Shown piece after piece: positions 1-42,657 of a stretch of DNA of 42,657 nt. Position numbers and translations under genes: made by a program. This stretch comes from Roseibacillus sp. (GTDB lineage Bacteria; Verrucomicrobiota; Verrucomicrobiia; Verrucomicrobiales; Akkermansiaceae). The first letter of the stretch is position 1. Each line of letters begins with the position of its first letter. The notes below the pieces were generated by a model. It made no database searches and was not told the DNA's origin. It was given only the letters and a program-made list of their open reading frames with translations. The stretch lies in contig NZAC01000020.1 in NCBI GenBank assembly GCA_002686085.1, forward strand, positions 1 through 42,657, given 5' to 3'.

Positions 1-78
1 GATGTGGCAGACCGCGTTGGCGGAGGCGGGGGCGGATCGGGCCCCACCACGTATGAGTGGCCGAGCGAAGCGCCCTGA
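1..78 (+). CDS. Possible 3' end of an upstream gene (unrecognised)
   Basis: Reading frame 1 is open from the window edge to a TGA at 76-78. It would give a 25-residue tail with a run of six glycines and then an acidic, proline-containing end. It matches no family I recognise. Another frame is also open across this short stretch (2 to 139), so this may not be coding. The convergent SDR gene ends 57 bases further on. Confidence 0.2.
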   Translation, partial: DVADRVGGGGGGSGPTTYEWPSEAP

Positions 79-135
79 CCAAAAGGAGCAACGACTCATC
101 CGCAAGGACGGTCATCGCAGCGGCTGGAGCCTCTC

Positions 136-852
136 CTAGACGGTCTGGTCGGTGGAGCGCAGGATGATGTCTCCAATTTCAACATGAGAAGGGGCTTCCA
201 GAATGTGGAGAACAGCGCGTGCGATGTCCTCGGCCGCAAGCATTCTGGTGTTTTTGCGCAGGGCGGCCAAGTCGCCTTCGCGGTCACGGAAATAGTCGTT
301 TACCAAGGGCGTATCCACGAACCCGGGAGAGACCGAGCCCACCTGGTGAGGGAGGCCGGCAGCTTTCAATTCGGACCGCATTGATTCCGTGAGACCCTTG
401 ACCGCGAATTTCGTGGGGGCATAAAATCCCCCGGTCGGCGGAACCCGGTGCCCGCTGAGGGAGGATACGTTGACGATACGCCCGCCTTCAGGCGCCATCA
501 TCTTGAGAGCCTCCTGGCTGCAGACCGCAAGCCCCCGCACGTTGACTTCCCACATTTCGTCCCAATCGGCCACCTTGCCTTCGAGCAAGCTGGAGAGATA
601 GGCAATCCCTGCATTGTTTACCAGAATGTCGATGGAGGGGACTGCTTGTTTCAGAATTTCGAAGGCGTGGGCAATGCGGGCTGGCTGCCGGAGGTCGCAT
701 GAGATTGGAAAAGCTGCCTCGGGGATTTTTCCAATATGGCGACAAAGCCCGAAGACCCGAACTCCCTTGTCCAGAAGGCTCTCGGTGATGGCGTGGCCTA
801 TCCCGCTCGAGGCCCCGGTGACAACCGCGACCTTTCCATTCAAAGAATCCAT
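136..852 (-). CDS. SDR-family NAD(P)-dependent oxidoreductase
   Basis: A 238-residue classical short-chain dehydrogenase/reductase, a cytoplasmic Rossmann-fold enzyme that oxidises or reduces an alcohol/carbonyl substrate with NAD(P). Visible motifs are the cofactor loop TGASSGIG (residues 12-19), NNAG (79-82), the catalytic serine around 131 in NVSSLSG, and the YxxxK pair Y144/K148 in FYAPTKFAVKG. The PGFVDTPL segment after it is also typical. Length is normal for the family and the ATG at 852 gives a complete N-terminus. The substrate cannot be told from sequence. It is transcribed away from trpS, with about 150 bases between the two start codons. Confidence 0.93.
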   Translation of the reverse strand: MDSLNGKVAVVTGASSGIGHAITESLLDKGVRVFGLCRHIGKIPEAAFPISCDLRQPARIAHAFEILKQAVPSIDILVNNAGIAYLSSLLEGKVADWDEMWEVNVRGLAVCSQEALKMMAPEGGRIVNVSSLSGHRVPPTGGFYAPTKFAVKGLTESMRSELKAAGLPHQVGSVSPGFVDTPLVNDYFRDREGDLAALRKNTRMLAAEDIARAVLHILEAPSHVEIGDIILRSTDQTV

Positions 853-1003
853 GGAGAGAGAAGAGCAGAGCAGGGATTGGAGAGTCGAGTCGTAAGAATG
901 CCATTCCGCGATGGTAAGTCATTCACGAGGGGCCTCCTGGAAGAGTTCCGGACAGGGGCCTCGCTTCTTGCTTCCGGGATGGGGGAGGCGTAAACATGCC
1001 CGC

Positions 1004-1969
1004 ATGCGGACATTAACGGGCCTGCAGCCAAGCGGAACTTTGCACGTTGGAAACTACTTCGGAGCTATGCGGCCGGCAGTACAGTTGCAGGAGGAGGGGG
1101 AGGCATACTATTTCATAGCCGACTATCATGCTATGACCACCACACATGATTCTGGCGAGCTGCGTGCCAACGTTGGCGGAGTGGCGCTGGATTTCCTTGC
1201 TTGTGGACTTGATCCTGAGAAAGCGGTCTTCTGGAGGCAAAGTGATATCCCCGAGGTCTGTGAGCTGGCATGGATCCTCTCCACAGTGTGTCCCATGGGG
1301 CTGCTGCAACGTTGTCACTCCTATAAGGACAAGGTTTCGCAGGGAGTTGCTGCGAGCCACGCCTTATTCGCCTATCCGGTTTTGATGGCTGCGGATATCC
1401 TTCTCTTTGACTCAGATCGGGTTCCGGTTGGAGAGGACCAGAAGCAGCACCTTGAGGTTACCAGAGATCTGGTCACTAAAATCAATGAGAATTACGGGGA
1501 AGAAACCCTGGTTCTTCCAGAAGCGGTCATTCCTGATGCCGTTGCCAAAGTGCCGGGACTGGATGGCCAGAAGATGAGCAAGAGCTATAACAATACCCTG
1601 CCAATTTTTGGTGAGGAGAAAGCCCTGCGAAAAAAGGTAATGAGAATCGTTACGGACTCAGCCGCGGTCGAGGACCCCAAGCCCGTCGAGGGCTCAGTCA
1701 TACTCGATCTCTTCAAGCTTTTTGCGACCAAGGAGGAATACTCCCAGATGGTTGCGGACCATCAGGCGGGGGGAATTGGCTATGGTGATTTTAAGAAACG
1801 CCTTTGGGAATCCTACTGGAACTTTTTCGCTCCCATGCGGGAGCGTCGGCAGGAGCTGGTCGACGATCCTGGTTACGTTGACAAGGTTCTCAAGGAAGGG
1901 GCAGGCCGGGCCCGGGAGCAGGCGAGGACGGTACTCGATCGTGTGCGCCGGGCAGTTGGACTCCATTGA
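1004..1969 (+). CDS. trpS: Tryptophan--tRNA ligase
   Basis: Class I aminoacyl-tRNA synthetase that charges tRNA-Trp with tryptophan in the cytoplasm. From the ATG at 1004 the product has 321 residues, close to the family norm. The start is chosen because the protein then opens with the usual MRTLTGLQPSGTLHVGNYFGA block; the HIGH-like signature is HVGN at residues 14-17. The frame is open back to 911, but the extra 31 residues look non-coding. The second signature, KMSKS in DGQKMSKSYNN, is at 190-194. A purine-rich GGGGGAGG at 981-988 lies rather far (about 15 bases) upstream of this start. Confidence 0.96.
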   Translation: MRTLTGLQPSGTLHVGNYFGAMRPAVQLQEEGEAYYFIADYHAMTTTHDSGELRANVGGVALDFLACGLDPEKAVFWRQSDIPEVCELAWILSTVCPMGLLQRCHSYKDKVSQGVAASHALFAYPVLMAADILLFDSDRVPVGEDQKQHLEVTRDLVTKINENYGEETLVLPEAVIPDAVAKVPGLDGQKMSKSYNNTLPIFGEEKALRKKVMRIVTDSAAVEDPKPVEGSVILDLFKLFATKEEYSQMVADHQAGGIGYGDFKKRLWESYWNFFAPMRERRQELVDDPGYVDKVLKEGAGRAREQARTVLDRVRRAVGLH

Positions 1970-2106
1970 GGTCCATGGCGTAAAGGTGTCCTAGGCCTCG
2001 GCGGGCACAAGCAGCAGGAGCAGCATTGGGCATGGGTATACGGGGAAAGAAATACAATTCCATGGGTTTGAGCATTCGCCTCGTCTTGATCTTTTGAGTT
2101 TGACCC

Positions 2107-2400
2107 TTGGGGCGATTCAGCGGAAAATACTCAGTACTAATTAACGAAAGCGGACAGGTGGAAAGCGATTTACTGCACACAGAAAAGATTCTTGCGGACC
2201 GGAAAGTGTTCTTCCTCGATTTGAAGGAAAATGCCCGGGGAAAAGTGGTGAAGATTACGGAGGATGTGTCCGGAAACAGGGACACAATAATGGTGCCTGC
2301 TGAAATCCTTGGCGATTTCATTGGGGCTCTCCAAGATATTCAAGCTACTTCCGATGGAGAATCGGATGGAGAATCAGACGGAGAGTCGGATTCCGAGTAG
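2107..2400 (+). CDS. PUR-family (DUF3276-like) nucleic-acid-binding protein
   Basis: A 97-residue protein whose middle (about residues 22-75, LHTEKILADRKVFFLDLKEN followed by GKVVKITEDVSGNRDTIMVP) matches the bacterial PUR-alpha-like DUF3276 family. These are small proteins with a PUR fold; the Borrelia member binds DNA and RNA. An in-frame stop at 2101-2103 leaves TTG at 2107 as the only reasonable start, with no clear ribosome-binding site before it. The C-terminus is a run of Ser-Asp-Gly-Glu repeats. It ends 14 bases before the convergent trmL. The family assignment is fairly secure; the cellular role is unknown. Confidence 0.82.
   Translation: MGRFSGKYSVLINESGQVESDLLHTEKILADRKVFFLDLKENARGKVVKITEDVSGNRDTIMVPAEILGDFIGALQDIQATSDGESDGESDGESDSE
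2350..2397 (+). repeat. 12-base tandem repeat encoding an acidic SDGE tail
   Basis: Four successive 12-base units, the last one degenerate, encode SDGE-SDGE-SDGE-SDSE at the very end of the PUR-like protein. The unit is a multiple of three, so gain or loss of copies would alter only the length of the acidic tail. Confidence 0.85.
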
Positions 2401-2414
2401 GCCGGCGAGCTTGC

Positions 2415-2864
2415 TTATTGCACCTGCCTCATGCCCTCGTAAAGGGCCACAGCTGCTGCCGTCGAGAGATTTAACGATCTGGTTCCATCCGGCGCCATAG
2501 GGATTCGCAGAAGGCGATCCGGAAACTCGGCAAGAACGGACTCGGGCAGCCCTCGGGTTTCGCATCCGCATACGAGGTAGTCTTCTCGCTTGAAGGCAAT
2601 ATCCCAATGGGCGGTAGTCCCCTTGGTTGTGAGAAACCAAACTTGTTCCGGAGAGGCCTTGCCGAGCAGCTCCTTGAGAGAGTCCCAGACTCTCACCTCA
2701 ACGTCCTTCCAATAGTCCAAGCCCGCCCGGCGCACTTGCTTGTCGTCCAGAGAAAATCCAAGTGGCTTAACTAGGTGGAGAGTGGATCCAGTAGCAAGGC
2801 AGAGCCGGCCCGCGGCTCCGGCATTGTGCGGGATCTCGGGTGCGACAAGGACGAGATTAAACAT
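2415..2864 (-). CDS. trmL: tRNA (cytidine/uridine-34-2'-O)-methyltransferase
   Basis: A 149-residue SPOUT-class RNA methyltransferase of the TrmL/YibK type, which 2'-O-methylates the wobble nucleotide of certain leucine tRNAs using S-adenosylmethionine. The protein begins FNLVLVAPEIPHNAGAAGRL, matching motif 1 (usually PEIPxNTGNxxRLC). The knot-forming motifs GCETRGLPESVL and RSLNLSTAAAVALYE are present near the C-terminus. Length is normal and the ATG at 2864 is unambiguous. It lies downstream of rpmA on the same strand, but a terminator at 2914-2939 separates them. It therefore needs its own promoter in about 50 bases, or read-through. Confidence 0.95.
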   Translation of the reverse strand: MFNLVLVAPEIPHNAGAAGRLCLATGSTLHLVKPLGFSLDDKQVRRAGLDYWKDVEVRVWDSLKELLGKASPEQVWFLTTKGTTAHWDIAFKREDYLVCGCETRGLPESVLAEFPDRLLRIPMAPDGTRSLNLSTAAAVALYEGMRQVQ

Positions 2865-2913
2865 TTTGGCGGTAATTGGAGAAACGTATCCTCAGCAGGA
2901 TGAGCCACAAAAG

Positions 2914-2939
2914 AAAAGCGACCCCCTTGAGAGGTCGCT
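2914..2939 (-). terminator. Rho-independent terminator of rplU-rpmA
   Basis: On the minus strand AGCGACC and GGTCGCT (2939-2933 and 2923-2917) form a perfect 7-base-pair stem with a 9-base loop. The stem is followed directly by TTTCTTTTG. It sits 34 bases after the rpmA stop codon. Confidence 0.85.
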
Positions 2940-2972
2940 GTGATGCCCCATAGGGCGGCGCAGAAATTTCGT

Positions 2973-3227
2973 CTAGACCGCTGTGGGTTCCGCGACATTT
3001 ACGCGGCGTCCTTTGCGGTCGAAATAGACACTGCCGTCAACCAGGGCGAAAATCGTATGATCGCGTCCCAAGCCCACGTTCTCTCCGGGGTGCCACTTGG
3101 TTCCGCGCTGCCGGATAATGATATTGCCGGCAACGACAGCCTCTCCTCCAAACTTTTTAACTCCCAGTCGCTTGCTGCGGGAGTCGCGTCCGTTCTTGAC
3201 CGATCCTTGTCCTTTCTTGTGAGCCAT
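2973..3227 (-). CDS. rpmA: 50S ribosomal protein L27
   Basis: An 84-residue L27 of the large ribosomal subunit, whose N-terminus reaches toward the peptidyl-transferase centre. It begins [16 protein letters not shown] and continues with [12 protein letters not shown] and [20 protein letters not shown], all family landmarks. The N-terminus is the short form and does not have the cleavable extension seen in Firmicutes. The frame is open far upstream, but the ATG at 3227 gives the exact family start and is preceded by an AGGA purine tract. It is 31 bases downstream of rplU in the usual L21-L27 operon. Confidence 0.98.
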
Positions 3228-3258
3228 GGAATCCTGAGTGTGTAATTCTGGAAAATAG

Positions 3259-3573
3259 TTACCCTGCGATGCCGGTAATTTCAACTTTCGTAAGAGCTCT
3301 CCGATATCCCTTGGTTTTGTGATGTCCCTTACGGCGCTTGAACTTGAAGGCGACGCCCTTGGGTCCGCGGAATTGATCGAGAACCTTCGCGGTGACTGCC
3401 GCACCTTCCACGAAGGGAGTTCCAACCGTGGTTGCTGAACCGTCATTGACGAGGAGAACCTCAGCAAACTGGACCTCGCCATCGACTTCGCCATCGAGCT
3501 TTTCAATATCGAGTGTGTCGCCCTCTTGGACGCGATACTGTTTGCCGCCGGTCTTGAATACTGCGTAGGCCAT
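3259..3573 (-). CDS. rplU: 50S ribosomal protein L21
   Basis: A 104-residue L21, which binds 23S rRNA in the large subunit. It starts [19 protein letters not shown] and carries the C-terminal basic block [20 protein letters not shown] typical of the family. It is the first gene of the rplU-rpmA operon. Its start faces away from tsaE, with 125 bases between the two start codons that must hold both promoters; I could not pick out a convincing -35/-10 pair there. Confidence 0.98.
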
Positions 3574-3698
3574 TGTGTTTAGGGGACGAGATAGAGTTGC
3601 CGCGCCACAGGTGAAGCGGGCGGGGAATTCACCACAGGCTTACCGGGGGAGCAAGAAATTTTTGCCAAAGCCGCAGGAGGGAGGCAGAGTGCCAAGGT

Positions 3699-4124
3699 AT
3701 GGATTTCCCTCGAAAATGCGATAATCCCGTCGAAATGCGTGCACTGGGTCATGAACTGGCGCAGGAAGTGGAGCCTGGGCAGGTAATTGGGCTGGATGGC
3801 GATCTGGGAGCCGGAAAGACGGAATTCGTTAAGGGTCTCGCTGCCGGAATGGGTTATGAGGGGCTGGCCACCAGTCCTACCTTTACCCTGCTGCACGAAT
3901 ACGCTTCAGGAAAGCGAGTCCTGTATCATCTCGATTTCTACCGGGTAGAAGGCGAGCAGGAGATTCTTGCTCTCGGGTGGGATGAGCTTCTGGAGGACCC
4001 AGCGGGAGTGGTCGTGGTAGAGTGGGCTGGTAAATTTGCCGAATTACTTCCTCCCGGGGCGCTGAGGCTCCACTTGGATCTGGCCTCTGAGAGCGGCCGT
4101 CGGATCCTGCGGCAAGCTTCGTGA
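3699..4124 (+). CDS. tsaE: tRNA threonylcarbamoyladenosine biosynthesis ATPase TsaE
   Basis: A 141-residue P-loop ATPase that works with TsaB and TsaD in making the t6A modification at position 37 of ANN-decoding tRNAs. The Walker A motif GDLGAGKT is at residues 34-41. It is followed by the family blocks SPTFTLLHEY, LYHLDFYRV and VVVVEWAGKF. Length is normal. The ATG at 3699 gives a full N-terminal helix, with a purine-rich GGAGGGAGG stretch about 15-20 bases upstream. Its last 81 bases overlap the end of a small lipoprotein gene on the other strand. Confidence 0.95.
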   Translation: MDFPRKCDNPVEMRALGHELAQEVEPGQVIGLDGDLGAGKTEFVKGLAAGMGYEGLATSPTFTLLHEYASGKRVLYHLDFYRVEGEQEILALGWDELLEDPAGVVVVEWAGKFAELLPPGALRLHLDLASESGRRILRQAS

Positions 4125-4334
4125 TAATCGGGCTGCCTCGGAATGCTTCAGGGCGAGGCCATGACTTCGGAAGGATTCGGCCGTGGCCGGCGGCACCTGC
4201 TCGTCGACATCGGTGACCGTGCGCACGCCGGCCTGCATCAGTCGGACAGGAGCCTGAATGAGCCTCCCTGCAAGGGTGCAGGAGGAGAGGCTGGGAACGG
4301 TGAGCAGAAGAGCGAATAGAATGATGTGTTTCAT
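4044..4334 (-). CDS. Small putative lipoprotein, function unknown
   Basis: A 96-residue product beginning MKHIILFALLLTVPSLSSCT. This is a short basic start, a hydrophobic core and a lipobox (LSSC, Cys19), so it should be lipidated and anchored in the envelope. The remaining 77 residues are polar and basic, with no family I recognise. It lies 92 bases downstream of the two selenoprotein genes on the same strand and may be the last gene of that operon. Its 3' end overlaps the tsaE coding sequence antisense by 81 bases. The signal sequence is the main evidence that it is real. Confidence 0.6.
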   Translation of the reverse strand: MKHIILFALLLTVPSLSSCTLAGRLIQAPVRLMQAGVRTVTDVDEQVPPATAESFRSHGLALKHSEAARLSRSLPQDPTAALRGQIQVEPQRPGRK

Positions 4335-4426
4335 GAGATAGCGATGAAAGGTGCGAAAAAATCGGGTGGACCAGGATGGGGGAGGGCTGGTTGGCGCGAT
4401 AGATTCCGCGCTCTTGGATCCCGGTG

Positions 4427-5149
4427 CTAGGTTTCCTCTTTGGTGAGCTCGGCGGCCTTCGCGAATACCTCACCTTTCCCTTCTGCGACGATTTTGCCGT
4501 CCTTGCTGAGGAGTTTGTAATTCGGGACCGCACGAGGCATATAGTCCTCAAATCCACCCTCATTAAGTTTGTCCATCATGACGGTCGGCCAGGGAAATCC
4601 TTCTTTCGCCGCCCAAGTCTCGGCGGCTTTCTTGTCCCGGTCGAGGCTGACATGGATCATCTCGACAGCAGGATTGTTTGCGATCTCGGCTTGGTATTGC
4701 TTCACCAACTGTGGAGCAGAAGTGCGGCAGGGCGGTCACCAACTCGCCGAAAAATACACGATGTAATAGTCGGGAGTCTTGGTGAGCTTATGCCCGACAA
4801 AGTTCTCTCCCTCAATCTTGGAAAGCACTCCTTCCTGCGCCAGATTCTTACCTATTTTATTGCCCTGCGGGGCGTTGTCGCCTCCTTCGCCGTCACTCGC
4901 AGCTAGAAGGATTTTGTGACCTTCTTTTTTAAGAAAATTCCGGTCTTCTTCCGAAAGGAGGCTGATTTTGAAAGTCCTTAGCTTCCCGCCCTCCATGAGA
5001 ACGGTGACTGTTTTCGCCGTCTCACTCAGGTCGCGCAGTTCTCCTTCAAAAGTTTGGGAGCCATCGGCGCTGGTCCACGTCCGGGCGGCGAGGGGTCCTT
5101 GGCCAACAAGTGCCAAAGAGGCAGCGAATAGTAATATTTTTGGGTTCAT
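4427..5149 (-). CDS. Exported SHD1-thioredoxin-like selenoprotein (UPPC), UGA at 4736-4738 read as Sec
   Basis: A 240-residue exported protein if the in-frame UGA is read as selenocysteine. It has a signal peptide (MNPKILLFAASLALVGQG, cleaved near residue 22), an SHD1-like beta domain (about 23-76, RTWTSADGSQTFEGEL onward) and a nucleoredoxin/TlpA-like thioredoxin domain (about 120-240). The active site reads YFSASW-U138-P-P-C141-RTSAPQLV, where the family has WCxxC. After the UGA the frame continues with HVSLDRDKKAAETWA and KEGFPWP, typical thioredoxin-fold sequence, to a TAG stop. A SECIS-like hairpin follows the UGA. The ATG at 5149 is preferred over an in-frame ATG at 5191 because it opens the signal peptide directly; neither has a clear Shine-Dalgarno. 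Likely role: thiol/disulfide exchange in the periplasm. It lies 58 bases downstream of its paralogue. Confidence 0.88.
4700..4716 (-). promoter_or_regulatory. SECIS-like hairpin of the UPPC selenoprotein
   Basis: Read on the minus strand, counting the U of UGA as 1, nucleotides 23-39 fold as CUCCAC / AGUUG / GUGAAG. There are five pairs with one C-A mismatch, closing a five-base loop whose second base is G. Bacterial SECIS elements are short hairpins at about this distance from UGA, with a G in the first two loop positions. An identical loop at the identical distance occurs in the neighbouring gene. Confidence 0.7.
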
Positions 5150-5207
5150 CAGAGTCGGGGAAACGAAGAATACGCTTAACGGAAGCGTCATCGGAGGAGA
5201 AAAAATG

Positions 5208-5822
5208 TCAATTTTTTAGGGAAATAGTCGCAAAGGCCTCGCCCTCGTCCTTGGTGAGAACGCTGCCCGCGCTGTCCACGAGCCGCACCTCACCAGGCCA
5301 AGCGTCATACTGGGCGAGCCCTGCCCGCTCAAGGTCGGAAAAGAGAATAGTAGGCCATGTAAACCCCTCTTGCCGAGCCCATGTAAGAGCATCCGCTTCG
5401 ACTTCATCGCAACTAACGTGGACCAGTGCCACCTCAGGGTTTGTTGCGATTTGACTTTGGTATTTCTCCAGCAACTCTGGAGCGTGTACTCGGCAGGGGC
5501 CTCAAGTGCTTCCACTAAAATTGAGGAGATAATACCGGGGCGCCTTGGGCAGATCTGCTTGAACGTAATCGCCCCGGACGAGGTAATTTGTCAGGCCAAG
5601 AAGCTTGCTGCCGAACGTCTGTGCCTTGAGGGCGGCGACGATTTCAGGGGCAGGTGCCGGTGGGCGCTCCTGCAGTCCCTTGGGCCGGCTAGTATTGAAA
5701 GGCGGTCCTGTCTCTTTGCAGGAGACAAGCATCACGAGGCTTGTCATGCCCACGAGGAGCAGGCGCCACCGACTGACGGACTGAAAAGGCAGGGTATTCA
5801 AGGCCATGGAGGGGGGGAGCAT
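5208..5822 (-). CDS. Thioredoxin-like selenolipoprotein (UGPC), UGA at 5502-5504 read as Sec
   Basis: A 204-residue product if the in-frame UGA is decoded as selenocysteine. The N-terminus carries a hydrophobic stretch ending in a lipobox (LVSC, Cys35), then a proline-rich linker and a nucleoredoxin/TlpA-like thioredoxin domain (about 92-204). The redox site reads NFSGST-U107-G-P-C110-RVHAPELLEKY and continues with HVSCDEVEADALTWARQEGF. It is a paralogue of the downstream UPPC protein but lacks the SHD1-like domain. The final TGA at 5208-5210 coincides with the end of the fold and is taken as a true stop. Start may be the ATG at 5822 or 5807. The gene begins 14 bases after the hydrolase-like gene, so they should be co-transcribed. 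Confidence 0.87.
5466..5482 (-). promoter_or_regulatory. SECIS-like hairpin of the UGPC selenoprotein
   Basis: On the minus strand, nucleotides 23-39 counted from the U of UGA form a perfect 6-base-pair stem, CUCCAG / CUGGAG, around the loop AGUUG. Placement, stem length and loop agree with the element in the downstream gene. The loop-closing pair is G-C here and C-G there, a compensatory change. Confidence 0.78.
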
Positions 5823-5836
5823 GAGTAAAGTGACTT

Positions 5837-6757
5837 TCAGGGTTCTTCGTCGGACGGGCTGGCGGGCTCCCAGAGGTCCTTCAAGAATCCTCGGAGAAGG
5901 CCCCAGGATCGCTTGTCTGCCTCAGGGCTGTAAGCCTGGGGAATCCGGAACTTTTCGCCAACCATGTCGGCGTTCGGAACGGTGAAGCTTTGCATCGCAT
6001 CGGGGAAGGGAATGATTACGAGGTCAGTTTTTACGCTCGCCATTTCGTTGCGAAATGCCTCTACCTTGCCCTTTCTGAGGTGGACGTAGGGGTCCTCGAG
6101 GGCGTTACAGACCATGACCTTTGCGGTTGCCTTCCGGATAGGGGGCTGAGAGGGCACTACATTAAATAAGGGATGAAACGCGATCACCGCCCCGAGCCCG
6201 CGCATTCCGTTCCTCGCCATCTGAAGACAGACGTCTCCTCCGCTTCCGTATCCTACGGCGGCGATCTTAGCCCCATCTACCTCTGGTCGCTCTCTGAGAA
6301 ACTTGAGGTGGGCGAGCACCCTGGCGTTCATTTCGCGTTGGTTTGCCTTGAGAGCCCCATCGAGCTTTACAGCGGTCTTTGGGTCGTGCGCTTTCTGTCC
6401 GTTTCCATATACGTCCATTGCCAGCGCGGCGTAGCCTAGTTGGGCGAGCATCTCCGCCCTCATGCGGACGTAGTCGTTATGCCCCCACCATTCTGGACAG
6501 ACCAGAATGCCAGGGTAAGGCCCGGCTGTCTTTGTTGCCGGAAGGGCGAGGTAGGCTTTGGCTACGATCGCTCCAGCAGTGAAGGTTACTTCTTCAGAGG
6601 TATAACCAGGCCCACCATTTCCGGCAGGTTCACGCACGGCGTCTTCACTCTGTGCTGGAGGGGACCCTGGATCATCTTCCCGAGCTGCGCCCTGTCCGAG
6701 AAGGGCGACAATAGCTGTAACCGTGGTGAGAGCTTTCAGAAGAAAGTCAGGGGTCAT
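5837..6757 (-). CDS. Exported dienelactone-hydrolase-like protein with degenerate catalytic triad
   Basis: A 306-residue alpha/beta-hydrolase-fold protein of the dienelactone hydrolase family. It has a signal peptide if started at the ATG at 6757 (MTPDFLLKALTTVTAIVALL); the frame is open to 6793. The fold is clear: GILVCPEWWGHNDYVR, GYAALAMDVYGNG and KIAAVGYGSGG. The catalytic residues look lost. The nucleophile elbow, normally GxCxGG, is GYGSGG with Gly at the nucleophile (residue 171 from the chosen start), and the usual KHSF histidine is Gln256 in AMQSFTVP. Only the aspartate (in ALEDPYVH) is retained. It may bind rather than hydrolyse a ligand. It is the first gene of the selenoprotein operon, 14 bases ahead of the next start. 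Confidence 0.85.
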   Translation of the reverse strand: MTPDFLLKALTTVTAIVALLGQGAAREDDPGSPPAQSEDAVREPAGNGGPGYTSEEVTFTAGAIVAKAYLALPATKTAGPYPGILVCPEWWGHNDYVRMRAEMLAQLGYAALAMDVYGNGQKAHDPKTAVKLDGALKANQREMNARVLAHLKFLRERPEVDGAKIAAVGYGSGGDVCLQMARNGMRGLGAVIAFHPLFNVVPSQPPIRKATAKVMVCNALEDPYVHLRKGKVEAFRNEMASVKTDLVIIPFPDAMQSFTVPNADMVGEKFRIPQAYSPEADKRSWGLLRGFLKDLWEPASPSDEEP

Positions 6758-7280
6758 GCGATACGACGTTACCCGGAGTTTAGGCCGTCGCAAGGCTTCA
6801 AATCCTGTCTCGTTTGCGGGCTTAATCGTAAGCCGGCGAAGGTGAAATTCTTTCCGCTATTCGGTATCTCGTCTTGAGATAAAGGCGAGGGCGGACCACT
6901 GGGATAGCGCCTGTCGGGGGCGCCTCTAATGCTTTCTCTGATCAGTTTCGGGGAGCGTGGGAGGGGCGATGAAAGATAGAGTGGGGCCCAAGGCTTCTAA
7001 CTGCGCCGAGAAGTGGGGGCTCGAGGAGGAGGCCCTACTGCGTTCTGGGTGTGGGAAAATTAGGCGTGGATGACTAAAATCTTCAGGAAAATTACGTTCA
7101 ACCCGGAAATATTGGTCACGAAAAAACGGAGGATTTTCCTGCTCACAGGGCGATTTAGCTACACATTGCCTAGTATCTAAGCCATCTTTATGACCATGAA
7201 GCGTATCCTTGACCCTCTGGTGCCAGCGGATCTTGGATGGACCACTCAGGGCCGAGAATTACCTGCAGAGCGATAGCGCC
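6758..7280. other. Intergenic region between the selenoprotein operon and cdd
   Basis: About 520 bases with no convincing gene. It separates two divergent transcription units and should hold both promoters. It contains a perfect 9-base inverted repeat (CAGGAAAAT at 7084-7092 and its complement at 7133-7141). A 28-codon open frame (7189-7275) lies just ahead of cdd. I see no RNA gene or strong promoter consensus. Confidence 0.5.
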
Positions 7281-7688
7281 ATGAGTGAGGATTTGGATAT
7301 GGAATTGATTAAAGCAGCCCGAGAGGTGCGCGAAGTCGCGTATGCTCCTTATTCAGGTTTTCAGGTAGGCTCCGCGCTTCGCGCTCGTTCTGGTCGCATT
7401 TTCACTGGCTGTAATGTTGAGAACTCTTCCTATGGCCTGACCATCTGTGCCGAGCGAGTGGCCTTGTCCAAGGCGGTTTCGGAGGGGGAGTGCGAGTTTG
7501 ATTCTATAGCCGTGTGCGCGCCAGGAGCCCCCACGCCCTGTGGAGCATGCCGGCAGGTTCTCAATGAGTTCTGCTCTGACATCGTCATCTTTCTGGTTGA
7601 TCCGCAGGAAACCCCTGTCGGGAGAGTAACGCTGAAGCAGCTGTTGCCTTCAGCCTTCGATGGCTCCTTCTTGGAGCCGGCTTCCTGA
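7281..7688 (+). CDS. cdd: Cytidine deaminase
   Basis: A 135-residue zinc enzyme that deaminates cytidine and deoxycytidine to uridine and deoxyuridine in pyrimidine salvage. It has the substrate segment YAPYSGFQVGSAL, the NVENSSYG block, the zinc/catalytic motif C56-A57-E58 and the second zinc motif PCGAC with C87 and C90. This is the short, homotetrameric type. The frame is open from 7209, but the ATG at 7281 matches the family start. It converges with the AraC-type gene on the other strand. Confidence 0.95.
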   Translation: MSEDLDMELIKAAREVREVAYAPYSGFQVGSALRARSGRIFTGCNVENSSYGLTICAERVALSKAVSEGECEFDSIAVCAPGAPTPCGACRQVLNEFCSDIVIFLVDPQETPVGRVTLKQLLPSAFDGSFLEPAS

Positions 7689-7781
7689 CTACAGACAATT
7701 GTGAGATCGATGGAATCCGGAAGACAATTAACTACGAATCAAGGTTCAGCTGATTCCGAGCTAGAGGACCACTCCTCTCGA

Positions 7782-8159
7782 TTAAGTCTCCGGGCAGAGC
7801 GCGCGAACCGATTTTTGGAACTGCCGCGGCGGAAGGTCAAAGTAAGATTTAATCTCCGAGGCGAAGTGGGTGTAATGCTTGAAGCCGAGGCGGTGTGCAA
7901 TGACCTGCAGAGAGAAGCCTTCGGCAACAAGGCGCCGGGCGAGCAGCATTCGGTGCCGTCGGAACAGCTCCTTGGGTCGGAGGCCAGAGGCCCTCTCAAC
8001 CGCGTATTCCAGTTGCCGGTTGGTAAGCTTAAGGTGCTCCGCTACTCCCGAAACGGAAAATTCCTCTTCTTCAGCAAGCTCGAGCAAGTCCTCGCCGTTT
8101 GGACATCTGAAATGCTGCCCTTCGCGCGTAATAGTGAATTTTGGGGGGTCTTGGGCCAT
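7782..8159 (-). CDS. Stand-alone AraC-type HTH DNA-binding protein
   Basis: A 125-residue protein (from the ATG at 8159; the frame is open to 8210) consisting almost entirely of an AraC/XylS helix-turn-helix domain. The first helix-turn-helix is near FSVSGVAEHLKLTNRQLEYA. The second is recognisable from LARRLVAEGFSLQVIAHRLGF followed by HYTHFASEIKSYFDLPPRQF, the family's signature order. There is no ligand-binding or receiver domain. It is divergent from the methyltransferase-kinase operon, sharing about 100 bases of upstream DNA, so it may regulate that operon; this is inference from position. Confidence 0.85.
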   Translation of the reverse strand: MAQDPPKFTITREGQHFRCPNGEDLLELAEEEEFSVSGVAEHLKLTNRQLEYAVERASGLRPKELFRRHRMLLARRLVAEGFSLQVIAHRLGFKHYTHFASEIKSYFDLPPRQFQKSVRALCPET

Positions 8160-8263
8160 GATCGTAACGCTGGCAGTTTGTTTGTAGGCCCGGACCTCTA
8201 AGTTTCCCACGAAGCCAGCCAGTCTTTACCTTCCCACTTTTTTTGATCTTAGCTATCTAGTCA

Positions 8264-9697
8264 ATGCAGAAAGGATCTTCGCTTCTTACCAGTGTTGTGG
8301 TCTGCCGCAACAGCCAGGGCTCTGAGATCACGGCCAATATCCTGAGGCTCCGCCGCTACTCGGTAGCCTTTGAGATCTATAATCCTTACAGCATCCTTCA
8401 GCTGTCGGAGGTTCTGCGAGATTTCAGAATCCGGGTGGGAGACAGAGTAGTTTACCAAGGCGAGGCGGTCGTGACGGGTCTGGTAAACACCGGGATCCTG
8501 CTGGTATGTGAAGCGACTCTTGGAAACGCGTGGCTGGATGTTGATTTTCTGTCAGACCGGGAGGGCCGGGACCCTCTCGCTAACCAGTTTGACGCCTTTG
8601 TTCAGGATTGGAAACGGGCCCATGAGGTTGACCTGTCCTTCAAGCTGACGGTGGCGGACATGCAAAACCTTCTTGTCGGGATGCAACGGTGGATGGAGCA
8701 AATAGACTTGGGCATACGGTCTACGGCCTCTCTAGACCGGCCCACTCTTGAGCGAGAAATCATCGACCAACTCCAGGGGAGCGTGTTGGAGGAAATGCAG
8801 GGAGCGATGGTGAGTTTCGAAGAGTCGGTAGGTAAAATCCCTGAGGGGCGCGAGGCGACTCATAAGTTTTATGTCCGCCGTCAGATTCATCCACTGGTCC
8901 TGTGCTCTCCGTTTACCTACCGCACCTTTCACAAGCCACTCGGGTATGCCGGGGACTATGAAATGGTAAACATGATGGTGAGAGACCCTTACGAAGGCGG
9001 ATCTCTTTTCGCAAAGCTCATCAATCACTCCTTCCTGCAGACGCCTCCTGTCGTAGCGCACCGCAATCGCATTTCTTATCTTACCAAGAAGCTCAAGGCT
9101 GAGGCTGAGCGTAATGCGATGAAGGGAAGGAGAACCCGTATTCTAAATCTTGGCTGTGGTCCCGCCCACGAGGTGAAGCAGTTTCTTGAAAATGAGGAGC
9201 TCAGCGACCTTTGCGATATCACCCTCCTAGATTTCAACTCCGAGACCATCGAATATACCCGCAAGGAACTCACCCGGGTTCGGGCCCAAGCGGGCAGAGT
9301 AGCTCCAATTTCTCTCCTTCAGCGTTCGGTCCACAAACTGTTACGGCAGGCTTCGACCGGGGACGTAGATCTGAAGTGGGAATCCTTCGACATGGTCTAC
9401 TGCTCGGGCCTTTTCGATTATCTCTCCCAGCGGGTTTGCCGTCGCCTTAACGATCTTTTTGCCCGGCTCCTCGCGCCCGGTGGGCTCATGCTGGTTACTA
9501 ATGTCAGTGACACAAACCCCAGTCGTGCGTGGATGGAATACGTTCTGGAATGGAACCTGATTTACCGGGACGACGACGCGATGATGGAAATAGCACCCCT
9601 CAATAGCGGCCAATTTGAAACAACCCTCGACCGGGATGAGACTGGAGTGAATCTCTTTCTAGAGGTTCGAAAAAAAGACGATCATGGGGAAAGCTGA
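8264..9697 (+). CDS. PhcB-like SAM-dependent methyltransferase with N-terminal PilZ-like domain
   Basis: A 477-residue protein. The first ~100 residues look like a PilZ-type beta barrel. A helical middle section contains HKPLGYAGDYEMVNMM, a block I associate with the PhcB-like family that makes 3-hydroxy fatty-acid methyl esters. The C-terminal part is a class I methyltransferase: motif I is ILNLGCGPAHEV (G297), then ITLLDFNSETIEYT, FDMVYCSGLFDYL and LLAPGGLMLVTNV. It heads an operon and overlaps the downstream kinase gene by 14 bases. The methyltransferase call is firm. The link to fatty-acid methyl ester synthesis rests on the GYAGDYE block plus the kinase/regulator context. Confidence 0.85.
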   Translation: MQKGSSLLTSVVVCRNSQGSEITANILRLRRYSVAFEIYNPYSILQLSEVLRDFRIRVGDRVVYQGEAVVTGLVNTGILLVCEATLGNAWLDVDFLSDREGRDPLANQFDAFVQDWKRAHEVDLSFKLTVADMQNLLVGMQRWMEQIDLGIRSTASLDRPTLEREIIDQLQGSVLEEMQGAMVSFEESVGKIPEGREATHKFYVRRQIHPLVLCSPFTYRTFHKPLGYAGDYEMVNMMVRDPYEGGSLFAKLINHSFLQTPPVVAHRNRISYLTKKLKAEAERNAMKGRRTRILNLGCGPAHEVKQFLENEELSDLCDITLLDFNSETIEYTRKELTRVRAQAGRVAPISLLQRSVHKLLRQASTGDVDLKWESFDMVYCSGLFDYLSQRVCRRLNDLFARLLAPGGLMLVTNVSDTNPSRAWMEYVLEWNLIYRDDDAMMEIAPLNSGQFETTLDRDETGVNLFLEVRKKDDHGES

Positions 9698-12494
9698 TCC
9701 AGAGCGGGGAGGAAGCCCCGTGCTGCTCCAGCAGCGGTTTGAAGCGCAGGAGGATGAGCATCGCCTCCTGAACTACCGCCGAGGCGCCCTTCTGGCCGCT
9801 CTCTTTATTGCCCTGGGAGCAGGAATGGACTGGGTGGCCTTTGGGACCTCTTCTGCCCAGAGCCCTGAGGGGGTGGTGCTTACGCTCTTCCTGCTTCGTA
9901 TGGCCTGCTCTTGCGGGCTCCTGTTTGTACTTTTCCTGCTTTATCGAGTCCGTAGCACGTCACGTCGAACGCTTCACCTTCTTGGACATCTCGTCGCATT
10001 AATCCCAATGGTGACCATCCATGGGATGCTTTCTGAAACCGGAGGAGGAGGCTCGCCATACTATGCGGGTCTGAACCTCGTCATGGTCGGAACGGTGCTG
10101 CTCTTGCGGTGGCGATGCATCGATGGGGTGATCAGCTCGACACTCTGCATCGTGGGATACCTTGCGGTAGCTCTCAATACCGCAACTAGCGTTCAGAATA
10201 TAACGATCGCCTTGTTTTTCCTCTTTGTGACTGCGGCATTCGTCTGCATTGGCCTCTACTTCTATAATAAGCTCCGCTTCGCGGAGTTTTGTCTCAGGGA
10301 AGAAGTGGTCTCCCAGCAGGAGGCTCTGGCGGAAAACCACCGGAAACTCCAAAACCTCGACGAAGCGAAAACGCGGTTTTTTGCCAATATCAGCCATGAG
10401 CTACGTACTCCTCTCACGCTCATGCTTGCGCCCATCGAGAAGATGCAAAGCCTCAATTTGGTGCAAAACGACGCCAAGGTTTCCGAGCTTGTGAATGGGA
10501 TGGAGGATAACGGGATGCGGCTGCTTCGCCTTATCAACGACATTCTCGATCTGGTGCGGATGGATAGTGGAGAGATGCCGATGCGGCCAGAGCGATTCCG
10601 CCCTCTGACTTTCATAGATGGGCTTGGGAGGAACTTGCAGCCCATGGCCGACCGAAAACGAATCGCGCTGCGTTGGGAGGCATTATGCGGGGATGACGAA
10701 GAGGTCTTTCTGGATCGAGACCGCTTGGAAAAAGTCGTCCTCAATCTGGCGGTGAACGGCCTGAAGTTCACCCCGTCGGGAGGAGAGGTCTCACTTTCGG
10801 CTGCTGTTGAGGACGGCCATCTGATTCTTGAGGTGGAGGATAATGGCGCCGGAATGAAAGAGGATCAGCTCAACTCTGCGTTCGAGCGGTTTTGGCAGGC
10901 CGATACGTCCGCCGCCAAGAAGCACAACGGCGTCGGGATCGGGCTCGCTCTCGTAAAGAGCCTGACAGAGTCGATGAAAGGGACCATCGCTATCGAAAGT
11001 GAGTATGGCAAAGGCACCAAATTCACGATCTCCGTGCCCCTTCTCGCTTTGCCAGATGATTCCCGGATAGCCCCTTCCGTGGTAAACGACCCCCTGACTC
11101 AGATTCACAACGAAGCCCGCATCCGCGGGGCACTGGGGACAGCGGATCCCCGGCGCGGTTCGACTGAGCCGTTCGTGGCAGTGGGCTCCAGTTTGGACGG
11201 CTCTTCCAACAAGGAGCTTGTTCTTATCGCGGAAGACGAAAATGGATTGAGACGCTTCCTGAAGGGGGAGCTTGAGGAAATGGGATGTGGGGTTATCGAG
11301 GCCTGCAATGGTATGGAAGGGTGGGAGCTGGCGCGGCAGTTTGAACCCCAGTTGATCATTCTCGATTACATGATGCCGGAAATGGATGGAATCACCCTGA
11401 CCCAGAGGCTTCGGCAGAATGACTCTACCTCGCAGGTTCCGATTCTTCTGGTGACAGCCGCGGCTGATGAAACGCCCCGCATTCAAGCTCTCGAGGCGGG
11501 GGTCAGTGATTTTCTGACCAAGCCGTTCACAACTGCCGAGCTTCGTCTAAGGGTTCGCAACCTTCTGGATCGTCAGAGCTACCAGAGAGAGCTCGGAGTG
11601 ATCAATCGGGAGCTCAGGGTCGCGGTAGATGAACGCGATGTTGCGCTCGAAGAAATTAAGGAGAATGAGGCACGGCTACTGCAGGCAGAAACTCTTTCTT
11701 CGCTTGGCCGGATGAGCGCGGGGATCGTTCATGAGGTGAATAACCCGATGAACTACGTTAAAACTGCGCTGCATGCCCTCCGGATGTATGCCGATGATGT
11801 GGAGGAGCAGGAGCGCGCGGATTTTGAAGAAACGGTTGCTGATGCGGAGGAGGGCGTGAACAGGGTCATCCGGATTGTGAGTGATTTGAGAGCCTTTACC
11901 AAAGGGGAGGCTGTCCTGAAGGAGGAGGTAAGTCTTGCGGACACCGTCGAAAATGCGCGGAGACTGCTGGCAGGGGAGCTTAAGGGGATCACCTTCAACG
12001 TAGAGGTGCCGGAGAGCCACCGGGTGGGCGGCAATGCGAACCAGCTTTGCCAGGTCATGGTGAACTTGATTCAGAACTCCGCCCAAGCTCTCGAAGGGGC
12101 CCGCGAGCGCGGAATTGAGCCATGGATCACGGTTTCCTCGACCCGGAGCGGAGAGGACTATGTGGAGATAAAGGTTCAGGATAATGGGCCAGGGATCGCG
12201 GCCGAAGATCTGGATCATGTGTTCGACCCCTTCTTCACGAAAAAAGAGGTGGGAGCAGGAATGGGGCTTGGCCTGAGCATCTGCCACAGGATTATTGAAT
12301 CCCACAATGGCCGGATCGAGGTCGAGAGCGAACCGGGGCGGCCAACAGTCTTCAGTGTGATCATCCCCCAGCCCTGGCAGGGAGAGATGGATACCGAAGA
12401 GCCGAGCCTTTCCGCAGGCAGGTCTGAGGGAGAGAGCCTCCTGCATGAGGCGGAAGTGGATACTGCGGATCTTCAACAAGCGTGGGAAAAATGA
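9684..12494 (+). CDS. Membrane hybrid sensor: histidine kinase - receiver - histidine kinase (PhcS/PhcR-like fusion)
   Basis: A 936-residue multidomain signalling protein. Residues ~30-200 hold about six membrane segments with no large periplasmic domain. The first kinase has its H-box at H238 in FFANISHELRTPL, an N-box in LEKVVLNLAVNGLKFTPSGG and ATP-lid motifs EDNGAGM and GVGIGLALVKSL. A receiver follows (VLIAEDEN; phospho-acceptor D561 in IILDYMMPEMDG; conserved lysine in FLTKPF). The second kinase has H683 in GIVHEVNNPMNYV, then VMVNLIQNSAQAL, DNGPGI and GMGLGLSICHRI. In Ralstonia the kinase PhcS and the receiver-kinase PhcR are separate neighbours; here the same parts form one chain. Coding overlaps join it to the genes on both sides. 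Confidence 0.93.
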   Translation: MGKADPERGGSPVLLQQRFEAQEDEHRLLNYRRGALLAALFIALGAGMDWVAFGTSSAQSPEGVVLTLFLLRMACSCGLLFVLFLLYRVRSTSRRTLHLLGHLVALIPMVTIHGMLSETGGGGSPYYAGLNLVMVGTVLLLRWRCIDGVISSTLCIVGYLAVALNTATSVQNITIALFFLFVTAAFVCIGLYFYNKLRFAEFCLREEVVSQQEALAENHRKLQNLDEAKTRFFANISHELRTPLTLMLAPIEKMQSLNLVQNDAKVSELVNGMEDNGMRLLRLINDILDLVRMDSGEMPMRPERFRPLTFIDGLGRNLQPMADRKRIALRWEALCGDDEEVFLDRDRLEKVVLNLAVNGLKFTPSGGEVSLSAAVEDGHLILEVEDNGAGMKEDQLNSAFERFWQADTSAAKKHNGVGIGLALVKSLTESMKGTIAIESEYGKGTKFTISVPLLALPDDSRIAPSVVNDPLTQIHNEARIRGALGTADPRRGSTEPFVAVGSSLDGSSNKELVLIAEDENGLRRFLKGELEEMGCGVIEACNGMEGWELARQFEPQLIILDYMMPEMDGITLTQRLRQNDSTSQVPILLVTAAADETPRIQALEAGVSDFLTKPFTTAELRLRVRNLLDRQSYQRELGVINRELRVAVDERDVALEEIKENEARLLQAETLSSLGRMSAGIVHEVNNPMNYVKTALHALRMYADDVEEQERADFEETVADAEEGVNRVIRIVSDLRAFTKGEAVLKEEVSLADTVENARRLLAGELKGITFNVEVPESHRVGGNANQLCQVMVNLIQNSAQALEGARERGIEPWITVSSTRSGEDYVEIKVQDNGPGIAAEDLDHVFDPFFTKKEVGAGMGLGLSICHRIIESHNGRIEVESEPGRPTVFSVIIPQPWQGEMDTEEPSLSAGRSEGESLLHEAEVDTADLQQAWEK

Positions 12495-13684
12495 GTCAGC
12501 CAACTCTCGATTATCGCCAACACCTCATTCTGTTTGTCGATGATGAACAGAAGACACGAAAATATTTCGCCAAGCTCTTCGGGAAAACGTTCCGGATCGT
12601 CCTTGCAGAAGATGGAATGGAGGGCCTGGAACGGTTTCGCGAATACCAGGACGAGATCGGGGTGGTGGTGACCGACCAACGAATGCCTAAGGAAACTGGC
12701 AGCGATTTTCTCGAAAAGGTAGCCCTCCTCAAGCCAGGGGTGGTTCGAATCCTTTCCACGGCATACGCGGATATTGATGCTGCCGTCTCCTCGGTCAACC
12801 AAGGTGGCATTTATCGCTATGTGACCAAGCCATGGGAAGTCCCGGAGCTGGAAGTTACTCTTAAGAGGGCCATGGAGCTGTATATTGTCCGGCTGGAGAG
12901 GGAAGAGCTCGTACGTCAGAAAATGATGAGCGTAGATATTCTCGCGGCATCGGATCGGATCATGTCGCTTGCGGCTCTGGCGGTTTTCCGAGATTCCGGT
13001 ATCCGCCATGTCGGAGAGGCCTTGAGAATAGTAGTTCGCCTCGCGGAAGATCCGCGGGAGAGATCCCTCTCCGAGGCTATTGGCCACGAGGGATTGTCCT
13101 GGCGCGAATTGTATCGCCGGCACCTGTCGTTTCTCGGTGCGGTGCATTCCTATCTCCCTGCGGATCTGACTAGCCCGGCCAGTCTCGACTATAATAATCG
13201 ATGCAGCGTTCAGGATGTGCTTGAGCCAGTGGTTTCTGGAAGTCCCGTCGTCGAATGGAGCGAGGCACGCGGCGCTCCACCTGACTGGCCCGGGCCGCTC
13301 GAGAGCCTCCGGGAAGTAGTGATTCCTCTGGTCGAGTCCCTTGCGAGGGTCGTTGAGGGCGATGGGCCTGTTCGGCTCGAGGAGTGCCTTTCCGGACTAG
13401 AGCTGGTTTTTCCTGCCCGCCCGCTGCGCGCGCTTCTTGCTGTTATCATGAGCTCGAGCGCGGAAGAGCCTCCCAGGGAAACCCTGAGCCTGATTGGGGC
13501 TTGTATGCGCATAGCACATCACGGCGGCGCCTTCGACTTTCTCCCGGACCCCAGCCAGAGTGAGATTCGATTACGTATTGGATTTGACGTTTCCCGGATC
13601 GAACGGGCTCCCCATGACCCATTCGAAGAGCTAGCTGCTGACCTCGTGGGGAACGAACTGTTCTGGTCTCGCTTTGTTGACTAG
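12482..13684 (+). CDS. Response regulator with unassigned C-terminal domain (PhcQ-like)
   Basis: A 400-residue protein. Residues ~10-130 form a receiver: LFVDDEQ, phospho-acceptor D65 in VVVTDQRMPKETG, ILSTAYAD, and the lysine in YRYVTKPWE, a form seen in RpfG/PhcQ-like regulators. The remaining ~270 residues contain no DNA-binding, HD-GYP or GGDEF motif that I can see. Helical stretches around 150-200 and 260-340 could be a decayed kinase-like dimerisation/ATPase region, but the ATP-binding signatures are missing. The start overlaps the kinase gene by 13 bases, implying coupled translation. It is the likely receiver of phosphate from the hybrid kinase. Confidence 0.88.
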   Translation: MGKMSQPTLDYRQHLILFVDDEQKTRKYFAKLFGKTFRIVLAEDGMEGLERFREYQDEIGVVVTDQRMPKETGSDFLEKVALLKPGVVRILSTAYADIDAAVSSVNQGGIYRYVTKPWEVPELEVTLKRAMELYIVRLEREELVRQKMMSVDILAASDRIMSLAALAVFRDSGIRHVGEALRIVVRLAEDPRERSLSEAIGHEGLSWRELYRRHLSFLGAVHSYLPADLTSPASLDYNNRCSVQDVLEPVVSGSPVVEWSEARGAPPDWPGPLESLREVVIPLVESLARVVEGDGPVRLEECLSGLELVFPARPLRALLAVIMSSSAEEPPRETLSLIGACMRIAHHGGAFDFLPDPSQSEIRLRIGFDVSRIERAPHDPFEELAADLVGNELFWSRFVD

Positions 13685-13723
13685 CGCTCTCCCCTAGAAA
13701 GATTACTAACCCACCCAACTCAA

Positions 13724-14098
13724 ATGATTAAACTCGTTTACTGCGTTCATCGTAAAGCCGGGATGCCTCAGGAGGAATTCTTCCGCTACTGGAAAGAGAA
13801 TCACGGCCCCCTCGTGAAAAGCTTCGCGGAAGCTCTTAATGCCGGGAAGTATGTCCAGAGCCATCTTCTGGAGTCCCCCCTCAATCAAGTTGCACAAGAG
13901 GGCCGTGGGGCTGCCGGTCCCTACGACGGAATTACGGAAATCTGGTGGAATTCCCATGAGGAGCTACTCGAAGCAATGCAAACGCCAGAGGGCGTGGCAG
14001 CTCACGAGAAGCTTATTGAGGATGAGGCCAGATTCTGCGACCTTTCCAGATCGTCTATTTTCCTCACAGAGGAGCACTCCATTTTTGAATCCCCGTGA
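13724..14098 (+). CDS. EthD-family (dimeric alpha/beta barrel) protein
   Basis: A 124-residue protein beginning MIKLVYCVHRKAGMPQEEFF and continuing RYWKENHGPLV, the hallmark of the EthD family of ferredoxin-like dimeric barrels. Members bind small hydrophobic ligands; EthD is needed in some degradation pathways without a settled reaction. Length is typical. It begins 39 bases after the response regulator and ends 25 bases before the FadL-type gene, so it belongs to the same operon. A role in handling or degrading a lipid signal would suit the context but is not shown by sequence. Confidence 0.85.
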   Translation: MIKLVYCVHRKAGMPQEEFFRYWKENHGPLVKSFAEALNAGKYVQSHLLESPLNQVAQEGRGAAGPYDGITEIWWNSHEELLEAMQTPEGVAAHEKLIEDEARFCDLSRSSIFLTEEHSIFESP

Positions 14099-14123
14099 AA
14101 GCGCACTAACCCGCCCCCCCAAG

Positions 14124-15350
14124 ATGAAACCCTCTCCACCTTTCCGATTTTCTGCCCCGCCTGTTATGCGAATCATCTGCCTATTGCTGGCTATGGTGAC
14201 CGGTCTTTACGCCAACGGCTTCTACATACCCGTCCAGGACCCCTTTGCAGCCTCACGAGGGAATGCGTTTGTCGCAACCGCTGACCGCCCATCTGCGGTC
14301 TTCTATAACCCTGCTGGATTGACGCAGCTTGATTCCGCGACAGTGCATGTCGGCGTTTACGGTGTGCGCCTCGGAATAGATGGAGAAACAGCGATCGATG
14401 GCGGAAGCTACCAGAACAAGGCGGAGTTTATTCCCCTTCCCCAGTTTTATGCTGCTGCTCCGCTCAACGACCGCCTGTCCGCGGGGGTTGGCCTGAACGC
14501 GCCCTTTGGCCTGCGCACGGATTGGGGAACAAGCACGCCTTTCCGAGCGGTTGCAACCGAGACCGACCTTACCTATGCCACGGCCTGGGGCGTCCTTGGG
14601 TATGAGTTGAGTTCCGACCTTTCCATCGGAGGGGGGCTTGCCCTGACTTATGCTGACGGGACTCTGAAGCAATTTTTGCCTCCGCCAAATCCGCCTGCGG
14701 AATTTGGCTTCGAGGGAGATGATTATTCCACGAGCTGGATTGCCTCGCTGTTGTGGCAGCCTGGTGGCCGACACTCCTTCGGCCTTACCTATCGGGCCAA
14801 GACTGAACTCGACCTTTCGGGGTCGGCGGCGGCGCCGGGAATTGGCTTGGCCATTCCCGACGCGGGCTTGGACCTGGTTACTCCGGATACTCTGGTTGCA
14901 GGATACGCATTTCGGCCGAACGAGCAGTGGACACTGGAAGCCAATGTTGAGTGGGTAAATTGGAGGCGCCTGAAAGTTCCAACCCTGCGTCAGGCACCGC
15001 TGCCAGAAAATCCGATCCCCTTTAATTGGGAGTCTAACTTCATGTATGGATTCGGGGTGACATATGCGCCTAACGAAACCTGGGCCTTCAACGCAGGCTA
15101 TATTTTCATCGAGAACAGTCAGCCAGATCTGAATTTCAACCCGGCAATTGCAGATGCGGATCGGCACTGGCTGAGTGCCGGGGTAAGCTACAAGGCGGCA
15201 ACGTGGACCGTCGACCTTGCCTATCAGTATGCCTTTTCAGATCGGACGGTCCTTGATCCAACCCCTGAATTTGATGCCGGTGATCTGGTAGCAGGAGACT
15301 ACAGTTCGAGGTTTCATGGGTTAATGCTCTCGTTTAACCGGTCTTTTTGA
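14124..15350 (+). CDS. FadL/OmpP1/TodX-family outer-membrane transporter
   Basis: A 408-residue outer-membrane beta barrel that passes long-chain fatty acids or other hydrophobic molecules. The start at 14124 gives a long signal sequence; an in-frame ATG at 14166 (MRIICLLLAMVTGLYANGFY) gives a more standard one. The mature N-terminus (NGFYIPVQDPFAASRGNAFV, then PSAVFYNPAGLTQL) is the FadL hatch signature. Strand motifs alternate to the end, closing with an aromatic terminal residue (FNRSF), as expected for barrel assembly. It is the last of five closely spaced genes that start with the PhcB-like methyltransferase. Confidence 0.9.
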   Translation: MKPSPPFRFSAPPVMRIICLLLAMVTGLYANGFYIPVQDPFAASRGNAFVATADRPSAVFYNPAGLTQLDSATVHVGVYGVRLGIDGETAIDGGSYQNKAEFIPLPQFYAAAPLNDRLSAGVGLNAPFGLRTDWGTSTPFRAVATETDLTYATAWGVLGYELSSDLSIGGGLALTYADGTLKQFLPPPNPPAEFGFEGDDYSTSWIASLLWQPGGRHSFGLTYRAKTELDLSGSAAAPGIGLAIPDAGLDLVTPDTLVAGYAFRPNEQWTLEANVEWVNWRRLKVPTLRQAPLPENPIPFNWESNFMYGFGVTYAPNETWAFNAGYIFIENSQPDLNFNPAIADADRHWLSAGVSYKAATWTVDLAYQYAFSDRTVLDPTPEFDAGDLVAGDYSSRFHGLMLSFNRSF

Positions 15351-15421
15351 GTTGCCAGCTGGGCGACTTGCCCTTGCGGAAATGTCGCGCGGCGGGCACA
15401 TTTTTGGGAAACCCAGTTCGT

Positions 15422-17899
15422 ATGCGAGTTCTTTCCCTGTTCCTTCCCGGGATCGCGGTGCTTCCCTTGGTGGCTGGCGCCCCGAGGGCCTGCGCCGCAT
15501 CCGCGGAGCAGCATTGGGCGTTTCAGTTGCCTGCCCGTCCGTCTCTTACGGGAAAGAGCCACCCTGTGGATGAGCTTCTGGCTATTCGTCAGACGGAGAA
15601 AAACCTTAAACCGGTGCCTGATGCCGCCCGCGAGGTGCTCCTGCGCCGGGCGTGGCATGTGATTACTGGGCTCCAGCCTCCGACGGCTCTCGGCACTCAG
15701 GTCGCTGGGGCAGAGGAGGAGCCTCTGCCAGAATGGAGTGCTCGCATGATTGATAAGGCCCTGTCTTCTCCGCACTATGGAGAGCGCTGGGCGCGCCACT
15801 GGTTGGACGTTACTCGCTATGCGGATACCAAGGGCTACGATTTTACAGCCGGACGCCTCTTCCCCTTTGCGTTCACCTATCGGGATTGGGTCATAGAGGC
15901 TCTGAATAAGGACCTGCCTTATGATGAGTTTCTCCGTAGGCAGATTGCGGCTGACCTGATGGATGTGCCAGTGCGAGAGCAGGCCGCCCTGGGCTTTCTT
16001 ACTCTGGGACGCCGCTACCTGAACAAGTATGACCTCATCATTGCGGATCGGATTGATGTCACGTTCCGGAGCACGATGGGGCTCACTATGCAGTGTGTGC
16101 GTTGCCATGATCACAAGAGTGACCCGCTTACCATGCAAGATTACTATGGCCTCTACGGCGTGTTCGATAGCACGGAGGAGGTTCCTGAGGGAGAATTGCC
16201 CGTGATTGCCTCCCCTGAGGACTCGCCCGGCTACCGGGCGTTTCGTCGAGAGCTTCTTAAGCGGGCAAATGCCGCGCATGATTATGCGGCGGAAAAGATC
16301 AAGGACTACCAACGTCCTCCCGACCCCCTCGACTTTGATCGGAAGAAGGCTCTCTCGCAGCTCAACCAGACCGAAAGAGGCAAATACCGGGGGCTCTTGG
16401 CCAAGATGGATGAGCTTGAGGGCAAATCGGAATTTGCGCCCCTGAGGGCAATGGCTGTCCGGGATCGACCAAAGCCTCGGGAGCCGGTTATCTTTGAGCG
16501 GGGGCAGCAATCCAGCCGGGGCCCGAGGGTTCCTCGAGCATTTCCGGCCTTCTTTCGGGAAGACCCTGCTAATACTTTCAAGAAAGGTAGTGGCCGTCTC
16601 GAGCTCGCAGAGGAGCTGACTCGCAAGGGGAATCCTCTAACGGCCCGGGTTTGTGCAAACCGCGTCTGGATGCATGTCATGGGGAGCCCGCTTGTGAACA
16701 CTCCGGGAGATTTTGGATTGCAGGCTCCACCCCCGCTTCACGAGGACCTTCTCGACCACCTTGCTCTTTATCTTCAGGAGCAGGATTGGTCGGTCAAGGC
16801 CCTGATCCGGCATATCATGACCTCTCAGGCTTGGCGGCGCAGTAGCAAGGCTGGCCCAGAGCACGCGGAGAGTGACCCTGAAAACCAGTATTATGTCCGC
16901 AGCAATCGTCATCGGAAGGACCTCGAGTCCTGGCGTGATACGACCTTGCAGGTGAGTGGCCATCTCGAACTCCGGCTGGGAGGCCGCCCCGTGAAAATCC
17001 ACGAAGCTCCGTTTCCGCCTCGCCGCACAATTTATGGTCTTATTGAGCGTCAGAATACGCCGTCCTTCTTTCGGATCTTCGACTTTCCAGATTCCAGTCA
17101 GCCCGTTGTGAAGCGTGCATTCACCACCACGCCGAATCAGGCCCTCTACCTCATGAACAGCCCTTTCATGCATGAGCAGGCAAAGGCTGCAGCCGGGATG
17201 TCTTCGGGGCGTGACAATGAGCAAGCGCGAATAAGGGCGCTCTACAATCAGATTCTCAAACGGAATCCATCCCTTGCGGAAACGGCAGCGGCAGAACGCT
17301 TTATTGGATCCACCTCCGGGGAGAAGTCCCAGACTTCGGGAGCATGGAGCTATGGACATGGCCGCCTGCTCCGGGATACCGGGCGGGTGGAATTCAAGTC
17401 CTTGGCTCACTATACCGGGAAAGTGTGGCAGGGAGGCCCTGAGTTGCCGGGATCGAAGGCCGGATGGGTGCACTGGCATGCTGGCGGGGGTCACCCGGGA
17501 AAAGGGGACCACGCTGCTATTCTTCGGTGGGTTGCTCCCAAAAGCACGACCATTGAAATTACCGGCGAGCTTTCAAGACCTGGCCTTAAGGGCGATGCCG
17601 TTCGGGGCCTTGTAGTTGCTCGCCGTACGATTGCCGGACAATGGACTGTGCTCCCCGGGAAAAAGGCTCAGACGCTGCTGAATCTCGAAGTCACAGCTGG
17701 GGAGGCAATTGACTTCCTAGTCGAGTCAACCGGGAACGAGGCGTGGGACAGCTTTCTTTGGAGCCCTGTCATCCACGAGCGGGGGGAGCCTGTTCCTCTT
17801 GCGGAGGCACGGGAGGGGTTCTCCGGTCCCGCGCTGGATCGGTGGCCCTTGCTCGCGCAAGTCTTGCTTCTCTCCAACGAGTTTCTTTACGTCGACTGA
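15422..17899 (+). CDS. DUF1549/DUF1553 exported protein with CxxCH motif
   Basis: An 825-residue exported protein of the planctomycete/verrucomicrobial DUF1549-DUF1553 type. The start at 15422 gives a signal peptide (MRVLSLFLPGIAVLPLVAG). DUF1549 features are HYGERWARHWLDVTRYADTK and the CVRCHDHK motif (C225, C228, H229), a possible haem or metal site. DUF1553 spans GSGRLELAEELTRKGNPLTA to the terminal LAQVLLLSNEFLYVD. About 140 residues with a beta-sandwich look (WSYGHGRLL onward) are inserted just before that terminal block. No N-terminal cytochrome c domain is present. The partner DUF1501 gene follows by 29 bases. The biochemical function of the family is unknown; genomic association with polysaccharide breakdown is commonly noted. 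Confidence 0.92.
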   Translation: MRVLSLFLPGIAVLPLVAGAPRACAASAEQHWAFQLPARPSLTGKSHPVDELLAIRQTEKNLKPVPDAAREVLLRRAWHVITGLQPPTALGTQVAGAEEEPLPEWSARMIDKALSSPHYGERWARHWLDVTRYADTKGYDFTAGRLFPFAFTYRDWVIEALNKDLPYDEFLRRQIAADLMDVPVREQAALGFLTLGRRYLNKYDLIIADRIDVTFRSTMGLTMQCVRCHDHKSDPLTMQDYYGLYGVFDSTEEVPEGELPVIASPEDSPGYRAFRRELLKRANAAHDYAAEKIKDYQRPPDPLDFDRKKALSQLNQTERGKYRGLLAKMDELEGKSEFAPLRAMAVRDRPKPREPVIFERGQQSSRGPRVPRAFPAFFREDPANTFKKGSGRLELAEELTRKGNPLTARVCANRVWMHVMGSPLVNTPGDFGLQAPPPLHEDLLDHLALYLQEQDWSVKALIRHIMTSQAWRRSSKAGPEHAESDPENQYYVRSNRHRKDLESWRDTTLQVSGHLELRLGGRPVKIHEAPFPPRRTIYGLIERQNTPSFFRIFDFPDSSQPVVKRAFTTTPNQALYLMNSPFMHEQAKAAAGMSSGRDNEQARIRALYNQILKRNPSLAETAAAERFIGSTSGEKSQTSGAWSYGHGRLLRDTGRVEFKSLAHYTGKVWQGGPELPGSKAGWVHWHAGGGHPGKGDHAAILRWVAPKSTTIEITGELSRPGLKGDAVRGLVVARRTIAGQWTVLPGKKAQTLLNLEVTAGEAIDFLVESTGNEAWDSFLWSPVIHERGEPVPLAEAREGFSGPALDRWPLLAQVLLLSNEFLYVD

Positions 17900-17928
17900 C
17901 CGCCGGACAATTGGCCCTTACCAGAGCG

Positions 17929-19374
17929 ATGACACATCACGCAACAGACCCCGAACACCTCTTTCTGACGAGGCGGCAACTTTTGTCGCGTTGCGGCATG
18001 GGTATGGCCGGGGTGGCTCTCAACGGGGTCCCCGGGCTTGTTACAGCGGCGGAGAAGTCTGGGGCAGGTATCGGCCTGAATCCGCTCGCGCCGCGTCGTC
18101 CGCAGTTTCCAGGCAAAGCCAAGGCCGTCATCCATCTGTTCATGAACGGGGGCCCCTCCCACCTCGATACCTTCGACCCAAAGCCGGAGCTGACCAGGCT
18201 CCATGGTCAGGAATTGCCCAAAATGCTTAAGACGGAAAGGCCTACCGGGGCGGCCTTCAAGTCGCCGTTTGAATTTTCGCACATGGGGCAGTCCGGATTG
18301 GAGGTTTCCAGTCTCTTTCCCCATGTCGGTAGCATGGCCGACGACCTTTGTGTGATTCGATCGATGTATGCGGATGTTCCCAATCATGAGCCCTCTTTGC
18401 TTCTTATGAACTGCGGCGATGGCCGTCTTGTAAGGCCCGCTATGGGATCATGGGTCACCTATGGCCTAGGATCGGAGAATCAGAACCTTCCGGGCTTCGT
18501 GGCCATGTGCCCTGGCGGTTACCCCATCCAGGAGACCCAGAACTGGCAGTCGGCGTTTTTACCCGGCGCCTTTCAGGGGACGTATGTGGACACAAAGCAT
18601 TCCGATCCCAAAAAACTAGTAGAGCACATAGAGGCAAACACGGCTGGAGGCGAGCAAAGGCGTCAGTTGGACCTTCTAAAGGAACTGAATAAAAATCACC
18701 AGAGAGAACGAAGCCACGATGCTCGGCTGGAGGCCCGCTTGCAATCCTTTGAACTGGCCTACCGCATGCAGATGGAAGCGAGTGACGCCTTTGACATCAG
18801 TAAGGAGCCAGAAGAAATCCGTAAGATGTATGGAAAGGGAACACAGGCGCGCCAAATGCTCATTACCCGGCGGCTCATTGAGCGCGGGGTTCGATTCGTT
18901 CAGGTGTGGCACGGCGCAGGTCAACCCTGGGACAACCATGACGACCTGGAAAAGAATCACCAGAAACTGGCTCGGGAATGTGACCAGCCGATTGCCGCTC
19001 TACTCAAGGATTTGAAGATGAGAGGACTTCTCGATGAGACCCTCGTAATGTGGGGCGGAGAGTTTGGACGTACGCCCACAGTCGAAATGCCTAAAAAAGG
19101 GTCCAACGCCGGGAAGATCAATGGCAGAGATCATAACCATTATGGGTTCTCGGTCTGGCTTGCCGGTGGAGGAGTAAAGGGAGGCTACGTGCATGGCGCA
19201 ACTGACCCATTTGGGTTTCAGGCAGCGGAAAAGCCTGTTCATGTTCATGATCTCCAGGCGACAATTCTCCATCTTCTGGGCTTTGATCACGAAAAGCTGA
19301 CCTATCGGTACTCCGGGCGGGACTTCAGGCTCACCGATGTCCACGGTAAGGTGGTCCGGGAAATCCTGGCCTGA
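17929..19374 (+). CDS. DUF1501 protein with Tat signal
   Basis: A 481-residue member of DUF1501, an alkaline-phosphatase/sulfatase-superfamily-like fold. The N-terminus has a twin-arginine signal (LTRRQLLSRCGMGMAGVAL), so it should be exported folded. Family blocks are HLFMNGGPSHLDTFDPKP, NHEPSLLLMNCGDGR, MWGGEFGRTP, GRDHNHYGFSVWLAGGGVKGG and HVHDLQATILHLLG. Their histidines and aspartates suggest metal binding. The start is the ATG at 17929; upstream in-frame sequence lies inside the preceding gene. It always tends to pair with a DUF1549/1553 protein, as here. A terminator follows at 19395. Confidence 0.92.
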   Translation: MTHHATDPEHLFLTRRQLLSRCGMGMAGVALNGVPGLVTAAEKSGAGIGLNPLAPRRPQFPGKAKAVIHLFMNGGPSHLDTFDPKPELTRLHGQELPKMLKTERPTGAAFKSPFEFSHMGQSGLEVSSLFPHVGSMADDLCVIRSMYADVPNHEPSLLLMNCGDGRLVRPAMGSWVTYGLGSENQNLPGFVAMCPGGYPIQETQNWQSAFLPGAFQGTYVDTKHSDPKKLVEHIEANTAGGEQRRQLDLLKELNKNHQRERSHDARLEARLQSFELAYRMQMEASDAFDISKEPEEIRKMYGKGTQARQMLITRRLIERGVRFVQVWHGAGQPWDNHDDLEKNHQKLARECDQPIAALLKDLKMRGLLDETLVMWGGEFGRTPTVEMPKKGSNAGKINGRDHNHYGFSVWLAGGGVKGGYVHGATDPFGFQAAEKPVHVHDLQATILHLLGFDHEKLTYRYSGRDFRLTDVHGKVVREILA

Positions 19375-19394
19375 AGAGCAGAGGAAAAATGCGG

Positions 19395-19415
19395 CACGTG
19401 AATGCGCGTGTTTTT
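19395..19415 (+). terminator. Rho-independent terminator after the first DUF1501 gene
   Basis: CACGTG-AATG-CGCGTG forms a 6-base-pair stem with a tetraloop (one G-U pair) followed at once by TTTTT. It is 20 bases beyond the DUF1501 stop and lies between two convergent genes. Confidence 0.75.
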
Positions 19416-19425
19416 CAATGCGGCT

Positions 19426-21192
19426 TTAGCCGCGCAGCTCCTCAAAAACCTCCGGGTCGTCTCTCAGCTTCTTACGGATGCTGTTGATCTTCGACCAACG
19501 ACTCTTGAGGCTCTCAACCAGATCCTTTCCTCCATTTGAGGCATCTTCTTCAACCGCCTTGCAGATGTCGATGGCGGCTTTCAGATAGTCTTCAAACTTC
19601 TCGTGAATCTTGCCGTCAAGCTCCTCAAGCTCCTCACGTGCATCGGCAGCCGCGGACTCCGCTTCATCTGCCTCGCTAACTTTACCCCGCATCATAGTAC
19701 GCTGGACGCGGCTGAAGACCGCGGAAGAGCGGGAATCGATCTCGTGGAAGCTGCCGCCTACCGAAAGCCTCTCGGGGGCGTCTCCCCGGATGTGGTCGAG
19801 CAACAGCTTTGCGGAAATATGATTAGGCATGGCTTCGAGAACGGCCTCAAGCCGCTCCTGTACCCGGGTATTCTTCAATGCGGCCTCACCCTGTTCGGCG
19901 ATAACATCGGCGACAGATTTGAAGTCATCGAGAGTGGATTGGACGTCCTTATCCTTTTCCTCGCGGGAAAGAGCCCGGGCTTCATCCATGTCCTTCATGG
20001 TGAAAACCTGAATATCCAGGAGTTGCTGGACGCCATCGAGAACGAGGATGTCATTTACGCCTTTTGCGTTCCCTTCAGGCACGCCCACAATGGTGCAATC
20101 CCGCCGGGTAGCACCACGAATTTTCGCAGCAACGCCCCCGATGCTGGTTACCTTTCCATTGGGAGTGATTCCTCCAGTACAGGCGAAGCCTTCGTCGAGC
20201 TTTTCCCCTGTGAATAGCGAGTCGAGCATCAAAGCCATCGCGGTTCCAGCAGATGGGCCATCGACTCGCTGGTCACGGTCCTGAAAAACGATACTGACCT
20301 GATAACCATCAGGGACCATTCCCTTTGGCTCGTAGGTGATCCGGAGATAATCCCGAATCGACTTCAGACTGTTGCCCATCATGTCCCCGACCTTCTGGTC
20401 AATTTTGAACTCTACGCCCTTGACGCCCTCTTCCCTGAGAGCCGTTGCGATAATCTCACTGGCAGCTCCCGCATGCTTACCACTGCCGAGAGTCACAACA
20501 ACCAGCCCCACGACGGAACTTTGGTTTGAAGCAAGCCCCTTGGCCTCGCCCCCGGGCATTTTTTCCTTCCGGGCTTCCATCCGGCCACCTTGGCCGAAGG
20601 GGTTCCAAGGCGTTTCCTTAACGACGGCCTTTCCTTGAAGCTGATCCCAATCGACTTCGACACCATCTTCCTCCAGCTCTTGCTGGATCGTTTCAAGGTC
20701 CTCAGCGTATTTGTGGTCGGGGAGAAGGCGGATGGCGACATCTACACAGTAGGCGGCGCAGATCTTGTTGTCCTCGTTCCCTTTGTCCTTAAGCAGGGTG
20801 CGAACCCCTCGATAAATATTTCCTACGAGGCGGTCCTTGCTGGTTCCACTGCTACCATAGGCTTCAGCATCCTGTTCAAGTTGCTCGTAGGTCGTCTTGA
20901 AAGACTTGGCGTCTGGGTTAATGCGCCCCGCAATCCCGAGTGCGTTAGACCGGAGCAGGTTGGGAACCTTACCGTTCTTTTCCTCGGGATCAAAATCACT
21001 GGCGATGCGAGCCAGAGCGGCAACGAGGCCCGATTTGTCGAATGTCCCTCTTCTGCCGAATTCGAGCTCTTCTGTATCGAAAAGCTCTGCTTCCATATCG
21101 GGAAGGTAAAAGAGAGAGTCCTCTTGTGCGCACAGGCAGGGCGCAAACAAAAGAGCACAGAGGGTGAGAGCGCGAAAAAGCTTTAGGTTCAT
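19426..21192 (-). CDS. Exported Lon-type (S16) serine protease without ATPase
   Basis: A 588-residue protein. The start at 21192 gives a signal peptide (MNLKLFRALTLCALLFAPCLC); the frame is open to 21408. Residues ~25-215 are a helical region with no AAA+ ATPase. Residues ~225-420 are a Lon proteolytic domain with the Ser-Lys dyad intact: S314 in DGPSAGTAMALML and K357 in SIGGVAAKIRGA, linked by the GGITPNGKV strand. The C-terminal ~160 residues are charged and probably coiled coil. Lon proteases are normally cytoplasmic and ATP-driven. This one should act outside the cytoplasm, like PDZ-S16 proteases, though no PDZ domain is evident. It lies 118 bases downstream of a paralogue. Confidence 0.9.
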   Translation of the reverse strand: MNLKLFRALTLCALLFAPCLCAQEDSLFYLPDMEAELFDTEELEFGRRGTFDKSGLVAALARIASDFDPEEKNGKVPNLLRSNALGIAGRINPDAKSFKTTYEQLEQDAEAYGSSGTSKDRLVGNIYRGVRTLLKDKGNEDNKICAAYCVDVAIRLLPDHKYAEDLETIQQELEEDGVEVDWDQLQGKAVVKETPWNPFGQGGRMEARKEKMPGGEAKGLASNQSSVVGLVVVTLGSGKHAGAASEIIATALREEGVKGVEFKIDQKVGDMMGNSLKSIRDYLRITYEPKGMVPDGYQVSIVFQDRDQRVDGPSAGTAMALMLDSLFTGEKLDEGFACTGGITPNGKVTSIGGVAAKIRGATRRDCTIVGVPEGNAKGVNDILVLDGVQQLLDIQVFTMKDMDEARALSREEKDKDVQSTLDDFKSVADVIAEQGEAALKNTRVQERLEAVLEAMPNHISAKLLLDHIRGDAPERLSVGGSFHEIDSRSSAVFSRVQRTMMRGKVSEADEAESAAADAREELEELDGKIHEKFEDYLKAAIDICKAVEEDASNGGKDLVESLKSRWSKINSIRKKLRDDPEVFEELRG

Positions 21193-21310
21193 CTGGTTGT
21201 TGGTGGAGCTTAGGGGATCAAGGAGGCGCGCTAAAGCAAAAGCGTCGCGAGAGCCCGCCCGGGGAGCGTTCTCCTTCATGAAAGCGACCCTGACGCGTGA
21301 ATATGTGTAA

Positions 21311-23080
21311 TTAAGGGGAGGGGTCTGCGCTGGGGGGCGGGTCGTCGGGAAGAGCAGGTTGGACGGATTCCCGTGTAAAAGGGGCCAGATTCTGGCGGAG
21401 AGCCGCAAACTTTGCCCGCAGGCGGCTCTGATAGGTCGGGAGAGGAGTGTTGCGGTAGTAGGTCACTCCGTCTCTTAGGCCTCCATCCTGCTTTCCTTTG
21501 CCAAGTATCTGGGCGAGTTGAGCGACCTCCTGGGCCTCCTTGAGCAGATCTTGGTCGGCGGGGGAGATAAATTTGGAGAACCGCTCGATTTCGGCGCTGG
21601 TGGCCTCGCCGGCGAGCAGGAGCCGCTTAGCGCTTAGCTGAGAAAGTGGAAGTTGCGAGATTCTGCCGACGGGCTCGAGCGCGCTGCGCAGGATTCGCCC
21701 TGCCACTTCTCGTTCCACCCTCGTCGGCCGCAGGGTAGCATCTCCTTGGACGAGCAGCATTTTCGCGGAGTAATGAAAGGGGACTCTGCTGGTAATTTCG
21801 GACAGGCGCTCCCGAACCTTCGCATTGACGCACAGCTGCCCAACATCCTTGTCCCGGCCGACATCGCGAAGTTCCTCGTAGAGCTGGGAAGTTGCTGCCA
21901 GTCCAGCGGGGTCGCTATTTTCGCTGGCGAGGTTCAGGGCGGTGTCGATGGAGCTTACGATCAATACCTCCCATCGGAGAAAAAATGCAGGGTCCTCCAA
22001 GGCAATCATAGCTCGTAATTCGGGCTCAAAATCCGGAGGCACCAGAAGGCGCCCTCCCGGTGCAAGCCGAAGAGCGCGAAGATAGCTCCAGCTCTGGAGG
22101 GGCCTTGTCAGAGATCCGTCAGAGGCAACTTCTGCAACCAGGGTCACCCCTGGTCGCAGGGGCCTTCCCGTCAGGGAGGAGTGAATAAGGAGAGCCGCCG
22201 GCCCCGAAATGGCTTGCCCGTTATTTGGCGCATAGCTGTCTGTGCCGGTTGAGATTTGTGCAATCCTGCGAAGGGGAAGATCGGGCCAGCGCTGCTCGAG
22301 CACCTTCTGAACGTTGACACGAGCGGAAGTGATGTCGGGACTCTCGGTCTTCGGCTCTAGGGAAAAAGTGAGGATGTCGGCTTGAGGCCTCTCTATGACG
22401 TTCATGGAGAGGGGAACGATACGAAGAGACTGGCGGCGATCCCTATCCAAGAGGAAGAGGGGGGTCTTTGTACTGGCCTGTCCAAGAAGGATGGGCGGCC
22501 GTTCAACGGGGGGTGGTGGTGGCTCTGCTGGGGGGGGAGGGGTTTCCTGCTCTGGGGGTCGCTGGTAGGCTGCGAGTGTGGGCACGACATGTTTCCACCG
22601 CTCCAGTTCACCTTCTGGATCCTGGAGCCTGACGAGAGGGTTTTGAGGATTGATCACGGCTAGCGCATCAACAACGAGGTTTCCAAGGTCCTTTCCACCT
22701 GCTCCGGAAGCGGGATCAAGGAGCCAGTCTGCGATGCCCCATACCTGTCGCAGCGGCTGATTGATGTCTCCTTCGAACGAGTCCACAGCTTGCCCTGCGC
22801 GGAGAGATTTGTCGGTCTCAAGCGCGGATCGGTTTGCCGGGTTAAGCCGGATTGCAAGCGCAAGTAATTGGGCGGTAGCACGTGTTTGCTCCGGAGTCCC
22901 ATCTGGCTCGCGGGTCGCGAGATCTGTGAGGTATCCGGAGAGCTCACGCATGGTATCCGTGTCGATGGGGACCAGATCCCTTCGGAAAAGGATGGGGGCA
23001 GGATCAGGGCCAATATAACCTGCTCCCGGCAGCTTAGCCGGAAGGAGGCAGAGGAGAAGGGCCAGGAAACAGGTCCGCAT
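21311..23080 (-). CDS. Exported Lon-like pseudoprotease, paralogue of the downstream S16 protease
   Basis: A 589-residue exported protein (signal peptide MRTCFLALLLCLLPAKLPGA). A helical N-terminal part is followed by a proline-rich linker (about 175-196). The region ~200-375 resembles the Lon protease domain of the neighbouring protein: ISGPAALLIHSSLTGRPL lines up with the catalytic-serine strand and keeps a serine (S292). In the lysine strand the catalytic Lys is replaced by Tyr333 (DGSLTRPLQSWSYLRAL). The C-terminal helical region also parallels the neighbour. It is therefore likely inactive and may be a partner or regulator. It is the first gene of the two-gene unit. Homology rests on my visual alignment. 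Confidence 0.75.
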   Translation of the reverse strand: MRTCFLALLLCLLPAKLPGAGYIGPDPAPILFRRDLVPIDTDTMRELSGYLTDLATREPDGTPEQTRATAQLLALAIRLNPANRSALETDKSLRAGQAVDSFEGDINQPLRQVWGIADWLLDPASGAGGKDLGNLVVDALAVINPQNPLVRLQDPEGELERWKHVVPTLAAYQRPPEQETPPPPAEPPPPPVERPPILLGQASTKTPLFLLDRDRRQSLRIVPLSMNVIERPQADILTFSLEPKTESPDITSARVNVQKVLEQRWPDLPLRRIAQISTGTDSYAPNNGQAISGPAALLIHSSLTGRPLRPGVTLVAEVASDGSLTRPLQSWSYLRALRLAPGGRLLVPPDFEPELRAMIALEDPAFFLRWEVLIVSSIDTALNLASENSDPAGLAATSQLYEELRDVGRDKDVGQLCVNAKVRERLSEITSRVPFHYSAKMLLVQGDATLRPTRVEREVAGRILRSALEPVGRISQLPLSQLSAKRLLLAGEATSAEIERFSKFISPADQDLLKEAQEVAQLAQILGKGKQDGGLRDGVTYYRNTPLPTYQSRLRAKFAALRQNLAPFTRESVQPALPDDPPPSADPSP

Positions 23081-23156
23081 GAAGGGGAATTGTCTCCTAC
23101 CATTTTGCCTCGCGCAACCTTTTGCCTCCGAGCCCTGGGCCCCCTACACTGACTCC

Positions 23157-23573
23157 ATGCCAAAGCCCGAAGCAGACCCGTATAATGAACTCACCCAGGA
23201 TGAGGTGATGTTCTATGACACCGACGTGGGCGGGGTCGTGCACAACCTCGCCTATCTGAGAATGATTGAGAGATGCAGGACGAAGCTTGCGGGAAAACTC
23301 GGCTTTGATTTGAGGGGGATGGCGGAGACCCAAATTTATCCTGTAGTGGTCAGGACCGAGATCGATTATCGTCAGCCCGGGCGTCTTGGGGATTGTATAG
23401 AGACCCAAGGCAGGTTGGAGGAGTGGGGGAAAGTTCGTTTCTGGTGCCAGTTTGAGATGCGGCGCCCTGCTGATGGCACTCTTCTTGTGACTTGCCGTCA
23501 GCAGCTGGCTTTGGTCCAGATGCCCGCAGGTAGGCCTCAGAGGCTGGGCACGCTTGCGCAAGAAATGGGCTGA
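23157..23573 (+). CDS. YbgC/4HBT-type acyl-CoA thioesterase
   Basis: A 138-residue hot-dog-fold protein. The active-site block VMFYDTDVGGVVHNLAYLRMIER matches the YbgC/4-hydroxybenzoyl-CoA thioesterase pattern (usually YxxDTDxxGVVYHxxYxxxxE), with the catalytic aspartate present. TEIDYRQPGRLGD and the RRPADGTLLVTCRQQLALV strand complete the fold. These enzymes hydrolyse acyl-CoA or acyl-ACP thioesters in the cytoplasm; in some bacteria YbgC sits with the Tol-Pal genes, but not here. The ATG at 23157 is chosen over an upstream in-frame ATG at 23079 because it matches family length. It is divergent from the pseudoprotease gene. Confidence 0.88.
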   Translation: MPKPEADPYNELTQDEVMFYDTDVGGVVHNLAYLRMIERCRTKLAGKLGFDLRGMAETQIYPVVVRTEIDYRQPGRLGDCIETQGRLEEWGKVRFWCQFEMRRPADGTLLVTCRQQLALVQMPAGRPQRLGTLAQEMG

Positions 23574-23580
23574 CCTGCCT

Positions 23581-24600
23581 CTAGCGGCCAAACATCTGGG
23601 TCCAATGGGAGCCATAGTTGCCCAGTCCTACCCTTCGGTGGCCAGGGCTGAACATGTTCTTATGATGCCCGGGGGAGCGGAACCATCCTCGGTTGGCAGA
23701 ACTCGGCTTGGTAGAGCCCATGAAGATGTTTTCTCCGCTGGAGTTTGTACCGCATAGGGCCGCTCTCTGCCCGAAAGATTCCTTTCCTTTGACAGGGGAA
23801 GTGTGGCTGAAAAAATTCAGGGTGGCCATATCTTCGGAATGTCCGCGGGACGCCTCACAGAGCTTGGGATCGAGCACGAGAGCATTGAGGCCAAGCAAAA
23901 GCCGCATCCGGTTCAGCTCTTCCACTCCCCGGCGCTCTGCTTCGGGAACCATCTCAGCCTCTGCAATCTTACGGTTGGCTTTCATTACTCGCAGGCCGTT
24001 ACGCTCGAGACCGGAGAGGCCCTCGGCCACGGATTGCTCCTGAGCCAGGATATTAGCGACAGATTCAGCATCCTCGATTGCGATGGCGGCTTTCAGTATT
24101 CCATCACGGAACGTTCCGAGCTTGAGAATCTGAGCGCGCTGCTTATTCAGATTCTCTCCCGCAACTTGCAGAATTTTTTCGCCAGAGGGGAGGAGAAGCT
24201 CCCTGAGCAGCGCGACCGCGGGTTCGCTCTGGGCGATGATGGCGCCCTTCATCGGCCCCTCAGGCATCATCCGAACGGAATGAAAGCGCTCTCTGGCTTC
24301 CTTGATTGCCCGCTGGTTGGACTGCCGCGCTGCGCCCGAGTGCTGGTCCTCGGCTTCTTTCCTGAAAGAATCCAAGTAGGTATCTCGGAGGTTGGGCCAC
24401 ACTTTGTCATAGTCTGACTGCAGGCGCTTGAGCTCCTTGGGCTCTAGATCGCTGAGTTGTTCAATGAGGTCTTCGAAGCCTATGTTGCGTTCAAGCCGAG
24501 TCTGGAGAGCAGAGAGGATTTCGTCTGTCGCCCGCGGGGCAGCCATTACCCCAGACACACCCGGCAAAAGGGGAAGCAGGAGGAGCAAGAAACGGCGCAT
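23581..24600 (-). CDS. Exported CAP (SCP/PR1)-domain protein
   Basis: A 339-residue protein with a signal peptide (MRRFLLLLLPLLPGVSGVMA). Residues ~25-215 are a long, charged helical region. Residues ~225-339 form a CAP domain, with EELNRMRLLLGLNAL, the ASRGHSEDMATLNFFSHTSP histidine block, SSGENIFMG and SPGHHKNMFSPGHRRVGLG. These supply the His/Glu tetrad typical of CAP proteins. Bacterial CAP proteins are extracellular or periplasmic with poorly known activity. The stop lies 8 bases from that of the convergent thioesterase gene. Confidence 0.9.
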   Translation of the reverse strand: MRRFLLLLLPLLPGVSGVMAAPRATDEILSALQTRLERNIGFEDLIEQLSDLEPKELKRLQSDYDKVWPNLRDTYLDSFRKEAEDQHSGAARQSNQRAIKEARERFHSVRMMPEGPMKGAIIAQSEPAVALLRELLLPSGEKILQVAGENLNKQRAQILKLGTFRDGILKAAIAIEDAESVANILAQEQSVAEGLSGLERNGLRVMKANRKIAEAEMVPEAERRGVEELNRMRLLLGLNALVLDPKLCEASRGHSEDMATLNFFSHTSPVKGKESFGQRAALCGTNSSGENIFMGSTKPSSANRGWFRSPGHHKNMFSPGHRRVGLGNYGSHWTQMFGR

Positions 24601-24737
24601 GTTTCGGACGGTAACCGCGAACTGCAGAATAGCGAACTGCTAATTTTGCGGGTCGGGAGCCTTTTTTACTCGTGGCCCCGGCACGGAACGCACTGCAAAC
24701 AATGGAGTTACCGATCAGGAGCATTGGCATCCGTGAG

Positions 24738-25115
24738 CTACCTCCGTCCGCCGAAGGAGAACCGGAAGGATATTCCGGAGGAGCGGCTCAGCGGCCGGTA
24801 GCCCCTTACGGCGAAGCGGGGAGGAGGGCATGGAATGGCCCGTGGAGTGATAACTGCCCTCGGCCTTGGACTGTAATGACGAGGGCGGCTATGGCTGGGA
24901 TATCCATGAACGATGGGGCTCCGCGCGTAAGTGAACACCGGGCGGCCGTGGCAGTCATATCCCCGCAGATAACGCTTGGTGTAGACCTTGCATCCTTTTG
25001 GCGCGTATCCAGCATGGTAGGTGATGTAGCTGCGGGAGTGGCCTGCCTCGGCGCGCGGCGAGGAGATTATCCCGATAATTGCTAGAGCTATGGCGGCCGA
25101 AAGGATCTTTATCAT
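24738..25115 (-). CDS. Small basic secreted protein, function unknown
   Basis: A 125-residue product with a clear signal peptide (MIKILSAAIALAIIGIISSPRAEA). The mature part is very basic and rich in Arg, Pro, Tyr, His and Ser. It has two cysteines in a segment KGCKVYTKRYLRGYDCHGRPV and one more near PCPPPRF. No family is recognised; tyrosine/arginine-rich secreted proteins of this shape occur in many Verrucomicrobiota and Planctomycetes. It lies between the CAP-protein and VKOR-DsbA genes, same strand. Coding status is supported mainly by the signal peptide and biased composition. Confidence 0.65.
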   Translation of the reverse strand: MIKILSAAIALAIIGIISSPRAEAGHSRSYITYHAGYAPKGCKVYTKRYLRGYDCHGRPVFTYARSPIVHGYPSHSRPRHYSPRPRAVITPRAIPCPPPRFAVRGYRPLSRSSGISFRFSFGGRR

Positions 25116-25225
25116 AAGGAAATTTCTGGGGTTACATGCCTTTGGACCTCCGAAGGGGAAGGTTTATTCATGAAAACCTCCCGCGGGGTGTGAAGCGGCT
25201 GGCTTACCGGGAAGCCAGAGGGGGC

Positions 25226-26368
25226 CTATGGGCCCAGATCGTAGATCTGCGTGAGAGCGCTGAGGAGGGCTTCCCCAGATCTGGGCTCCCCATGGAGGAC
25301 TGTACCTCCCGCACACATTAATTTAGGAAGAAGGGAGTTCCCTTTTTTGAGTTGGCCGAAGTCCTTGACGCCGGACTTGATGAGGGCCTCACCCGAGGAG
25401 TCCTGCTTGGCGAGGTCGAGTTGGTCGTGGCCGACAATCTGCCCGACCGCGGCCTCTGCGACTTCAGGCGGCAGATCGGGGGTAGAAATTAGCTGTTCGT
25501 GGACCTCGGGCCATTTCCCGGGATTCGCTTTCCAAGCGGCCATGCTGAGGCGGGCTAGCTCGCAGGCGTGCTGGTGCTTTGGGCTCTGGTTCGGAATGAA
25601 TGGATTACAGGCCTTGTTTAAGGGCACGGGCAGGAGGATCACGCAAAAAAGTCCTGGGTGTTTTTCTTCAACGAATTGGAGCTGCTCATGCACCTTACGG
25701 CATGAACTGCAGGTATAGTCGAAGTACTTCACCATCACATACTTGGCATTGGGAGGCCCCAGGTGGGGCATTGTCGTGGTGTTGTAGCGCTTGCCTCCAC
25801 GGGTGAAGGAAATTCTGCGGCCGGTGTTTTCGCTGCGCACTCCTTGATCCTGCAAGGTCTCGCTACTACTGGCATGGGTGTCCGGTTTCGGCCCGAGAAG
25901 CTGCCCTAGGACGAGGGTGAGCAGGGCGACCAGAGCCGCAAGGGGGGCAAAGCGCAGGGGGGTTTTTGACGGGGGAACATCTCGTAATGAGAGCACCAGG
26001 ACGATGGAGGTAACGATCCCGATAGTATGCATGGCGAGACACCAGGGGCACACCGCTCTGATGGTGAAGTACAGGACCCCGACAAACCAGAGAGCGGCGC
26101 CAGTAAGACAAATTGCGAGAGCTCCGTAGAGCGGCCTCGAAGGGCGGAAAGAGGCAACCAGCAAGGCCAGGTAGATGACGAAGGCAAGAAGGCTTACGGG
26201 TATTCCGAAGAACTGTGACCACTCCGAGCCGAGCGCACTGCCGCACCCTGAGCCTTGGCCGCAGCCAGCAAGGGAGGAGGTTTTCCCGGTAAGCTTAAGG
26301 CCTCCGAGGTAGCCGCAGATGAGTAGACCGGCAAGGGATAGGAAGCGGAGGACCAAAGGGGCTTTCAC
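25226..26368 (-). CDS. VKOR - DsbA-like thioredoxin fusion protein
   Basis: A 380-residue membrane protein with a vitamin K epoxide reductase domain (residues ~1-130, four or five membrane segments) fused to a thioredoxin-fold domain (~190-370). VKOR signatures are the loop cysteines C36 and C42, GIPVSLLAFVIYL, and the quinone-site C107-P-W-C110. The thioredoxin site is C220-S-S-C223 in KYFDYTCSSCRKVHEQL, encoded by ordinary Cys codons. In such fusions the DsbA-like part oxidises thiols of exported proteins and VKOR passes the electrons to quinone, replacing DsbB. It lies 40 bases downstream of the alpha/beta hydrolase gene. Confidence 0.93.
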   Translation of the reverse strand: MKAPLVLRFLSLAGLLICGYLGGLKLTGKTSSLAGCGQGSGCGSALGSEWSQFFGIPVSLLAFVIYLALLVASFRPSRPLYGALAICLTGAALWFVGVLYFTIRAVCPWCLAMHTIGIVTSIVLVLSLRDVPPSKTPLRFAPLAALVALLTLVLGQLLGPKPDTHASSSETLQDQGVRSENTGRRISFTRGGKRYNTTTMPHLGPPNAKYVMVKYFDYTCSSCRKVHEQLQFVEEKHPGLFCVILLPVPLNKACNPFIPNQSPKHQHACELARLSMAAWKANPGKWPEVHEQLISTPDLPPEVAEAAVGQIVGHDQLDLAKQDSSGEALIKSGVKDFGQLKKGNSLLPKLMCAGGTVLHGEPRSGEALLSALTQIYDLGP

Positions 26369-26408
26369 GGCAGGAGGAGGACAGGGCGAAGGCTTAAAGT
26401 TAAAAGGG

Positions 26409-27206
26409 TCATTTTACGGCGCCGATTAACCAGATGGCCAGTTCGTCGGGGGGGTGAAGCCCGTGGGGGTGATGGCCCTTGTCGGGCTTACGCCAGACCT
26501 TAACCGTTCCGCCTAGTGCTTCATAGTTGCGGGCAAGTAGCTCTCCGTTTTCCTCGACCGGGACAACCTCATCGGCCATTCCCAGAACGAGCGCAACGGG
26601 GACTCTGTTCTCGGCCAGCGGCTTGAGAGTCTCTTTACTGAGAGGTTGAAGGTGTTGTGGAGCGGCCTTGGCCGTCACCGCGTAAGCTTTCAGGCAACGC
26701 TGCCAGTCACGCTTTGAGAACTTGCCATTTTTCCCTCCGGGCCAGGAGTTGAAATCACAGACCGGATTGTCGCCATACAGTGCAGTCACCTTTTCCGGGT
26801 TGGCGGAAGCCCAGTTGAAGATGATCAGGCCTCCTCTGGACATGCCCTCCAAAACAGGGCGGGGGGAGAGTCCCTCCCGGACGGCCAATGCATGGAATTT
26901 GTCCCAGCGTTGGACCGCTACGCTCGCGCCGAAGAGGCCGCCTACCTCACAGTAGGCAAGGTGAAAGCCCTTTTCCAGAAGCTGAAGGTCAAGCGCAGGC
27001 TGGTGTCCCCAGAAGCGAGCTCGCCATATCCATGGATTTCCTGCTGCGGCCTGTTTTGGGCGGACGACGATACAGCGGGCGCCATCATCAGGGAGGGCGA
27101 AGTCCAGACGCGGATATCCATTCCATTTCGAGGCCTTTCCCTCCGGCCAAGCTGCGGGAGCGAGAATGGAGAGCGAAAAAAAGAGGGCGGCAGCAAGTAA
27201 AGGCAT
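26409..27206 (-). CDS. Exported alpha/beta-hydrolase-fold protein
   Basis: A 265-residue protein if started at the ATG at 27206 (signal peptide MPLLAAALFFSLSILAPAAW); an ATG at 27227 is an alternative and the frame is open to 27356. The nucleophile elbow is EGMSRGGLIIF (Ser123), with an acid in LGMADEVVPV and a histidine in KGHHPHGLHPP, a complete Ser-Asp-His triad. Its closest kind appears to be the prolyl-oligopeptidase/esterase-like secreted hydrolases common near carbohydrate genes in this phylum. Substrate unknown. Its start lies only about 40 bases from that of the divergent endonuclease-family gene. Confidence 0.85.
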   Translation of the reverse strand: MPLLAAALFFSLSILAPAAWPEGKASKWNGYPRLDFALPDDGARCIVVRPKQAAAGNPWIWRARFWGHQPALDLQLLEKGFHLAYCEVGGLFGASVAVQRWDKFHALAVREGLSPRPVLEGMSRGGLIIFNWASANPEKVTALYGDNPVCDFNSWPGGKNGKFSKRDWQRCLKAYAVTAKAAPQHLQPLSKETLKPLAENRVPVALVLGMADEVVPVEENGELLARNYEALGGTVKVWRKPDKGHHPHGLHPPDELAIWLIGAVK

Positions 27207-27246
27207 AGCTTGGACAACAGGGCTCATTCCGGGTAGCATTTCCAGC

Positions 27247-28140
27247 GTGTTTCGTCTCGCTCTAATTTCTCTAGCCCTTCTCACCTCGCTACCGGCTGCT
27301 GAGCTGACGGTAGCGTCCTTTAATATCCGTCTTGCTGCCAGAGGGGATCTGGGCACCCGTAGTTGGAAGGCTCGTCGGGACCTCGTGGTGGAAACGATCC
27401 GAAAAATGGATCCGGATCTGTTCGGGGTTCAGGAAGCTCTGCCCCAGCAAATGGACTATCTCACTCGGGAGCTTCCGGATTATCTGAAATTCGGAGTGGG
27501 TCGTGATGATGGAAAGAATCGCGGCGAATATTCGGCTATCTTTATTCGCGCCAAGCGTTTCACGCGGGACGCTGAAGAGGGCGGGACTTTCTGGTTGAGT
27601 GGGACGCCGGAGGCCGCTGGATCGAAAAGCTGGGGGAACGGGATCACGCGGATCTGCACCTGGACGCGATTGGTGGATCAGGAGACCGGAAAAGGGTTTT
27701 ATTTTTACAACACTCACTGGGATCATCAGAGCCAGCCTTCCCGGGAACAAGCGGGCCGACTGATGGCCGAGCGGATTGATGCGCGGAAGCGGATGAGCGA
27801 GCCCGTCATAGTCACCGGTGATTTCAATGCTACCGAGACTAATCCCGGAGTGTCCTACCTGCTTGGGAAAAAGGTGGTTCTGGCAGGAGGGAAGGGCCCC
27901 GAGCAGTGGAGGAACCCTCTCAAGGCACCGTTTTTTGAGCTTCATCCCAAGGTCAAGGACCGCAACACCTTTAATCGGTGGAAAGGAGTGATTCCCGGTG
28001 CGCGGATGATTGACCATGTGCTGGTATCCCCCGGGTGGAAGATTCAGAAGGCGTGGATCGAGTATCACATGCGGGGGAAGATGGTTCCCTCGGACCATTG
28101 GCCGGTGGCCGCGGTGATTCGTTGGGCGGACCAGCCTTAA
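27247..28140 (+). CDS. Exported endonuclease/exonuclease/phosphatase-family protein
   Basis: A 297-residue metal-dependent phosphodiesterase-fold protein. The GTG at 27247 opens a signal peptide (FRLALISLALLTSLPAAE); the frame is open to 27166 but upstream sequence is basic and not signal-like. Family motifs appear in order: TVASFNIRLA, DLFGVQEAL with the metal-binding Glu, NTHWDH, VTGDFNAT and PSDHWPVAAVIRW with the catalytic Asp-His. Members cleave nucleic acids, phospholipids or sugar phosphates. Export plus similarity to the BT-type secreted EEP proteins suggests a periplasmic phosphodiesterase, but the substrate is unknown. Confidence 0.88.
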   Translation: MFRLALISLALLTSLPAAELTVASFNIRLAARGDLGTRSWKARRDLVVETIRKMDPDLFGVQEALPQQMDYLTRELPDYLKFGVGRDDGKNRGEYSAIFIRAKRFTRDAEEGGTFWLSGTPEAAGSKSWGNGITRICTWTRLVDQETGKGFYFYNTHWDHQSQPSREQAGRLMAERIDARKRMSEPVIVTGDFNATETNPGVSYLLGKKVVLAGGKGPEQWRNPLKAPFFELHPKVKDRNTFNRWKGVIPGARMIDHVLVSPGWKIQKAWIEYHMRGKMVPSDHWPVAAVIRWADQP

Positions 28141-28201
28141 GGGTTCAGTCGCCGTTAAATAAGTGGTGGAGAATTGCTTCGGGGGAGCGTATTAAAGGCG
28201 A

Positions 28202-28759
28202 ATGGTAGCGCTGTGGATCACGCTGGGTGTCGCCCTAGGAGTTTTTCTCCTCGTTGTGGTGGTCCTTTACAACCGCTTCATCAGCAGACGGAATCGATTG
28301 CGCAATGGCTTTGCGGCCATGGACGTGCAGCTGAAGAAGAGGTGGGACGTGGTGCCTCAGCTCGTGGAAACGGTCAGGGGTTACGCCTCGCACGAACGGG
28401 AGTTGTTTGAACGAGTGACCAAAGCCCGGCGGGGCATCGAGCTGGCGGAGTCTGCCGGCCCGGAGCGCTTCAGTCATGAGCAGGATCTGGGGGCCGGGGT
28501 CGCCAAGGTCATGCTGCTGGCAGAAGATTATCCCGAGCTCAAGGCGGGCGAGCAGTTCCTCAACCTGCAACGAAACCTGAGTGAGGTGGAGGCTCAGATC
28601 GCGGCTGCGCGTCGAGCCTTTAACGCGGCCGTCACGGACTGGAATGACGGTGTGGAGAAGTTTCCCGGTAATTTGTTAGCAGGGATCTTTGGCTTCCGGG
28701 TCCACGACTGGTTCGAGACTCCAGAGTTTCAGAGAAAGGTGACTGACGTGCAGCTTTAG
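28202..28759 (+). CDS. lemA: LemA family protein
   Basis: A 185-residue LemA protein with one N-terminal membrane helix (VALWITLGVALGVFLLVVVV) and a helical cytoplasmic or periplasmic bundle. Landmarks are YNRFISRRNRLRNGFAAMDVQLKKRWDVVPQLV, NLQRNLSEVEAQIAAARRAFN and KFPGNLLAGIFGF. Function in the family is unclear. It is followed 39 bases later by a DUF3137 gene, a common LemA neighbour. Confidence 0.95.
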   Translation: MVALWITLGVALGVFLLVVVVLYNRFISRRNRLRNGFAAMDVQLKKRWDVVPQLVETVRGYASHERELFERVTKARRGIELAESAGPERFSHEQDLGAGVAKVMLLAEDYPELKAGEQFLNLQRNLSEVEAQIAAARRAFNAAVTDWNDGVEKFPGNLLAGIFGFRVHDWFETPEFQRKVTDVQL

Positions 28760-28798
28760 AGGGTCCGGCAAAGGAGTGTATCGAAGACGTAGTATCCT

Positions 28799-29767
28799 GT
28801 GAGAAACCTTTCCAAAGAGTTCCGGCAACTCGAGGTCATTCGACAGCGCGAGAGGATACGCGTCACTATGCTGTTAATCGTGGGAGTGCTTGTTGTATTG
28901 CTTGCGATCTGGTTGATGATTTTGGCCGTTAAGGAGGATGGGGAGGGTCCCTTTACATATCTCTCTGCGGCTCTACTGATACTCGCGTGGCGGGTATTTT
29001 CCGGGGCGTCCAGAGCTCGAGGTCGTTATTGCGAGGCCTATAAAAGCCAAGTGATTCCCGCTCTGGTTCGGAGCCTCCAGCCGGGCATGTCCTACCAAAG
29101 TGAAGGGCATTTCAATGACGATTGGTTCTATAGAAGTGGGCTCTACGAGCAGTATTATAACATCTTTGAAAGCGAGGATGTTCTCAAGGGCTCTATCGGG
29201 GAGACCGAGTTCCAGATTGGCGAAATCAAAGTTCAATGTGAGACCACTTCCTACGAGGATGGGAGGGAGCAGAGAGAAATTGAAACGATCTTTGACGGCC
29301 TCTTCGCAGTCGCGGGGTTTCCTCGAGAATGCCGTGGGAGTATTTTTGTGGTCCCGGATTTTACTGAGAAGTATTTTGGAATGCTGGGAGCAAAATTCCA
29401 AAAGGTGGGGTCAGGCCTGGGTCAACACCTTCTGCGGATCGATAACCCGGAATTCGAAAAGGCCTTTATCGTTCGGGCCACGGATCCCGCGGAAGCCATA
29501 ACGGTTCTGACCCCTGAGTTACAGGAGCAGATTCTGACCCTGCGGGCCCGATTTGGAAGAGATCTGCGATTGGCGTTCAAGCCGTCTCAGCTCTTCATCG
29601 CCATCCCGAGCAGCAAGGACTGGTTTGAGCCGAAGATGTCGCGGCCTGCTTCTTCTCACGCCCAAGTCTCCGCTCTCTGTCAGCAATTAAAGGCCTGTTT
29701 TAAGATTGTGGAGGATCTGAACCTCAATAAGAGCGTCTGGACTACGGCCGGGTCGCACGACACATGA
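28799..29767 (+). CDS. DUF3137 family membrane protein (copy 1)
   Basis: A 322-residue protein starting at GTG. Two membrane segments lie near the N-terminus (about residues 22-45 and 52-68), followed by a cytoplasmic or periplasmic domain. Family features include PGMSYQSEGHFNDDWFYRSGLY, LKGSIGETEFQIGEIKVQ, FDGLFAVAGFPRE, DNPEFEKAFIVRATDP and SQLFIAIPSSKDWFEP. DUF3137 proteins are typically encoded next to lemA, as here. A second, diverged copy lies at 33455-34471. No enzymatic motif is seen. Confidence 0.88.
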   Translation: MRNLSKEFRQLEVIRQRERIRVTMLLIVGVLVVLLAIWLMILAVKEDGEGPFTYLSAALLILAWRVFSGASRARGRYCEAYKSQVIPALVRSLQPGMSYQSEGHFNDDWFYRSGLYEQYYNIFESEDVLKGSIGETEFQIGEIKVQCETTSYEDGREQREIETIFDGLFAVAGFPRECRGSIFVVPDFTEKYFGMLGAKFQKVGSGLGQHLLRIDNPEFEKAFIVRATDPAEAITVLTPELQEQILTLRARFGRDLRLAFKPSQLFIAIPSSKDWFEPKMSRPASSHAQVSALCQQLKACFKIVEDLNLNKSVWTTAGSHDT

Positions 29768-29813
29768 TAACGAGAAACGAGGCAGGGCACGGGAGAAACC
29801 TTGCGGAAAACCC

Positions 29814-29845
29814 TTGAAAGCCGGGCTTTACCAGTAGGGTATACT
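29814..29845 (+). promoter_or_regulatory. Possible promoter of the second DUF1549/1553-DUF1501 pair
   Basis: TTGAAA (29814-29819) and TATACT (29840-29845) resemble a sigma-70 -35/-10 pair, but the 20-base spacer is longer than ideal. It lies 26 bases ahead of the GTG start at 29872. Confidence 0.3.
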
Positions 29846-29871
29846 CAGACATCAGAAATCTTCTCTCCAAG

Positions 29872-32031
29872 GTGACTGGAATCGTGGCAGGCCTCCTGCC
29901 CGTCCTATTGCTTTCTGCCCCCGGGGATGCCCGCGAGGCCGCGGCCACCTCGAGCCATTGGGCCTGGAGCCCCTTGGGGAAGACTGCCCCGCCGTCTTCC
30001 GGGTCACCACGGGCAAAGACCCCGCTGGACCACTTTATTTTTTCAAGGCTTTCTGACGCCGGAGTTGAGCCGGCTCCTGACGCGGCTCCCCGGGAGTTGC
30101 TGCGGCGCGTCCATCTGGACTTGACCGGCTTGCCTCCCACCCCTGCCGAGATGGAAGCCTTTTTGCGCAACCCCGGGGACGAGGCCTATGCCCGTGTTGT
30201 GGACGGCCTCCTGAGCCGCCCCCAGTATGGTGAGAGATGGGGGCGCCACTGGCTCGATGTGGTCCGATACGCAGAGACGAAAGGCTACGAGCGGGATGAG
30301 TACAAGAAGTTTGTCTGGCGGTATCGCGATTATGTCATCCAGTCCTTCAACGAGGATAAGCCGTATAATCAATTCATTCTCGAGCAACTTGCCGGTGACG
30401 AAATTGAAGGGGCGACCTCGGACACCCAGATCGCGACCACCTTTCTCGCCCTTGGAACCTTCGACACCATTGCTGCGGACCGGGAGGTGGCGGTCTATGA
30501 CACCTTGGATGATATTGTGGCGACCACCTCAATGGCGTTCCTCGGGCAGACCTTGCAATGCGCGAGGTGCCACGATCATAAGTTTGAGCCTTTCAGCCAG
30601 AAAGACTACCACCGGGTTCTCGCGTCCTTCGAATCTCTCAATGTGACGGGGCGGGAGAGAGAGGTTGGCACGGACGAGGATCGGAAGCGATATCGTGAGG
30701 CTGAGGAGGCGTATCGGCGCACTACCCTCGACCCGCAGCGCGAGATCGAGGAGCAGTTCTGGGCTCCGATTCTTGAGCGCTGGGCGAAGGACGGTTTGCC
30801 GGAGGGACGTAAGGCAAAGCTGAATGAGAAGCAGCTGGCCCTTACGATTGAAGCAATTCCGCTCGCCCTGGATCGACGCTCCAAGGAGCAGCGGACATTC
30901 CTGGAACGGGAACGCCACCGGGTCCGCGGCGCGGTCCGGGAGGTGGCTACCGATGAGGAGCGCAAAACAATCTCAGAGCTTGAGCAGAGGTTGAAGAGCC
31001 TCGAAAAAGACAAGCCCCAGCCCATGATGGCCTGGGTGTATGCCGATAGTGCCAAGCCTAAGCCATCGCACCTCCGAATCAGAGGGGACGTCCACCAGAG
31101 GGGAGAAGTCATTCCGTTCGGGGTTCCGGTCGTGCTGGGTTCCGAAGGGTTACCGGAACCCCGGCCCACCAGCCATTCGTCTGGTCGGAGGCGGGCCCTC
31201 GCGGACTGGATCACCGGGGCGCAGGCCCCTCTGGCCGCGCGCGTCATGGCCAACCGGGTTTGGCAATATCATTTCGGCAAAGGCCTGATGGAGGATGGAA
31301 ATAATTTTGGAGTGGAAGGGGGCGAGCCCACCCATCCGGCCCTGCTCGAGTGGCTGGCAAATTCGTTGATTGAGGGAGGCTGGAAGCTCAAGCCCCTGCA
31401 CCGGCAGATCGTCCTTTCTTCTACCTATCGCCTCTCAGCGGCGCATCCGGAACCCGGAAAGGATCCGGATAACGCCCTCTACTCCCGGTGGCCCCTGCAT
31501 CGGCTGGAAGCCGAGGCAATCCGCGATTCCATTTTGGCCGCAAGCGGGAAGCTGAATCCTCAAATGGCGGGGCCTCCCATTTATCCGCCTTTCGCCGACA
31601 AGGTGGTCGGGGCCTCATCGGGTGCGGATTGGAAAAACTCGACGGAAGAAGAGGCCTCCCGGCGGAGCGTCTATGTTTTCGCCAAGCGCGCCATCCCGCT
31701 TCCGGAACTGGCGGTATTGGATAACCCGGATTCTTCCTGTAGTTGTGCCAAGCGTGCGGTGTCGACTACCGCGGTGCAGTCTCTCCTGATGATGAACGGA
31801 CGCTTCATCAATGAGCAGACCGTGCACCTTGCGAGCCGCCTCCGGGAACTGGAGGGTGAGGAAGTTCAGATCGAGGCGGCCTTTGATCTCATCCTGTGCC
31901 GTCCGCCAAGCACACGGGAAATGGAGCAAGCAAAGGAATTTCTCGGAAAGGCAGCCCGGGAGCAGAAGATCGATCCTCTCGCCTCGCTCGCGCTGGTGCT
32001 CTTCAATACCAACGAGTTCAGTTACCGCTAG
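29872..32031 (+). CDS. DUF1549/DUF1553 exported protein with CxxCH motif (second copy)
   Basis: A 719-residue protein starting at GTG, with a short signal peptide (GIVAGLLPVLLLSAPG). DUF1549 blocks are PLDHFIFSRLSDAGVEPAP, YGERWGRHWLDVVRYAETKGYERDEY (interrupted view) and the LQCARCHDHK motif (C230, C233, H234). A coiled charged middle section follows, then DUF1553 blocks: AARVMANRVWQYHFGKGLMED, STYRLSAAHPEPGKDPDN and the end ALVLFNTNEFSYR. It lacks the inserted beta-sandwich of the first copy. The partner DUF1501 gene begins 5 bases after its stop, so translation is probably coupled. Confidence 0.93.
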   Translation: MTGIVAGLLPVLLLSAPGDAREAAATSSHWAWSPLGKTAPPSSGSPRAKTPLDHFIFSRLSDAGVEPAPDAAPRELLRRVHLDLTGLPPTPAEMEAFLRNPGDEAYARVVDGLLSRPQYGERWGRHWLDVVRYAETKGYERDEYKKFVWRYRDYVIQSFNEDKPYNQFILEQLAGDEIEGATSDTQIATTFLALGTFDTIAADREVAVYDTLDDIVATTSMAFLGQTLQCARCHDHKFEPFSQKDYHRVLASFESLNVTGREREVGTDEDRKRYREAEEAYRRTTLDPQREIEEQFWAPILERWAKDGLPEGRKAKLNEKQLALTIEAIPLALDRRSKEQRTFLERERHRVRGAVREVATDEERKTISELEQRLKSLEKDKPQPMMAWVYADSAKPKPSHLRIRGDVHQRGEVIPFGVPVVLGSEGLPEPRPTSHSSGRRRALADWITGAQAPLAARVMANRVWQYHFGKGLMEDGNNFGVEGGEPTHPALLEWLANSLIEGGWKLKPLHRQIVLSSTYRLSAAHPEPGKDPDNALYSRWPLHRLEAEAIRDSILAASGKLNPQMAGPPIYPPFADKVVGASSGADWKNSTEEEASRRSVYVFAKRAIPLPELAVLDNPDSSCSCAKRAVSTTAVQSLLMMNGRFINEQTVHLASRLRELEGEEVQIEAAFDLILCRPPSTREMEQAKEFLGKAAREQKIDPLASLALVLFNTNEFSYR

Positions 32032-32036
32032 GAACA

Positions 32037-33431
32037 ATGAAGCCCTCTCCCCTACCATTTCATTTCCCCTGCGGAAGGACTCGCCGGGAATTCCTCTGGC
32101 AGGCGGGGAATGGGTTCTTTGGAACTGCGATGGCCTCGATGCTGGCGCGGGATGGGGTGAAGGCTGGAGAAGTGACTCCCTCGACCCATTTTCCGGCCAA
32201 GGCCAAGAACTGCATCTTCCTCTTCATGGTGGGAGGGCCCAGTCATATGGACACCTTCGACCCCAAGCCGGTGCTGGGGAAGCGTCATGGAGAAGAGTAT
32301 GATTTCAAGCCGGCCAAAGGAGTCAGCCAGAAGGGTAAGGGGAAGCTCAAGGGCTCTCCTTTTGAGTTCAAGGCTTGCGGGCAATCTGGAATCGAAATCT
32401 CCGAGCTTTTCCCGCACCTCCGCGAGCACGCTGACGATCTTGCGGTGATCCGGTCCACCAAAGCCGATAGCGCTGCCCATGGAGCGGCCTCGCTCCAGAT
32501 GAACACGGGCTTCGTCCGGCAGGGGCACCCCTGTCTGGGGTCATGGGCCAACTACGGCCTTGGTTCGCCGAATAATAATATGCCCGGCTTTGTCGTGCTT
32601 GTGAATGGAGCTCCTTACTCTGGAGCTCAGAACTGGAGCTCCGGCTTCATGCCGTCTGGCCATCAGGGAACGGTGTTCAAGACGTCAGGGACTCCTGTGC
32701 CCAACCTGAACCCTGCGATGAATCGCTCCCAGGATACGCAGCGGGACCAGCTCGATCTTCTTGCGGCCTGGAATCAGGAGCACCAGAGCCATCTGCCGGT
32801 AAACTCAGAGCTGACGGCCCGGATCGAGGCCTACGAGCTTGCTTACCGGATGCAGGCCCATGCCCCCGAGGCCGTCGACCTTTCCGGGGAAACAGAGGCC
32901 ACTCGCAAGCTCTACGGAATCGGAGAGGGTGAGGCAGACCGTTTCGGCAAGAGCTGCCTGATGGCGCGTCGACTTGTAGAAAGGGGAACTCGCTTCGTGC
33001 AGCTCTATCACTCGAATTGGGACACTCATGGGGACAACGACAAGCGGCACCAGAAACTTTGCGGCCAGACCGACAAGCCGATTGCGGGCCTCCTTGCCGA
33101 CCTTAAGGCCCGGGGCTTGCTTGATGAGACCCTGATCGTGTGGGCGGGGGAATTTGGCCGCACTCCGGTGGGGACAGGCGGGCGCGACCACCATGCCGCT
33201 GGATTTTCTACCTGGATGGCCGGGGGCGGAGTCAAGGGGGGAACCGTTCAGGGGGCCACCGATGAATTTGGGTTTCGCGTCACAGAGGGTGAGGCTCATG
33301 TGCATGATCTCCATGCCACCATACTTCACCTCATGGGCTTGGACCATAAGGAGCTGACCTACTTCCATTCCGGTCGCAATTTCCGGCTCACCGATGTTTT
33401 TGGACGAGTCCTGACAGACATTGTGGCCTGA
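32037..33431 (+). CDS. DUF1501 protein with Tat signal (second copy)
   Basis: A 464-residue protein with twin-arginine signal GRTRREFLWQAGNGFFGTA. Conserved DUF1501 blocks are CIFLFMVGGPSHMDTFDPKP, VIRSTKADSAAHGAASLQMN, WAGEFGRTPVGTGGRDHHAA, GFSTWMAGGGVKGG and HVHDLHATILHLMGLDH. It is clearly a paralogue of the 17929-19374 gene. The ATG at 32037 is chosen; longer in-frame sequence lies within the upstream gene. It should be exported folded together with, or alongside, its DUF1549/1553 partner. Confidence 0.93.
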   Translation: MKPSPLPFHFPCGRTRREFLWQAGNGFFGTAMASMLARDGVKAGEVTPSTHFPAKAKNCIFLFMVGGPSHMDTFDPKPVLGKRHGEEYDFKPAKGVSQKGKGKLKGSPFEFKACGQSGIEISELFPHLREHADDLAVIRSTKADSAAHGAASLQMNTGFVRQGHPCLGSWANYGLGSPNNNMPGFVVLVNGAPYSGAQNWSSGFMPSGHQGTVFKTSGTPVPNLNPAMNRSQDTQRDQLDLLAAWNQEHQSHLPVNSELTARIEAYELAYRMQAHAPEAVDLSGETEATRKLYGIGEGEADRFGKSCLMARRLVERGTRFVQLYHSNWDTHGDNDKRHQKLCGQTDKPIAGLLADLKARGLLDETLIVWAGEFGRTPVGTGGRDHHAAGFSTWMAGGGVKGGTVQGATDEFGFRVTEGEAHVHDLHATILHLMGLDHKELTYFHSGRNFRLTDVFGRVLTDIVA

Positions 33432-33454
33432 GAAGTCTCTCGAATCTCGGAGGT

Positions 33455-34471
33455 ATGGCCGTTCATAAAAACAGGCATTTCAATGAGTTCGTGCTTCGTG
33501 AGGAACTCAAAGAAGAGCTGAAGCGTATTGAGGCCCTTCGCAGGGAAACGGTGATCAGCCTCAGGAAGAGGAACTGGATCGTAAGAGGGCTACTCTTAGT
33601 AGTCGCCGTATCTCTCTTCCTTGTTTTATGGAGCACTCTCCCGCCCGTGGGAGCTCCGATGGGCCTGACTTTTGCGGTGTTGGGCCTGTCTCTAGGGGAG
33701 CTTTACCTGATCAAGGAAACTGGCGGGGCAAAACTACGCTACGCGCAGGAATATAAAAAGGCAGTGGGCATGCACCTTCTCAGCAAGCTGGAGCTCGATC
33801 TTGAGTATCGTCCGGACTTTGGCGTTACGGAGGAGACCTTTCTCTCGGCTGGTTTCTACTCAAGAAACGACTATACGACCTATTGGTCTGAAGACTGTCT
33901 CCAAGGACAGGTCGGGGGCACGCAGGTTCAGATGGCGGAAGTTCAGGCGAAGAGGGAGACAAAGGATTCGTTCACTGAGGTCTTTTGTGGATGGTTCATG
34001 ATGGCTGACTTCCCTCAGCCCTTTCAGGCGCCAGTGGTCGTGGAGCCTCGCTCAGGGAGGCCCCTGCTTTCGGGATTGTGGTCCTTACTTCCTCTGAGAA
34101 AGCAGCGTCCGCTTTCGTCTCAGAAGTTCGGAGAAAGCATGGAGGAGGAAGATGATTCGGAGTTCGAAAAAAGATTTGTCGTCCATGCCGCCGATCCGGA
34201 AGACCTCGCCGCTCTGCTAACTCCTGCGGTGAAGCAGCGGATGCTGGCATTCCGGGTCAGCCGGGGGAGCGGGGTGCGTTTCGCTTTCAGGAACAACCAG
34301 CTCATGATCGCGATTCCTAACCGGGTTAAAGGCAAGGACTGGTTTGATCCCAGTCCGAGCAAGCCCGCATCGGACCTTCTGCAGCTTAATGCGATCGCGG
34401 GATCTTTCCTGAAACAAACCTCGGAATGCTTTGAGATCGTGGCGAAGCTCAATTTGGACAAAGGGACCTGA
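33455..34471 (+). CDS. DUF3137 family membrane protein (copy 2)
   Basis: A 338-residue paralogue of the 28799-29767 product. Shared landmarks are the two N-terminal membrane segments (here about 43-60 and 67-85), the RYAQEYKKAVGMHLLSKL / YCEAYKSQVIPALVRSL region, the Y-S-R-N-D-Y / Y-R-S-G-L-Y segment, DDSEFEKRFVVHAADPEDLAAL, and NQLMIAIPNRVKGKDWFDP. It starts at an ATG preceded closely by GGAGGT, 23 bases after the DUF1501 gene. The two copies therefore flank the DUF1549/1553-DUF1501 pair. Function unknown. Confidence 0.85.
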   Translation: MAVHKNRHFNEFVLREELKEELKRIEALRRETVISLRKRNWIVRGLLLVVAVSLFLVLWSTLPPVGAPMGLTFAVLGLSLGELYLIKETGGAKLRYAQEYKKAVGMHLLSKLELDLEYRPDFGVTEETFLSAGFYSRNDYTTYWSEDCLQGQVGGTQVQMAEVQAKRETKDSFTEVFCGWFMMADFPQPFQAPVVVEPRSGRPLLSGLWSLLPLRKQRPLSSQKFGESMEEEDDSEFEKRFVVHAADPEDLAALLTPAVKQRMLAFRVSRGSGVRFAFRNNQLMIAIPNRVKGKDWFDPSPSKPASDLLQLNAIAGSFLKQTSECFEIVAKLNLDKGT

Positions 34472-34484
34472 GGCGCGGCAAAGT

Positions 34485-34574
34485 GTCAGGGAACCGCGGC
34501 AAAGCCGGACAGGCTACCGTTGCTTCCTTTCGGACCTGGCGGATTTCACCAGCCGTCCCTCCACGGCCCCTGAC
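34485..34574 (-). ncRNA. ffs: Signal recognition particle RNA (4.5S, small bacterial type)
   Basis: The minus strand contains CCAGGTCCGAAAGGAAGCAA (near 34539-34520), the conserved apical domain that binds Ffh (E. coli: AGGTCCGGAAGGAAGCA). The flanks pair as required for a long hairpin: GTCAGGG (34574-34568) with CCCTGAC (34491-34485), then GCCGTGG with CCGCGGTT. This gives a core of about 90 nucleotides. The exact transcript ends are not defined. It lies between the convergent DUF3137 and sulfatase genes, on the sulfatase strand. Confidence 0.92.
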
Positions 34575-34636
34575 GCCGGCACTCTAGGGGTGAGGAGCAC
34601 TGATGCAAGGCGCGAGTTTCCGGTAGAAGCAGGATC

Positions 34637-36190
34637 TTATTTGCGCTCCCGAAGGTTTTCGAGGAACGAGGAGGCCGTGGCATGCCAGCGATTTTTCATC
34701 TCCTCGACCCGCTTGGGATGGATACGGGCGAGGTTTCTTGTCTCGGTCCGGTCAGAAGCAAGGTTATAGAGCTCCCATGGATCTCCCTCGGCGGCCACCA
34801 GCTTCCAGTCTCCGCTCCGCAGGGCGCGATGGCCCTCGTGGAGCCACCAGAGGTGCTCATGAAGGGGCTTCCCGTCACCGTCGAAGGTAGCCTTCAGAGA
34901 CCGCCCGGGTGCGGGCTCTTTTTGAGCGGGCTTCAATCCGGCGAGATCAAGGAGAGTTGGGGTGAGGTCAATGACATGGGCAGGTGTGCGTCTCAGGGCG
35001 TTGCGCTCCTTGATGCCCGCGGGCCAGTGAGCGATAAAGGGGGTGGCACATCCCCCTTCGTGGACCCACGTCTTGTGGCGGCGAAAGGGGGTATTGCATG
35101 CGGTGGACCAGCCCGGGCCAAGGCAAAGGTAAGTGGAGGCGGAACCGGCTGGGGCGTTGGGATCGTGGCCATCTGCCCGGACCATAATTTCGGCACTGGC
35201 CCCATTATCGGAGAGAAAAATTACGAGGGTGTTGTCCCACGCGTCCATGGTGCGCAGCTGCTGGAGGATTCGGCCGATCTCCTGGTCCATCCGTTCCACC
35301 ATTGCAGCATGGATGGCCATCTTGGACTGCTGGAAGGCTTGCTGCTCTTCGCTGAGCTCGTCCCAAGGGAGAGGGCGATTCACCTCACCAGGCCCAAGGA
35401 TTTCAAGATGCTTAGGAAAATGGTAAGGAGGACCAAGTTCTCTCTCGGCCTCAGGGAGTGCCCCGCTCGCGATTCCGAGTTTCTGGATTCGGCGCCACCG
35501 CTGGGTGCGGATTCGGTCCCAACCTATCTGGTAGCGGGCTTCGCACTTTGCGATGTCTTCAGGAAGAGCGTGCAGCGGAAAATGCGGAGCTGCGAAGGCG
35601 ACATATTGAAAAAATGGAGTGCCTCGGTGATCGGCCGCGTGCTCCTTGAGATGGTCAATGGCCGCATCAGCTACCGCGACAGTTCCATAGTAGCCAGAGC
35701 CTCGCTGAATGGGAGGGAGTTTCATATCGTCCTTCCAATGTGTTTGTGGACTGAAGAAGCGGCCCTGGTCCTTGAGGTAATAGGAATGCTCAAAGCCGTT
35801 GCGGAGGGGCATTCCGTCAAGGTGCCACTTGCCTGAGTGATAACAGCGGTAGCCTGCCTCTTTGAGAGTCACGGAAACAAGTGGGGCCCACTCAGGCCTG
35901 CTCCCCCTGGTTTTGCTCCCCGGCAGATTATCACGGCGGATCTGTTGAGCGTAGTAGCCGGTGAGCAGTGCGGCCCGCGTGGGCCAACATCGGGCCGTAT
36001 TGTAAAACTGGGTATAACGTAGCCCTTCCTTGGCCAGGCGGTCGAGGTTGGGTGTCTGGATCTCTCCTCCATAGCATCCCAGATCGGAGTAGCCGAGATC
36101 GTCGGCCATGATCAGCAGCACATTGGGTGTTGGCGCTGCTGCTGCCAGCCCGGAGAGGCCGAGGAAGATGAGAATAGAGGGCCAGAGCAT
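34637..36190 (-). CDS. Exported sulfatase (arylsulfatase type)
   Basis: A 517-residue type I sulfatase with signal peptide (MLWPSILIFLGLSGLAAAA). It starts the mature fold with PNVLLIMADDLGYSDLGCYGG (metal-binding aspartates). The maturation motif is C68-W-P-T-R in ARCWPTRAALLTGYY, where the cysteine is converted to formylglycine. Further signatures are HSGKWHLDG, FLSDNGASAE and HEGGCATPFIAHWP. Such enzymes remove sulfate from polysaccharides or aryl sulfates in the periplasm or outside. Substrate cannot be told from sequence. The anaerobic or aerobic maturase is not in the window. Confidence 0.95.
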   Translation of the reverse strand: MLWPSILIFLGLSGLAAAAPTPNVLLIMADDLGYSDLGCYGGEIQTPNLDRLAKEGLRYTQFYNTARCWPTRAALLTGYYAQQIRRDNLPGSKTRGSRPEWAPLVSVTLKEAGYRCYHSGKWHLDGMPLRNGFEHSYYLKDQGRFFSPQTHWKDDMKLPPIQRGSGYYGTVAVADAAIDHLKEHAADHRGTPFFQYVAFAAPHFPLHALPEDIAKCEARYQIGWDRIRTQRWRRIQKLGIASGALPEAERELGPPYHFPKHLEILGPGEVNRPLPWDELSEEQQAFQQSKMAIHAAMVERMDQEIGRILQQLRTMDAWDNTLVIFLSDNGASAEIMVRADGHDPNAPAGSASTYLCLGPGWSTACNTPFRRHKTWVHEGGCATPFIAHWPAGIKERNALRRTPAHVIDLTPTLLDLAGLKPAQKEPAPGRSLKATFDGDGKPLHEHLWWLHEGHRALRSGDWKLVAAEGDPWELYNLASDRTETRNLARIHPKRVEEMKNRWHATASSFLENLRERK

Positions 36191-36315
36191 GAGTTGGAGT
36201 CACTCTAGCTTGGAGGTCCCGCGTTCCGAAGGAAAATGACTGTAGGGATTTGGGAGGATGGAGAGGCCAAGGACAAAAGGGTGTGTGTCGCCTCTATCCG
36301 ATGCTAGCGTGCTTC

Positions 36316-37743
36316 ATGAGCCGAATCTTCCTCCAGGAACTCTTGGTGTTTACGGTCTGCCTTGCCCTTTCTTCGGCAGGGCGCACCACAGAAATTACCG
36401 AATTTCGCGTGGTTTCTCCGGGGGAAGTGGAAATCACCTTTACCAGTGATGCTGGTGTTCTCTACGACGTCCTGGGGAGTGAGGACCTGAGGAACTTTTC
36501 CGTGCTCACCCGGGTATCGGGGAGCGGGGATCAGACCCGGGTGGCTGTGCAGGTGCCAGTGGGGCAGACGGAACGTCGCTTTTTCCGGATCCGCAATCCG
36601 CAGCTTCCTCCAACCCCGGAATGGTTCCGCTCATACGGGGGCTCAGGTGAAGAGTCGCATGGGCATTACATTCTCGCCTGCGAAGATGGAGGAGTTCTTC
36701 AGGTGGGAGAGACAGGCTTTCTCCCCAATACCCGGATTCTCGCCATTAAACTGGATCAGGAGGGTCGTCTTGAGTGGCGACAGGAGTATTCCAACCGGTC
36801 CACAGGAGCGTCTGGCCATGGAACCTACAATCTTGGAAATTCCGTGCTTGAAGTGGACGAGGCCTATTGGATTGCGGGGGCGATTAATCGCAATAGCGCG
36901 GCTATCAAGGTGAACAAGGGCACTGGGGAAGCGGAGCTCGTCAAGACTCATAGCAATGGCGGATACGATGCCTATGAACATATGGTAGAGACCGACGGAG
37001 GGCTGATAGCGGTTGGCTATACGAATGCAGAGGACCGGGAGAACACCTTTTTTGCCGAAGGGCGTGGCTACCTGGCCTTTCTTGACCCCGAGGGAAACAA
37101 GACCGGAGGGAGAAGCCTTCGTGACGACCTCGCACAGGCCTACCGGATTGCAAAGCACGAACAGGCTCTGATTGTCTCGGGCCTTGTCTGGAATGAGGAT
37201 GACAATCTGGATTTCGGCCTGCTGAAGCTCAATGCCGATGGCAGCCGGGTATGGGGGCGCCTTTTTGGAGGGGCCCGGGATGATCATTGTTTCGGAATGG
37301 ATCTAGGCGCGGATGGGTCAATCTTTCTCACGGGGCACACCCTCTCCGGAACAATCAACTGGCAGACCTATACCATGAAACTGGATCATGATGGGATTCT
37401 GCAATGGGAGCGAAAGAGGGGAAACCCTCGCGGATTTGATCCCCGCTTTATTCACGATGAAGCGTGGGGTGTTCGTGCCACCCCGGACGGAGGCTGCATT
37501 CTCACGGCTGGGACGGGAGATGAGTATGGCAGCTATTCAGAGACTATCGGCTCAGATGTATCTGACCAGTGGGAGGTGTATGTGATCAAATATGGCCCGG
37601 AGGGGGGCCTGGAATGGGAGGCCACTTATGAAGCTGAGGAAGGAGACTGGGCGGGGGAGGACTTGGCCCTGACTCGAGACGGAGGGGTGATTATCGCGGT
37701 AGATAGCTCACAGTTCGGGTTTCTTAAGTTACCTTCTTTTTAG
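36316..37743 (+). CDS. Exported beta-propeller-like repeat protein
   Basis: A 475-residue protein with a signal peptide (MSRIFLQELLVFTVCLALSS). An N-terminal beta domain (~25-90, EITFTSDAGVLYDVLGSEDL to RRFFRIRNP) resembles a module frequent in verrucomicrobial secreted proteins. It is followed by about six to seven repeats of the form GGxxxxxGxxxxxxxDxxxxKLDxxGxxxWxRxYGG, e.g. YTMKLDHDGILQWERKRG, FGLLKLNADGSRVWGRLFGG and VYVIKYGPEGGLEWEATYE. This suggests a beta propeller. No enzymatic motif; binding or surface role is plausible. In-frame starts also exist upstream at 36301 and 36250 (TTG). Confidence 0.75.
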   Translation: MSRIFLQELLVFTVCLALSSAGRTTEITEFRVVSPGEVEITFTSDAGVLYDVLGSEDLRNFSVLTRVSGSGDQTRVAVQVPVGQTERRFFRIRNPQLPPTPEWFRSYGGSGEESHGHYILACEDGGVLQVGETGFLPNTRILAIKLDQEGRLEWRQEYSNRSTGASGHGTYNLGNSVLEVDEAYWIAGAINRNSAAIKVNKGTGEAELVKTHSNGGYDAYEHMVETDGGLIAVGYTNAEDRENTFFAEGRGYLAFLDPEGNKTGGRSLRDDLAQAYRIAKHEQALIVSGLVWNEDDNLDFGLLKLNADGSRVWGRLFGGARDDHCFGMDLGADGSIFLTGHTLSGTINWQTYTMKLDHDGILQWERKRGNPRGFDPRFIHDEAWGVRATPDGGCILTAGTGDEYGSYSETIGSDVSDQWEVYVIKYGPEGGLEWEATYEAEEGDWAGEDLALTRDGGVIIAVDSSQFGFLKLPSF

Positions 37744-37790
37744 GTGCTAAATTCGTCGATTTGCGATGAGGCGGAGACGGAGGGATTTCC

Positions 37791-38489
37791 ATGGATCCTT
37801 TCCCCTTTACTTCCCCGGTCAGAATGACGACTACGACTCCTGTTGTGAGAACCATTAAACCCGCTCTTGTCGCCCTTGTCCTTGCTCTTGGCTCCAGTGT
37901 CAGCCAAGCAGAAATCGGATCAAACGAGAGTGCGGGAGAGTTTCATACGACGATTGGAATCATTCACGGGTTGGGAGAGGTTGTGGGAACCGGTCTCGCT
38001 GCTGACGGCGAGGGGTTCCTAGTTTCCGTGGGATACAACTACACCGATGATCTGAGCCTCAATGGAAGATATGAGGTGGCAGATTTTGATATTTATCAGA
38101 ATTTTCGTCTGACTCTTGATCGAAAGTTCGACCTCACCGATGATCTTTCGCTGCACCTGCTCGGGGGCTACACTTGGCAGAACCTTCTGGCAAGGAGCGT
38201 TGAAACGGATGCCATCCTGACTAACGCCGGCCTGTGCTGGGAACGAGGATCCTGGTTCTTCGGAGCGAACTACTCCCGCGTCTTCGCGCTCGATACCTCA
38301 ACCAATTTTCGAGACCGGGGGCTCTCGACCGACCTTCCCGAGAAGCATTCGGACCTGTTCGAGGTCATCGCAGGTTACCGCATGAGTGAGAATTGTTCCG
38401 TCATTCTCAGCTATGAAAGGCAGTTTGGTGGGGACACCCAGATTCAGATGAAGAAGCACGTGGTGCTTGGAGTCCGGCTGAAGCTGTAA
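37791..38489 (+). CDS. Outer-membrane beta-barrel protein (porin-like)
   Basis: A 232-residue protein with a long signal sequence (core KPALVALVLALGSSVSQA) and a mature part of alternating polar/hydrophobic strands with aromatic girdles. Examples are VSVGYNYTDDLSLNGRYEVA, LHLLGGYTWQNLL, WFFGANYSRVFAL and VIAGYRMSENCSVILSYERQF. It ends VVLGVRLKL, as a final barrel strand would. An ATG at 37791 is preceded by GGAGGG; an ATG at 37824 would shorten the leader. About eight to ten strands are expected. It lies 47 bases after the repeat-protein gene. Family not identified. Confidence 0.75.
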   Translation: MDPFPFTSPVRMTTTTPVVRTIKPALVALVLALGSSVSQAEIGSNESAGEFHTTIGIIHGLGEVVGTGLAADGEGFLVSVGYNYTDDLSLNGRYEVADFDIYQNFRLTLDRKFDLTDDLSLHLLGGYTWQNLLARSVETDAILTNAGLCWERGSWFFGANYSRVFALDTSTNFRDRGLSTDLPEKHSDLFEVIAGYRMSENCSVILSYERQFGGDTQIQMKKHVVLGVRLKL

Positions 38490-38518
38490 GCCATCCTCCG
38501 GCACTTGCAGAGGATCGC

Positions 38519-40819
38519 CTACTTGGCCAGGCGCAGGAGCGCTGCATCGAGGACACTATCAGATTTCCCCATACGGTCTCGAGGGGTGGCTTCCATCACG
38601 ACGTCCGGAGGAACGCCGAGGCCATCAAACGGTTCTCCGGATGGCCGGAATTTGGCGGTCTGACAAAGGACGACCTCCAATCCGGTGTTTGGAAGGGTGT
38701 AGCTGTCCATCCAGCCGTTGCCTCCTCCACTTGCCGTGCCCATCAGAGTTGTGTTGGGCAGGCCCTTGAAGCCGCCGAGGAAAATGTCGCTGGCACTGAA
38801 CGAGCCGCTATCCTGGAGGATAATGAGAGGTTTTTCATAGTAGTAGGCTTCGGGGTTCATTGTGGAGTCGAAGGCAAGGACGTAGAGATCGCTGAATTTT
38901 CCCGCTGGCAGAGCCCATGTGGGCTTGAACGCCTTGATCGCATCTCCGATGTATTTTCGCTGAGCTTCTGTTTTCCAGTGAGACGAGGTCACCGGTTGGG
39001 CAGACATGCTGGACATATTAAATCCGTCCGGCATGGGCTTGGGTAGCTCCATTGGCTTCCTGTAGGCCGAGAATTCGATGATGCGCATTGGGTCTCCGGG
39101 CTTCAGAAAATAGGGCATGAGGGTTAAAAGGATGTTTTTGGACCCCCCAGGGTTGCCTCGGACATCGATGATTATTCCTCTAGTGTCTCTAAACTGTTTC
39201 ATCAATCGGTTGAGCTGTGAAAGAAAGCGGCTACTCCCGGTCATTTGGGGAAGCCTGATGTAGCCAACCTCATCAATCCTGCGGCTGTCTCCCTTTGGGA
39301 ACTCGGCTTCTCTCTGGGGCCGCCGGGCTACCTCCACTTCCATCTTTCTGGTGCTTTTCCGGTTTTTTGATACCAGTTCGAGTTGGATCGTGTCCTTCGC
39401 GGGAAGTCCTAATTCCGCGCGAATATAATTCACATAGCTGAGCATCTGAAGGGATTGGCGTAGCCTCCACTGGGGAGACTCCTTTACCACGGTGTAGGAG
39501 GCGACTTCCAGCCACTCGGCGATGGGGCGTCCATCGATCGAGGTGACATAAGGGTGTTTCGGGTCGAGGAAGCTCTCTCCATCAGTCAGGTAAACTCGGC
39601 TCTTGTAGCTGCCGGCCACGAAGGGGGCATAGCCGCGGGGCATATACTGCGAAGGTGGGGAGGCTAATCGAGCATGCCCGTCACAAAAGAGGCTGATGAG
39701 TTTGGCCAGTTGAAGGCGGAACTGATTGAGCGAGGTCTCTTCGTCGAGGGAGCCTCGAATGGCATCAAGCGCTCCCCGGTAGTCAACGGGACGGAGCTCC
39801 AGATAGGAGAAGCACTTTATGAGAACATGCTCCAGATAGTCGAGGTCCTCTTCCAGGTCCTTGCGGGAAACAAGCTCGGACTCTCTCAGCTCGGGCTTGG
39901 TGACAAGAAACTTATGCTCTGCCGCGATGTCCTCCTTCCTCTCCCTCGCGATGGAAGCGGGATCAAAGAGAACACCGGAGAGGACGTGCGTCTTGATGTA
40001 GGAGCGTACCACCTGGCGGTCCGTGGGTGCCACCTCGTAGGCCTTCTTTACGAAAGGTAAACCGCGTTTCGGCTCTCCGAGTCCCTCAGCATACACCTGC
40101 CAACCAAGCATTGCCATGGTGCGGGCATACTCAGGGTGGTCCTGCGACATCTGGGACAGCAGGCGGGAACCTTCCTCGGCGTCACCGCGCTGGAGGGCAC
40201 GCATTCCCTCCCGGTAGGGGTCGAGGACGGGTTTCTCACCCTCTTCAAGTCCGGAGAGCTTGAGATCGAGGTAGAGGTCGCTGCTGGTCGGACCGGCTTG
40301 ATGAACCTCTACTGCAATGGTGTTGACCGCGCCATACTTGAGGGAGTCGGTCGGGATGGTGGTAACCAGTTCACCGCTTTCCCTGACTGCTCTGATGGCC
40401 GCACTCTCTGGTGTCAGCGGGCCCTCCTCAAGGTTGCCCCGCGCCACTTCCTCCCCGTTAAGGTAGACAGAAACTCCGTCATCGTAGGACACCATGAGGC
40501 CCAGTTTTGTAAATTCATTTTCTCCTTTCGGAGGGGCTTGGAACGTGGCGCGGAAATAGGCGGTGAGAGGTTTGTTCCCGGGATCGTCACCGAATAGGAT
40601 CCGAGTCTCCACATCGTCCTTTCCGTAGCCAAGGGGGGCTTTGCCCTTTTTCCATTCCGAATCGTCAAACCCGGGGGCGGTCCACTCTTCCCCGGGAACG
40701 GCCTTGCCGTCGAGGTAGCGCCAGGTGGTTTCTCCGCCTGCGGGGAGCAGGGTTGTTTCTGCGCTGGTGACCCCGACTACGATCCACAGGCAGGAAATTA
40801 CAAACTTGGCCGCTTTCAT
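38519..40819 (-). CDS. Large exported S41-family serine peptidase
   Basis: A 766-residue exported protein (signal peptide MKAAKFVISCLWIVVGVTSA). Residues ~25-190 are a carbohydrate-binding-like beta-sandwich seen in many PVC proteins (WRYLDGKAVPGEEW, FDDSEWKKGKAPLGYG, VSVYLNGEEVARGNL). Residues ~200-270 look like a tetratricopeptide-type helical section. The C-terminal S41 domain (~340-750) has IIIDVRGNPGGSKNILLTL, the active-site block QDSGSFSASDIFLGG, and TASGGGNGWMDSYTLPNTG. No PDZ domain is obvious. S41 enzymes (C-terminal processing/tricorn-like) degrade or process envelope proteins. Its stop lies 29 bases from that of the convergent beta-barrel gene. Confidence 0.9.
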   Translation of the reverse strand: MKAAKFVISCLWIVVGVTSAETTLLPAGGETTWRYLDGKAVPGEEWTAPGFDDSEWKKGKAPLGYGKDDVETRILFGDDPGNKPLTAYFRATFQAPPKGENEFTKLGLMVSYDDGVSVYLNGEEVARGNLEEGPLTPESAAIRAVRESGELVTTIPTDSLKYGAVNTIAVEVHQAGPTSSDLYLDLKLSGLEEGEKPVLDPYREGMRALQRGDAEEGSRLLSQMSQDHPEYARTMAMLGWQVYAEGLGEPKRGLPFVKKAYEVAPTDRQVVRSYIKTHVLSGVLFDPASIARERKEDIAAEHKFLVTKPELRESELVSRKDLEEDLDYLEHVLIKCFSYLELRPVDYRGALDAIRGSLDEETSLNQFRLQLAKLISLFCDGHARLASPPSQYMPRGYAPFVAGSYKSRVYLTDGESFLDPKHPYVTSIDGRPIAEWLEVASYTVVKESPQWRLRQSLQMLSYVNYIRAELGLPAKDTIQLELVSKNRKSTRKMEVEVARRPQREAEFPKGDSRRIDEVGYIRLPQMTGSSRFLSQLNRLMKQFRDTRGIIIDVRGNPGGSKNILLTLMPYFLKPGDPMRIIEFSAYRKPMELPKPMPDGFNMSSMSAQPVTSSHWKTEAQRKYIGDAIKAFKPTWALPAGKFSDLYVLAFDSTMNPEAYYYEKPLIILQDSGSFSASDIFLGGFKGLPNTTLMGTASGGGNGWMDSYTLPNTGLEVVLCQTAKFRPSGEPFDGLGVPPDVVMEATPRDRMGKSDSVLDAALLRLAK

Positions 40820-41226
40820 CCTGGCGCACGCTAGAACAGGAAAGCCTGTAGAGAACAGGCCAAATTAGGGGTAAACTACGCGGGTTCACCGACGTGGCAC
40901 TAATCTTAAACCCGGATGCAGGAAACCCGGCGATAAGATCCCGGCCATACGAATTCAAAAGGGCCACTCTTTTTCACTTCACCTGCCTGCCCCGTGTAGA
41001 AACCAAGATAAGGATCGTGGTTAAGCTCCTACAATTCTGCTCCTTCTTTGTAATAGTATGCCTTGGCTCAGGGGATAGGATTAAGGAATCATGAAGAGGC
41101 GGGTGTTACTGCTTGGAGTCTCCACACTCGGCGGGCGCGGGGAAAAAGAGAAATCGATCGATAATACCGAGCGCACTAGTTCAAGGGAAGTGCTCTAATC
41201 GCATTTAGACCTCGGAAGGGAAAATC
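40820..41226. other. Intergenic region upstream of the zinc-ribbon membrane protein
   Basis: About 400 bases between divergent genes. I see no supported gene or RNA. A 35-codon ATG frame (41091-41198, beginning MKRRVLLLGV) and a 66-codon frame (40894-41094) are open but show no family resemblance. The sequence around 41020-41070 is AT-richer than its surroundings and may hold promoters. Confidence 0.45.
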
Positions 41227-41772
41227 ATGAGCCTTTGGTCAGAGCCGGAAGTGCCCAAGGAAATGCCGTGCGAGAAATGCGGGCAAATGACCCCTTTCAA
41301 TGGGCTCATCCGGGCAGGTCGCGTGCCGTGTGTACATTGCGGGGCTCCCCGGCCTCACACTCCACTCCGGACCGGGTGCTGGCACCTCATCATGCTGGTT
41401 TTTTTTGTGGGGGCGATCCCGGTGGCCCTGATCGCCGGGGAAGGGGCAATCGGGGTCATCTTCCCTCTCTTTCTACTGCTGTTCCTGGGGATGTTTCTCG
41501 TGTTTATCGTCGGGTGCCTGATCTGCAGGTGGAAGGGAAATCTTCGGTCCTACTCGCTGTCATTTTTGATCGGCATCCTTGTGGCGGCTGGATCCTTGTG
41601 TGTCCTCTACGCCATGGGATCCGGGACAAAAGCCGGGATGATCCCGGCGCTCGTAGTCATGGCGCTGCTCTTCTTTGTCGTTCTGTCCCGAATCCGAATG
41701 CTTGACCAAACCGACGATCCTGCAGTGCAGGAGCAAAAGTCCGGATCCATGAAGAACTCCTCAGAGCAGTAG
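41227..41772 (+). CDS. Zinc-ribbon integral membrane protein, function unknown
   Basis: A 181-residue protein. The N-terminus has two CxxC pairs (MPCEKCGQMTPFNGL and VPCVHCGAPRPH), a zinc-ribbon-type metal site. About four membrane helices follow (~52-70, 75-98, 107-130, 136-157), then a short polar tail. Such proteins are widespread in PVC bacteria without known role. Start ATG at 41227 follows an AAGGGAAAATC purine-rich tract. An overlapping frame at 41235 is a shadow. Confidence 0.75.
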   Translation: MSLWSEPEVPKEMPCEKCGQMTPFNGLIRAGRVPCVHCGAPRPHTPLRTGCWHLIMLVFFVGAIPVALIAGEGAIGVIFPLFLLLFLGMFLVFIVGCLICRWKGNLRSYSLSFLIGILVAAGSLCVLYAMGSGTKAGMIPALVVMALLFFVVLSRIRMLDQTDDPAVQEQKSGSMKNSSEQ

Positions 41773-41848
41773 GAGCGGTCCAGGCTGTTATCTGAAAAAT
41801 CTGAGAAAAGAAAAAATCGGCCCAGAGCGTCACGGTAGTAAGAGTAAC

Positions 41849-41951
41849 AGGCAGTTAATCAACGGAGTGAGATCCAAGGCTCTGCATAAAAACAAAATTT
41901 AGAACCTAGGCCTCTGCGATCTCACCCGTTGTGAAGACTGCCTCATTTTTT
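41849..41951 (+). ncRNA. Structured RNA element or extended terminator, unassigned
   Basis: Three nested perfect inverted repeats bracket a ~40-base AT-rich centre: AGGCAGT (41849-41855)/ACTGCCT (41937-41943), CAACGG (41860-41865)/CCGTTG (41926-41931) and GTGAGATC (41867-41874)/GATCTCAC (41918-41925). They are separated only by a small internal loop and one bulged base. TTTTTT follows at 41946-41951, so the element would end transcription on the plus strand. It starts 76 bases after the zinc-ribbon gene. It lacks T-loop and tRNA features. It could be a small RNA or simply a long terminator hairpin. Confidence 0.55.
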
Positions 41952-42019
41952 AGCCGTCATCACAGCGGCGGGGTTTGCCGCAGCGACTAGCAGAGGCATC
42001 AAGAGCTTCGAGCGGGAGC

Positions 42020-42657
42020 TCAAAGGATGAGCATGCAGTCGCCGTAGCTGAAAAATCGGTAACGTTCGCGGACCGCCTCCTCGTAGGCCTTGAGGATCAG
42101 TTCCCGGTTCGCGAAGGCGCTTACCAGCATGAGCAGGGTGCTTTTCGGGAGGTGAAAATTGGTGAGCAGGGCATCGACGATGCGGAAGCTGTAAGGAGGA
42201 TAAATAAAAATATCAGTGCGTCCTTGGCCAGCGGTCACGGAACCATTCTGGCCAAGGTGTTCGAGCACGCGGGTGACGGTTGTTCCCACCGAGATGACCC
42301 GCTCCGCATGTGAGATCTGATCTGCAGTTTCGGCGCCAAGTTCGTAGGCTTCCTCATGCATTTTGTGTTCGGCAGGGTTGTTCACTTGCACCGGCCGGAA
42401 CGTTCCTGGTCCAACATGGAGGGTCAGGAAGGCGTGGGGAAGGGACGCAACCAAGTCGGGAGTGAAGTGCAGTCCGGCGGTCGGGGCTGCCACCGCGCCC
42501 TCCTCTCTGGCATAGACGGTCTGGTAGCGCTCGGCATCTGAGGCTTCTTCCCCGCGTTCCATGTAGGGAGGGAGGGCAAGCTCCCCGTGGGCGGCTTCGT
42601 CGACGGGCTGGTCCCAGGTGATGAGGCGGTAGCCGAGCTCATCAATTCCCGTTACGG
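42020..42657 (-). CDS. queA: S-adenosylmethionine:tRNA ribosyltransferase-isomerase (5' part outside window)
   Basis: About 212 C-terminal residues of QueA, which transfers and isomerises the ribose of S-adenosylmethionine onto 7-aminomethyl-7-deazaguanine in tRNA to form epoxyqueuosine. Visible family blocks are [90 protein letters not shown] and the end [13 protein letters not shown]. The frame runs off the right edge of the window, so about one third of the protein is missing. It is the only queuosine gene seen here. Confidence 0.96.

Follow-up and report, generated by a model that had tools for sequence, protein, structure and literature searches.

The window, that is, the whole stretch of DNA analysed (42,657 nucleotides), corresponds to positions 1-42657 of contig C20 in a multi-contig assembly of a Roseibacillus sp. 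genome of 3.95 Mb (96% complete). Two adjacent genes for thioredoxin-fold proteins, each with an in-frame TGA, are located on its minus strand, together with the following features:

4044..4334, minus: small lipoprotein-like gene (weak DUF6726), downstream of the pair, a conserved neighbour
4427..5149, minus: gene 1, SHD1-like and thioredoxin-fold, predicted exported selenoprotein (read-through translation, TGA=U)
4698..4718, minus: predicted SECIS hairpin of gene 1, GCUCCAC-AGUUG-GUGAAGC, with one C.A mismatch and an extra G-C closing pair (family model, 40.3 bits)
4736..4738, minus: in-frame UGA of gene 1, candidate Sec, first position of UxxC (UPPC) (translation and homologue alignment)
5208..5822, minus: gene 2, predicted lipoprotein-type thioredoxin-fold selenoprotein, 204 aa including Sec (read-through translation)
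5466..5482, minus: predicted SECIS hairpin of gene 2, CUCCAG-AGUUG-CUGGAG (family model, 36.7 bits)
5502..5504, minus: in-frame UGA of gene 2, candidate Sec, first position of UxxC (UGPC) (translation and homologue alignment)
5837..6793, minus: dienelactone-hydrolase-family gene (Pfam DLH, 113 bits), directly upstream of the pair

In the order of transcription, gene 2 comes first and is followed by gene 1. A gene order running from the DLH hydrolase through gene 2 and gene 1 to the small lipoprotein is conserved in 13 Roseibacillus-type loci; the DLH gene and the pair may form one operon. Gene 1 ends at a TAG codon (4427-4429); its longest ORF, read with TGA as Sec, starts at ATG 5191 and gives a 254-aa frame (4427-5191, minus), but its true start is probably ATG 5149, resulting in 240 aa including Sec, since the orthologues begin with MNPK or MNLK. 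Gene 2 ends at a further TGA (5208-5210), which was taken as a genuine stop because the orthologues are of the same length and some of them have TAA there. The two read-through proteins share 41% identity across 116 residues. The internal TGAs on which the preliminary description was based were both confirmed by reading the sequence and by translation with TGA=U, appearing within YIVYFSASW-U-PPCRTSAPQL in gene 1 and YLLNFSGST-U-GPCRVHAPEL in gene 2. Elsewhere in the window, the ORF of ribosomal protein L27 (2973-3506, minus) has an N-terminal extension of ~90 residues, the frame of which relatives partly preserve and which may be no more than a start called too early; moreover, two PSCyt2/PSD1 (DUF1549/DUF1553) proteins (15347-17899 and 29872-32031, plus) and a sulfatase (34637-36190, minus) were observed.

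The equivalence of each UGA with the first cysteine of the CxxC site, also proposed in that description, was found in every read-through homologue (30 loci), where the UGA column aligns with that residue. Thus, judged from this alignment, the placement of the UGA is not a chance event. When Cys-containing homologues were included, as had been suggested, 73 sites were compared, 63 of them having TGA and 10 having TGC at the same column. Furthermore, the dN/dS values after the UGA ranged from 0.03 to 0.22 for both genes wherever computable, which indicates that the protein encoded downstream is under purifying selection.

A hairpin begins 19 nt past the UGA, with the family form CUCCAC-AGUUG-GUGGAG and the loop appearing after 25 nt. 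Two-sided changes were detected in five of its six pairs (17 such cells), involving the exchanges C-G to U-A, U-A to G-C and A-U, A-U to G-C and C-G to G-C, and the loop-closing C-G pair is swapped to G-C in gene 2 and its orthologues. None of 500 shuffles reached the observed covariation score, and shifted registers scored far lower. The loop starts with AG(U/G)U in all 88 distinct UGA sequences and in none of the 10 TGC (Cys) homologues. Moreover, the information in synonymous codons amounted to 0.7-3.2 bits at codons +5 to +13, being mostly lower than 0.4 elsewhere; the bias was strong in most of these codons, with its peak (3.15 bits) at a Leu codon that is always TTG or TTA. Since the compensatory changes, the peak of synonymous constraint and the absence of the loop motif from Cys homologues coincide, the hairpin after each UGA is, by comparative sequence evidence, a bacterial SECIS element. 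This covarying hairpin adds to the selenoprotein reading a kind of evidence that went beyond the preliminary description. The comparison was what established the element, as an Rfam search of this stretch gave no SECIS match, only sub-threshold chance hits.

According to the bacterial SECIS model described in PMC13188914 (Fig 2A), a G is expected in the first two loop positions, with a spacing of 16-37 nt and a free energy <= -7.5 kcal/mol. The loop G and the spacing were found in both hairpins, while the energies of the conserved hairpin alone were -7.6 kcal/mol for gene 2 and -4.3 kcal/mol for gene 1, a weak value, against that -7.5 limit; for the 55-nt stretches, folding energies of -12.8 and -9.1 kcal/mol were obtained. 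For gene 1, the stretch around the conserved hairpin has a different fold as its energy minimum, and single-sequence folding (z=+0.6) was uninformative. An additional pair closes the base of the stem in 17 of the 20 copies with the C.A mismatch, compared to 18 of the 68 without it. When the SECIS covariance model was run on the whole source genome, only the two sites of the pair appeared above noise. A third match (C37:52383, 24.9 bits) had no suitable in-frame UGA upstream and was discarded.

The complete set of selA, selB, selC and selD, whose search had been recommended, is present in the source genome, namely a tRNA-Sec with UCA anticodon (67.3 bits), SelA (503 bits), SelB (281 bits, above the cut-off) and SelD (369 bits). 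SelB carries the winged-helix domains SelB-wing_2 and SelB-wing_3, the part of the protein that binds SECIS elements. The selD gene, which lies ~3 kb past the end of the window, is apparently a selenoprotein gene itself:

C20:45278-46327 (L091:3279-4328), minus: selD with its own in-frame TGA (SSCAG-U-ASK)

The co-occurrence with selA was analysed in 289 genomes of the order Verrucomicrobiales, of which 49 had a clear TGA homologue (matches to about E 1e-25). A selA gene was found in 48 of these 49 genomes, whereas it appeared in only 45 of the 240 others (Fisher p=1.8e-27). The sole genome with a UGA gene and no selA match was G249, in which the copy (L054, G249:C76) contains an additional TAG and no longer has the PPC motif; the gene may have decayed once Sec decoding was lost, or the assembly may be incomplete.

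A scan of species genomes yielded 44 further loci with 58 TGA and 2 TGC sites, all titled as Verrucomicrobiota or its genera (Roseibacillus, Akkermansiaceae MAGs, Rubritalea and Persicirhabdus). No relative of gene 1 was found in viral contigs and no match to the gene pair in phage records. In a tree of 97 sequences, which was built on few columns and has many weak forks, the orthologues of gene 1 from the Roseibacillus-type clade grouped apart from those of gene 2, and TGC sequences were scattered at several places among the TGA ones. Other tandem TGA pairs (L127 and L056) are closely related to each other in this tree, so tandem duplication probably occurred more than once. A single tree of the family thus displays exchange between Sec and Cys, accompanied by loss of the SECIS loop, and apparently repeated tandem duplication of Sec genes. 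As a further observation, three UGA thioredoxin genes in tandem, instead of two, occur in L114/L074 (Roseibacillus sp. ANT-131, G250).

Regarding the proteins, gene 1 matched the Pfam families Thioredoxin_8 (PF13905, 44.2 bits), Redoxin (PF08534, 37.4 bits) and AhpC-TSA, while gene 2 reached borderline scores only. The structure model of gene 1, with U read as C (pLDDT 83.5), matched ResA, StoA and tryparedoxins, as the sequence search likewise did, and displays a small N-terminal beta domain followed by a thioredoxin fold with UxxC and a cis-Pro loop (VP before the last strands). The fusion to SHD1 that had been described holds only at the level of the family, where 11 of the 24 homologous N-termini match SHD1 (PF03983; best 6.1e-6) and 15 match the SH3 model DUF150_C; the N-terminus of the copy in the window matched neither model. 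That both products are exported and that gene 2 encodes a lipoprotein, as had also been proposed, is suggested by signal and lipobox motifs judged by eye (MLVSC|K in gene 2 and LLASC|G in its orthologues).

Other explanations of the in-frame UGAs were weighed against this evidence. The pair could consist of pseudogenes or ordinary short genes in which translation really ends at the TGAs and what follows is a remnant or a separate gene with an internal start, as would be suggested by ORF finding by program, which gives each gene as separate fragments, and by the degraded copy in the genome with no selA match. Nevertheless, this is extremely unlikely given the purifying selection past the UGA, the order-wide conservation of the UGA exactly at the Cys position, the covarying hairpin and the finding that in none of the 13 syntenic loci is either gene disrupted past the UGA; homologues either run on as constrained protein or have Cys there, so the site does not behave as an ordinary stop. 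Even less credible, to the point of being negligible, is a sequencing or assembly error that changed TGC or TGT to TGA. Such errors do occur in multi-contig assemblies like this one, but TGA is found at both sites in two independently assembled relatives (L102 and L103, 92-97% identical), and the cultured R. persicicus and R. ishigakijimensis have TGA in their homologue, with the hairpin.

The UGA might instead be read as another residue without selenium, by Trp or Cys reassignment or by leaky suppression. UGA does encode Trp in some codes, and the reading frame alone is silent on the residue inserted; however, TGA also serves as terminal stop of these genes where orthologues use TAA, the tRNA-Sec (UCA) and the full Sec machinery are present, selA co-occurs with the UGA genes, and the SECIS loop motif is absent from the TGC homologues, all of which makes this explanation very improbable. 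The tandem selenoprotein pair put forward in the preliminary description is thus strongly supported: the three refutations named there beforehand (missing sel genes, an assembly error and an ordinary stop) were all tested and all failed. It is almost certain, as far as sequence evidence goes, that the locus encodes two paralogous exported thioredoxin-fold selenoproteins whose UGA is read as Sec via SelB and SECIS.

Sec insertion in cells, the location of the products, their electron donor and their substrates are matters that we infer as follows. SelB bound to the hairpin beginning 19 nt after the UGA would deliver Sec-tRNA(UCA), so that the UGA would be decoded as selenocysteine and the ribosome would go on to the downstream stop. 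The products would be thiol-disulfide oxidoreductases with a thioredoxin fold and a UxxC active site, that of gene 1 being presumably periplasmic, with an N-terminal SHD1/SH3-like domain, and that of gene 2 probably a lipoprotein. The nucleophilic attack would be made by Sec, and the second Cys would then be the resolving residue. A DsbD-like membrane reductase, a homologue of which is present in the source genome, is a plausible electron donor, and the substrates would most likely be oxidised thiols of envelope proteins, or peroxides. A broader proposal, speculative and rather unlikely, is that these lineage-wide, repeatedly tandem-duplicated exported SHD1- and lipoprotein-thioredoxin selenoproteins of Verrucomicrobiales constitute a dedicated selenium redox relay of the envelope, in which the two neighbours transfer electrons between themselves or hand them on to an envelope substrate that they share. 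The use of selenium in the envelope is directly testable in the cultured carriers Roseibacillus persicicus, R. ishigakijimensis, Rubritalea profundi and Persicirhabdus sediminis. Because standard annotation would cut each gene at the UGA, a set of selenoproteins that spans the order in marine Verrucomicrobiota can easily be overlooked.

According to PMC9312934, PMC13188914, PMC2398784 and PMC1088965, the replacement of the first Cys by Sec is a familiar feature of thioredoxin-fold proteins, and the UxxC families PF13905 and PF08534 are already listed as selenoproteins (PMC9312934, PMC13188914). In the searched text of those four papers, Verrucomicrobiota is not mentioned, and neither is SHD1 in the papers where this term was searched; a search of the literature available without subscription turned up no paper that combines Roseibacillus with selenocysteine. 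Hence, the unfamiliarity attributed to the pair in the preliminary description does not extend to the UxxC thioredoxin-fold kind, which is listed; the combination of an exported SHD1-like fusion and a lipoprotein partner appears not to have been listed. In the PDB, the best matches by fold and by sequence are the extracytoplasmic oxidoreductases ResA/StoA/TlpA and the tryparedoxins, which are reductive thioredoxin-fold proteins with CxxC; in contrast to the pair, they have Cys instead of Sec, no SHD1-like domain was matched in them and the identity is ~20-27%. Among selenoproteins, the thiol-disulfide isomerase-like family, which Sargasso Sea data first revealed (PMC1088965) and which is assigned to PF13905 (PMC9312934; representative MAK15852.1) or cd02966 (PMC13188914), shares the Thioredoxin_8 fold and the Sec at the first UxxC position, and the Redoxin UxxC selenoprotein (PF08534), as listed in PMC13188914, shares UxxC and the redoxin/TlpA-like fold with gene 1. 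Judging by their descriptions, both differ from the proteins presented here, in which an export signal is followed by a SHD1/SH3-like domain at the N-terminus of gene 1 and a lipoprotein paralogue lies in tandem.
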